A stretch of DNA of 51,239 bases from a bacterium. Its GTDB lineage: Bacteria; Patescibacteriota; Saccharimonadia; Saccharimonadales; UBA4665. Positions 1-51,239 of this stretch are shown in pieces; position 1 is the stretch's first letter; every line of letters starts with the position of its first letter. The stretch covers positions 1 to 51,239 of the forward strand of contig JAJZNU010000013.1 of assembly GCA_021811625.1 (NCBI GenBank), in the 5' to 3' direction. The position numbers were made by a program, and so were the translations under genes. The notes under the pieces are model-generated. The model did no database searches. It was not told the origin of the DNA and worked only from the letters and a program-made list of their open reading frames with translations.

Positions 1-50
1 AATTCTTTTTCACTTAACTCTAGGGTGTTGGGCACTAAAAACTCCTCCAT
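1..50 (-). CDS. N-terminal fragment of an unknown protein running off the left edge
   Basis: On the minus strand an ATG at position 50 opens a frame that reads MEEFLVPNTLELSEKE before leaving the window. An AGGA element lies about 8 nt upstream. Only 16 residues are visible, so no family can be assigned. The duplicated repeat just upstream (74-117) resembles the repeated ends of IS21-type elements, so this could be the first gene of an insertion sequence. That link is inference. Confidence 0.35.
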   Translation of the reverse strand, partial: MEEFLVPNTLELSEKE

Positions 51-73
51 TATTTAATCCTGGAGGATAGCAG

Positions 74-117
74 AAACCGGACATTTCTACTGAACGGAAA
101 ACCGGACATTTCTACTG
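74..117. repeat. Two perfect 19-bp direct repeats, possible IS terminal repeats
   Basis: The sequence AAACCGGACATTTCTACTG occurs at 74-92 and again at 99-117, a 25-bp period with no mismatch. Tandem copies of GGACATTT-type motifs are known at the ends of IS21-like elements. With the minus-strand frame at 1-50 pointing away from them, they probably mark the right end of a mobile element or remnant that extends beyond the window. The opposite end cannot be seen. Confidence 0.5.
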
Positions 118-166
118 GAGCGCGACAATGTCGTTTTTAAACCCCTCGAAAACGTCATATATCTTG

Positions 167-172
167 TATAAT
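167..172 (+). promoter_or_regulatory. -10 element of tRNA-Cys
   Basis: A perfect TATAAT hexamer ends 17 nt before the mature tRNA-Cys 5' end. No good -35 hexamer is seen at normal spacing. Confidence 0.5.
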
Positions 173-189
173 AACAAGGCATAGAACTT

Positions 190-263
190 GGCGCTGTGGC
201 GGAGTAGTCACGCAGAGGTCTGCAAAACCTCGTACGCCGGTGCGATTCCGGTCGGCGCCTCCA
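190..263 (+). tRNA. tRNA-Cys (GCA)
   Basis: The acceptor stem GGCGCTG pairs with CGGCGCC (253-259, one G-U pair). The anticodon stem GAGGT/ACCTC encloses the loop CTGCAAA, giving anticodon GCA. The T arm is GCCGG/CCGGT. The discriminator is U at 260, as expected for tRNA-Cys, and CCA is encoded at 261-263. A TATAAT box lies just upstream. Confidence 0.95.
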
Positions 264-297
264 TTATGATGATACTTTGAAACAAGAAAGATGTAAT

Positions 298-687
298 ATG
301 AAATCGGTCGTAGTTTGCGGGTCCAAACGGTATCAAAAAGAAATAGCGGCATTTTGCGCCAATCTTGAGAAGCTGGGAGTTTTAGTATTCGAACCGGATT
401 TTCGTCTGGGTGTAGCTGAGGGCGACTTCTTCAAGAGTGAGCCAATTACCCAAAAGATATTTAAAGGTTTGACACTAGAGCACTTCGACTGGATCCGCAA
501 AGCAGAGGTCTGTTATGTCTTCAACAAAGAGGATTATGCCGGCATAAGTGTCTCAATGGAGATGGCCTATGCCTGCGCTCTCGGTAAACCGATTTTTGCT
601 TTTTCACCAAAAACCGGGGACCCCTGTCGTGACAGTCTCATCGATAAGGTTGTCAAGACGCCTAAAGCTCTGGCGGCTCTGCTATAA
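298..687 (+). CDS. Nucleoside 2-deoxyribosyltransferase-like protein
   Basis: The protein has 129 residues from the ATG at 298 (MKSVVVCGSKRYQKE). A TTG at 277 would add seven residues, but AAGAAAG lies about 9 nt before the ATG. It opens with a beta-strand and a CGS turn. It then has a D-W-I-R-K-A-E-V-C-Y-V pattern, followed by a G-I-S-V-S-M-E-M-A-Y-A segment, in which the glutamate after the small-residue stretch matches the catalytic Glu position of the nucleoside 2-deoxyribosyltransferase/DUF4406 fold. Such proteins cleave N-glycosidic bonds of (deoxy)nucleosides or nucleotides, suggesting a salvage or house-cleaning role. The substrate cannot be told from sequence. The gene lies between two tRNA genes. 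Confidence 0.6.
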   Translation: MKSVVVCGSKRYQKEIAAFCANLEKLGVLVFEPDFRLGVAEGDFFKSEPITQKIFKGLTLEHFDWIRKAEVCYVFNKEDYAGISVSMEMAYACALGKPIFAFSPKTGDPCRDSLIDKVVKTPKALAALL

Positions 688-722
688 TTTAGATCGTCGG
701 TAAGCGGTTCTTTAAACCATCT

Positions 723-808
723 GCGCGGGTGGTGGAATTGGTAGACACTCAGGACTTAAAATTCTGTGCCCAAAAGGCGTGCGGGTTCGATTCCCGCCCC
801 GCGCACCA
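723..808 (+). tRNA. tRNA-Leu (TAA)
   Basis: The acceptor stem GCGCGGG pairs with CCCGCGC (798-804), the discriminator is A at 805 and CCA is encoded at 806-808. The anticodon loop CTTAAAA gives anticodon TAA. A long variable arm and the GGTTCGATTCC T arm fit a class II tRNA-Leu. Confidence 0.95.
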
Positions 809-928
809 ATTTTGTTTATAGTAGTTTGAAATATTTGCTATATTAACCATCTATGTCAGAGCAATGCTTGCAGAGAGAAAATGAATTAATTCATGTTATG
901 CGGCGGTCCAGGCTGCTGTCGAGTGACT

Positions 929-1495
929 TCAGGAACAACCGGTCAGTTCATGAGTTACCCCAACGGGTATGTAGTCAACAGACCCATTGGCGTATTCTAC
1001 CTCAGCGCTAGGTGTATTATTTGATCCGCGATTCTCAATCACTCCGACGTCGGTCCTAATGCGATCCCCAGGGGGAGTCCCCGCTGCGTCAAAGGCGCTG
1101 TCGACAGATAATTCCTTGGATGCCCGAATTACTCTTACCACCATTGAGCCTATCGAGTTACCGGTTTGGTCAATCTGAAAATAAGCATTCTTGCCATTTA
1201 TCTTCTCTGATATCTCGACACTGGTTACTTCTTTTCTGGGACGCTTAGAACCCACGGGCGACCAGATCAGTTCTTTATCGGGGTCAAACAAAATAGGTAG
1301 ATGGTGGTGAATATCGATCGTCATGATACTGGCAGCCTCGGCCGGTGTTTGCGCTGGCCCGGCGACGTTACTCTCCCGACCGAAAGATATACCGCTAAAA
1401 CTGCTGGCAAGCGCTAGCAAAGCTGCGCCCTGAGCGACGACTCCTTGCCGAGCACCCTGTTTTTCAATGGACCTTGAACGAAGTTCCCTTTTCAT
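929..1495 (-). CDS. Hypothetical exported protein
   Basis: This 188-residue protein starts at an ATG preceded by a strong AGGAGG about 5 nt upstream. The N-terminus is very basic and is followed by a moderately hydrophobic stretch (residues about 18-40, GVVAQGAALLALASSFSG), which looks like a signal peptide or membrane anchor. The rest is polar and probably beta-rich, with a conspicuous D-I-H-H-H-L motif near residue 61. I do not recognise the family. It is a monocistronic gene facing the tRNA-Leu locus and divergent from the HIT gene. Confidence 0.7.
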   Translation of the reverse strand: MKRELRSRSIEKQGARQGVVAQGAALLALASSFSGISFGRESNVAGPAQTPAEAASIMTIDIHHHLPILFDPDKELIWSPVGSKRPRKEVTSVEISEKINGKNAYFQIDQTGNSIGSMVVRVIRASKELSVDSAFDAAGTPPGDRIRTDVGVIENRGSNNTPSAEVEYANGSVDYIPVGVTHELTGCS

Positions 1496-1586
1496 ATATT
1501 CCTCCTGCCGATTAACGCGTAACCTACTATATGCCTTTGCTGTCCTTAAAGCTATCTAGCCAGGCCATACTTTTAGCTCTATACGC

Positions 1587-1592
1587 TATAAT
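1587..1592 (+). promoter_or_regulatory. -10 element of the HIT-NUDIX genes
   Basis: TATAAT lies 33 nt before the GTG start of the HIT gene. An AAGGAG ribosome binding site at 1612-1617 has 8-nt spacing to the GTG, so this transcript is conventionally leadered. No clear -35 is seen. Confidence 0.5.
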
Positions 1593-1625
1593 ACCCACGT
1601 ATCCAATCAACAAGGAGAATGATTA

Positions 1626-2051
1626 GTGGAAAATGAATCTAAGAAATGCCCATTCTGTAATTTCGGTGACCGCGTACTGAAGGATAACGCCTCTGCTTAC
1701 GTGGTACTAAGCAATCCCAGGAAAGTTCCCGGGCATTTTTTGATAATTCCTAAGCGTCACGTCGAAAAACCCTGGGACCTCACTATGGCCGAAGTTCAAG
1801 ACATTTTTAAATTAATATTTTTTACTGAGCAAAGAATTATCGGAAAGCTCGGGAGTGGCTGCGACATCCGTCAAAACTACCGACCATTCATGCCCCAGGA
1901 TAAGCTGAAGGTTAATCATCTGCACTTTCACGTCATTCCCAGGGACAAAGATGACTATATCTACTCGGTATCGGAGAAATACGAGACTGATTTATTTGCC
2001 GAACTGGACGATATGGAACACAACGAGGTCGCTAAACTATTGGATGACTAG
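1626..2051 (+). CDS. HIT-family nucleotide hydrolase
   Basis: The protein has 141 residues and starts with GTG, supported by AAGGAG at 1612-1617. The N-terminal CPFC pair (Cys8, Cys11) resembles the zinc site of some HIT proteins. The histidine triad H98-L-H100-F-H102-V-I lies near the C-terminus, as in Hint/Fhit-type hydrolases. These enzymes hydrolyse AMP-linked phosphoramidates or dinucleoside polyphosphates through a covalent AMP-histidine intermediate. The NUDIX gene starts 6 nt after the stop, so the two are probably co-transcribed. This suggests shared nucleotide clean-up, perhaps of aminoacyl-adenylates or Ap4A linked to the metG gene that follows. Confidence 0.9.
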   Translation: MENESKKCPFCNFGDRVLKDNASAYVVLSNPRKVPGHFLIIPKRHVEKPWDLTMAEVQDIFKLIFFTEQRIIGKLGSGCDIRQNYRPFMPQDKLKVNHLHFHVIPRDKDDYIYSVSEKYETDLFAELDDMEHNEVAKLLDD

Positions 2052-2057
2052 TGGTAT

Positions 2058-2552
2058 ATGGTAACCAGCGCTGGACTGTTAATTTATCGCAGGCGGGGTG
2101 AGGAGATTGAAGTTCTCCTGACGCACCCGGGCGGTCCTTTCTGGTCCAAAAAAGACGTCTGGTCCATTCCTAAGGGCGAGGTCGAGGAAGGCGAGAGCTT
2201 GGAGGCGGCCATGGAGAGAGAGTTTAGTGAAGAAACCGGCCTGGATATACCCGTCGGAGAACGTTTGGACTTGGGTGAAATTAAGCAGGGCTCAGCGAAA
2301 ATCAACCACGTCTGGGCGGTCGAGGGTGATCCGGACATCTCTAAGTTTGTTTGCCGCAGCACCTTCAGCCTGGAATGGCCGCTGAAGTCCGGCAAACAAG
2401 CCGAATTTCCGGAAACCGACCGGGCTTGCTGGTTCAATTTGAGTGTTGCGGGAAGCAAAATATTCAAGAATCAGGCCGAGTTTATCTCTCGTTTGGCCGA
2501 TAAACTTCAGTTTAGTATCAAGCCTCAACCTAAACAGCAAGCGTTGCTCTAA
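2058..2552 (+). CDS. NUDIX hydrolase
   Basis: The 164-residue protein carries a complete Nudix box at residues 40-62. Gly40, Glu46, Arg54-Glu55 and Glu58-Glu59 occupy the G-x5-E-x7-R-E-U-x-E-E-x-G-U positions and bind the catalytic divalent metal. The N-terminal strand (SAGLLIYRRRG) and a nearby W-S-I-P-K-G-E resemble Ap4A/bis(5'-nucleosyl)-tetraphosphatase-type NUDIX proteins. It follows the HIT gene by 6 nt. Substrate is not determined by sequence. Together the two genes could hydrolyse dinucleoside polyphosphates produced by aminoacyl-tRNA synthetases. Confidence 0.9.
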   Translation: MVTSAGLLIYRRRGEEIEVLLTHPGGPFWSKKDVWSIPKGEVEEGESLEAAMEREFSEETGLDIPVGERLDLGEIKQGSAKINHVWAVEGDPDISKFVCRSTFSLEWPLKSGKQAEFPETDRACWFNLSVAGSKIFKNQAEFISRLADKLQFSIKPQPKQQALL

Positions 2553-2586
2553 GCGACCATTTATTTTGTTTATCGGGGGTAACGGG

Positions 2587-2592
2587 TAAAAT
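2587..2592 (+). promoter_or_regulatory. -10 element of metG, near-leaderless
   Basis: TAAAAT lies only 7 nt upstream of the metG ATG, which would put the transcription start at or within a base or two of the start codon. The AGAAGG between them is too close to act as a normal Shine-Dalgarno sequence. Confidence 0.4.
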
Positions 2593-2599
2593 AGAAGGA

Positions 2600-4030
2600 A
2601 TGAAATACTACGTTACTACGGCAATTCCTTATGTTAACGCCAACCTTCATGTTGGTAACGCCATGGACTACGTCATGGCCGATGTCCTGGCCCGCTACGC
2701 ACGGCAGCAGGACAAGACGGTCATATTCAGCACCGGTACCGACGAACACGGCGCAAAAATTGCCGAAAAGGCCGCCGAAGCCGGACAGGAAGTCCAGGTG
2801 TTCGTAGATGAGATGAGCGTCAGGGTAAAAGATTTGTTTAAGCTGATGAATATTAGCTACGACAGATTCGTCAGAACTACAGATAAAGACCACGAAAAAC
2901 GAGCTCAAGCCATCTGGAAAGCGCTTGCCGAGGATATTTACAAAAGCAAATATGTTGGCTGGTACTGCACCGGTGATGAGGAGTTTTTCACTGAGACCGT
3001 CGTCAAAGAAAATGGCGGGATTTGCCCGGACCACAACCGCCCATATGAGAGAGTCGAGGAAGAAAACTACTTTTTCCGGTTGTCGAAATATAACGATCAG
3101 ATTAAGAAAGCCATTGAGTCAAATCATTTTAAGGTCGTGCCGGATATACGACGCAATGAGATACTTAGTTTACTCAGTGAGGGACTCGAAGATATTAGCA
3201 TCTCAAGGCCCAAGGATAAGGTTTCGTGGGGAATAGCGGTGCCGGGGGATGACACTCAAGTAATCTATGTCTGGTTTGAAGCGCTTCTTAATTACCTGAC
3301 TGTTATTGGTTATCCTGACGAGCCAGCGTTCAGGGAGTATTGGCCGGCCGATGTTCAGGTTATAGGCAAAGGTATTCTCCGTTTTCATGCCGGCATCTGG
3401 CCGGGTATCTTACTGGCGCTAGAGCTGCCGCTGCCGGAGACTTTATTCGTTCACGGCTATTGCACCATAAATGGGCAGAAGATAAGCAAGACTCTCGGAA
3501 ACGTCATTTTGCCGGCAGACATTATAAAAACTCATGGTGCCGACGCCTTCCGCTATTACCTGCTTAGACATGTACCTTCCTACGAAGACGGTGATTTTAA
3601 CTGGGCCGCCTTTGAAAAGGCTTACAATAGCGAGTTAGCCAACGAACTGGGTAATGCCCTCCAAAGGACGGTCGCCATGATATTAAACTACCAAGAGGGA
3701 AATATAGGTGAATTATCCTTACGTGACGTCGATGTTTCCGCCTACACCGATGCTCTTAACAGCTTCCGTTTCGACAAGGCTTTGGATTTTGTTTGGGAGC
3801 GGGTCAGAGCCCTTAACCAGTACATCGACGAGCAAAAACCCTGGGCGATTGCGAAGACCGGTGATAGCAAACGACTTAGTGAAGTGTTGGGGTACCAAGC
3901 CAGTACTTTGCTCCAAATAGCGGATCTTCTTAATCCGTTCTTGCCGGAAACCAGTGCCAAAATCCAAAGTGTTTTATCGGGAGCTAAGGTTAATCCGCTA
4001 GGCTCAACACTGTTTCCAAAAAGCTCCTAG
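2600..4030 (+). CDS. metG: Methionyl-tRNA synthetase
   Basis: This class I enzyme of 476 residues charges tRNA-Met in the cytoplasm. The HIGH-type signature is HVGN in ANLHVGNAMDY near residue 17. The KMSKS loop appears as KISKTLGN near residue 300. The connective region has the W-Y-C-T-G-D-E-E-F-F pattern with a second cysteine (ICPDH), typical of the MetRS2/archaeal-like arrangement common in compact bacteria. The helical anticodon-binding domain occupies about residues 340-470. No C-terminal EMAP-like tRNA-binding domain is present. Start ATG lies 7 nt after a TAAAAT box. The gene has its own promoter after the HIT-NUDIX pair. Confidence 0.96.
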   Translation: MKYYVTTAIPYVNANLHVGNAMDYVMADVLARYARQQDKTVIFSTGTDEHGAKIAEKAAEAGQEVQVFVDEMSVRVKDLFKLMNISYDRFVRTTDKDHEKRAQAIWKALAEDIYKSKYVGWYCTGDEEFFTETVVKENGGICPDHNRPYERVEEENYFFRLSKYNDQIKKAIESNHFKVVPDIRRNEILSLLSEGLEDISISRPKDKVSWGIAVPGDDTQVIYVWFEALLNYLTVIGYPDEPAFREYWPADVQVIGKGILRFHAGIWPGILLALELPLPETLFVHGYCTINGQKISKTLGNVILPADIIKTHGADAFRYYLLRHVPSYEDGDFNWAAFEKAYNSELANELGNALQRTVAMILNYQEGNIGELSLRDVDVSAYTDALNSFRFDKALDFVWERVRALNQYIDEQKPWAIAKTGDSKRLSEVLGYQASTLLQIADLLNPFLPETSAKIQSVLSGAKVNPLGSTLFPKSS

Positions 4031-4169
4031 ACAAGGGCTTCAAGATGATCTCCGAATGGGTCGTTGACTTTAAAATTTGCCATATATAAAATATCTACCA
4101 TAAGCAGGTTAAAGTGACGCTTAAAACAATAACGACAACGGTAGAGACATAAATGAGGTTGCGTATACT

Positions 4170-4829
4170 ATGACTACTCGTCTACCGGTACCGGGTTCAG
4201 ACGATGGTACCTGGGGAGATATACTCAACAGCTTTCTAGAGGTATCGCATAATAGCGATGGAACTTTAGCGGCTAATACGGTGGGCTATTCTCAACTACA
4301 AAGCGGCACCATAGCCAATGCCGGTGGAGTAACGTCAGTAAATGGAGTTACTCCTAGCAGCGGAGCGGTTGTTCTGGATGCCCAAGTTTTGGGGTCTGGA
4401 ACGCCGGCAGCGTCAACATTTCTTAATGGAAATCTGAAGTGGTCTGTTCCTCAAGTCGCATATGCGCAATCTTCCCTGCCGGTTGCGGTGGCCGCTACAG
4501 GGGCTAACATTAACCTGATAGAAGTGAGTTTAGCCGCGGGTGTATGGTTAATCTATAGTTCTGTCGCAATCAACAACTCCAATAACGGCGCCAGTGCCTA
4601 TGTGTGGATTGGTCCGACCTCTAATTCAGATGCCAGCGCTTATCAGGAAACTTACCTAAATATTGCCGGTTACACCGGAGCATCAAATGTCCTGTTCAGT
4701 AACTCATACATCGTCACTCTCCCTTCCGCTGTGACTGTATATTTGGGTTGGAATGGACCAAGCTCCTTGACGGCTCAGCCGGGTATAAATTCCACAAGTC
4801 TAGTCGCGGTGCAATTAGCGGGTAACTGA
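4170..4829 (+). CDS. Phage-tail-fibre-like surface protein
   Basis: This protein has 219 residues and lacks an obvious signal peptide. The N-terminus TRLPVPGSDDGTWGDILN resembles the N-terminal modules of phage tail fibre or tail-collar proteins. A low-complexity Ser/Thr/Gly/Ala linker follows. The C-terminal half (about 95-219) looks like a jelly-roll or C1q/TNF-like beta-sandwich, with VWLIYSSVAI, AYVWIG and VTVYLGWNG strands. Its TGA stop overlaps the ATG of the next gene by one base, so the two are probably translationally coupled. Function is inferred only as an adhesive or receptor-binding surface component; export without a signal peptide is unexplained. Confidence 0.65.
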   Translation: MTTRLPVPGSDDGTWGDILNSFLEVSHNSDGTLAANTVGYSQLQSGTIANAGGVTSVNGVTPSSGAVVLDAQVLGSGTPAASTFLNGNLKWSVPQVAYAQSSLPVAVAATGANINLIEVSLAAGVWLIYSSVAINNSNNGASAYVWIGPTSNSDASAYQETYLNIAGYTGASNVLFSNSYIVTLPSAVTVYLGWNGPSSLTAQPGINSTSLVAVQLAGN

Positions 4830-7800
4830 TGAAGTGCCTTAGACGAATTTTTCACGGATCCACCTCCTTGACTCTTAATATAAAATTCTCTCGTTGCTCA
4901 GAGTTAAAGCGCATTTTGTTAGGCATGACGACGCCTATTGTGTTGATGGGATTTATTGTTGGAGTTATAGGCTCATCTACGAATCTCATAAACAATATAC
5001 GGTTATCCAGTTTTCAACCACCTAGTGTTCCCGGGCAGAGTTACCAAATATGTAACGAACAAGCGCAATATCTTACTAGTCCATGGACATGGGACTCCCT
5101 GGCGTCAGGCAGCCAGAGTTATACGGTATCACAATATCAGGCTTTAGCGGGCTACGGTACCACATTGCCTTCATTGCCGACGTATATAGTCAACGAAGGG
5201 CCGTCCGCAACTGCCGCCACTATCTATGCACCCGGTCAGGCTGTGGCGCTATCGAGTTACCAGCATCCAAACAATGCGGAGCTATTCTTTTTTGAAGGAG
5301 GCTCATATACAAGTATTTACGCACAGACACTGTCAGGGGACGAGTTTATTGGGGGATCAGTCCCGGGGTATCCCGAACCGGTATTTAATGGTGCGAGCGC
5401 CATCAATAATAGCGAAGATCATTGGAATGCTACGCAGGGCTATGGAACCGTAGCTACCACCGTCACCAATAGTTCAACCATTACGGCTGATACTGGATTT
5501 AGTCCCGGATACTATAACAATAAGATTGTTTTTGCAGACGGCACAGTAGCTGCAATCAGCTCCATTTCAGGAACCACAATTACACTCGCTAGCCCGGTCA
5601 CCGAGAGCGCTGGAACGAATTTTTGGGTGTATGGAGATTGGATGCAAACAGGGTCCGCCAGTGCGTCAGCCGCGCAGGGAGCGACGACTTTTTCGGTAAC
5701 TCCTAATAGCGGGGGACTGCTTTATTTGCCGGGGGCGTCGCTGAGCGTTGGTGCAACCTTCCCGGACGGCACACCAACTACGGAGACTGTTCAAATTGCA
5801 TCTGTTTCAGGATCAACCATAACAACAACTCAGCCGTTAGCGCAGCCAATCCCGACGAATGCACCAGTAACTATTGTCGCCTCATCGGGCGAAGTAAGCC
5901 TTGAATATTTGTCGTTTCAGGGTGGCGGGGGAAATAACACAATAGTGGCCGGTAGTGACTGGACCATTGAACATAATTATTTTCATGATAATTATGCAGG
6001 AGGGGTGAACTATCAGACAACCAGCGCTGCGGGTCAAGCCATAATGAACGCCAATGATTCTACCGTTGAGTATAATTGTTTTCAAAGACTAGGCGAATAT
6101 GCTTTCAATGGCGGCGGGATAAGTTCATCATTTGACTATAACCAGGTTGACCAGACTCCCTACCAACCGGACTTATCCGGCAATGGTCAGTCGGGCTGCG
6201 GCAAATGGTGGGGGAGCTTCAATAACGATGTTAAAGATAACTCGTTTTCCAATGAACGGTACTCTGTCTGCCTTTGGTTTGATAACGGCAATGCGGGGCA
6301 GTTAGTAGAAGGAAATTATTTTTACAATATTGATGGGACGGCTGTTAGTAATGAGACTGGTTGGAATTCCGAATATCTGGATAATCTTTTCGAGGATGTC
6401 GGTATGGCAATATCGGAGAATGATTCCGGCGGGTGGAACATTCCTAATAGCCGTTTCAATGACCAGATATTAATTCAGGGCAATACCTTTTTCAACGCTC
6501 AACAGGCCGTTAATATATGGGGAGCAAGCGGTAGAAGTTGTTTGAATTCCGGTGAGGCTATTGGGAATGGTGAAAGTGCGCCGTATTGTTCGGGAGGGTT
6601 TCCCAATATGCAAGCCGATATCCAATACTTTTCGCATGTCCATGACTCTACCACCGGAGGGTACGGTACGGTAGTAGAAAATGAATCATGCACTTCTGCT
6701 TCCCCATGCTCAACCGTAACCCTGTCGGGCGCCATATCTCCCGAGGACTGGATAGGCTTTGATGGTGCGGGGCCTAACACCTGTTCGTCGGCTACCCCTT
6801 GCGGTACGGATGTCATAAGTCCGGTTGCAACATCTACTGCCAACACGACAGACGTTTCCACGTTCACAGCGGGTAGCCCGGGAACCGTTACTGTTAACTC
6901 AACAACCGGATTCCCCTCATCAGGACAGCTTGCCGTGAACACCAGTCAGGGCAGCGTATATGAATCGACTGGTGCCGTTTTGTCCTATACCGGTACAACG
7001 GCCACGACTTTTACGGGAGTCGTACTTGTTCAGGGAACAGGAACACTGAGCGGCGGAATACTAGCCGTTCAGCCTTATCATGCAACTGCAGTAAGCTGTC
7101 CGGGTGGGAACTGTACAAACAATACGGTGGTTACCGTGTCTCCCGCCATTACTTCAAACGTAACCGCTGGTACAACGGTCTACGGAACCGGCACATGCCA
7201 GTACTACGATACCGCGAATGCCACAGCTAGCTCGCCGCTGGCACCGAACTCAATTGCGTATATTGACGGGTGTATGTGGGAAGATCGTAATATATCGGTC
7301 CAATCTAATACTTTTTACGTAAATCCTGGATTGTTTGATACTGTTCCCCTGCCGGAGAACGATGGTAGCAACTGGAGTTGCACGGTCGGGTCGTCAGGGA
7401 ATTGTGGAGAGAACGCCATGGGTTATCAATATCCTGGGAGTAATGCCGAACCGTATAACAATATTTCATTTGCTAATGCGATGATGTCCAATAGCTCTTT
7501 TTCAGCGCCTTATAACAATCTTAATGCATCCGGCAGCCCGTTAGTCGGCGGAAGCACAGGGATATCGGCCAACCCGGAGACTCCTTACAACGACCAGTGG
7601 TCAAATAACACTTACCTTGGTCCCTGGACGTTCCAGGCCTATACTCAAGCCGCAGCATGCCAGCTTAATTGGGCAAGTAATGCTCTGGAATGGGTTGGGG
7701 GTACTAGCGGGAACGCTTGTTCTGGTTTGACGCCAACCCAATGGGAAACATACTGGGGTCAAGATACAGGGTCAACCTATCAACCAATAGTTGTTAGCTT

Positions 7801-8221
7801 ATCAGGCTTAAGCACAGGCCAGGAAATTTACGGTCCGAATGTAAATCTGGAAGCGTACGAATATAGCGCCGCTGGAGCCATAAACTCAACATTTTTACTA
7901 AATGGTGTGAGCATCGGTAATCTTTCTGCAGCTCCATATGCCTTTAATCTTAATACTCTGAGTTATTTGGACGGTACTTACACCATTAAAATAACCGGTA
8001 CTGACAGTAACAATAATACCGATTTTGATACTACTCAGGTCTACATCAGCAACGGTGACTTTAATGGTGATGGGCATGTCAATCTATCCGATCTAGCTAT
8101 ACTAGCTGCTCATTGGGGACAAGCAGACTCTAACTACTCAGACGGGAACATAACCGGACAATCTACCATTAACCTATCCGATCTTGCTGTACTGGCGGCT
8201 AATTGGGGGTGGGTGGAGTAA
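4829..8221 (+). CDS. Large secreted beta-helix protein with C-terminal dockerin
   Basis: The 1130-residue protein has a hydrophobic N-terminal segment near residues 30-50 (GMTTPIVLMGFIVGVIG), acting as signal or anchor. A central region (about 340-650) has repeated N-x-F/Y and E-Y/H-N turns (for example WTIEHNYFHDN, STVEYNCFQR, QLVEGNYFYN) typical of a right-handed parallel beta-helix. Ser/Thr-rich beta modules follow. A bacterial Ig-like domain (about 985-1072) precedes a type-I-like dockerin at about 1076-1130. The first dockerin repeat has an intact Ca2+ loop (D-F-N-G-D-G-H-V-N-L-S-D); the second (D-G-N-I-T-G-Q...NLSD) is degenerate. The family suggests polysaccharide binding or cleavage, or adhesion. 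No cohesin partner is visible in the window. Confidence 0.8.
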   Translation: MKCLRRIFHGSTSLTLNIKFSRCSELKRILLGMTTPIVLMGFIVGVIGSSTNLINNIRLSSFQPPSVPGQSYQICNEQAQYLTSPWTWDSLASGSQSYTVSQYQALAGYGTTLPSLPTYIVNEGPSATAATIYAPGQAVALSSYQHPNNAELFFFEGGSYTSIYAQTLSGDEFIGGSVPGYPEPVFNGASAINNSEDHWNATQGYGTVATTVTNSSTITADTGFSPGYYNNKIVFADGTVAAISSISGTTITLASPVTESAGTNFWVYGDWMQTGSASASAAQGATTFSVTPNSGGLLYLPGASLSVGATFPDGTPTTETVQIASVSGSTITTTQPLAQPIPTNAPVTIVASSGEVSLEYLSFQGGGGNNTIVAGSDWTIEHNYFHDNYAGGVNYQTTSAAGQAIMNANDSTVEYNCFQRLGEYAFNGGGISSSFDYNQVDQTPYQPDLSGNGQSGCGKWWGSFNNDVKDNSFSNERYSVCLWFDNGNAGQLVEGNYFYNIDGTAVSNETGWNSEYLDNLFEDVGMAISENDSGGWNIPNSRFNDQILIQGNTFFNAQQAVNIWGASGRSCLNSGEAIGNGESAPYCSGGFPNMQADIQYFSHVHDSTTGGYGTVVENESCTSASPCSTVTLSGAISPEDWIGFDGAGPNTCSSATPCGTDVISPVATSTANTTDVSTFTAGSPGTVTVNSTTGFPSSGQLAVNTSQGSVYESTGAVLSYTGTTATTFTGVVLVQGTGTLSGGILAVQPYHATAVSCPGGNCTNNTVVTVSPAITSNVTAGTTVYGTGTCQYYDTANATASSPLAPNSIAYIDGCMWEDRNISVQSNTFYVNPGLFDTVPLPENDGSNWSCTVGSSGNCGENAMGYQYPGSNAEPYNNISFANAMMSNSSFSAPYNNLNASGSPLVGGSTGISANPETPYNDQWSNNTYLGPWTFQAYTQAAACQLNWASNALEWVGGTSGNACSGLTPTQWETYWGQDTGSTYQPIVVSLSGLSTGQEIYGPNVNLEAYEYSAAGAINSTFLLNGVSIGNLSAAPYAFNLNTLSYLDGTYTIKITGTDSNNNTDFDTTQVYISNGDFNGDGHVNLSDLAILAAHWGQADSNYSDGNITGQSTINLSDLAVLAANWGWVE

Positions 8222-8250
8222 ATAGGAGACAGCGTTATAGCGACTAAGAC

Positions 8251-8280
8251 TTGCTGACACTCTGTAGTCTGCGCTAGACT
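8251..8280 (+). promoter_or_regulatory. tatD promoter, near-leaderless
   Basis: The -35 TTGCTG (8251-8256) and -10 TAGACT (8275-8280) are separated by 18 nt. Only 7 nt separate the -10 from the tatD ATG, so the transcript should begin at or next to the start codon. No Shine-Dalgarno sequence is present. Confidence 0.5.
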
Positions 8281-8287
8281 GTTTCGG

Positions 8288-9100
8288 ATGAATCTTGTAG
8301 ATACGCACTGTCATATCCATGAAGCCGCAAAACCTGCCGGAGAGTTGTATGCCAGATTTCCATCAGCCGACCCCGATGTCATGATATCCACAGCTACCGC
8401 TGAAGGTGTTAATAAAATGATCTGTGTCGGTACTACACTTCGGGACAGTCATCGGGCGGTGGAGTTTGCTGGGCAACATAGCAACGTTTGGGCAAGTATC
8501 GGGTTGCATCCTCACGAGGCTAAAGATTACTGCGAGGGAAGCACGTTAAAACAAGTTGAACGCGACGATTTCACCCTGTTAGCTAAAGAAGCCAAAGTTG
8601 TCGCCGTTGGTGAATGCGGACTTGACTATTACTATAACCACTCTCCAAAGAACCAGCAGATAACGATACTCAAGTTCCAGATAGAACTAGCTATTTCCCG
8701 AGGTCTTCCCCTCATATTCCACGTAAGGGAAGCTTTTAACGATTTCTGGCCAATTCTCGATCTGTATCCTAGTGTCCGAGGTGTAATCCATAGTTTTACC
8801 GACTCTCAGGACAACCTGAATGAAGCGTTGCGGCGAGGGCTGTTTATAGGGGTCAACGGTATTGCAACGTTTGCCAAGGAACCTGAGCGCCTGGATGTAT
8901 ACAAATCCATCCCGCTAAGCTCATTGTTACTGGAAACCGATTCCCCCTTCTTGACCCCGACCCCTTATCGTGGTAGAATGAACGAGCCTAAATTTGTGCG
9001 GCAAGTGGCGGAATACCTAAGCAACATAAGAGGAGAGGATCTAAGTCTCCTAGCCGTCACCACTACAAATAACGCACAGAAACTGTTTAGGTTGGAGTAG
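8288..9100 (+). CDS. tatD: TatD-family metal-dependent DNase
   Basis: The protein has 270 residues, normal for the family. Metal ligands are visible in order: the HxH motif D-T-H7-C-H9, E in GECGLDYYY, histidines in FHVREA and IHSFTDS, and the aspartate in LLETDSPFLTP. TatD proteins are cytoplasmic TIM-barrel 3'-5' exonucleases acting in DNA repair or turnover. In many bacteria tatD lies next to metG, and here it follows at a distance with only the two surface-protein genes in between, as if these had been inserted. Two small unknown genes follow within 6 nt and may be co-transcribed. Confidence 0.95.
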   Translation: MNLVDTHCHIHEAAKPAGELYARFPSADPDVMISTATAEGVNKMICVGTTLRDSHRAVEFAGQHSNVWASIGLHPHEAKDYCEGSTLKQVERDDFTLLAKEAKVVAVGECGLDYYYNHSPKNQQITILKFQIELAISRGLPLIFHVREAFNDFWPILDLYPSVRGVIHSFTDSQDNLNEALRRGLFIGVNGIATFAKEPERLDVYKSIPLSSLLLETDSPFLTPTPYRGRMNEPKFVRQVAEYLSNIRGEDLSLLAVTTTNNAQKLFRLE

Positions 9101-9106
9101 AAGACT

Positions 9107-9349
9107 ATGCTTGGAAATAAATCCGATTACCTGATGAAATCACCTGAAGCTCTTGAGATTCCTCAGGAGATGATTGATAGGCGCTTAGCAGAGCTCATAG
9201 CTGCAGCCGACTTAGGGTTAGCAGTGCTCCGCGGAGTACATTCTGTGGACGATCTACGCCCGCCAACGACCGATGGTGATCCCGCCAGCGTAGTCGCCGA
9301 AGCCGAAGCCATCCTTCGCTCACCGGATGAGGATTCAAGCCGTGTCTAG
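9107..9349 (+). CDS. Small conserved-looking hypothetical protein
   Basis: This 80-residue acidic protein begins 6 nt after tatD. It is mostly helical, with a predicted amphipathic helix around PQEMIDRRLAELIAAADLGL. The C-terminus is acidic and probably disordered. No domain is recognised. It overlaps the next gene, and the coupling suggests the two products function together. The codon use and spacing fit the tatD operon. Confidence 0.6.
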   Translation: MLGNKSDYLMKSPEALEIPQEMIDRRLAELIAAADLGLAVLRGVHSVDDLRPPTTDGDPASVVAEAEAILRSPDEDSSRV

Positions 9350-9719
9350 CTTACTTAATCAACTCCGAGCTCAGCGAGAGGCGACTCGCCAAACTAACTT
9401 GCACCGGGAGATGATCCGGCGCGAGGCTAAGATTGGCGGAGAATTATTTGGGCCTATACAACCGAATGGCCGACGCGAATTCTTCTGCCTTGATCGTCAT
9501 ACTTGGGTTTGGCACGAAGAATGGGTAGACAATGCCGGCCAGCGGCACGTCGTTACTACCAGGTACGACGTTCGTCCTAACGGCGTAATAAAGGCCCAGG
9601 ATGGTCGCAATTATTCTCATGTGGACGCAAATGAAGCCCGGAACCTTTACCACGCTATACGTTTATACCTCCAACGGGTACCCAGCGAAGTATACGGTGT
9701 TTCGCTAACGCAGGCCTAG
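9327..9719 (+). CDS. Hypothetical protein with W-H-E-E-W motif
   Basis: The protein has up to 130 residues. An ATG at 9327 overlaps the previous gene by 23 nt; a GTG at 9342 would shorten the overlap to 8 nt and is an equally good start. Residues 1-35 form a basic helix (LNQLRAQREATRQTN). The rest is a small alpha/beta domain containing FFCLDRHTWVWHEEW, TTRYDVRPNGVIK and EARNLYHAIRLYLQRV. I recall similar proteins in Saccharibacteria genomes but cannot give a function. It may be a cytoplasmic partner of the 80-residue protein. Confidence 0.65.
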   Translation: MRIQAVSSLLNQLRAQREATRQTNLHREMIRREAKIGGELFGPIQPNGRREFFCLDRHTWVWHEEWVDNAGQRHVVTTRYDVRPNGVIKAQDGRNYSHVDANEARNLYHAIRLYLQRVPSEVYGVSLTQA

Positions 9720-9767
9720 ATCCCTAATCACGCCATCCTAATCATCTAATATATCCAAGTTATACAT

Positions 9768-10904
9768 ATGCCTAATATTTATCTGGATTACGCCGCGGCT
9801 ACACCTCTCGATAAACGTGTTTTGGCGGCCATGACCCCTTATTTAACGGATAATTTCTATAACCCTTCGGGCATAACCCGAGAATCCGACGGCGTCAGAA
9901 AGGCCATAGATGCAACCCGGTCATCGGTGGCTAATATCTTGGGCGTCAAATCGGCCGAGATCATATTCACCGCTGGTGGGACCGAGGCGAATAATCTGGC
10001 TATCCGCGGGGTGATGGAGCAGTACCCCGGCTCTAATCTAATAATAAGTGCAATCGAGCACGAATCGGTGATTGCCCCGGCATTTCTATACGACTCTAAA
10101 TTAGCTCCGGTAAGCAGCGAAGGAATAATCGATATCGACCGGCTGGTTGAGCTGGTTGATAACAAAACCGTTCTGGTAAGCGTTATTTATGCCAGCAATG
10201 AAGTTGGGTCAATCCAGCCGCTCAAAGAGTTATCTGATCGCTTGGAAGCTGTCCGCTCCCGCCGCGAGCGTCAAGGTAACAAACTGCCGCTTTATCTGCA
10301 CAGTGATGCCGCTCAGGCCGGAAACTATCTAAGTCTGCACGCCGATAAACTCGGGGTGGATATGCTGAGCTTAAATGGCGGCAAAATATACGGGCCGAAG
10401 CAAAGCGGGGTCTTGTATGTCAAATCCAGCGTTCGCCTAAAACCGCTAATTTTAGGCGGCGGACAGGAGTCGGCACTGCGCTCGGGCACCGAAAATGTCG
10501 CCGGCATTATCGGGTTTGGTGAGGCTTTATCTATTGCCCAGAACAACAGGCTAAGTGAATCGGCTCGACTTAAATCTCTTCAAAGTTTATTCTTTGACCT
10601 TATGAGGGAGCAACTGCCAGCGGCAACTATTAACGGCTCACTGAAACACCGTCTACCGAGCAATGTTCATCTGACGATACCCGGCATAGATAATGAGCGA
10701 ACAGTGATGGAGCTAGATGAAAAGGGTATTATCGCGGCGTCAGGCTCGGCCTGCAGCGCGGCTAGTCAAGAACCGTCTCATGTTCTGATGGCTATGGGCC
10801 TAAGCAAGGCGGAAATTCGCTCTTCGCTGCGTTTTAGCATGGGCCGATCCACTAGTGCCGCCTCGATTCGAGCCGTAGTCAGCGCATTACTCTCCTTGGT
10901 CTAG
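9768..10904 (+). CDS. Cysteine desulfurase (NifS/IscS family)
   Basis: This PLP enzyme of 378 residues moves sulfur from L-cysteine to an active-site cysteine persulfide. The N-terminus IYLDYAAATPLD is typical. The cofactor region includes TAGGTEANNLAI, the HSDAAQ motif and the PLP-lysine segment SLNGGKIYGPK. The catalytic Cys329 lies in ASGSACSAASQEPSH. C-terminal arginine RSSLRFSMG matches the substrate-binding site. It has no neighbouring iscU or sufU. The tRNA 2-thiolation enzyme MnmA is encoded 14 kb downstream, so tRNA thiouridine is a likely sulfur sink. Confidence 0.94.
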   Translation: MPNIYLDYAAATPLDKRVLAAMTPYLTDNFYNPSGITRESDGVRKAIDATRSSVANILGVKSAEIIFTAGGTEANNLAIRGVMEQYPGSNLIISAIEHESVIAPAFLYDSKLAPVSSEGIIDIDRLVELVDNKTVLVSVIYASNEVGSIQPLKELSDRLEAVRSRRERQGNKLPLYLHSDAAQAGNYLSLHADKLGVDMLSLNGGKIYGPKQSGVLYVKSSVRLKPLILGGGQESALRSGTENVAGIIGFGEALSIAQNNRLSESARLKSLQSLFFDLMREQLPAATINGSLKHRLPSNVHLTIPGIDNERTVMELDEKGIIAASGSACSAASQEPSHVLMAMGLSKAEIRSSLRFSMGRSTSAASIRAVVSALLSLV

Positions 10905-10925
10905 TTAAGCCATAAGAGTTATACT
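10896..10925 (+). promoter_or_regulatory. Promoter of the F1-like ATPase operon
   Basis: TTGGTC (10896-10901) and TATACT (10920-10925) are separated by 18 nt. The -10 ends 10 nt before the ATG of the c-like fusion gene, so the leader would be only a few nucleotides. The -35 overlaps the last codons of the cysteine desulfurase gene. Confidence 0.5.
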
Positions 10926-10935
10926 TATCTCCAGC

Positions 10936-11763
10936 ATGAAACGTAACGTAAAAAGCGGCTCATACCTGTTGCTGCTCAGTGTGGTATTTACTTTAACCCC
11001 GGTTACCTTCATCGCTGCCCAGGCTCTGGTTATGAGCTACACTACGACCTCAACACTGCAGGTGGGCACGATAGTGCAGATGCAGAATTCTAAAAAGAAC
11101 ATTGTCACAGCCCAAACCCAAACCAATGAGACAAAAATGTTCGGGGTTGTGATCAGCCCCAACGACAGTCCGGTGTCTCTTTCTACATCGACTTCCTCGT
11201 CGCAGGCCTATGTTGCAAGCAGCGGCAATTATAGCGTTCTGGTGGATAATCAGAATGGCCCTATAGACACCGGGGACTATATAACCGCTTCTTCGCTGAA
11301 CGGCTTTGGGATGAAAGCTTCTTCCAGCGACTCGACAACACTCGGTAGGGCGTTAACTTCTTTCAATGGATCATCTGACAGTATCGGCCAGACAACCCTT
11401 AAAGAGTCCGGCGGTAGAACCGTTAATGTTTCTCTGGGCCGGATAATTGTCGATATCTCTATTGGACCCAACCCGGTGCAGCAGAATATTCTTGTACCCG
11501 GATTTCTCAAAAGCGTTGCTCAAAGCGTCTCGGCTAAGCCGGTGAGCGCCATTCGTATTTATTCCGGACTGTTGGTGTTGCTTGTCGCTATGATCGTTGC
11601 CGGCGGGATGCTTTATGCCGGCATCCGCAGCAGTGTTATAGCTATTGGTAGAAACCCTCTTTCCCAGAGGTCTATTACCCGTAGCCTGATCCAAATAACT
11701 TTTACCAGCCTGATAGTTTTCATTATCGGGCTGATTGCGGTATATTTACTACTGAAGTTATAG
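10936..11763 (+). CDS. Extracytoplasmic beta-domain fused to a subunit-c-like hairpin without carboxylate
   Basis: The protein has 275 residues. A signal-type hydrophobic segment (about 10-30) leads to a roughly 170-residue Ser/Thr-rich beta domain. Within it GDYITASSLNGFGMKA and LGRAL (113-140) resemble beta-domains of tail-fibre-like proteins. Two transmembrane helices follow (about 207-230 and 251-273). The loop between them, S-S-V-I-A-I-G-R239-N240-P241, matches the R-Q/N-P polar loop of F-type subunit c, which contacts gamma/epsilon. Helix 1 ends AGGMLYAG, partly like the glycine-rich c helix. The conserved ion-binding Asp/Glu normally lies 18 residues after the loop proline; that position is Leu259, and neither helix has any acidic residue. 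Topology is consistent: ectodomain outside, polar loop inside. It is first in the ATPase operon, in the subunit-c position. Confidence 0.75.
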   Translation: MKRNVKSGSYLLLLSVVFTLTPVTFIAAQALVMSYTTTSTLQVGTIVQMQNSKKNIVTAQTQTNETKMFGVVISPNDSPVSLSTSTSSSQAYVASSGNYSVLVDNQNGPIDTGDYITASSLNGFGMKASSSDSTTLGRALTSFNGSSDSIGQTTLKESGGRTVNVSLGRIIVDISIGPNPVQQNILVPGFLKSVAQSVSAKPVSAIRIYSGLLVLLVAMIVAGGMLYAGIRSSVIAIGRNPLSQRSITRSLIQITFTSLIVFIIGLIAVYLLLKL

Positions 11764-11804
11764 CGGTTTTTTACAGGAAAAAATATGCAAGCGGTGGGTA
11801 AAAA

Positions 11805-12425
11805 ATGAATACATGGTGGCTGGCAGTTATAGTACTGGGAGTAGTGTCGGTTGGTATCGGTTTCGTGTGGCTGATTGCCAAGGTTTCGAGTCTGCAGGGC
11901 GGATCGCCGGACCGTCCGGGGGACATTGACTCCGCTACCAGAAAAGACATCGAGCACATCTTTAACGATGAGTTCCGGAGCGAGCTAAAAAACCGCGGCC
12001 GGCTGCACTTCGAAAAGATTATCGGTGAAAACGCCATGTTCCTGCAGCAGGATCTAAGGCTAACAACCAGCCAGCTCAACGACTATATGAAGGAGGAGAT
12101 TACCGCCAAGCTTCAAGAAGAGTTCGCCAAGTATGAACAGTCGATCATGGATGCCAAACAGCTGGCCATCGATTCGATCACCAAAACCAACGCTGCTGTC
12201 GAGGAACAGCGTCGCACGTTGAGTACCCAGCTGGAAAAAGAGATAGCTGTTGAGAAAGACAGGATTATTAAAGAGTTCGAAGAAAATACCGCGGCTATTA
12301 TCAATCACTACCTGCTGGAGGCTATCGGCGATCAGATAGACCTCAGCGATCAACTCGAATACATCTTAAGCGGTATTGAAGCTAATAAGCAGGCTATCGT
12401 AGAGGATATTAAAAGTGGCTCCTAA
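11805..12425 (+). CDS. F0 subunit b-like stator protein
   Basis: The 206-residue protein has one N-terminal transmembrane helix (about 5-27, WLAVIVLGVVSVGIGFVWLI). A short polar linker and a long charged, mostly helical region follow (about 45-205), with a coiled-coil stretch at TKTNAAVEEQRRTLSTQLEK. This is the architecture of subunit b, the peripheral stalk that holds F1 to the membrane. It is longer than the usual roughly 160 residues and I see no close sequence match to standard AtpF, so the call rests on architecture and position. It begins 41 nt after the c-like gene and overlaps the delta-like gene by 11 nt. Confidence 0.75.
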   Translation: MNTWWLAVIVLGVVSVGIGFVWLIAKVSSLQGGSPDRPGDIDSATRKDIEHIFNDEFRSELKNRGRLHFEKIIGENAMFLQQDLRLTTSQLNDYMKEEITAKLQEEFAKYEQSIMDAKQLAIDSITKTNAAVEEQRRTLSTQLEKEIAVEKDRIIKEFEENTAAIINHYLLEAIGDQIDLSDQLEYILSGIEANKQAIVEDIKSGS

Positions 12426-12930
12426 AGATCCAGGTGGAAGAGTACTCGAGCTGCCGGTTCAGGTTATATCACCGGCCGATGTCCACCGTCTCAGCCGTGA
12501 ACTCGAGTCCTTAGAGGATTTTCTGGCTCAGAGTGCTATCAGGGATCCCGGTAGCCGAATGAAATTACCCTCTTCCACCAAGCTGCTTGATGAGTTAGCG
12601 GCTGCTAACTCTTTTAATTTTCTGCGTGACGGGGATCGTCAGAAGGCGCGCACTTTTTTGGAATCACTCAGTAAATATGCCCCGGTGGTTCATATCAGTT
12701 TTGCTAGCGATCCCTCGGCTAATTTTATGTCTAAATTGACGACCCGGCTGAGAGCGACCATCCATCCGCAGCTGCTTATCACGGTCGGTTTGGAGCCTAA
12801 CATTGCCGCCGGATGTATACTTCGCACTCCCAACCGTCAATTCGATCTCAGTCTTAGAAGAGCGCTTGTCGGTCACGAGAATTCCCTGATCAACTTACTA
12901 AAAGCACAAGCAGGAGTAAATGCAGCGTGA
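12415..12930 (+). CDS. F1 subunit delta-like stalk protein
   Basis: The protein has 171 residues. The C-terminal segment [23 protein letters not shown] matches the conserved D-P-x-L-x-G-G-x-x-x-R-x-G-x-x-x-x-D-x-S-x-R pattern of subunit delta/OSCP. The N-terminal half does not obviously match the six-helix bundle that caps alpha, so the F1 attachment may be altered. It sits between b and alpha, the normal atpH position. It overlaps b by 11 nt and alpha by 4 nt (GTGA), indicating translational coupling. Confidence 0.75.
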
Positions 12931-14377
12931 GCGATAATCGTCACTTTGATCAACTAGTGGAAAGCGGTCGTCCGGTTGGTGAAGTTATCGGGGTGGATAA
13001 GTTTCTGGTCAAGTTAAAAGGGCTACAACCGGTTAACACTCATGCTCTAGTTATGTTCGAAGACGGTTCAAAAGGATACGTCCATCAGGTATTGCCAGAT
13101 CACACCTTAGTATTTCACCTCGGTAAAACACCACTCAAACTAGGTACCACAGCCACTTTGCAGCATGATAAACTAGTTACAAAAGTCGGCAAAGGCTTTG
13201 TCGGAAGGGTGGTTTCGGTCAGCGGCGAACCATTGGACGGTAAGGGGCCGATTGCCGCCGAAGCCGCTTGGCCGGTTTTTGCTCAGGCACCAATGTTATA
13301 TAAACGGGAATTACTCGACACCCAACTGGAAACCGGCATAGGTATTGTCGACAGCCTGTTCCCCCTGGTCAAGGGCCAGAGGATAGCCATACTCGGTGAC
13401 AATAAATCGGGTAAAACCACCCTAGCCACCCAAGCGGCAATTAATTCCAAAAACAGCGATGTTGTCGTGGTCTATGTGCTGATTGCCAAACGCCGCAGTG
13501 ATCTCGACACTCTCGTTTCCCAACTAAAAGCTAACGAAGCGCTGGATAAGTCCATTGTCGTAGTATCCACTATGTCCGAATCGCTAGTAATGAGCTTTCT
13601 GGCACCGTATGTTGGTTGTGCTATGGCTGAGTATCTCTGGCAGATTGCCAACCAGGACGTTATGGTTGTGTACGATGATCTCACCTCTCACGCCCACACT
13701 TACCGCGAAATGTCACTGCTTTCCGGGGTAAGTCCGGGTCGCGACTCCTATCCAGGGGACATGTTCTACATCCATTCTTCGCTATTGGAGCGAGCCGGTA
13801 AACTGGCCGCTAACCACAAGACCCTTACCGCTCTGCCCCTAGGACTGACTCCCGGAGGAGACATCACCGGGTATTTACCCACCAATCTGATGTCCATTAC
13901 CGACGGACAATGGATACTGGATATGAAAACCTTTCGCGATACCGTTCGGCCGGCCCTCAATGTCGCGTTGAGCGTCACCAGGGTTGGCGGGCGCGGACAA
14001 AACGATCGGCAAAAGGTTCAGAGCGCCCAGACCTTGGCGGCGCTGGCGAAATACACTACGGCCGAGCAGTTCTCTCACTTTGGGACCGAGCTTGGACCCA
14101 ACCTGCAGATTGATCTGGCTCGAGGACGAGATTTGTACGACCTTTTCACTCAAAAACCGGGCGAAAAATATAACCTAATGACTCAACAACTTATGTTGGA
14201 GGTAGTGCTGGGACTAAGTCCGCAAGAGGAGGTAGATATCTCGCGCCTAAAGACTCAGGCTCCCAAAGCGGCGAGTACTGTGAATGAAAGTAACTTTTCT
14301 ACCGTAGTGGCTCAGTTGAAGGCCGGGAGTTTGATGTCAAAGGCGGCACCGCCTGTCGCTGCCGGAAAGGCTCAGCC

Positions 14378-14381
<4 letters not shown>
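12927..14381 (+). CDS. atpA: F1 ATPase subunit alpha-like
   Basis: The protein has 484 residues (typical alpha about 500-515) and a GTG start overlapping the delta stop as GTGA, with AGGAG upstream at 12912. The P-loop is G157-D-N-K-S-G-K-T, where ordinary alpha has [17 protein letters not shown] (270-278) and the HSSLLERAG segment are conserved. The arginine finger lies in S-V-T-R352-V-G-G, so alpha can complete the beta catalytic site. The N-terminal beta-barrel is present ([16 protein letters not shown]). The divergence from housekeeping alpha fits a specialised F1-like motor. It overlaps the gamma gene by ATGA. Confidence 0.93.
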
Positions 14382-16840
<2,459 letters not shown>

Positions 16841-16844
<4 letters not shown>

Positions 16845-17875
16845 TCCAGGACAATGTAGTCGAATACGAGCACTGAGCTGCTGGGAACCGGCGATGACGA
16901 AGTAACGTCGATACTGAAGCCGGTAGTTGTACGGCTGACATAGTATGAAAGACCGGCGGCTGCAGAACTGGCCGGGGTGATAATTACGTCGGGAGTGGCG
17001 TTGAACTTGGCGTTGAAGGTGACATTAACTAGTGCCCCCGAGGAGGCAGAATTGCCGGTGTTTATGGTGACTACCCCACCGGTATCCGAGCCGCTGATTG
17101 ATACGGTGCCACCATTGCCGATAGCACTGCCGGCTGATGCTACAGGTGAAGCCCCGCCGGGTTGGATATGATGATTGAGAATCAGGTCGCTATTGAGCGT
17201 CAAGCTCTGAACCGTCAGCTGATTAACAGAGACGGCTCCGGCGAAACTGGCCGACCCGGCGATATTGAGATTCTTGCCGACCGTCAACTGTCCCTGGATC
17301 ACCGTATCGCCTGATACGATCAGCTGCGAGGTGGATATTTGATTAAATGAACTGCTGCCGCTGACGGTGATACCCGGCAAATTCAGGCTGCTCCCGACTT
17401 TGATAGCCCCGGCTACATCCAAATTCTGCTTAATAAGCACCTGTCCGCCAAAAACCGCCGAAGCGCCAACCGTCAAGATTTGACTTGAGTCCCCGACATT
17501 TAGATTATTATTGGCTAGTTGCTCGAGCTGGCTCTGGGTCAAATTCTGAGTTGAGATCCCGGCGTTATTATTCTTGTGGCTCATGACCACCGCCATGACT
17601 ATCGACGTTGCCGCCATGAGGACCAGAGCGATGAACAACAATATATATTTGCTGGGATGAGGCAGATGGAACTGCCGCTTTTTTTGCGGCGGCGGCGGGG
17701 GACTTGCCGGAGGTGGAGTCGGCTGGAGCAAAGGAGCAAGCGGTGTCCCGACGGTCGGCGAAACCGGGTCTGATACGGGAGGCGCGGGTGCACTATGGTC
17801 TTCGATGATCGTACTAGGGGTTTCCAGTGACGTATCAGCATTGTCCTGTAGCTGTCTCTGATCTGATGGATACAT
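16841..17875 (-). CDS. Bitopic membrane protein with fibre-like extracellular region
   Basis: The protein has 344 residues. Residues 1-75 are cytoplasmic and rich in Pro (TPPPASPPPPPQKKR). One transmembrane helix follows (about 76-98). Outside lies a short coil and a series of roughly 15-residue beta repeats (ITVSGSSSF, LIVSGDTVIQGQLTVGKNLN, AGSASFAGAVSVNQL), as in trimeric fibre or adhesin stalks. A globular beta-domain at about 250-344 contains VNVTFNAKFNATPDVIITP. No cell-wall sorting signal is seen. It is convergent with the ATPase operon and divergent from the secreted-protein cluster. A partner role for the ATPase ectodomain is possible but unproven. Confidence 0.75.
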
Positions 17876-18025
17876 AGATATCGAATAAATCCTTAGTGCT
17901 TAAGAGGACCGTATCGCCCACCGCATATTTACTTTGCTATGATACCTGAATAAACCATAAACGTAAACGGACTATAGCTTAAGGGGAATTGTCAATTTGC
18001 CAAGCGTCGTGGCACAATAAGATAT

Positions 18026-18796
18026 ATGAAAATCCGCCGTAAACTTATATGGACTCTAACCAGCGGCACCATCATTCTGACTATGTTTGCTTCCACCGCC
18101 AATGCCGCTCAATACTCATCACCCAATTATCAGCTGAATGAGGTGTTTGTCGGTAACGGCGGGGAACTTAACTTGACCTCACCCAACTACTCGGCCAGCG
18201 GTTCGGTGGGATCGTTAGGGGTGGGCAACAGTTCCAGCCCGAGCTATCAGGCTCAAGCGGGCTTCAATACATTCCGCTCTCCGTATATTGCCCTTATTGT
18301 TAATAACAGCAGCACCAATCTAGGAGCACTAAGTAGTGGCGCTACCTCTACCTCTACCGCTAGTTTTTCGGTAAAAGCTTACTTGGCTAACGGGTACATT
18401 GTCCAAACCGACAGTCCGGCTCCGTCCAGCGGAAGCCACATCCTTACCCCTCTGTCTTCTCCGGCGGCCGCGACACCTGGTCTGGAGCAGTTCGGAATGA
18501 ATCTGGTGGCCGACACCAATCCCAATACCTTGATTGGCGTAAGTGCCAATCCCGTCCAGCAACCGGATAATACATTTAGCTACGGGACGGTCAACCCGAG
18601 CACCTGCGGGTCGGTAACTCCCGGGTACGATACCGCCAATGAATATAAATACAATAACGGCGATGTTATTGCGGCATCTTGTCTAAGTTCGGGCGAGACC
18701 GACTACACCATTTCATATATATTCGACATCAGCAACAAAACCCCGGCCGGCGCCTATCACTTCAATGATGTTCTGGTCGCCACCGCCACCTATTAA
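18026..18796 (+). CDS. Secreted surface protein, paralogue 1 of 4
   Basis: The 256-residue protein has a clear signal peptide (KLIWTLTSGTIILTMFASTANA, cleavage after about residue 27). Two repeats follow with SPNYQLNE, SPNYSASG and SPSYQAQAG. The C-terminal module contains TPGLEQFGMNLVADT and ends NKTPAGAYHFNDVLVATATY. The same Q-F-G and P-A-G-x-Y elements occur in the next three genes. The C-terminal P-x-G-x-Y-x-x-x-L pattern recalls WxL-type domains of Gram-positive surface proteins, without a strict WxL motif. It is first in a gene series with 8-nt spacing to the next. Confidence 0.75.
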   Translation: MKIRRKLIWTLTSGTIILTMFASTANAAQYSSPNYQLNEVFVGNGGELNLTSPNYSASGSVGSLGVGNSSSPSYQAQAGFNTFRSPYIALIVNNSSTNLGALSSGATSTSTASFSVKAYLANGYIVQTDSPAPSSGSHILTPLSSPAAATPGLEQFGMNLVADTNPNTLIGVSANPVQQPDNTFSYGTVNPSTCGSVTPGYDTANEYKYNNGDVIAASCLSSGETDYTISYIFDISNKTPAGAYHFNDVLVATATY

Positions 18797-18804
18797 AAAG
18801 CTCT

Positions 18805-19974
18805 ATGACGTCACTATTTAAAAAACTCTTAAATATAACGCTACTCGCCGTATTAGCTTTCGGTGTTCTATCCTATCTGGATAGTGGCGTGGTCCGCGCC
18901 TATTCCAGAACCTTGACCGATAGCATCACGATGAACAATTCGACGTCTTCGGCCAGCGGCGTTGATTATCAGGTAAGCTTCGATGCTGCCACGACTGCGA
19001 CACTTCAGGGAATTGTCATCGATTTTTGCTCTAACAGTCCGGTCATCGGTGATGTCTGCGATACTCCGGCCGGTTTCTCGGTCGGGACCCCGGCGGTCTC
19101 TTACACCAGCGGTATCACCAGCAGTTGGTCGGCGACCAGCGCTGACGCTGATCGCACCGTGATCCTCACCTATGCCACCGGCACCGCTATTACAGCCGGC
19201 CAAAATATCAGCTTCGACATAACTACCATAACCAACCCTTCAACGGCCAACTCAACGTTTTATGCCCGAATCCTAACCTATACTTCATCGACAGAAGCAA
19301 GCGGATACAGCGTCACATCCTCATCGTCAAATATTAACACTCCGACCGACGCCGGCGGAGTAGCACTTTCAACCGGCAACAACATAAGTGTCAGCTTTAT
19401 TATCCCCGAGACTCTTTCGTTTTGTGTCTACACCTCGAGTAGCTGCGGGACGGGCGGTAGCAGTATAGTGCTCGGCGACAATCATGGGATACTTTCAAGT
19501 AGCGGGCCGTTCGTTGACAAAACTGCCAAATACGACATTGCCACCAATGCCGTACACGGTGCCGCTATAACGCTGCACGGAGCGACGCTAACGGCCGGTA
19601 GTAATAGCATTGCCGCGTTATCGACCCCTACAGCCAGTGTTCCGGGCACATCACAGTTCGGTATCTGTACCTACACAACTAGCGGTTCCAGCCTCGTTCC
19701 CTTCGGAGATTACGACGGCAACGCCGGCAGTGGTGGTACGGCTTGCCAGAATGTTGCGCAGAGTTCGGGGAATAGTGCGCCGGGCAGCGGGGGCGGCGTG
19801 CTATGGTACTTCAACCAGGCTAACACCACTTCTACTTACGGTGATGAAATTGCGTCTATGACTCCGGACACTACTAACACCGGAGTCATAGCCTTAATGG
19901 CCAATATATCGACGTCGCAGCAGGCCGGTATATATTCAACGTCGTTAATTCTGGTAGCGACCGGTACTTACTGA
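18805..19974 (+). CDS. Secreted surface protein, paralogue 2 of 4
   Basis: The protein has 389 residues. A signal peptide occupies about 1-32 (LLAVLAFGVLSYLDSGVVRA). The N-terminal beta-domain contains IVIDFCSNSPVIGDVCDTP, with two cysteines that recur in paralogue 3 and partly in paralogue 4 and probably form a disulfide. The C-terminal module has NAVHGAAITLHGATLTAGSN, VPGTSQFGICTY and ends SQQAGIYSTSLILVATGTY. Structural surface role is inferred. It starts 8 nt after paralogue 1. Confidence 0.75.
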   Translation: MTSLFKKLLNITLLAVLAFGVLSYLDSGVVRAYSRTLTDSITMNNSTSSASGVDYQVSFDAATTATLQGIVIDFCSNSPVIGDVCDTPAGFSVGTPAVSYTSGITSSWSATSADADRTVILTYATGTAITAGQNISFDITTITNPSTANSTFYARILTYTSSTEASGYSVTSSSSNINTPTDAGGVALSTGNNISVSFIIPETLSFCVYTSSSCGTGGSSIVLGDNHGILSSSGPFVDKTAKYDIATNAVHGAAITLHGATLTAGSNSIAALSTPTASVPGTSQFGICTYTTSGSSLVPFGDYDGNAGSGGTACQNVAQSSGNSAPGSGGGVLWYFNQANTTSTYGDEIASMTPDTTNTGVIALMANISTSQQAGIYSTSLILVATGTY

Positions 19975-20330
19975 CCCTTAGGGATATCTAGTAGCAAAAC
20001 GTCAGTCCAATTGTAACCACGTTACCATTCCCGGATAGCATCGCTTTCTCTCACCGGGTCTTAGGCAAAATCCTAATATTTATCGTCGAGTTTTCTGCTG
20101 CTTTTTAAGCTGTCTGGCGCGGAAGAGCTAGGAATAAAAAGATAGATTGCGTGATCCGAGCCGTAAGCTAACTCACCGATCAACCTCTCTTTACCCTGTC
20201 GCTGGCCGTTTCCAGGACCAAAAAAATAAGACTGTGGATAACTCGCTTGAATAGGTATATTCCTTATGATAACCTGAACATGAATAGCATGTTTTTGAGT
20301 TGAGTATAGAAAAAATAGAAAAGGTAAAAA
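19975..20330. other. 356-bp intergenic region with no convincing gene
   Basis: A short CCCTTAGGG palindrome follows the upstream stop, and a weak hairpin TTAGG-CAAAAT-CCTAA lies near 20061-20077. Neither is a strong terminator. A 90-codon minus-strand frame covers part of the region but has no ribosome binding site. The end of the region holds the probable promoter and GGT-containing leader of the next surface gene. Confidence 0.4.
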
Positions 20331-21533
20331 ATGAAAATACGACAAAAACTGACAAGACTACCGTTCGTAGCTATATCATTAATGTTTGTTCCGCTGGGTG
20401 TTATTGGTGGAATCAGCCAGGTTGCTCATGCCTTTCCGTCGTACGGAGAGCTTCAGTCCCGGTCTGTGGAAATGAGTACATCGGTCGCCGGAGCCAGCGC
20501 GACATATCATGTCAGCTTTACGGCCGCCACTACGGCTTCGATAGGCGGTATCGTGGTGGACTTTTGTTCGAACGACCCGATTATGGGCGATACCTGTACG
20601 GCACCGACCGGCCTAAGCATCGGTACTCCGACCGTCAGTGGTGCCAGTAGCACCCTAACTGGAACATGGACGGCCGGGAAAGTTGCCTCCAGTGTATCGA
20701 CGCTTAGTTACACAACCACTACGCCCGTTGCCCTAACCGGCGGCTCTTCGCAAGTATATTTCGACATTACCTCGATGACCAATCCCTCGACCGCTTCCCA
20801 GCTGTACGCCAGATTGTATACCTTCGATACGGCGACTGATGCCGGCAACTACTCTGCTACCGGTACCGATACCGGTTTGATAGATGCCGGCGGTACGGCG
20901 CTATACACCACTAACGCCCTGCATGTTACTTCTAAGGTTCAGGAAGAGTTGACTTTTTGTATCGACACCAACAGCGCCAGCAACTGTGGCGGCGCCAGCG
21001 GTAACGCCGTCAGCCTGGGCGATAGCCACGGCGTGTTGTCGAGTAATGGTCCATTTGTCGATAAAACCACTCAGTATATCGTTCAGACCAATGCCGGCTC
21101 CGGAGCTGTTATTCGCCTCGAAGGCAACACTCTAACCTCCGGGAGTAATTCCATAGCGGCCGCTTGCACGGGAACCTGCCCGGGGGCTACGCCGACTACC
21201 AGCGTGCCAGGTACCTCTCAGTTTGGGTTGTGTACCTATGACTCCGCTGGTGCCGCGACCATCACGGCTGCCAGCACCTACAACGGCGGAGCGGCTGGCT
21301 TATGCCAGGGTACGACCCAGACTTCCGGTACGGGCACAACCGGCGGTGATAATGGGGCTTCATTCGGTCTAAACACGGCTCTGACTAGCGGAACTTACGG
21401 TGATACTCTGGCAAGTGTAGTTGCGGGCGCTCAGGCTACCGGCACTCTAGTCTTTCTTGGCAATATATCAGTAACTCAACCAGCCGGCATATATTCTACT
21501 ACCCTGACGTTTATCGCCACCGGCACTTATTAA
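20331..21533 (+). CDS. Secreted surface protein, paralogue 3 of 4
   Basis: The protein has 400 residues. A signal peptide ends at about residue 35 (VIGGISQVAHA). The first domain repeats the paralogue 2 arrangement: IVVDFCSNDPIMGDTCTAP, then FDITSMTNPSTASQLYARL, where paralogue 2 has FDITTITNPSTANSTFYAR. The second module has NAGSGAVIRLEGNTLTSGSN, VPGTSQFGLCTY and the terminal QPAGIYSTTLTFIATGTY. The close similarity to paralogue 2 indicates local duplication. Expected on the cell surface or secreted. It starts a new gene group after a 356-bp gap. Confidence 0.78.
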   Translation: MKIRQKLTRLPFVAISLMFVPLGVIGGISQVAHAFPSYGELQSRSVEMSTSVAGASATYHVSFTAATTASIGGIVVDFCSNDPIMGDTCTAPTGLSIGTPTVSGASSTLTGTWTAGKVASSVSTLSYTTTTPVALTGGSSQVYFDITSMTNPSTASQLYARLYTFDTATDAGNYSATGTDTGLIDAGGTALYTTNALHVTSKVQEELTFCIDTNSASNCGGASGNAVSLGDSHGVLSSNGPFVDKTTQYIVQTNAGSGAVIRLEGNTLTSGSNSIAAACTGTCPGATPTTSVPGTSQFGLCTYDSAGAATITAASTYNGGAAGLCQGTTQTSGTGTTGGDNGASFGLNTALTSGTYGDTLASVVAGAQATGTLVFLGNISVTQPAGIYSTTLTFIATGTY

Positions 21534-21552
21534 AGGGTTTACCAGGGAGCTT

Positions 21553-22623
21553 GTGGTGCGCCCCCGGCAGACGCGGCTAAAGAAGCTTGTCTGGCCGGTA
21601 GCTGTGGCAGTCGCTCTGATGATGATTGGCGGCTTTCATCCAACCGCCAAAGCCGTTTCGCAGCATTTAAGCAATCGTTTCGACGAGCTTACTAATGCGT
21701 CCGCCGGTGCTACCACTACGCACCTGATTGGTTTTGGTATCAGCAGCACATCAACGCCGCTGGGGTCCGTAAGGTTCCAATTTTGTTCGAACGATCCACT
21801 CCCAGATCTCCCTTGTAACGCGCCTACCGGTTTCAATGCCTCGAGTGCGGTTTTATCGGCTCAGAGCGGCAACACCGGCTTTTCGATCTTGAGCGAATCA
21901 GCCAATGAGGTCGTCCTATCGCGCTCGCCGGCCAGCAATCCGACTACTGCCGCCAATACCTACCAGCTGAACAACGTCATAAATCCGAGTGCTATCGGTG
22001 TTCTCTACCTTCGCTTGTATATCTATCAGTCTACCGACGGCAGCGGGACCGAAACCGAAAACGGCGGCGTGGCGTTAAGTATTAACCAGGGACTGAATGT
22101 TAATGCCGAGGTTCCACCGTATTTAGGCTTTTGCAGCGGTGTAACAATCACCGGTCGCAACTGTGCCTCGGCCACCGGCTATTATTTGAACTTTGGGGAA
22201 TTCAGCACCTCCCACGCCTCGGTAGCCACTTCTCAGTTCAGTGTCGGCACTAACGCCGGCAACGGCTACAACGTCACAGTCAATGGTACTACCCTGACTT
22301 CCGGCAACAACGTTATCCCGTCACTGTCTAGTCCCAGTGCTTCAACCCCGGGGGTTAGTCAGTTTGGACTCAATCTGGCGGCCAATACTCTTCCCGCCAT
22401 AGGCAGCGACCCGACCGGTCCCCCCGACGGCAGGGGGCAGGTGGTTGCCGCTTATAGTTCACCCAACCGGTTCGCCTTCAATAGCGGCGACGTTATTGTC
22501 GTATCGTCAACCACCAGCAACTACCAGGTTTTCACGGTCTCTTATCTGGCCAATATTAGCAGCTCACAACCCCCCGGAGTCTATGCCTCTACTCTGACAT
22601 ATATCTGTCTAGCTAATTTTTAA
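21553..22623 (+). CDS. Secreted surface protein, paralogue 4 of 4
   Basis: The 356-residue protein starts at one of two adjacent GTG codons (21553 or 21556), behind GGGAG. A signal peptide covers about 10-34. It shares the cysteine-containing VRFQFCSNDPLPDLPCNAP segment and the module NAGNGYNVTVNGTTLTSGNN, TPGVSQFGLNLAANT, ending SQPPGVYASTLTYICLANF. An extra cysteine pair (FCSGVTITGRNC) is present. It lies 19 nt after paralogue 3 and 13 nt before the DUF916-like gene, so these three are probably one transcription unit. Confidence 0.76.
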   Translation: MVRPRQTRLKKLVWPVAVAVALMMIGGFHPTAKAVSQHLSNRFDELTNASAGATTTHLIGFGISSTSTPLGSVRFQFCSNDPLPDLPCNAPTGFNASSAVLSAQSGNTGFSILSESANEVVLSRSPASNPTTAANTYQLNNVINPSAIGVLYLRLYIYQSTDGSGTETENGGVALSINQGLNVNAEVPPYLGFCSGVTITGRNCASATGYYLNFGEFSTSHASVATSQFSVGTNAGNGYNVTVNGTTLTSGNNVIPSLSSPSASTPGVSQFGLNLAANTLPAIGSDPTGPPDGRGQVVAAYSSPNRFAFNSGDVIVVSSTTSNYQVFTVSYLANISSSQPPGVYASTLTYICLANF

Positions 22624-22636
22624 CCGGCATGATAAT

Positions 22637-23650
22637 ATGAGAATAAGTATGTTCAGGGGTAACTTCACTACTGTAATTTCCCGCGTTCTAGTCGTTGTGC
22701 TGCTCTTCGGCTCGGTTTTTGTAGCCACTAGCGGGCAGGCCGTAGCAGCCGTCGGTCCAGCCAACGGCTTCTTAGTCTCGCCGGTAGAGGAAGAGCTCAC
22801 CATTAACAAGGGTACCAGCCAAACCGTTGACATCGCCGTGCAAAATCCTACTAACTCGACGGTTGTAGCCGAAACGGTCATTAACGATTTTGTAGCTAGC
22901 TCACAAGAAAATGGGGTACCGAGGATTCTGCTCAACGGTGACAATTCTCCCGCCAACAACTTTAAATCCTTGGTAAAACCGATTCCCAACACCACGCTTT
23001 CACCACAACAGAAACAATATATACCCGTAACCATCTCAGTACCTGCTAATGCCAGCTCCGGAGGTTATTACGGAGTGGTTCGCTTTATTCCTGTCTTGAA
23101 TAATAATTCCGCGGCGAACGTCGGCTTAACGGCCAGCGTCGGAAGTCTGTTCCTGATAACCGTGCCCGGCAACCTTATTCAGAAGCTGGATCTCGTGCAG
23201 TTATCGGCGGCCAATAATAACGGAAACGCCGATAGTTTCTTTTTGTCCGGCGCCGTGTCTTCGATGGTTCGTCTTCATAACTCTGGCAACATTCACGTTG
23301 AACCATTCGGTAGTGTGGTAGTAAAAAACATGTTTGGCTCACAGGTGGCGAGTTATCAGTTTAACAATACCGACCCTCGAGCCAGTATCTTGCCGGACAG
23401 CACCCGCAAGTTTGTCAACGCTCTTCCAAGTCATTTCTGGTTCGGTCACTACACCATTGACGCCAATCTTGCTTACGTCCAAGGCAGCGGCAAAATAATT
23501 ACCGCCAGCGCCGGCTTTTGGTATATGCCATGGTGGTCGTTGATAGTTCTGGTGGTAATCCTGGCGGTTATCGTCTATTTTGTCCGTCGTCTGGTAATCA
23601 GAAGGCGACGCCATCATCTTCAGGGTGGCAAGAGCATACCCGTCCGTTGA
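22637..23650 (+). CDS. DUF916/WxL-interacting-like membrane-anchored protein
   Basis: The 337-residue protein has a signal peptide (about 12-38). The Ig-like domain begins GFLVSPVEEELTINKGTSQT, followed by VDIAVQNPTNSTVVAETVI and VPANASSGGYYGVVRF, the pattern of the peptidoglycan-binding/WxLIP domain (DUF916) of Gram-positive Csc clusters. A second beta-domain follows. The C-terminus has one transmembrane helix (about 297-318) and a basic tail (RRLVIRRRRHH). Known WxLIP proteins anchor WxL proteins at the cell wall. Its place after four paralogous secreted proteins suggests the same arrangement here. Confidence 0.75.
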   Translation: MRISMFRGNFTTVISRVLVVVLLFGSVFVATSGQAVAAVGPANGFLVSPVEEELTINKGTSQTVDIAVQNPTNSTVVAETVINDFVASSQENGVPRILLNGDNSPANNFKSLVKPIPNTTLSPQQKQYIPVTISVPANASSGGYYGVVRFIPVLNNNSAANVGLTASVGSLFLITVPGNLIQKLDLVQLSAANNNGNADSFFLSGAVSSMVRLHNSGNIHVEPFGSVVVKNMFGSQVASYQFNNTDPRASILPDSTRKFVNALPSHFWFGHYTIDANLAYVQGSGKIITASAGFWYMPWWSLIVLVVILAVIVYFVRRLVIRRRRHHLQGGKSIPVR

Positions 23651-23794
23651 TTAGCCTGATGGAAAAATAACGGCCGTTCCCGGGTTAACATCGCTACGAT
23701 CTTCGATAGGAATAGCGCCAGTGATATACTTAGATCATCCGCTTATGGCAAGCGTCTTAATGACTAACCAGCGAAGCTATCAAACGATAAAACC

Positions 23795-24703
23795 ATGATA
23801 AAAACGCTCTCGTATTTCATAACAAAAAAAAGTGTCTTAATGGGCACATTGTTAGGAGTGGTGGGGCTATCTGTTACTTTGACCCCCGGAGTAAGCCATG
23901 CTACAACCATGACCCAATCGGGAGCACTGGGGTTATCGGGTACTATCAGTGTGCCACCGCCGACACAGGCAGCGACCATCACTATCCCCAACAACGGACA
24001 AACCCTGTCCGGCGGGCCAATCACGGTATCGGGCACTTGTCCCTCTGGTCTGCTGGTGGAGATTTTTTCCAATAATGTTTTCGCCGGGTCACAGCAATGC
24101 AGCGGCGGTACCTTTTCGGTAAAAACCAGTTTATTCAGCGGCAGTAATCAACTAGAGGCCAGCGTTTATGATGCTCTAGGGCAATCCGGTCCGGCTTCGA
24201 ATATGCCGACAGTCCAATATAGTAGCGCTCTGTTCTCTCCCTTAGGGCCGCTCTTGACGCTGTCGAGCAGCTACGCCACTCGTGGTGCCAATCCCGGTGA
24301 GATACTCTCGTGGCCGATCGTTATAAGCGGGGGAACCGGGCCGTACTCTCTGAGTATTTACTGGGGGGATGGCACCCAACCACAAAGCCAGGCAGCCCCA
24401 TTCTCGGGCAATGTTACCATAGCCCATACCTATAAGATGTCAGGTTCATACAATATAACTATTAAGGCGACTGACAAAAACGGTGAAACGGCATTTTTAC
24501 AACTGGTTGGTGTCGCCAACGGACCGATAACGCCGGCAGGCAGCACCTCCTCTAGTCCATCTACGTCCAACACCTCAAGCGTGATCTGGTGGCCGGCCGC
24601 GGTCATCCTGCCTCTCCTATTTGTCGCATTCTGGCTTGGCGGAGCCCATAAATTGACCTCGCTGAAAAAGAGGCTGGACAGCAATAGCGACAGGCTTCAA
24701 TAA
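23795..24703 (+). CDS. Secreted PKD-domain protein with C-terminal membrane anchor
   Basis: The 302-residue protein has a signal peptide (about 8-33). A first beta-domain (about 50-135) has ITIPNNGQTLSGGPITVSG, like an Ig or carbohydrate-binding fold. A PKD-like domain follows (about 150-238), with IYWGDGTQP, the family's W-G-D-G-x-x, and YKMSGSYNITIKATD. A Ser/Thr linker precedes one transmembrane helix (about 266-286) and a short cytoplasmic tail. The layout resembles that of the DUF916-like neighbour, and a surface-scaffold role is likely. It ends the surface-protein island. Confidence 0.72.
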   Translation: MIKTLSYFITKKSVLMGTLLGVVGLSVTLTPGVSHATTMTQSGALGLSGTISVPPPTQAATITIPNNGQTLSGGPITVSGTCPSGLLVEIFSNNVFAGSQQCSGGTFSVKTSLFSGSNQLEASVYDALGQSGPASNMPTVQYSSALFSPLGPLLTLSSSYATRGANPGEILSWPIVISGGTGPYSLSIYWGDGTQPQSQAAPFSGNVTIAHTYKMSGSYNITIKATDKNGETAFLQLVGVANGPITPAGSTSSSPSTSNTSSVIWWPAAVILPLLFVAFWLGGAHKLTSLKKRLDSNSDRLQ

Positions 24704-24713
24704 ACGTGCTTTC

Positions 24714-24742
24714 TTGAGGAGCAGCCAGCTATTTGCTAAGAT
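24714..24742 (+). promoter_or_regulatory. mnmA promoter with extended -10
   Basis: TTGAGG (24714-24719), 17-nt spacer, TAAGAT (24737-24742), preceded by TGC as an extended -10. The ATG follows 9 nt after the -10, so the leader should be almost absent. No Shine-Dalgarno sequence is seen. Confidence 0.6.
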
Positions 24743-24751
24743 AGTTAAGAT

Positions 24752-25819
24752 ATGGCAAAAAGAGTATTCGTCGGTATGTCCGGCGGCGTAGATAGCTCGC
24801 TGAGCGCAGCGCTACTCAAGAAGCAGGGTTATGATGTAACCGGCGTCTACATGAAGAACTGGAGCCGAGATCTTCCGGGAATGAAATGCCCGTGGAGGCA
24901 GGATTATACCGACGCCAAAAGGGTCGCCGTTCAATTAGGTATACCTTTCGAGATGTACGACTTCGAAAAGCAGTACCGCTCAGTTGTCGTCGACTATATG
25001 CTACGGTCCTATCAAGCCGGTTTGACGCCCAACCCCGACATAATGTGCAACCAGGAAATCAAGTTTGGTTTATTCTTCGATCTAGCTACCAAAAACGGTG
25101 CTGACTTCGTAGCGACCGGCCATTACGCTAGAACCCTTGAAAACAAAGACGGATCCGGACTATATGAAGCTGTATGCAAGGACAAAGATCAGTCGTACTT
25201 TTTATACCGTGTTAATTACCGAATTTTAGATAGGGTGTTGATGCCTATAGGTGAGTTTGAAACCAAGGAGGAGGTCAGAAAGCTGGCCGCCAAATACGGG
25301 TTGTCGACAGCTGAAAAACCCGACAGCCAGGGAATTTGTTTTGTGGGCGAGATCGGCATAAAGGATTTCTTACTGGAATTCCTGGGCCCTCAACCAAGCG
25401 GGGATATTATTGACCAAAGCGGCCGAATTGTCGGTCGGCACGACGGCAGCATATTCTATACGATCGGTCAGCGCCACGGCCTGGATTTGGGCGGCGGGTT
25501 ACCATTTTACGTCACCGGTAAAGACGTGAAGAAAAATATAGTCTATGTTACAACCGATTTACAGGACAGAAATCTTTGGAGCAGGGTAGTTAAAATAAAG
25601 AACCTGCATTGGCTCAGTGAAGATATACCTAAATTGATTAAATCCAGAGAGCTCTCGGTCCGTACCCGGTACCGATCAGCTAAAGTAGCTTGCCGAGCCA
25701 GAATCGAGGACGATTCGGCCGTACTTGAGCTGGAGGATGAAGTTAGGGCGCTGACTCCGGGGCAATCGGCCGTCATTTACCTGGGGGAGCAGGTCTTGGG
25801 CGGCGGGATAATCTACTAG
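24752..25819 (+). CDS. mnmA: tRNA-specific 2-thiouridylase
   Basis: The enzyme of 355 residues puts sulfur on U34 of tRNA-Lys, -Glu and -Gln. The PP-loop is G8-M-S-G-G-V-D-S-S. Catalytic cysteines are Cys99 (NPDIMCNQEIKF) and Cys196 (DSQGICFVGE). ATGHYAR and the IGQRHGLDLGG segment are family hallmarks. The C-terminal tRNA-binding beta-barrel ends with LGGGIIY. Sulfur is probably supplied by the desulfurase at 9768-10904, perhaps by direct transfer as no Tus relay genes are visible. The gene has its own promoter. Confidence 0.97.
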   Translation: MAKRVFVGMSGGVDSSLSAALLKKQGYDVTGVYMKNWSRDLPGMKCPWRQDYTDAKRVAVQLGIPFEMYDFEKQYRSVVVDYMLRSYQAGLTPNPDIMCNQEIKFGLFFDLATKNGADFVATGHYARTLENKDGSGLYEAVCKDKDQSYFLYRVNYRILDRVLMPIGEFETKEEVRKLAAKYGLSTAEKPDSQGICFVGEIGIKDFLLEFLGPQPSGDIIDQSGRIVGRHDGSIFYTIGQRHGLDLGGGLPFYVTGKDVKKNIVYVTTDLQDRNLWSRVVKIKNLHWLSEDIPKLIKSRELSVRTRYRSAKVACRARIEDDSAVLELEDEVRALTPGQSAVIYLGEQVLGGGIIY

Positions 25820-25852
25820 ATCCCTGATATAAGTTTCAATACGCAAAGTTTG

Positions 25853-25881
25853 TTAGAAAAACCTCACGGCTGTTTTATACT
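25853..25881 (+). promoter_or_regulatory. Possible murJ promoter
   Basis: TTAGAA (25853-25858) and TATACT (25876-25881) have a 17-nt spacer. The leader to the murJ ATG would be about 100 nt. The -35 match is weak. Confidence 0.4.
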
Positions 25882-25990
25882 TAGGTGTAGGTAATTTTAA
25901 TCGATAATATTTTTTATGCTTTGTCGGTAAGGATGGCAGGATAGAGCCGTTACGATAATAGCCTGAAGAGGAAAAGCTAGACTAAAAAAA

Positions 25991-27574
25991 ATGGCCCGAG
26001 TCACAACCAAAAAGCGTCTTTCTATTGCCAATGCCGCCACCCTGCTTATTGCCAGCGCGCTTTTAGGACAGGTGCTGGGTCTCTTCCGTACCCGTTTGGT
26101 AAACGCCAACTTCCCGGCGACCGGCCCGGGGAGTACCGACGCCTATTTTGCCGCCTTTAATATTCCGGATTTTTTCTTTTTTACACTGGCTGCCGGGGCT
26201 CTCGGGGTGGCCTTCATGCCGGTGTTGGCCGAACGGCTGCATAAGGGCGACAAACGGGGGATGTGGGATATCTCGACCAGTCTTTTAAACCTTTTGATGG
26301 CAGTAATGTTCGTTGTCGGCCTAATAATATTTATCTTCGCACAGCCCCTGGTCCACTACATAATCTCTCCCAATTTAACGCCGACGCAGTTGCACAACAC
26401 CGTTACTATCATGAGGTACTTAGCCTTCAATCCGCTTTTATTCACCATCTCCGGAGTGCTGACAGCGGTTCAGCAGACTCTTGGCCGGTTCTTTTTCTAC
26501 GCCCTGGCGCCGCTTATATATAACTTTTGCATAATTGTCAGTATTTACGTTTTTAGGCACAATGTCGGCCTTACCGGGCTAGGCTTGGGTGCATTGGTAG
26601 GAGCAATACTGCAGCTGGCGGTTATTATGCTCGGGTTGTTTGGGACAAACTTCCATTGGAACCCCAAAATCCTGTGGCGCAGCTCAGATTTTAGAACAAT
26701 ACTCAGACAGCTTCCTCCCCGGTCGCTTGACCAAGGTATCGACCAGGTCGAATCTATCGTCGAAACTCACTTCGCCCGTCGTCTGGGATCGGGCTACATC
26801 AGCTACTATAACAACGCCTACACCATGAGTACCGCACCGGCCCTGCTGATCGGGACGGCTATCAGTACGGCCGCCTTCCCGCAGCTCAATAACCGTTTGG
26901 CGCAGGGTCGTCCGGACTTATACCGCAAGGAGTTCCTACAGGTGGTACGCTTTATGGTTTGGCTGGCCATGCCGGTAGTGGTGCTGTGCTACTTTACGCG
27001 AGGTTATCTGGCCCGCTTGATCTACGCTAACAACGCCCCTGAAATAGCTCTCATCTTTGGTGCGCTGGCGCTATCGATTTTCTTTACTACCCTCTACACC
27101 ATAATATCCCGGTGGTTCTATTCTCATAAAGACACCAGAACACCGCTGTTTGTCTCAATCTTTACTATTTTCTTCGACATTGTTTTAGTCTCGTTTCTGG
27201 CCCGACCCTCGACCTACGGGGTTAGCGGACTGGCCATCACCCAATCAATCGTGGCGATGGTGGAGGTTATTATTCTGTCGGTAATAATGCTAATCCGAGA
27301 TCATAAGCTGTTTGACATTAGCTTCTGGGCCAGTATCGGACGGATTATATCGGTGACCGGTTTCAGCATGGTGACGGGCTATATAATGGTCTCGCTGTTT
27401 CCCCTGGAAGCTGCCGACCGGGGCATTGTCACTCTAGGAAGCAAGCTGGCTTTAATCGTCGGCGTTACCATGCTCGTTCATATCGGCGTCTCGTCGCTCT
27501 TTGAACTCAGCGAAGTCAAACCTATCTTCAGCCGCGTTAGAAAGCTGCTTAATATCTCTCGCCCCATTTATTAA
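25991..27574 (+). CDS. murJ: Lipid II flippase MurJ (MviN family)
   Basis: The 527-residue protein is almost entirely hydrophobic helices, fitting the 13-14-helix MOP-superfamily fold. Family features are seen: the N-terminal L-L-G-Q-V-L-G-L-F-R-T-R-L-V region, DAYFAAFNIPDFFF, AAGALGVAFMPVL, and the ARRLGSGYISYYNNAY segment. It moves lipid II across the cytoplasmic membrane for peptidoglycan synthesis. The conclusion that the cell builds its own wall is supported by mltG and the LysM-CHAP hydrolase. It is monocistronic, with a leader of about 100 nt. Confidence 0.95.
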   Translation: MARVTTKKRLSIANAATLLIASALLGQVLGLFRTRLVNANFPATGPGSTDAYFAAFNIPDFFFFTLAAGALGVAFMPVLAERLHKGDKRGMWDISTSLLNLLMAVMFVVGLIIFIFAQPLVHYIISPNLTPTQLHNTVTIMRYLAFNPLLFTISGVLTAVQQTLGRFFFYALAPLIYNFCIIVSIYVFRHNVGLTGLGLGALVGAILQLAVIMLGLFGTNFHWNPKILWRSSDFRTILRQLPPRSLDQGIDQVESIVETHFARRLGSGYISYYNNAYTMSTAPALLIGTAISTAAFPQLNNRLAQGRPDLYRKEFLQVVRFMVWLAMPVVVLCYFTRGYLARLIYANNAPEIALIFGALALSIFFTTLYTIISRWFYSHKDTRTPLFVSIFTIFFDIVLVSFLARPSTYGVSGLAITQSIVAMVEVIILSVIMLIRDHKLFDISFWASIGRIISVTGFSMVTGYIMVSLFPLEAADRGIVTLGSKLALIVGVTMLVHIGVSSLFELSEVKPIFSRVRKLLNISRPIY

Positions 27575-27661
27575 ATATTTATTGTCTGGTTCGAGATCCT
27601 GCTCATGCTTGCGCTATAGCAATTCCGGTAGATAATAGAACCATTATAGAAGGAGTTATAA

Positions 27662-28234
27662 ATGGCAGCGACAGAAGTAGAACAAAAAGGAGAGGGTATA
27701 AGGCCGAACCCTGGTAATACCGATCCATATCTGGTCGGCGCATTTCTAGAAGAGGCCCTCGTCAATTACTCGCCTGACTGGTCTGAGCTTACGGTTACAA
27801 CGTTACAGGAGTCTGGAATAAGCATTCATAAAACCTTTGGTCATGTAGCCGTTGAGGGTATGATACCCACCGAAGATGATTCAATCGATCGAGATGGGGC
27901 TGTCGGAATGGTTAACGAAGCGTTACGTGCGGTGCTCGAAGCAGCACTTTTCAGGATAGCAAGTACCACTGGAATAGCCCAAAAAACGCTGTATGAAGGA
28001 TTATACGATGGTAAGAGAAATCCACCGATTTGTAGTCCTATTCAGGATCAGCGGACCTTGGGTCGCATTAAGATCAGCGTGTGGCCCGAAGGCCCGCGCT
28101 CCAACGGGTCCGCCTTAGAGCAATCTGACGAGATTGAAGAATCTCGTGGAGAGCCAAAACTGCTAATGCCTAGAGTACCTAACAGGGGTAGACACAGCAT
28201 TAGCACCATTGTGACGGATCAAGAATACCTCTAA
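27662..28234 (+). CDS. Hypothetical cytoplasmic protein
   Basis: The 190-residue protein starts at an ATG preceded by AGGAG with 6-nt spacing. There is no signal peptide or membrane helix. A probable alpha/beta domain covers about 20-120, including YLVGAFLEEALVNYSPDW and GMVNEALRAVLEAALFRIA. The C-terminal 70 residues are polar and probably disordered. No family is recognised. It is monocistronic between murJ and a long non-coding stretch before lepA. Confidence 0.6.
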   Translation: MAATEVEQKGEGIRPNPGNTDPYLVGAFLEEALVNYSPDWSELTVTTLQESGISIHKTFGHVAVEGMIPTEDDSIDRDGAVGMVNEALRAVLEAALFRIASTTGIAQKTLYEGLYDGKRNPPICSPIQDQRTLGRIKISVWPEGPRSNGSALEQSDEIEESRGEPKLLMPRVPNRGRHSISTIVTDQEYL

Positions 28235-28635
28235 GTAGCGCACTTCATTGGACTGAAAAAAAAGAGCAAATAAGTGATTAGACCTCTCCTAAGTAAAACG
28301 TGGATTTCAGCGTGTGTTGTTAAGCTTTCGGTAGCAAACGCCCGGTCTTAACGGATCTACTTTAGTAGTCGGAATGACCAGCGCAGCATACCAAAAACAA
28401 AAACCTCGCATTTATAGTTGATTTTCTCAGTCGTGCCAGCTGTGTGCAGGGGTCGCGTCAGTAGTTTAAAACTAATCGTACTTATAACAAGCGTAGCTAC
28501 TTGGACCAAAAAACTTGGCTGTCAAGGGTAAACCCCTGACCCGACCAGCGTAGAAGTTATAGCCTGAGGCTTGTAGCCCCTCGATTATTTCGTGAGTTCC
28601 TTAGGTATAGGATATAATTGCCCTAAAGGTAGTCC
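28235..28635. other. 401-bp intergenic region with hairpins, no gene recognised
   Basis: It contains a strong hairpin at 28521-28540 (GTCAAGGG/CCCCTGAC, 4-nt loop, one mismatch) and the lepA -10 at 28613. No open frame with a ribosome binding site is present. Signatures of tmRNA, RNase P RNA and SRP RNA were looked for and not found on either strand. It could hold an unrecognised small RNA. Confidence 0.4.
28613..28618 (+). promoter_or_regulatory. -10 element of lepA
   Basis: A perfect TATAAT lies 17 nt before the lepA ATG. AAAGG with about 7-nt spacing can serve as the ribosome binding site. No clear -35. Confidence 0.5.
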
Positions 28636-30417
28636 ATGAGTCAAAACTCTATTCGTAATTTTTGTATCATTGCCCATATTGATCACGGTAAAAGCACGCT
28701 GGCAGACAGGCTACTAGAGATGACTGGGACCGTAAAGAGCCGGGATATGCGCGCTCAAATCCTAGATAAAATGGATCTGGAAAGGGAAAAGGGCATCACC
28801 ATCAAGCTGGCTCCAGTCCGGATGGGGTATAAGGATCACGAGCTTAATCTTATTGACACACCCGGACACGTCGATTTTTCTTACGAAGTGTCTCGCAGTC
28901 TGGCGGCATGCGAGGGTGCGGTTTTAGTGGTTGATGCTACCAAGGGTATCCAAGCCCAGACCCTAGCTAATGTTTACCTGGCTATTGAAGCCGGTCTCAA
29001 GATTATTCCGGTTATTAATAAGATTGATCTGCCGGCAGCCTCGGTTGAGCGCGTCAGCAGCGAGATAGTTAATTTGTTGGGCTGCGACGTCACCGAAATT
29101 CTACCGATCAGCGCCAAAACGGGCGAGGGAGTAATCGAGGTTTTAGATAGCATAGTTAAGCGTTTACCCCCTCCCAAGGGAAACGCTACGGGCGAGACTC
29201 GGGCATTAATCTTTGATAGCTACTACGACGACTACCGGGGGGTTATACTTTATGTCCGGGTTTTTGACGGCCAAATCAAAAAAGGCGACTCGATTCGCAT
29301 GATAGCAGCCGGCTCGCATGGGTTGGCTCTGGAGGTCGGCAGTCTTAATCCGGATATGTCGGAGTCGGCGAGCTTGGAGAGCGGCGAGATTGGCTATATC
29401 GTGACCAACCTAAAAACTGCCCGAGAGGCTGCCGTAGGCGATACCCTGACACTTGAAAGTGCCAGCGAGGTGTTGCCGTTACCGGGCTACAAAGAAGTCC
29501 GGCCGTTCGTCTACGCCGGGTTTTTCACGGACTCGGCAGATAATTACCTGGAACTCAAAGACGCCATCGACAAACTGTCGTTGAGTGACTCATCGCTTCG
29601 CTTCGAGCCGGAAAACTCACCGGTTCTCGGGCATGGTTTTAGAATCGGCTTTCTAGGGCTGCTCCATATGGACATCGTGAAAGAAAGACTGGAGCGTGAA
29701 TACGGCCTCAGCCTTATAACCACCAATCCCAGCACCGACTACAAAGTCCAGTTAACCAGCGGTGAGGAAATAGATATACGATCAGCCTCTGAGCTACCGG
29801 ATGTTAGTACCATTGCTCAAATCAGCGAGCCTTGGGTTAACGGTGAAATTGTAGCTCCTAAAGAGTATGTCGGCGATCTTTTGACTTTAATCGCAACTCG
29901 CCGCGGCCTGCAGAAGAATATCAGCTATGTTGATGCTCGTTTAAGCGTTATAAGCTTCGAGGCGCCGCTGGCAAATCTACTAACAGACTTTTACGACCAA
30001 CTCAAAAGCCTGACCAGTGGCTACGGATCGTTTAACTATGAGCTTACCGGTTATCGGGCGGAGGACTTGGTCCGGGTCGACTTTTATATTGCCGGAGAGA
30101 AAATTGATGCACTGTCACTGATGGTCCATAGGAGCGAATCCCAAAGACTCGGTCGAGAAATCGTCGGTAAGCTCAAAGACGTTATCCCGCGCCAGAACTT
30201 TCAAGTCAGTTTGCAAGCAGCCATCGGTGGAAAATTTATTGCCAGAGAGGATCTCAGCGCCTACCGTAAAGATGTAACTACCGGACTATATGGCGGTGAT
30301 GTCAGTAGAAAGAAGAAGGTGCTTGCTAAACAAAAGAAAGGCAAAGCGCGTCTAAAACGTTTCGGCAAGGTCGATATACCGGCCGATGCTTTCACCGTGC
30401 TTATCAAGCGCGACTAA
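28636..30417 (+). CDS. lepA: Elongation factor 4 (LepA)
   Basis: The 593-residue translational GTPase acts on the ribosome. G motifs are intact: AHIDHGKST (G1), the switch region DLEREKGITIK (G2), DTPGHVDF (G3), NKIDLP (G4) and SAKTG (G5). Domains II and III follow, with the LepA-specific pattern L-G-L-L-H-M-D-I-V-K-E-R-L-E-R-E-Y-G. The LepA C-terminal domain includes KKKVLAKQKKGKARLKRFG. Length is normal. It is preceded by a TATAAT box and a long non-coding region, and followed 85 nt later by alaS. Confidence 0.97.
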   Translation: MSQNSIRNFCIIAHIDHGKSTLADRLLEMTGTVKSRDMRAQILDKMDLEREKGITIKLAPVRMGYKDHELNLIDTPGHVDFSYEVSRSLAACEGAVLVVDATKGIQAQTLANVYLAIEAGLKIIPVINKIDLPAASVERVSSEIVNLLGCDVTEILPISAKTGEGVIEVLDSIVKRLPPPKGNATGETRALIFDSYYDDYRGVILYVRVFDGQIKKGDSIRMIAAGSHGLALEVGSLNPDMSESASLESGEIGYIVTNLKTAREAAVGDTLTLESASEVLPLPGYKEVRPFVYAGFFTDSADNYLELKDAIDKLSLSDSSLRFEPENSPVLGHGFRIGFLGLLHMDIVKERLEREYGLSLITTNPSTDYKVQLTSGEEIDIRSASELPDVSTIAQISEPWVNGEIVAPKEYVGDLLTLIATRRGLQKNISYVDARLSVISFEAPLANLLTDFYDQLKSLTSGYGSFNYELTGYRAEDLVRVDFYIAGEKIDALSLMVHRSESQRLGREIVGKLKDVIPRQNFQVSLQAAIGGKFIAREDLSAYRKDVTTGLYGGDVSRKKKVLAKQKKGKARLKRFGKVDIPADAFTVLIKRD

Positions 30418-30474
30418 TTTTTGTTGATTCTGATCGCAAGCTTTAAAAGAGTAGGAAAAGTATTTCCGGGCCGG

Positions 30475-30480
30475 TATAAT
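30475..30480 (+). promoter_or_regulatory. -10 element of alaS
   Basis: TATAAT lies 22 nt upstream of the alaS ATG, between lepA and alaS. No clear -35 hexamer. Confidence 0.5.
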
Positions 30481-30502
30481 CTTTAAGTAGAAAGATACTT
30501 AC

Positions 30503-32404
30503 ATGACTTCTCAGGAAATTAGAAAGAAATATCTGGAGTTTTTTAAGGAGCGCGGACATACCGTCATACCGCGGGCTCTGTTGGTGCCGCAGAACGATCC
30601 TACGACGCTATTCACAGGATCGGGCATGCAGCCGCTTATCCCTTATCTATTGGGACAGGAACATCCCGAGGGGAAGCGCCTGGTCGACTCTCAAACCTGT
30701 TTAAGGGCTCAGGATATCGATGAAGTGGGCGATAACCGGCACACCACTTTCTTTGAAATGCTTGGCAACTGGAGCCTGGGAGACTACTTTAAACGCGAGC
30801 AGCTAAATTGGTTTTGGCAGTTTTTGATAGAAGAAATAAAATTGGATCCAAGCCGAATATACGTCAGTTGCTTTATTGGAAATGAAGACGCCGGCATTCC
30901 TAAAGACAGTGAGAGCGCTACGGTTTGGAGTGAGATTTTCGCAGCCGCGGGCCTTGATCATGAACAGATAGATATCGGGACAAATGAAAACGGGGCCAAA
31001 ATTGGCGGAGGAGAACACCGGATTTCTTTTTACGGCGACAAGAACTGGTGGTGCCGAGCTGGAAAGGCTAGTGACATGCCGGATGGTGAACCTGGTGGTC
31101 CTGACAGCGAAGTATTCTATCTCTTTCCCGAAGTAAAACATAATCCGGAGTACGGCGAGAAATGCCATGTCAATTGCGATTGCGGCCGGTATATCGAGCT
31201 CGGCAACTCGGTGTTTATGGAGTATGTTAAAACCGATACCGGCTTTTCAAAATTGCCGAAGCGTAACGTCGATTACGGCGGCGGATTGGAACGAATATCA
31301 GCGGCGGCCATGGACAGCCCCGACGTCTACAAGATCAGCCTGCTCTGGCCGATTATCTCTAAACTCGAAGTGCTGTCTGGCAAAAACTACGACAGCTATA
31401 CGAACGCCATGAGAGTAGTCGCCGATCACTTGAGGGGGGCGACATTTCTGGCTATTGACGGAGTGGTACCTAGCAACAAAGAACAGGGCTATGTTATGCG
31501 TCGGCTTATTAGGCGAGCCATTCGTTTTGCTTTCGATCTGGGGATCGAGCAGAATTTTCTCGAGGAAGTCACCAAAGTCATAGTCGGCTTATACCAGGAA
31601 GACTTTCCGGAATTATCCGGTAAAAAGGATCAGGTCATAGCCGTTTTGGTTCGTGAAGAAAAACTTTTCCGTCATACTCTTAAAAAAGGACTGGCGGAAT
31701 TCGAAAAAATGTACCCACAATCCCAAGAGAAAAAGCCAATGTCAGTGCTCGACGGAGCGGCGATATTCAAACTACATGATACTTACGGCTTCCCATCCGA
31801 ACTAGTAATCGAAGAAGCATATAAGCGCGGTGTTGAAGTATCACCCGATTGGCGCCCCCAGTTCGATTCCAAAATGGAAGAGCAAAGGTCTCGTTCTCGG
31901 ACGGCCACCAAAGGCGAATTCAAAGGGGGGCTTGCCGATCACAGCGAGATTAATACCAAATATCACACCGCCACTCACTTAATGTACAAAGCTCTCCGGA
32001 TAGTCCTTGGCGATCATGTTATCCAACGTGGCAGTAACATTACCGCCGAGAGACTACGCTTCGACTTCTCTCATACCGACAAAATGACTCCCGAGCAAAT
32101 CAAGTCGGTAGAAGATATAGTCAACGAGCAGATCGGTAAAGACTGGCCAATGAGCTGGCGCGAAGAAGATACGAGGGAAGCGCTAGCCAGCGGGGTTGTT
32201 GGCGCTTTTGGCGACAGATACGGCGAGAGGGTCAAGGTTTATACGGTCGGCGATCCTGACGGCGAATATTTTAGTCGAGAAATATGCGGTGGTCCGCATG
32301 TTGAGCATACGGGTCAGTTGGCCGAAGGCGGTAAGAAGTTTAAGATTCTAAAAGAAGAAAGCTCGTCGGCCGGTGTGCGTCGTATTAAAGCTGTATTGAT
32401 TTAG
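30503..32404 (+). CDS. alaS: Alanyl-tRNA synthetase, short form without C-Ala
   Basis: The class II enzyme has 633 residues, against about 870 in most bacteria. The catalytic core (1-240) shows motif 1 (LVDSQTCLRAQDIDEVG), motif 2 region and GNSVFMEY; the tRNA-recognition helices follow. The editing domain, which removes Ser or Gly from tRNA-Ala, keeps its zinc ligands HTATH (about 487-491) and CGGPH (about 597-601). The protein stops straight after KILKEESSSAGVRRIKAVL, so the C-terminal C-Ala domain is missing. That domain normally helps join editing and aminoacylation on the tRNA. No frame continuing the gene is visible downstream, so the short form appears natural rather than broken. Confidence 0.96.
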   Translation: MTSQEIRKKYLEFFKERGHTVIPRALLVPQNDPTTLFTGSGMQPLIPYLLGQEHPEGKRLVDSQTCLRAQDIDEVGDNRHTTFFEMLGNWSLGDYFKREQLNWFWQFLIEEIKLDPSRIYVSCFIGNEDAGIPKDSESATVWSEIFAAAGLDHEQIDIGTNENGAKIGGGEHRISFYGDKNWWCRAGKASDMPDGEPGGPDSEVFYLFPEVKHNPEYGEKCHVNCDCGRYIELGNSVFMEYVKTDTGFSKLPKRNVDYGGGLERISAAAMDSPDVYKISLLWPIISKLEVLSGKNYDSYTNAMRVVADHLRGATFLAIDGVVPSNKEQGYVMRRLIRRAIRFAFDLGIEQNFLEEVTKVIVGLYQEDFPELSGKKDQVIAVLVREEKLFRHTLKKGLAEFEKMYPQSQEKKPMSVLDGAAIFKLHDTYGFPSELVIEEAYKRGVEVSPDWRPQFDSKMEEQRSRSRTATKGEFKGGLADHSEINTKYHTATHLMYKALRIVLGDHVIQRGSNITAERLRFDFSHTDKMTPEQIKSVEDIVNEQIGKDWPMSWREEDTREALASGVVGAFGDRYGERVKVYTVGDPDGEYFSREICGGPHVEHTGQLAEGGKKFKILKEESSSAGVRRIKAVLI

Positions 32405-32496
32405 ACAACCCTATGGGGTTCGGTTTATAAGAAAATTGCTAACGAAGTTATAAGATGGAATACGATATTGAGGAATAAACAAGTCTTTAATCGTGT

Positions 32497-32516
32497 GTTA
32501 TCATAATTATGATAAC
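32497..32516. promoter_or_regulatory. Perfect 20-bp palindrome, probable toxin-antitoxin operator
   Basis: GTTATCATAATTATGATAAC is a perfect inverted repeat ending 16 nt upstream of the antitoxin ATG at 32533. Such sites are bound by antitoxin or the antitoxin-toxin complex for autoregulation. It covers an upstream ATG at 32509, which argues that 32533 is the real start. Confidence 0.7.
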
Positions 32517-32532
32517 TACGAAAGGGGAATCT

Positions 32533-32799
32533 ATGATAAGCACAAGACCAATATCCGATTTAAGAAACCATTTTCCGGAAGTAAATAAAGACGTGAATAG
32601 TGAAAATAAATCCATAATCTTTACCACAAACGGAAAAGCCACAATGGTAACTATGAGTTTTGATAAATTCAGTAAACTGGCACATTTAGATTATATTGAG
32701 CGTGCTCTTGATGAGGCTGATACCTACGCAGCAAATCATGCTGAAAATCTAACGCATGAAGATGTGTTCTCGAAAATTAATGCAGAAATAAATGGCTAA
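32533..32799 (+). CDS. Phd/YefM/RelB-type antitoxin
   Basis: The 88-residue protein starts at the ATG at 32533 behind AGGGGA (5-6-nt spacing). An in-frame ATG at 32509 lies inside the palindrome and lacks a ribosome binding site. The N-terminus MISTRPISDLRNHFPEV and FTTNGKATMVTMS are typical of Phd/YefM DNA-binding folds. The C-terminal half is helical and acidic and should wrap and inhibit the toxin. It overlaps the toxin gene by 8 nt, the usual arrangement. Confidence 0.85.
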   Translation: MISTRPISDLRNHFPEVNKDVNSENKSIIFTTNGKATMVTMSFDKFSKLAHLDYIERALDEADTYAANHAENLTHEDVFSKINAEING

Positions 32800-33100
32800 G
32801 TTTGAACTTCGTTACTCCCCGCTTTTCTATGAAGATCTACATAAGATTACGGACTATCTATCATTCGAGCTTAAAAACGAGATAGCAGCAAGAGAATTAC
32901 TAAATAACACTGAGGCTGCCATTAAAAAACGTCTTAGTAATCCACTAAGCGTAGCACCTTATCAGTCGGTTGCCAGCCGGCCCTACCCATATCGTAGACT
33001 CCTGGTGGGTAACTACCTCATATTCTATGTTGTCATAAATAACGCCATGATAATTAGACGCATGCTATATGGGCGCAGAGACTTAGACAGAATTCTTTAG
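32792..33100 (+). CDS. RelE/ParE-family toxin
   Basis: The protein has 102 residues. Features of the family are ELRYSPLFYEDLHKITDYLS at the N-terminus, the central helix pair, PYPYRRLLVGNYLIFYVV and the C-terminal IIRRMLYGRRDLDRIL, where the basic and histidine-like catalytic residues sit. RelE-type members cut mRNA in the ribosome and ParE-type members target gyrase; this sequence, with R-R-x-L-x-G-x-Y-x-x-x-Y and the R-R-x-L/Y-x-G-R-R-D-L end, does not settle which. It is adjacent to an IS30 element. Confidence 0.85.
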   Translation: MAKFELRYSPLFYEDLHKITDYLSFELKNEIAARELLNNTEAAIKKRLSNPLSVAPYQSVASRPYPYRRLLVGNYLIFYVVINNAMIIRRMLYGRRDLDRIL

Positions 33101-33165
33101 CAATCTACTGTCGATAAAGGAACCGAACTATTTAACAGATGGATTTGGTAACAAACTTTTAGTTC

Positions 33166-34172
33166 CTAAATTCTAGAACCAAACGCAACCTGCGTTAAGT
33201 CTAGCTCTTTTTCTGGGTTGGCCACAAGCCAGTCGTAAACTTCCTGCGGGGTATGCCAGTTAAGCCGGCGTCGTGGCTTGTTGTTTAACTCCCAGGCGAT
33301 GTTATCCAGCTCTTTCTGGGTCAGATCCCGGATGTCAGATCGTTTCGGTAAGTAGGCTCTCAGCTGGCGGTTACTGTTTTCGTTGGCTCCCCGCTGCCAG
33401 GAGGAGTAGGGATCAGCAAAGTAGACGGCTACACCCAGTGCTTCGGCAATTAGCCCATGCAATGTGAACTCACTGCCGTTGTCGAAAGTAATGGTGTGAG
33501 CCACATAGCGGCTTAACTTGGCAATAACGGCTGCAGCGGTTTGGACAGCAGTTTTATGAGTCAGTTTCGTGAAAGCCACCAGACTGCTTACTCGCTCGTT
33601 AACGGTGTTAACGGCATGTTTGTGGGTGTAGATGACACTATCTCCTTCCCAGTCACCCAAGCGCACTTCCTCGTTTACCACAGCCGGCCGATCATGGATA
33701 GATACCCGGTTGGGTATCTTGCTTCGTTGCGCTGACCGGCCTTTGTGTTTGGTGCGGTGTTTTTTGCCCTGACGCAGGTATTGGTATAGCTTCTCGGTAA
33801 TGGCATAGGCGCTGGTGTAGATCCAATCATAGATAGTCTCGGCGCAGACTGCCAGGGCAAAGCCCTCGGCCTTCAGCCGACCGCAGATCATGGAAGGATC
33901 CCAGCCCTTCTGCAGACAAGACACTATCCAGCTCCTAAGCCTATGGTTGGCCGGATGGTCTAGCTTGGGTATCTGTTTGCAGCGAGTCCGGTTGGTTTCG
34001 TAGGCTACCTGAGCAACCCAGGCCCGGTAGTTACCAGATCCATCCAATCCCTTCTTAATCTCCCGACTAATGGTTGACGGATCCCTGCCCATTAGCTCCG
34101 CTATCTGTTTGTATACTTTTCCTGGAGCAGTGTTTCAATACTGCCCCTGTTTGCAGCCGTTAGGTGCTTCAT
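33166..34172 (-). pseudogene. IS30 transposase with N-terminal frameshift
   Basis: The 308-residue downstream frame contains the DDE catalytic residues in WEGDSV, TFDNGSEF and RGANENSN, typical of IS30. The true start is the ATG at 34172, preceded by an AGGAGG box and encoding MKHLTAANRGSIETLLQ. This frame stops at 34101-34103. The other frame continues GKVYKQIAELMGRDPST, the normal IS30 continuation, so one frameshift falls around 34119-34124 near GGAAAA. It could be decay, a sequencing error, or programmed frameshifting; IS30 members usually need none. Confidence 0.75.
33167..33190 (+). repeat. Left terminal inverted repeat of the IS30 element
   Basis: Matches the reverse complement of 34209-34232 at 18 of 24 positions. 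The transposase stop codon overlaps its outer edge. Confidence 0.65.
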
Positions 34173-34208
34173 CTTAACCTCCTAAGTTATTGATGATGTT
34201 ATTCTAAC

Positions 34209-34232
34209 GGTTGCATTTGGAATTAGAACCTA
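34209..34232 (-). repeat. Right terminal inverted repeat of the IS30 element
   Basis: Partner of the repeat at 33167-33190; the best conserved inner part reads GGTTGCATTTGG on the plus strand. Confidence 0.65.
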
Positions 34233-34261
34233 CGGGAAGTATTAAAAGCCCCGTCCCGTGG

Positions 34262-34267
34262 TATAAT
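34262..34267 (+). promoter_or_regulatory. -10 element of the ftsA-like gene
   Basis: TATAAT lies about 30 nt right of the IS30 end and 55 nt before the ATG. The -35 region (34239-34244, GTATTA) is poor and lies just outside the IS end, so the insertion may have altered this promoter. Confidence 0.45.
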
Positions 34268-34322
34268 CAATGACGGTTATGTCTATAAATTTACGAAAGT
34301 ACTAGAAGCCATAGTTAAAATT

Positions 34323-35690
34323 ATGCTGGATAAATTCAAGAACATTAGCCAAAACTTAGCCACAAAAGCCGCTAAGAGTGCAACAAAGGCTGCTAAGTCC
34401 GCTGGCCACGGTGTTGCTCAGGCGGCTAAAAACCGTCAGACAAAGGCCAAGGTCAATAATAGTGAATACGTAGTGGCTCTGGATATCGGGACCGAATTCG
34501 TCAAAGCCTTAATCGGCAAGGTCGGGGAAATGGGCGAAGTTGAGGTAGTCGGTGTTGGTCGCGTTCACCAAAGCCTCAATGATATGCAGGCCGGAGCGAT
34601 ATCGGATATTGCCAGTGTTGTGGATAACTGCGATAAGGCCCTCAAGGAAGCCGAAGAGCAAGCTGGTGCTAGTCCTCGCATGGCCGTTATAGGGATAGCC
34701 GGCGAGCTCGTCAAAGGTACGACCACTACCGTCCGATTTACCCGTAAAGCTTCTGAAAAACCAATGGACATAGAGGAGGTGGAAAGGATTATTCATCTTG
34801 TCCAAGAAAAGGCCGAAGATCACGCCAAGACTCAGCTTTCCCTAGAGCTGGGGGGTAAGACGCCGGATGTTAAGTTGGTCAACTCGGCACTGGTAAGTAT
34901 CGATATAGACGGATACAAAGTTACCAACCCCATAGGCTTCCAAGGCAAGGAAGTACTAGTACAACTTTATACCGCTTTCGCTCCGCTGATACATATAGGT
35001 GCGCTCGAGAAAACCGCTCAGGAACTTGATCTTGATCTTCTAGCCGTAGCCGCCGAACCGTTTGCCGTCTCTCGAAGTGTTATCGGCGATGATCCCAATG
35101 CGACGATGAGTGCGATCTTGATGGACGTTGGCGGCGGTACTACCGATATCGCTGTGATTGATGAAGGCGGGGTGCAGGGAACGAAAATGTTTGGTATCGG
35201 TGGGCGGGCTTATACCCGGGCTATCGAGAGGGATTTGGGCGTGGATTTTGCCCAGGCTGAGGAGTATAAACTGGCTCTAGGATCATCCTTGCTGCCACAG
35301 AATAAGGTACCGGCTGTCGAAAAAGCGCTCGGCAAAACGCTCGAGGTGTGGACTAGCGGCGTGGAACTAGCGCTCAGTGAGTTTGATAAACTCGACCAGC
35401 TTCCGCATCAGGTGCTTCTCTGTGGTGGTGGATCGAGTCTCGAAATGCTGATGGACGAACTTCAAAATACCACCTGGTATAAGGAATTACCCTTCACTCG
35501 CAAGCCGATGGTGAGGCACATTCAACCCGACCAGGTCGTTGGAATTACCGACACCACTGGTAAGGCTAACGACCACACCTACATTACGGCCATGGGTCTA
35601 CTGCGCGTTGGGATGGACACGTTGCAGCAATCGGGAACGTCATCAACCGGTTCCGTACGCGAGAAGATAGACAGGATGCTTAGGGTTTAG
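34323..35690 (+). CDS. FtsA/PilM-like actin-fold ATPase
   Basis: The 455-residue protein has an Ala/Lys-rich N-terminal helix extension (about 1-40, TKAAKSATKAAKSAGHG). The actin-fold phosphate-1 loop is ALDIGTEFVKALIG. The SHS2-type insertion follows, then phosphate-2 MDVGGGTTDIAVI and the adenosine motif LLCGGGSSLEML. The C-terminal VREKIDRMLRV may be an amphipathic membrane helix as in FtsA. Housekeeping FtsA links FtsZ to the membrane; PilM is the pilus version. The next gene encodes a membrane protein, and no pil genes are nearby, so FtsA is favoured. Start ATG lacks a Shine-Dalgarno sequence. Confidence 0.8.
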   Translation: MLDKFKNISQNLATKAAKSATKAAKSAGHGVAQAAKNRQTKAKVNNSEYVVALDIGTEFVKALIGKVGEMGEVEVVGVGRVHQSLNDMQAGAISDIASVVDNCDKALKEAEEQAGASPRMAVIGIAGELVKGTTTTVRFTRKASEKPMDIEEVERIIHLVQEKAEDHAKTQLSLELGGKTPDVKLVNSALVSIDIDGYKVTNPIGFQGKEVLVQLYTAFAPLIHIGALEKTAQELDLDLLAVAAEPFAVSRSVIGDDPNATMSAILMDVGGGTTDIAVIDEGGVQGTKMFGIGGRAYTRAIERDLGVDFAQAEEYKLALGSSLLPQNKVPAVEKALGKTLEVWTSGVELALSEFDKLDQLPHQVLLCGGGSSLEMLMDELQNTTWYKELPFTRKPMVRHIQPDQVVGITDTTGKANDHTYITAMGLLRVGMDTLQQSGTSSTGSVREKIDRMLRV

Positions 35691-35692
35691 AT

Positions 35693-37477
35693 ATGGCCGC
35701 GACAAATAAAGATACTATTTATGTAGACATCGACGACGAGATCACCTCCATTATTGACAAAGTCAATGGAGCTCAGGCGCCAATAGTTGCGCTGGTCCTT
35801 CCTAAGCGAGCGACTATGCTTCAGAGCAGTGTCAATATGAAGCTTTTGAAAAAAGCCTCGGACTCTGCCAAGAAAAGAGTTGTCCTAATAACTTCTGAAG
35901 CTGGTCTTCTTCCTCTGGCGAGCTCTATCGGACTGTATGTCGCCCGGACCCTTCAGACTAAGCCAGAGATACCTGCCGCTTTAAGCAGTAACATCGAACC
36001 GGAAATAGAAGATATTGTCGCTGACAGCGGAGAGCCAATGAAAGACGATTTCGATACCAAAAAAGCTGCCGACCAACCGGTTGGCGAGCTAGCCGCTGAC
36101 AAGAAGGATGCCTCAGAACCCCCTCAGCCTCCCAAGAAAGCCAAACCCGAACTAACCCCTATACCCATTCCTCGGGCCACAGATACAAGCGAAGACGAAG
36201 CCATCGAATTGGATAATGAAGAAGGAACAGATGAGTCTGAAGCTGTGCCTCTCGAAGACGAACCTAAGACGAAAAAGAAGTCCAAGGACAAAGGGCCGAA
36301 GGTACCAAACTTTGAAAGGTTCCGACTCCGCCTGATATTGACTGCTTTGCTGCTTATAATCTTAATTGTCGGGTTTGTAATCGCTAATTCCATATTGCCT
36401 AAAGCCACGGTGGATATAGCGACAAAAACTAGCGGTATTAGTATAAATCCGACACTTAATCTGTCTCCGGGTGCCAAAGCTCTTGACTTAACCCAGATGA
36501 CTCTGCCGGCTACCGTCCAGTCAACTCAAAAAACCAGTTCCCAGCAAGTCAACACCACCGGTCAGCAGAACAATGGCAATGTGGCCACGGGTTCGGTAAC
36601 GATGACTACACAAGAGTGTGGCCCTTCGTTTAGCCCTCCTCCACCCGTACCCTCAGGTGTGGGTGTTAGTTCCGGAGGCCATACTTACATAACTCAACAA
36701 AGTACCAGCTTTTCTAAGTTTGGAACCCCGGACAATACTAACCCTAATTGTATCGACTTCTCGGCCAATAATTCCACGAATATTACTGCTCAGAACGGCG
36801 GCAGTGCATTCAATGGCACGATTAATAATGCTTCAGTATCCGGTTATTCTAATGTAACCGCCAACGGCTCAGCGAGCGGTGGTACAGACAGTGTTGTGCA
36901 GGTAGTTACCCAGACGGATATCAACAATGCCACTCAGAAGCTGACGGCGCCCGATACTTCTGCGGTCAAAACTGCCCTCGAGACCAGTCTCCAGCAAGCC
37001 GGGCTTTATCCGGTCGTGGCAACATTTAATGCCGGCACCCCCCAGATAAGCCAAAGCGCCAATGTAGGAGATCAAGCCACTACGGTTACTGTGACCCAGA
37101 CAACAACATATACGATGCTGGGAGTCAGTCAGAATGACATCAACTCGGTTATATCCTCCCAGGTTGATCAGCAAATAAAGACGTCGGAACAGGGAATTAT
37201 AGATAATGGTCTCGGAAGTGCTACCTTTAATGTCATTAGTAATTCTGGCTCCTCCGGCGCGCAAGTCGCGATGCAGCTGACGGCAACGGTGGGTCCAAAA
37301 CTAAATATTACCTCCATCAAGCAGCAAATAGCTGGGAAGAAGACAGGTGATGTGGAGAGCGCTATTAATGCCATTCCGGGTGTTACCGGCGTTACGGTAC
37401 ACTATAGTCCGTTCTGGGTGAGCTCGGTTCCCAAGTCCACTGCTAAAATAACAGTCCTGATACAGAAAAGCTCATAA
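35693..37477 (+). CDS. Large bitopic membrane protein, baseplate-J-like
   Basis: The 594-residue protein has an N-terminal cytoplasmic alpha/beta domain (about 1-95, IVALVLPKRATMLQSSVNMK). An acidic, Pro-rich linker (about 100-205) leads to one transmembrane helix (about 210-235). The extracytoplasmic part is Asn/Thr/Ser-rich with GSVTMTTQECGPSFSP and a C-terminal ITSIKQQIAGKKTGDVESAI. Similar CPR proteins are often annotated as baseplate J/gp47-like. It begins 2 nt after the ftsA-like gene, so the pair is co-expressed; a division or envelope role is inferred. Confidence 0.65.
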   Translation: MAATNKDTIYVDIDDEITSIIDKVNGAQAPIVALVLPKRATMLQSSVNMKLLKKASDSAKKRVVLITSEAGLLPLASSIGLYVARTLQTKPEIPAALSSNIEPEIEDIVADSGEPMKDDFDTKKAADQPVGELAADKKDASEPPQPPKKAKPELTPIPIPRATDTSEDEAIELDNEEGTDESEAVPLEDEPKTKKKSKDKGPKVPNFERFRLRLILTALLLIILIVGFVIANSILPKATVDIATKTSGISINPTLNLSPGAKALDLTQMTLPATVQSTQKTSSQQVNTTGQQNNGNVATGSVTMTTQECGPSFSPPPPVPSGVGVSSGGHTYITQQSTSFSKFGTPDNTNPNCIDFSANNSTNITAQNGGSAFNGTINNASVSGYSNVTANGSASGGTDSVVQVVTQTDINNATQKLTAPDTSAVKTALETSLQQAGLYPVVATFNAGTPQISQSANVGDQATTVTVTQTTTYTMLGVSQNDINSVISSQVDQQIKTSEQGIIDNGLGSATFNVISNSGSSGAQVAMQLTATVGPKLNITSIKQQIAGKKTGDVESAINAIPGVTGVTVHYSPFWVSSVPKSTAKITVLIQKSS

Positions 37478-37486
37478 TGATTATTT

Positions 37487-37909
37487 ATGGCTGATCAGGC
37501 TAGCAACATTCTATCGCTGGATGTCGGTACGGTACGCATCGGCGTGGCTATTGCCAGATTGGACATCAAACTGGCTGGCCCGTTGACTGCTATAACTAAC
37601 TCCCCGGAAGTAATTACAGATATAACCAAACTGGCGGCCGAACACAATGCCAACACTTTAGTCGTCGGCCTTCCGCGAGGACTTGATGGACAATCGACCT
37701 CACAAACCCGTTATGTTCACGATTTCGTAGACAAGCTAAAAACCACTGGACTAAAAATTGTTTTTCAAGATGAGGCACTCACCTCGCTGAAAGCCGAAGA
37801 CGAACTTAAAAGCCGTGATGGCGGCAGGAGAAGGTATAATAAGGGAGATATAGATGCTCTGGCGGCTACGTACATCTTAGAGGATTACCTGAGTAGTCAT
37901 GAGGAGTAG
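37487..37909 (+). CDS. ruvX: Holliday junction resolvase-like RuvX (YqgF)
   Basis: This 140-residue RNase H-fold nuclease has LSLDVGTVRIGVAIA at the N-terminus with the first catalytic Asp, a central LVVGLPRGLDG and FQDEALTSLKAED with the second acidic cluster. The C-terminal D-I-D-A-L-A-A gives the third acidic residue. The family acts in pre-16S rRNA 5' end processing and possibly recombination. It lies 10 nt after the upstream gene and 9 nt before mltG; the yqgF-mltG pairing is common in bacteria. Confidence 0.93.
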   Translation: MADQASNILSLDVGTVRIGVAIARLDIKLAGPLTAITNSPEVITDITKLAAEHNANTLVVGLPRGLDGQSTSQTRYVHDFVDKLKTTGLKIVFQDEALTSLKAEDELKSRDGGRRRYNKGDIDALAATYILEDYLSSHEE

Positions 37910-37917
37910 AGGGCAAG

Positions 37918-38985
37918 ATGGTTAAATACGTTTCTAAATCAAAAACCAGATATATAACCGGCCGGCGCCGTCGGGTGGTATGGTTCTCGGTTGCCGCCTC
38001 AATCATTATTGTTTTACTAATTATTGCCACCGTTATTATCTACAGGATCTACGACAACAATTTGGAGCCGGTAAGTAACAGCGAGAAAAGCCAAATCGTC
38101 ACGATCAAAAGTGGTACGTCGGTCAATGCCATTGCCGACATCCTCCACAATGATAAACTTATTAAAAGCGCGTGGTCGTTTGAATGGTATGTCCGCTCCG
38201 ATGGTGTCCGGGATAAGCTAGAGGCCGGTACCTATGCTTTGACGCCATCTCAGGGAGTCAAGAGTATTGTCGATACCCTCACCCAGGGGAAAATAGCCAC
38301 AAAGCTGGTAACGATTCTGCCCGGCAAACGCCTGGATCAGATTCGCTCTGCCCTAATCAATGATGGGTTCTCGCCGGCTTCGGTTGATGCTGCCCTTCAG
38401 CCGGCACAGTATAGCTCGCTGCCGGCATTGGCCGATAAACCAGCCAATGCCAGTCTCGAGGGACTCCTTTATCCCGACTCCTTCCAAAAAGACGCCAATA
38501 CCAATCCCTCGCAAATAATCAGCGAATCCTTAGTGGAAATGGGTCAACATCTCACCCCGTCGCTACAAGCAGCTTTTGCCGCCGAAGGACTGACGACCTA
38601 TCAGGGAATCACTCTGGCGTCTATTGTCGAACAGGAGGTCTCCAAGCCATCTGATCAAGCCCAAGCCGCCCAAGTGTTTCTATCGAGATTAAAGCTCAAT
38701 ATGCCCCTGGGCTCGGACGTCACGGCATTATACGGAGCAATAGTGGCCGGTCAGACTCCCAGCCTCACCTATAACTCTCCGTATAACACCTTGCTGCACA
38801 CCGGCTTACCGCCTACGCCGATCAGCAATGTAAATGCCCAGGCGTTGAATGCTGTTGCCCACCCCGCCAATACCAACTGGTTATACTTTGTGACCGGAGA
38901 TAATGGCACTACTTATTTCGAACAGACGGCTCAGCAGCACCAGGCCGATACCAACGCCTATTGTCACGTTCTTTGCTCGCAGTAA
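37918..38985 (+). CDS. mltG: Endolytic murein transglycosylase MltG
   Basis: The 355-residue membrane protein has one N-terminal transmembrane helix (about 20-43) after a basic RRRR stretch. A LysM-like subdomain follows (VTIKSGTSVNAIADIL). The YceG catalytic core contains LEGLLYPDSF and the catalytic glutamate in SIVEQEV, followed by AAQVFLSRLKLNMPLGSDVT and YNTLLHTGLPPTPISN. MltG cuts nascent peptidoglycan strands and sets glycan length. It probably belongs to the ruvX transcript. Confidence 0.95.
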   Translation: MVKYVSKSKTRYITGRRRRVVWFSVAASIIIVLLIIATVIIYRIYDNNLEPVSNSEKSQIVTIKSGTSVNAIADILHNDKLIKSAWSFEWYVRSDGVRDKLEAGTYALTPSQGVKSIVDTLTQGKIATKLVTILPGKRLDQIRSALINDGFSPASVDAALQPAQYSSLPALADKPANASLEGLLYPDSFQKDANTNPSQIISESLVEMGQHLTPSLQAAFAAEGLTTYQGITLASIVEQEVSKPSDQAQAAQVFLSRLKLNMPLGSDVTALYGAIVAGQTPSLTYNSPYNTLLHTGLPPTPISNVNAQALNAVAHPANTNWLYFVTGDNGTTYFEQTAQQHQADTNAYCHVLCSQ

Positions 38986-39284
38986 AATCCATTAGTGAAC
39001 CAAACTCTGCGATTGCCTTGTATCTGTTAGAACTCATTGGTGGACTTGTAAAATAGGGGGTCAGTTTGCTAAAATCTAAATACATGCGCGAATGCCGGAA
39101 ATGAATGTTTAAGATACAAACTTCGCTGCATTTTACTCTAATTAGAATTCTTAAAAACTTATACTGAAAGCCCGCGCCGCCGTAGTGTTATGTAGCGGCA
39201 TATCTGAAGGATTAGGCAAAGGGCATAGAGAACGGTACCGGAGGCATTAAGATTCGTAGTGCATCACAAGTAGCCGAGGCTGGG
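38986..39284. other. 299-bp region upstream of the LysM-CHAP gene
   Basis: A TATACT box near 39160 could start transcription, giving a leader of 80-110 nt. This contains a hairpin with stem GCCGC (39176-39180) and GCGGC (39195-39199) and GGAGG at 39240-39244. No known riboswitch was recognised, although such hydrolase genes are often under riboswitch control in other bacteria. Confidence 0.4.
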
Positions 39285-40337
39285 TTGGAACTGGTTCATT
39301 CCAATGGACACGTTCGCCACTGGCAACAACGGCTCAAGAAGCAGTCAACCCGCCGCCTAGTTATTCGTTGGGGTTTGGTGGCCGTTAACGTCTTGGTTCT
39401 TTTCGTTGTGGCTTTGATAGTCATTCACTGGAACTCGGACAGCACCAGCTCGCCGGCGGCGGCCAATTTAGGAACATCGCAGCCGACTACGGCATCGCTT
39501 GATCAGCTTACGTCGGCGGATATTGCCGCGTCACTATCCTCGCTGGCTAATCTCCCGGAGGCGACGGCGATTCGTAACCAGGCTGAAACTGTCAGCGCAC
39601 AGCTTGCCGTCCCCCCTGCCGAGAGCACCATCGCTGCGGAGCCACAGGTAGTGGCTACCGCCCTAAAGAGCCGAGAAGATATTAAAACGTATATAGTCCA
39701 GCCCGGCGACACTGTTGGATCTTTGGCTGTGAAGTTTAACGTTACATCCAATAGTATAAAATGGTCGAACGACCTGGTTACCGATACTCCGCCGGTGGGG
39801 ACAAAACTAACCATTCCTCCGGTGAACGGTATAGTTTATACGGTTAAAAGCGGCGACACCCCGGCGTCTTTAGCTCAGAAGTACAGCTCCAATGCCCAGT
39901 TGATCATTGAGTTTAACGATGCCGAACTTACCGGTTTAACTCCCGGTGAACAGATCGTCATACCAAACGGTCAACAACCAGCTGCCCCTGTTTACAGCTT
40001 CGTAGCTAGTTACGGATTTAATGGTTATGACTACGGTTTCTGTACATGGTACGTCGCTAATCAAGTGGCCGTACCGGATAACTGGGGTAATGCCAGCAGC
40101 TGGGCATATTACGCCCGTTTGAGTGGCTGGAATGTTAGTCAGACGCCGACCATCGGTTCGATCGCCCAAACACCCTACGCAGCCGGCGGGCAAGGCCACG
40201 TGGCCATTGTTGACGGCGTATCAGCGGATGGAAGTGAGATCGAGTACAAGGACATGAACGGATTAGCCGGATGGGGAAGAATTGGCCAAAGTACATGGGT
40301 GCCGGCATCAACGTTCCAGAACTACATCAGCCACTAG
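39285..40337 (+). CDS. LysM-CHAP peptidoglycan hydrolase
   Basis: The 350-residue protein is given from a TTG at 39285 preceded by GAGG (5-nt spacing). An upstream in-frame ATT at 39252 has an even better GGAGG with 7-nt spacing and would add 11 residues. One transmembrane helix follows (about 29-50). Two LysM modules begin at TYIVQPGDTVGSLA (about 130) and VYTVKSGDTPASLA (about 185). The CHAP domain (about 245-345) has catalytic Cys in YGFCTWYVA and His in GQGHVAIVDG. It cleaves peptide crosslinks or N-acetylmuramoyl-amide bonds. It is monocistronic. Confidence 0.9.
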   Translation: MELVHSNGHVRHWQQRLKKQSTRRLVIRWGLVAVNVLVLFVVALIVIHWNSDSTSSPAAANLGTSQPTTASLDQLTSADIAASLSSLANLPEATAIRNQAETVSAQLAVPPAESTIAAEPQVVATALKSREDIKTYIVQPGDTVGSLAVKFNVTSNSIKWSNDLVTDTPPVGTKLTIPPVNGIVYTVKSGDTPASLAQKYSSNAQLIIEFNDAELTGLTPGEQIVIPNGQQPAAPVYSFVASYGFNGYDYGFCTWYVANQVAVPDNWGNASSWAYYARLSGWNVSQTPTIGSIAQTPYAAGGQGHVAIVDGVSADGSEIEYKDMNGLAGWGRIGQSTWVPASTFQNYISH

Positions 40338-40437
40338 AACCAACCTGTTTCGGTGGCTCTGTCTATCGGGAGTTAACAAAAACCTCTGTTACTACGATCA
40401 ATTAACATAATTATTGGCTGTACTTAAAAAATATTGA

Positions 40438-41760
<1,323 letters not shown>

Positions 41761-41763
41761 CCT

Positions 41764-43206
41764 ATGGATTGGAGTTTTTTCTTCTACGACCTGGAAACTA
41801 GCGGTTTTAATCCTAAAGAAGCGCGTATTATGCAGTTTGCCGGCCAGCGAACGGACAAGGAGCTCCATCCTATCGGTGAACCGGTCAACGTTCTCATTAA
41901 GCTTACCGATGACGTCTTACCAGATCCTTCGGCCATTCTCTTAACCGGCATTACCCCGCAGCGAACGAACGAAGAGGGGATAAGTGAAGCCGACTTTTTA
42001 AAGCTTTTCTACGACCAGATTGCCCTGCCCGGTACCATTTTTACCGGCTTCAACTCGGTGAGATTTGACGATGAGTTCATGCGCTTTATCAACTATCGCA
42101 ACTTTTATGACCCTTACGAGTGGCAATGGCGTGATAACCGTAGCCGTTGGGACATGCTCGACGTTACACGGATGACCAGAGCGCTACGACCGGAGGGTAT
42201 CGTCTGGCCAAAAGGCAGTGACGGCACCCCAGCTAACCGTCTAACTGATCTGTCGGCCGCAAATAAGCTTGATCATATATCGGCTCATGATGCCCTTAGC
42301 GATGTCGAGGCGACGATCGGCTTAGCGCGGTTGATTCGTTCGAAGCAGCCTAAGCTCTTCGATTACCTCCTGGAGCTGCGAGACAAGAAGAAGATCTCGG
42401 CACTGGCCAGTAGCGGCAAGCCATTTGTTTATACCAGCGGTAAGTATCCTTCGGAGTATGAGAAAACGACCGTCGTAATAGCGATCGCGAAAAATCCGAA
42501 CCGCGACGGTGGCGTACTAGTATACGACCTACGTCATGATCCGGAGGAATTTGCAACCATGAGTCCCGAACAACTGGCCGAAGCCTGGTCGTGGCGCCCC
42601 AAAGATGATACCGGGGCGCGTTTGCCGGTGAAAACCCTCCAATTTAACCGTTGCCCGGCCATTGCTCCGCTGGGTGTGCTCGACAGTGCCGGGTATGAAC
42701 GGCTTAGCTTGGACAAAGAAGTAATCGAGTCTAACCGGCTGAAGCTGGATAAATTTCCCGAGTTTTCGGCCAAGCTTGAGTTGGCCACAGAAATTATGGA
42801 CAAAAAACGCGATTTTAGGAGCAGAGCGAGCTCTGAACCCGTCGATGCTCAGCTCTATGATGGCTTTTTTTCAGATCAAGACAAATCCGGCATGGCTAAA
42901 GTCAGAGACAGTGAAGCAACGGCTTTTAATCCGGCAAACGTCAAATTCCAGGATAAAAGGCTGAATCTCCTTTTGCCTTTATATAAAGCGCGCAACTACC
43001 GCAGCTTGTTATCCGACGAAGAACGGCGAGAATGGGAGAATTACCGCTGGCATAAGTTTACCGACGGTGGCAGCTATAGCCGAGCGGCAAAATTCGGTTC
43101 GGCGCTTCAACTAGCCGCTACTACGCGTACCTCTAGTCGTGACCAATCTATAATTGAGGACCTAAAACTATACGCCGAGAGCATTATACCTGCAGGCGAC
43201 GGCTAA
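41764..43206 (+). CDS. sbcB: Exodeoxyribonuclease I (SbcB)
   Basis: The 480-residue DnaQ-fold 3'-5' exonuclease on single-stranded DNA has motif ExoI in FYDLETSGFN, ExoII in FTGFNSVRFDDEF and ExoIII in SAHDALSDVEATI, all with intact acidic residues and the His. An SH3-like and helical region follows. ExoI removes single strands in recombination and mismatch repair. It is co-transcribed with obg, 3 nt apart, and converges with a minus-strand small gene with 23-nt overlap. Confidence 0.93.
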   Translation: MDWSFFFYDLETSGFNPKEARIMQFAGQRTDKELHPIGEPVNVLIKLTDDVLPDPSAILLTGITPQRTNEEGISEADFLKLFYDQIALPGTIFTGFNSVRFDDEFMRFINYRNFYDPYEWQWRDNRSRWDMLDVTRMTRALRPEGIVWPKGSDGTPANRLTDLSAANKLDHISAHDALSDVEATIGLARLIRSKQPKLFDYLLELRDKKKISALASSGKPFVYTSGKYPSEYEKTTVVIAIAKNPNRDGGVLVYDLRHDPEEFATMSPEQLAEAWSWRPKDDTGARLPVKTLQFNRCPAIAPLGVLDSAGYERLSLDKEVIESNRLKLDKFPEFSAKLELATEIMDKKRDFRSRASSEPVDAQLYDGFFSDQDKSGMAKVRDSEATAFNPANVKFQDKRLNLLLPLYKARNYRSLLSDEERREWENYRWHKFTDGGSYSRAAKFGSALQLAATTRTSSRDQSIIEDLKLYAESIIPAGDG

Positions 43207-43372
43207 ACCGAGAAAAGGCAACCACCAGCAAGGCTGTCCGGATAAAGTGACGACTACGAATAAACCGTAGAACTAACCAAACGCTTAAACCGACCACGCT
43301 TATGACCCAGGCGGCGAAGGTGATTTGAATATGAGTCCCGGGAATAAGTCCCAGAACAATTAAGCTGTCCAT
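43184..43372 (-). CDS. Small two-helix membrane protein
   Basis: The 62-residue protein is preceded by AGGAG just 2 nt before its ATG. Two hydrophobic segments are seen (about 3-12 and 16-37, ITFAAWVISVVGLSVWLVL) and a basic C-terminus with RFIRSRHFIR and RFSRRLQV. It is convergent with sbcB and overlaps its 3' end. I recall similar small proteins in Saccharibacteria but assign no function. Confidence 0.55.
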   Translation of the reverse strand: MDSLIVLGLIPGTHIQITFAAWVISVVGLSVWLVLRFIRSRHFIRTALLVVAFSRFSRRLQV

Positions 43373-43502
43373 AACTCCTAAAATAACCTCTTAACTATCT
43401 ATTAAGCATGAATATATACCATAGTAGTCTAATAATCAATAATATTATATTACTGCTTATGCCTTCCCTAGATTAATTGGCTGGCGTAGAATAAGGACAA
43501 TG

Positions 43503-44141
43503 ATGAAAAGCGCGCGGCGATCCCCAGCGGTAGTTAGGAATACTGTAAGAGCTTGGCGGGACGTCGAACCTATGAACAACAATCTGCGAAATTTTTCAGA
43601 CAGAGTTGGGAGAGCAATAGCCGGGGCCGGAATGACGCGCTCCCTCGGATCTATGTCGCTAACGTTATTAGGGGGCGCTGAATTCGACAGGCTACGCCAG
43701 CGTATGACGGCGAATGATCAACGCGCCATCGACGAAAGAGAGCTTTCCGCCGCAATCGACGACGAGTTACGATGCAGACCTTCCAAAATTGATCTGTCCA
43801 CTGATGGAATCGGTCTTTTCGGTGTCAAATTCGGGAGAACTTGGGAGCCTGTTGCCAAGCTTGGCTTCAGGGCGTTATTGGGCGACAATTCAGCGGTGAT
43901 CGAAGACCTGGAGGTTATTAATAGGGTCCTCAGCGATTTTAATATACCGGCTGTTGGTACGGCGCCCCTTCGGACATTACGTGTCACTTTCGGTGATGTC
44001 TATACCGAGCACATCAGTCGAGGGCAGGGAGACAATCCCAATTTGCTCATCCCGTCAGGAGTTTGTATTCCTGCGTCAATTCCAATGTCCGAAGCTCAGG
44101 CCGACAGGGTTATCGGTGGTGGCAAGGGCCAGTACGAGTAG
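43503..44141 (+). CDS. Hypothetical protein
   Basis: The protein has 212 residues from the second of two adjacent ATG codons; AAGGA lies about 5 nt upstream of it, too close to the first. The N-terminus is basic (KSARRSPAVVRNTVRAW). A helical region (about 45-95) is followed by a probable alpha/beta domain with LSTDGIGLFGVKFGRTWEPV and LRTLRVTFGDVY. No signal peptide or membrane segment. Not recognised. The next gene follows at 138 nt, with a similar unknown status. Confidence 0.6.
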   Translation: MKSARRSPAVVRNTVRAWRDVEPMNNNLRNFSDRVGRAIAGAGMTRSLGSMSLTLLGGAEFDRLRQRMTANDQRAIDERELSAAIDDELRCRPSKIDLSTDGIGLFGVKFGRTWEPVAKLGFRALLGDNSAVIEDLEVINRVLSDFNIPAVGTAPLRTLRVTFGDVYTEHISRGQGDNPNLLIPSGVCIPASIPMSEAQADRVIGGGKGQYE

Positions 44142-44234
44142 AAAAAATTGCGATGCGCCACTAGGGCATCAGACTTCCTTACTTGATTATGTATAGCACC
44201 GGGCATAGTCTTAGAGCATAGTTAGGAGAATTGT

Positions 44235-44273
44235 ATGACCAAACCAAATGTATTTGAAACCTCGGTACATTAG
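44235..44273 (+). CDS. 12-codon upstream open frame before the next gene
   Basis: ATG at 44235 has a strong TAGGAG 5-6 nt upstream and encodes MTKPNVFETSVH before TAG. The next start (44279) has no ribosome binding site and lies 5 nt after this stop. The small frame may couple translation, or it may be the original N-terminus separated by a frameshift. Confidence 0.35.
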   Translation: MTKPNVFETSVH

Positions 44274-44278
44274 TTGAA

Positions 44279-44749
44279 ATGAGTAGTACGTGGTCCCAAG
44301 ATGACTTGAGGGAGATGAGAGGCGGTCGTCCGAACCCTCGAGCCAGGATCGAGAGCATTATCAGGGACCTCCAAGGGGGTGAGACGGAGCATGGACATTC
44401 ACTATCTGTTATTGGAGGAGCGTCCCCTATGTTTGTCGCGAATAGCGGTGGTGTTGGCTTTAAAGAAGTTGTGGCTAGAGATGTTGCTGCCTATCATTTA
44501 CGGGCTAGAGACGGCGATCACCCGGATATCGTTATATATCCATTTGGTATAGTCGATCAAACCAACAACCGACAGCCTGTTTTTGAGCATGTATTGCCCG
44601 GGCTTTGCGGGCCTTTATTTGCACATGCCTGGGTCTCCACTGCCCTAGAGTTTAGCGACTCCGGAGAACATGGTTGGCTTCAACAACCAATCGAACCGTT
44701 GTTTAATATCACCGTTGAGGGTAAAGTAATCACTCGCTTTAACCAGTAA
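44279..44749 (+). CDS. Hypothetical protein
   Basis: The 156-residue protein lacks its own Shine-Dalgarno sequence and probably depends on the preceding 12-codon frame. It has an N-terminal helix (SQDDLREMRGG) and a predicted beta-rich domain (GASPMFVANSGGVGFKEVVA, HPDIVIYPFGIVDQ, ALEFSDSGEHGW). Cytoplasmic by appearance. No family recognised. Confidence 0.55.
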   Translation: MSSTWSQDDLREMRGGRPNPRARIESIIRDLQGGETEHGHSLSVIGGASPMFVANSGGVGFKEVVARDVAAYHLRARDGDHPDIVIYPFGIVDQTNNRQPVFEHVLPGLCGPLFAHAWVSTALEFSDSGEHGWLQQPIEPLFNITVEGKVITRFNQ

Positions 44750-44908
44750 CCCACCATGGCTGAACTGGAGTTTCTCGATGACATATTAGGGGAGATGGAA
44801 TCGGTTACTAGCAAAAGATAGTTTTACCGGTGAGCCTTTGCTATAAAACATATCTGCGTACAGAAGATTTCATTCCTGATGGCCATAGATTTTTATCCAT
44901 TTTTGGAG

Positions 44909-44914
44909 TACAAT
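44909..44914 (+). promoter_or_regulatory. -10 element of uvrA, near-leaderless
   Basis: TACAAT lies 10 nt upstream of the uvrA ATG. No Shine-Dalgarno sequence separates them, so the transcript probably has almost no leader. Confidence 0.45.
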
Positions 44915-44924
44915 ATCCCAACTT

Positions 44925-47738
44925 ATGGCGGAAAAAATCGTAGTTCGTGGAGCCCGGGAGCACAATCTAAAAGATATTAGCGTCGAGATTCCGCGCCAGA
45001 AACTGGTTGTTATAACCGGTCTATCGGGATCGGGCAAGTCATCGCTAGCCTTTGACACTATTTATGCCGAAGGGCAGCGACGGTATGTAGAGAGTCTCAG
45101 TGCTTACGCCCGTCAATTTTTAGGGTTAATGGAGAAACCAGACGTTGATCAGATCGACGGGTTAAGTCCGGCGATATCTATCGACCAAAAATCCACCAGC
45201 CGTAACCCCAGAAGCACCGTGGCGACGGTAACGGAGATTTATGACTATCTGCGGCTGTTATTCGCGCGTATTGGCATCCCCCATTGTCCAATATGTGGTA
45301 AACCGGTCAAACAACAGACAGCGGCTAATATTGTTGAACAAGTATCGGCAATGCCGGCCGGCACGCGCCTCATGATCCTGGCCCCTGTTGTGATAGATAA
45401 GAAAGGTGCCTTCGAACACATACCCGAGCAATATCAGCGGGCCGGATTCGCTCGTGCCCGGGTGGATGGCGTAGTTTACGCTTTAGATGAATTTCCAGTG
45501 CTCGACAAGAACTTTAAACACAGCATCGAAATAGTTGTTGACCGCTTGGTGATTAACGAGGAAGATCGGTCGCGTTTGGCGCAAAGCATTGAGCAGGCCC
45601 TGGAGGTGGCTGGCGGTAAAGCCGGCGTTCTAAATGCCGATAGTGGGGAACTCACAAGTTATAGCCTGATGTACGCCTGCGTCGATCACCCCGAAGTCGC
45701 CATTCCCGAGCTGGAGCCGCGAACATTCAGCTTTAACTCTCCCCACGGCGCCTGCCCCGTCTGTACGGGCCTGGGATCGCGTCTCGAGGTGGATCCCGAG
45801 CTGGTCATGCCCAATGGCCGTCTGACTATTGCTGAGGGGGCTATTCGTCCCTACAACCGGGTTAACGTCGATAACTGGTATATGAAAAAACTTCAAGCCG
45901 TGGCTGATCGCTACGGGTTTTCACTAACGGTGCCGACCGCTGAACTCAAAGAAGAAGACATTCAAAGAATAATGTATGGCACCGGCAAAGAAACTTACCG
46001 GATAAGTTTGGGTCTTGGTCGCTCATTCGAAACTACTTACGAAGGCGTGGTATCCAACCTGGAGAGACGTCACCGGGAAACCGAAAGTGATTTTATCCGC
46101 CGAGATATAGAGAGGTTTATGCAGGAAAAGCCTTGCTATGCTTGCAAGGGGCTTCGTTTGAAACCCGAGATATTGGCCGTGACCGTTGCCGACAAGTCCA
46201 TTATGGCGATTTGTGAAATGTCTATAGATGAGGCCGTCGACTTTCTTGCTTCGCTTAAACTGGGCGAGAGAGACACGCACATCGCTCATCAGATACTCAA
46301 GGAAATCGGCGCCAGATTGAAATTTCTTCAAGATGTCGGGCTAAATTATCTGACCCTGCTGCGTGGCGCCAAGTCGCTCAGCGGCGGTGAAGCTCAACGA
46401 ATCAGGCTGGCTACGCAGATCGGTTCGGGGCTAATGGGGGTGCTGTACGTTCTGGACGAACCCAGTATCGGGCTGCATCAGCGAGATAACGCCCGGTTGC
46501 TTAGGACCCTTAAATCGTTAAGAGATATAGGCAATAGCGTTATCGTAGTCGAGCATGACGAAGAGACCATCAGGACCGCCGACTATCTCCTCGACATCGG
46601 GCCAGGGGCTGGCATACACGGAGGCGAAGTGGTAGCTAGCGGCACTCCGGAAGAGGTTATGAAAGTTAAAGACAGCATTACCGCCCGGTATCTAAGGGGC
46701 GATTTATCTATTCCGGTGCCCAAGAAAAGACGACCGGGTACTGGACGGTCGCTGGTCATCCGTGGTGCCCGCGAGAATAATCTTAAGAATATTGACGTTA
46801 GCATTCCATTAGGGAAACTCGTGGTGGTCAGCGGCGTCTCCGGCTCGGGTAAATCCTCCCTCATCAACGATATTTTAGCCAAAGAGTTGCTGGCCAGGCT
46901 CCATCGAGCTTCAACGGTATCCGGGCGCCACGACGACATTGAGAATATTAAAGAGCTAGACAAGGCCATCATTATCGATCAGTCGCCGATTGGTCGTACA
47001 CCGCGGTCCAACCCGGCCACTTATACCGGTATGTTTACACCGATCCGGGACTTGTTCGCTCAACTACCGGAATCCCGGCTTCGCGGCTACGGGGCCGGTA
47101 GATTCAGCTTTAACGTCAAGGGGGGCCGCTGTGAAAACTGTGCCGGTGATGGCATCATTAAAATAGAGATGCATTTTCTACCGGACGTTTATGTACCCTG
47201 CGAGGTTTGTCATGGCAAACGATATAACCGGGAAGCTTTAGAGATCCACTATAAGGGCAAGACCATTTCCGATGTCCTGGAGATGACCTGCGAGCAAGGT
47301 CTGGAATTCTTCGCCAACATTCCGGCAATCTCCCGAAAACTGCAGACTTTGGTTGATGTCGGCTTAGGTTATATTACTCTAGGTCAACCGGCAACTCAGC
47401 TTTCCGGCGGAGAGGCCCAAAGAATTAAACTGGCCAGTGAGTTGTCGAGACGTCCGACCGGGCGCACTCTATATATTCTTGATGAACCGACCACCGGATT
47501 GCACATGGCCGACGTCAACAAGCTGTTGCATGTCTTACATGCTCTCGTTGATGCCGGTAACAGCATGGTTGTCATCGAGCATAACCTTGACGTAATTAAA
47601 AATGCCGATTGGCTGATTGATATGGGGCCCGAGGGAGGTGATGCCGGCGGCCAGATAGTTGCCCAGGGGACTCCTGAACAAGTGGCTTTAGTGAAAACCA
47701 GTTACACCGGCCAATTCTTGAAGCACTTATTTGTCTAG
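44925..47738 (+). CDS. uvrA: Excinuclease ABC subunit A
   Basis: The 937-residue DNA-damage recognition ATPase has two ABC modules. The N-terminal module has [20 protein letters not shown], a zinc module with CPICGKP and CPVCTGLG, and the signature [16 protein letters not shown]. The second module has [15 protein letters not shown], zinc cysteines CENCAGDG and [10 protein letters not shown], and [15 protein letters not shown] with [11 protein letters not shown]. Normal length. It converges with dedA, overlapping by 12 nt. Confidence 0.98.
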
Positions 47739-48338
47739 CGGTTGTCGCCGTTTCTCAAGCACAGCCTTTATGACGTGGTAAACCAGTGGTCCGAAGCTGA
47801 AAATAGTGGCTAAAATTACGGCCAGCAGAATGTAGTGATCGATGTTGGGGATCTTGCTGCCGAACCAGTATCCGAGCATCGTTACCAAAATCGCCCAAGC
47901 ACAATCCCCGATGGCGTCAAAAAAGGCAAAACGAGCCCTGGACATCTTACCGACGCCGGCCACAATCGGCGTAAAAGTTCGAATAACCGGAATAAAGTGC
48001 GCTATCAGCATGGTTTTGCTACCAAAACGCTCGAAAAACTTCTCCGATTGCTCGACGTAAGCGTGACGAAAAATTAACCCGTCACGTTTTTTAAATAGAC
48101 GCGGACCAACAGTGCGTCCGATGTGGTAGCCGGTGTTGTCTCCGGCAATTGCGGCCAGAGAGACCAGGATAAGTAATGCGGCCAAAGATAGCTTGCCCTG
48201 AGCGGCGAAAACTCCGGCGCTGATGAGAAGTGTGTCTCCAGGGAGGAAAAACCCCAGCATCATGCCGGACTCGGCAAAGATTATGAGGGTGATAAGAGCC
48301 AGGCCGCCGCTTTCAATAAGATGAGATGGATTAAACAT
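47727..48338 (-). CDS. DedA-family membrane protein
   Basis: The 203-residue integral membrane protein has four to five hydrophobic segments. Conserved motifs include [33 protein letters not shown] and [20 protein letters not shown], which carry the family's E, F-P-G-D and R residues. DedA proteins are thought to move undecaprenyl phosphate or other lipids across the membrane. Undecaprenyl phosphate recycling would support the wall synthesis implied by murJ. Confidence 0.93.
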
Positions 48339-48398
48339 GCTCTACGTAAGCTTACTAATTATTCACCAGCATGTCTACTAAAAACTGCAGAACTACTG

Positions 48399-48404
48399 TA
48401 TAAT
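48399..48404 (+). promoter_or_regulatory. -10 element of the bL25 gene
   Basis: TATAAT lies 49 nt before the ATG. The leader carries AAGGAG, but 14 nt from the start. No clear -35. Confidence 0.45.
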
Positions 48405-48453
48405 TGACTTAAAATAAGTGAAAAGTAGTAGCGAAGGAGAGATAGAATAGACT

Positions 48454-49140
48454 ATGTCTGAAGATGTTAATTTAACCCTAGATACCCGACAAACCCTCGG
48501 TAAGGCGGTTCACCAGCTGCGCCGCGATGGTTTGATTCCGGGAGTAATCCACGACCACGGCAAGACATCGGTGCCGGTCATGGGCAAATATAACGACGTC
48601 CACAAGGCTTACCGGACGGCCGGGAAGCATCACCCGTTGAAGTTAAAGGTCGGCAATAAAACCTATACCGCACTTATCAAGAACGCCGAATTTAATCCAA
48701 AAACAAATCTTCTTGACCATATCGTTTTTGGTGCGGTTCAGGCTGACGAAAGAGTCACGACCGAGATTCCGGTAAGACTGAGTGAAGACATCCCCGCCGA
48801 AAGGGCTAGCCTGATCGTTATCAACCAGCTAGACAGTGTCGAAGTCGAAGCCTTAGCTAGCAGTCTGCCCGATGAGTTAATAGTCGACGCTTCGGGACTG
48901 GTTGAGATCGGCGACAAGCTAACCGTAGCCGATATTGTGGCTCCTGCCGGAGTTGTGATCCTGACCGAGCCCGAGCATGCCATTGCGACTGTTTATGAAC
49001 CCAGCGCTCTGGCCGCAGCCAATGACGCCGCCGGAGGTGATGCCGAGCCTGAAGAGCCCGCCTCAACCGCCGAAACGGCCGAGGGTCCGGCTGAGGAATC
49101 AGCATCTGGCTCAGACGCCGAGACGCCCCCTAAAGAATAA
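48454..49140 (+). CDS. rplY: Ribosomal protein bL25, long (Ctc) form
   Basis: The 228-residue protein has the 5S rRNA-binding N-terminal domain (about 1-95, GKAVHQLRRDGLIPGVIHDHG). The second beta-domain follows, with TEIPVRLSEDIPAERASLIVIN and VADIVAPAGVVIL. The last 45 residues are Ala/Glu-rich and acidic. It is the longer Ctc-type architecture. It converges with the ABC exporter gene. Confidence 0.93.
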   Translation: MSEDVNLTLDTRQTLGKAVHQLRRDGLIPGVIHDHGKTSVPVMGKYNDVHKAYRTAGKHHPLKLKVGNKTYTALIKNAEFNPKTNLLDHIVFGAVQADERVTTEIPVRLSEDIPAERASLIVINQLDSVEVEALASSLPDELIVDASGLVEIGDKLTVADIVAPAGVVILTEPEHAIATVYEPSALAAANDAAGGDAEPEEPASTAETAEGPAEESASGSDAETPPKE

Positions 49141-49180
49141 CCTGAAAACAAGCAAAATACGGCAAATTATCGCCGCAGCT

Positions 49181-50968
49181 TTAGTCTTCTATGAAGCCGC
49201 CTGACTGATGGGCCCACAATTTAGCGTAAATTCCCGCCTCTTGATGGACTAGCTCTTTATGGGTTCCTTCTTCAACAATGTTGCCGCTGTCCATAACCAC
49301 GATTCGGTCCATCTTCTGTACGGTACTCAGCCGGTGGGCTATGACGATTGCGGTGCGCCCTTTCATTAGCTTCCAAAGAGCATCTTGAATCAATATCTCG
49401 CTCTCGGAATCCAGGGCGCTAGTAGCTTCATCGAGTAAGATAATCGGGGCGTTTTTTATCATGGCCCGGGCGATGGCTATTCTTTGCCTTTGGCCTCCCG
49501 AAAGCTTAATTCCTCGCTCGCCAACCAGAGTGTCATAACCATTAGGTAATTCGGCGATAAATTCATCGGCATGGGCATCTTGAGCGGCCTTTAAGACGTC
49601 TTCTTCGCTAGCGTCCTGACGACCGTAGAGGATATTCTCGCGAAGACTCCGATGGAACATGATCGGTTCCTGGGGGACATAAGCGATACTTTTCCGTAAA
49701 TCATCCTGGGTGATGCGAGCAATATTTTGTCCATCGATTAGAATCTCACCACTGTCGATGTCGCTAAACCGTAACAGCAAGCGCGTGAATGTGGTTTTAC
49801 CCGATCCCGAATGCCCGACCAGCCCTATTTTTTCTCCCGGCCGCACCGTGAGGTTAAGACCTGAGAATAGGGAGTCGGCAGCGCCTTCGTGAGCGAAAAC
49901 GACATCCTTAAATTCAATCCGGCCTTTTTTAATCCTCAATCGTTCGGGATTTGCGGGATCTTTTATCTCCGGTTCGATTTGAAGAATTTGCACCATATCA
50001 CTGGCGTCGCCGAAGGAACGGTTATAGTTCCTAAGACTGTTGTTACAAAATGTCCAAAGCTGCGAAACTAGACTGCTGGTGTAGCTGAATATTAAAAAGG
50101 CCGTGGCTACATTAGCCTTATATACCACCACGCCGACAACCGCCATTATTAGCGCCATGGCGGACAGTAGTTTGGTAAACAACGAAAAATAGGCGTTCTG
50201 CTTTTGACTGGCCCGCATAACTTGCATAACATCTTCCCGGGTGACCTCGGCTCGTTTACGGAACTGTCGTTTCTCGAAGCGGCCGGCTGCAAAGCTTTTA
50301 ATAGCCATAATGTTGCTGACGCTGTCGGCTAGGTAGCCGGTCTGTTTACTTTCGTCGGCAGCTTGTTTGGCGCTTAAGGTTCGGACGCGGCGGGTGACGA
50401 ACAAACTGCTGGTAATGAAAAAGAAGGACAGGCTAAGCAAGATAACGACGAATAAAGGCGCTCTGCCGGCCAGAATGACCGCCGTAAACAACAGACTCGA
50501 TACCAGAGTCATCACTTGAAAGACGGTCGTATCGGCAAAACGTATATAGCTGCCCATCAGTTTGTTGGTTTGAGAGACCAACGACCCGCCAAAACGGTTG
50601 GCATGAAAGTTGGCACTTTGGTCAATGAGGTGATTGTAAACCTGGTTGGCTATATCTCTCTCAACGTTAGCTTCAAGCCGCCAGTCGAAAGCGTCAACGA
50701 CTCGCCAACCCAGACCTCCAAGCAGCAATAACAGTCCATAGCCTATCAGGCTCGGGCCAAAACTGGCCCAAACCTGTCCATGTTTAAAATCGCCGGCCGC
50801 CAGGCGATTCAATACCCCGGCAAGGATAATGGGGGGCAAGTATTGCTCGAATAGCACGGTCAGCGGCAAGGCAGTCGCAATAGCGGCAACGCTACCCGGA
50901 TAGGCGCGAAGATGCTGCCAATAAAATGCCAGCGTCAATCTGGTGGTTGATCTTTTAGAACCGGTCAC
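49181..50968 (-). CDS. ABC exporter, MsbA-like fused TMD-NBD
   Basis: The 595-residue half-transporter starts with GTG behind AGGAGG (8-nt spacing). The membrane domain (about 15-320) has six helices. The ATP domain has Walker A GHSGSGKTTF, Q-loop VPQEPIMF, signature LSGGQRQRIAIARAM, Walker B IILLDEATSALD and H-loop AHRLSTV. Works as a dimer. It may export lipids, peptides or drugs. The substrate is not evident. Confidence 0.95.
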   Translation of the reverse strand: MTGSKRSTTRLTLAFYWQHLRAYPGSVAAIATALPLTVLFEQYLPPIILAGVLNRLAAGDFKHGQVWASFGPSLIGYGLLLLLGGLGWRVVDAFDWRLEANVERDIANQVYNHLIDQSANFHANRFGGSLVSQTNKLMGSYIRFADTTVFQVMTLVSSLLFTAVILAGRAPLFVVILLSLSFFFITSSLFVTRRVRTLSAKQAADESKQTGYLADSVSNIMAIKSFAAGRFEKRQFRKRAEVTREDVMQVMRASQKQNAYFSLFTKLLSAMALIMAVVGVVVYKANVATAFLIFSYTSSLVSQLWTFCNNSLRNYNRSFGDASDMVQILQIEPEIKDPANPERLRIKKGRIEFKDVVFAHEGAADSLFSGLNLTVRPGEKIGLVGHSGSGKTTFTRLLLRFSDIDSGEILIDGQNIARITQDDLRKSIAYVPQEPIMFHRSLRENILYGRQDASEEDVLKAAQDAHADEFIAELPNGYDTLVGERGIKLSGGQRQRIAIARAMIKNAPIILLDEATSALDSESEILIQDALWKLMKGRTAIVIAHRLSTVQKMDRIVVMDSGNIVEEGTHKELVHQEAGIYAKLWAHQSGGFIED

Positions 50969-51002
50969 TGGAAGAGCCTCCTGCTCTACTTATTTAACGG
51001 TG

Positions 51003-51031
51003 ATCATAGCAGTCGCCACAAAACGTCTGAA
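51003..51031 (-). promoter_or_regulatory. Promoter of the ABC exporter gene
   Basis: On the minus strand TTCAGA and TATGAT are separated by 17 nt; TGC just before TATGAT gives an extended -10. The leader to the GTG start is about 30 nt and contains AGGAGG. Confidence 0.5.
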
Positions 51032-51135
51032 ACGGCGAACATCTACCGACAATTAATTTAAAGACTACCATTATTATATCCTATGCGTATCAGTTAGTAA
51101 AAAAATGGGTCAGTAACTGCCGTCTAAGTGTGGCT

Positions 51136-51239
51136 TTAGGCCTGCAGAGCCAGTTTATGCAGTTCGGGCAGGAAGTTGTTTTGGTCACGGTTATATAGGG
51201 ATTGACAGACACTGAGTAATACTTCCATGGTTCTAGCAC
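51136..51239 (-). CDS. C-terminal fragment, possibly of a transposase
   Basis: A minus-strand frame enters from the right edge and ends at a TAA at 51136-51138. The visible 33 residues include RTMEVLLSVCQSLYN and NFLPELHKLALQA. The pattern recalls the C-termini of IS66-type transposases, but this is a weak judgement from a short piece. Confidence 0.4.
   Translation of the reverse strand, partial: ARTMEVLLSVCQSLYNRDQNNFLPELHKLALQA

Follow-up and report, generated by a model that had tools for sequence, protein, structure and literature searches.

The window, the whole 51,239-nucleotide stretch of Patescibacteria DNA analysed here, carries at positions 10,936 to 24,703 a locus that probably encodes an F1-type ATPase in which the former ion turbine now serves to couple the enzyme mechanically to a surface pilus (Table 1). 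In the best reading of this locus its products form an ATP-hydrolysing rotary motor that does not pump ions, for which we infer a ring, its rotation and a contact between an outer crown and the pilus. Because the rotor has lost its ion-moving part, has gained an outer domain and is encoded beside pilus genes, the data suggest that a second ATP-synthase-like machine present in many ultra-small bacteria serves as a surface motor powered by ATP and not for making energy.

Table 1 Genes of the fusion-F1 operon and the adjoining surface-fibre and pilus genes (positions in the window)
Feature	Position	Strand	Description or basis
c-like fusion protein, 275 aa	10936..11763	+	signal peptide, beta domain, linker helix, c-type hairpin without carboxylate
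b-like peripheral stalk	11805..12425	+	N-terminal TM helix, coiled coil, conserved C-terminal motif
delta/OSCP-like subunit	12415..12930	+	profile vs PDB: OSCP/delta chains, best E 1e-7
F1 alpha-like subunit, Arg finger present	12927..14381	+	PF00006 E=9e-66
F1 gamma-like subunit, full length	14378..15238	+	PF00231 E=9e-30, residues 4-279
F1 beta-like subunit, P-loop and catalytic Glu	15235..16542	+	PF00006 E=1e-63
epsilon-like subunit, N-terminal beta-sandwich only	16539..16844	+	PF02823 E=8e-13
single-pass membrane protein, extracellular tail-fibre/bactofilin-like beta-helix	16841..17875	-	profile vs PDB
PamT, CPR-type pilus protein	18026..18796	+	NF058579, 268.5 bits vs cut-off 240
Pam pilin subunit	18805..19974	+	NF058581, 75 bits vs cut-off 55
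Pam pilin subunit	20331..21533	+	NF058581, 57.3 bits vs cut-off 55
Pam pilin subunit	21553..22623	+	NF058581, 168.4 bits vs cut-off 55
WxL-interacting-protein-like membrane protein	22637..23650	+	PF06030, 28.8 bits vs cut-off 27.3
PamR, RbmA-like pilus system protein	23795..24703	+	NF058578, 351.9 bits vs cut-off 300

The fusion gene starts with an ATG codon 31 bases downstream of a cysteine desulfurase gene. An AlphaFold2 model of its product, computed with 51 family members as input (mean pLDDT 90.3), shows strands at residues 32-178, a linker helix at 189-199 and two helices at 205-239 and 241-274. The initial annotation, made from the sequence, had described a signal peptide and a beta domain ahead of the first helix. 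We indeed observed a hydrophobic segment at residues 7-34 that ends in an AxA-like site (signal peptide, residues ~1-30), followed by a strand region of about 150 residues, and a hydrophobic segment near the N-terminus recurs in 55 of 58 fusion homologs. The N-terminus of subunit c lies outside; together with the signal peptide, this places the beta domain outside as well, in agreement with the extracytoplasmic position that had been proposed for it. Directly upstream, the desulfurase (9768-10904) is of the NifS/IscS type and has relatives near the fusion operon at four further fetched loci; farther upstream lies a secreted protein of 1130 residues (4829-8221) that contains a bacterial Ig domain and ends in a dockerin-like region, these matches being weak and below cut-off.

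The same annotation had read the two helices as a subunit-c-like hairpin with a polar loop R239-N240-P241, a leucine at the position P+18 where c subunits have Asp or Glu, and no acidic residue in either helix, and each of these readings proved correct: the loop is present as G238-R-N-P241, Leu259 occupies P+18, and both helices (205-239 and 241-274) are free of Asp and Glu. The missing carboxylate is moreover a property of the family and not of the window's protein alone, since position 259 is uncharged in all 58 homologs and none of them has Asp or Glu at positions 254-273, the membrane part of helix 2. R239 and P241 are invariant in the same 58 sequences, and N240 is kept in 57. In ordinary enzymes, the polar loop of c docks the ring to gamma and epsilon; with the RNP loop kept and the acid lost, the part for docking to gamma and epsilon has thus been retained while the ion-binding part is gone.

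Descent of the fusion hairpin from subunit c is well supported. A hairpin profile built from 52 relatives and run against all PDB sequences returned 12 entries up to E 10, and all 12 were ATP synthase c subunits (or subunit 9) from bacteria, chloroplasts and mitochondria (best E 1.1e-4 and 1.2e-3); a profile search for subunit-c similarity had been set beforehand as a refuting test, and similarity was what it found. Consistent with this, hhalign aligned the hairpin profile with canonical Patescibacteria c at a probability of 96% (its E-value reflects one comparison only). In a six-frame search of 20 whole genomes, the profile gave seven strong matches, all of them fusion genes, and fifteen weaker ones (E 3e-9 to 7e-5) that are genes found independently by PF00137. 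In Foldseek, the modelled hairpin superposed on the Chloroflexus subunit c 9itt_I with a TM-score of 0.91 by target length and an rmsd of 1.1 Å, and a second AlphaFold model, of a relative with 26% identity, gave 0.88 and 1.2 Å against the same chain. The single fusion sequence gave no significant c match in Pfam, NCBIfam, PHROGs or PDB (a PDB c subunit appeared at E 0.26), was not recognised above cut-off by PF00137 (ATP-synt_C) and, used as a query against the genome contigs, matched nothing; the sole PF00137 match in the window's genome was the c gene on contig 8. Among the sequence searches, it was family profiles alone that brought out the kinship with c.

The initial annotation had also joined the hairpin, were it to form a ring, to a cytoplasmic gamma shaft, and a complete F1 gene set does go with the fusion gene. 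The operon order is fusion-b-delta-alpha-gamma-beta-epsilon, with no subunit a; compared with the canonical atp operon, the order is the same, with a removed and c replaced. The b-like gene begins 41 bases past the fusion gene, and every later gene of the seven overlaps its predecessor. In 45 of 53 fetched fusion loci, alpha and beta genes share the stretch with the fusion and lie no more than 1.7 kb from it; the loci hold 35 strict fusion-b-delta-alpha runs and 27 runs with all seven genes, and in 8 fetched loci the fusion occurs without F1 genes close by. No F1 gene lies within several kb of the fusion genes of L033 (6597-7478), L035 (6017-6886), L064 (6680-7564), L065 (6562-7392) and L066 (1622-2386).

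The b-like protein matches PF00430 at E=0.02, below cut-off, and subunit b in the PDB at a profile E of 0.012, among other coiled coils, so that it is a putative subunit b, assigned mainly from its place in the operon, a TM helix at the N-terminus and the coiled coil that follows, besides these weak profile matches. A TM helix is missing from 6 of 43 b-like proteins (L048, L049, L050, L052, L073 and L081), and the peripheral stalk may lack a membrane anchor in these lineages. The catalytic residues of F1 are intact: the alpha Arg finger R376 is invariant in 44 of 44 complete copies, as are the beta P-loop K/T, E182 and R183. Epsilon measures 82-110 aa in fusion operons versus 135-152 aa in canonical copies and hence lacks the C-terminal helices, which in ordinary enzymes inhibit hydrolysis.

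In both the alpha and the beta tree, a branch with 100/100 support separates the fusion-operon copies from the canonical and E. coli sequences, which is consistent with a single origin of the fusion-operon alpha and beta genes on trees whose root is not fixed. The F1 subunits fall below the curated equivalog cut-offs (atpD 410 vs 463, atpA 366 vs 484, gamma 81 vs 194 and epsilon 41 vs 67 bits) and below those of the N-ATPase alt_F1F0 models (beta, 384 vs 752 bits). None of the mycoplasma models MSC_0618/0619/0622 and MMOB1660/1670 was matched over cut-off (MSC_0618, 357 vs 570 bits; MMOB1670, 322 vs 850 bits).

In a sample of 380 genomes drawn across the phylum Patescibacteria, a profile search found fusion proteins spanning the hairpin in at least 63 genomes, two of them as fragments. 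A scan of named genomes, with an alignment of closer family members as the query, gave 199 loci, and the 80 kept are nearly all from Candidatus Saccharibacteria assemblies, which makes this class the most probable source of the window. Two records labelled Chlamydiae and Chloroflexi (L118 and L186) carry close relatives of the fusion gene and are most likely misbinned or mislabelled. Subunit a (PF00119) was found by the fusion operon in none of 47 fusion-carrying genomes, being either in a canonical operon or absent. Thirty of the 47 have exactly one a, adjoining the sole canonical c, and one has a c-type match without a; the remaining 16, at 92-100% completeness, have neither, and in 14 of these 16, F1 genes stand beside the fusion on the fetched stretches. 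Twelve of 13 tested genomes of family f48 (e.g. L040, L041 and L075) carry the fusion and neither a nor canonical c, and this lineage seems to have abandoned the canonical ATP synthase. In the genome of the window (74% complete), the canonical operon lies on contig 8. Contig 12 of that genome carries a second, diverged fusion-F1 operon (L032, 1790-7737) with Pam pilins of its own 6.6-9 kb off.

Downstream of epsilon, the window encodes a membrane protein whose profile matched the phage tail fibre 9cuy (E 1e-7) and gp45 spikes (E 2e-4 to 9e-4) in the PDB, and homologs of which adjoin 14 other fusion operons. It is followed by the Pam pilus genes and, among them, by a WxL-interacting-like protein with a peptidoglycan-binding domain and a C-terminal TM segment, which likewise has homologs beside other fusion genes. 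The distance between the fusion and the Pam pilins is 6.4-8.3 kb at 13 Saccharimonadia loci, 1.3 kb at one more and 0.7 kb at five loci of another lineage, in which pilin-like genes and WxL-interacting-like relatives lie between the fusion and b, inside the operon. The co-occurrence of the fusion and Pam pilins scoring over cut-off is strong in Saccharimonadia (16/3/1/17, Fisher p 1.3e-6), is also seen when a single family is taken by itself (8/1/1/13, p 1.6e-4) and is weaker phylum-wide (29/34/74/243, p 5e-4), all three tests ignoring relatedness. The NCBIfam release 20 Pam models matched neither the fusion protein nor the F1 subunits, and the accessions neighbouring these models are unrelated families with no further Pam models. 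Adjacency and co-occurrence suggest that the fusion-F1 genes may be linked, physically or functionally, to the Pam pilus, and the pilus genes beside the operon, which the initial annotation had overlooked, likely point to the purpose of the fusion-F1 machine.

The fold of the beta domain matched phage capsid decoration proteins (8hdt, Foldseek E 4e-6; BB1, Sf11) and, in a viral library, DUF2190 and fibre barrels (E 2.5e-9), with moderate TM-scores of about 0.4-0.75 by target. On its own, the domain is also part of giant surface proteins, 1000-4700 residues in length; its profile gave no match in the giant proteins adjoining fusion genes, and the family profile matches giant proteins elsewhere in the phylum. 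In lineages other than the pilin-bearing ones, a divergent giant membrane fibre adjoins the fusion. These lineages have giant fibres and no strong Pam pilin matches, and the pilus is thus not the sole partner; a surface fibre is the theme common to the neighbourhoods of the fusion operon. An N-terminal MerR-like domain was found in three of the four giant fibres scanned, and an S74 chaperone domain in two. The proteins at L040 (10125-13998), L043 (769-6165) and L069 (3-3626) are giant single-pass membrane fibres with an N-terminal MerR-like HTH, the one at L043 also carrying an S74 chaperone and ending in a K1-lyase-like region; it is odd for a DNA-binding-like domain to be joined to a surface fibre.

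Taken together, we propose that the fusion hairpins form a c-like ring, for which the initial annotation had conjectured 8-15 copies, and that gamma and epsilon would dock to it via the conserved RNP loops. ATP hydrolysis would then turn gamma, epsilon and the ring against an alpha3-beta3 head held by b and delta, and no ions would be moved. The beta domains would make up an extracytoplasmic crown, turning or under torque, that may work on the Pam pilus or on other surface fibres by assembling, anchoring or rotating them. How the stator is held without subunit a is the weak step of this scheme, and its anchor is uncertain, given the b-like proteins without a TM helix. In its fullest form, in which F1 spins a c-like ring with an outer crown and so turns or drives a surface pilus, as an ATP-powered counterpart of the flagellar motor without ion flow that is widely distributed among Patescibacteria and in some lineages the sole F1 enzyme, we put the proposal forward only tentatively.

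It is conceivable, though unlikely, that the hairpins merely tether an F1-ATPase as a static anchor, the outer domain being fixed to the wall or surface layer, no torque being transmitted and the pilus genes being mere neighbours. The unclear stator anchor, with 6 of 43 b-like proteins lacking a TM helix, would fit such an arrangement, and a domain that shares its family with parts of giant surface proteins may simply bind the surface; however, a complete gamma, delta/OSCP, the RNP loop and all catalytic residues have been kept, which is beyond the needs of an anchor, and in one lineage pilin-like genes lie within the operon. We consider it rather unlikely that F1 powers the export or polymerisation of pilins through or around the ring, with the finished pilus not rotated. 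F1-related ATPases do power type III export, and pilins, a membrane WxL-interacting-like protein and a fibre protein are adjacent, but the pilins carry N-terminal signal sequences of their own, so that Sec export suffices, and the lumens of c-rings are normally plugged by lipid.

Persistent ion pumping, through a canonical or unrecognised subunit a or through a ring mixed with canonical c, is highly improbable: 30 of 47 genomes do have canonical a and c, but the operons contain no a, no acid occurs at positions 254-273 in 58 homologs, and 16 genomes are without a and c altogether. Capping of the canonical ring by the fusion protein, or its mixing into that ring, was likewise rejected as the main reading, some genomes having no canonical c. 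Least credible of all is that the likeness to c is convergence of a short hairpin in a decayed ATP synthase operon, for which the single-sequence E of 0.26 and the missing Pfam match might speak, since the family profile, the genome scans and two structure models all find c, and catalytic sites intact in 44 copies, together with long conservation, argue against decay.

For Patescibacteria that do not respire, the reason for retaining F-type ATP synthase genes is an open question (PMC11665869, PMC10633639). Some of these genes may not code for an ion-coupled enzyme, which would be part of the answer: 16 of the 47 fusion-carrying genomes have neither a nor canonical c. To annotate alpha and beta as 'ATP synthase' would in that case mislead models of their energy metabolism. 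If the crown of the proposed motor turns, torque generated by an ATPase in the cytoplasm would cross the membrane and reach an external fibre by a new route.

Compared with subunit c (PF00137), the fusion protein shares the two-helix hairpin, the RNP loop, the hairpin length, the superposition and the place before b; in contrast, it has no Asp/Glu at P+18 and no Gly-rich helix 1, and it adds a signal peptide and the extracytoplasmic domain. With phage capsid decoration proteins and fibre barrels (8hdt, 8pkh, DUF2190) it has the beta-domain fold in common, but here the domain sits in a bacterial membrane protein. The Pam pilus system of CPR bacteria (NF058578, NF058579, NF058581) is represented in the window by PamT, three pilins and PamR, all exceeding their cut-offs. 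By their Pam names, the pilus genes are already known to NCBI. The literature searched describes neither a fusion-F1 system nor the name Pam, and the source behind the name, which might itself cover the motor, lay outside that search; with that caveat, the fusion-F1 system is new among rotary ATPases, and its operon beside Pam pilus genes is new here. A c subunit without Glu/Asp has been reported in 20 F/N-ATPases, the 'non-catalytic' cases in ProAD (PMC11738941); unlike the fusion operon, these were counted with all core subunits including a, and no outer domain or pilus link was described for them (PMC11738941). The mycoplasma F1-like X0 ATPases, namely Type 2, the gliding motor of M. mobile, and Type 3 (PMC3369863, PMC11864180), resemble the fusion operon in being a second, non-canonical F1 set without ordinary F0 a and c. 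Their clusters contain other membrane proteins, with no reported similarity to a, b, c or delta (PMC3369863), whereas the fusion operon keeps c-, b- and delta-type subunits. Type 2 is tied to the surface motility of a small parasite (PMC3369863, PMC11864180), and we regard these mycoplasma enzymes, by analogy, as the closest working model for the machine proposed here.
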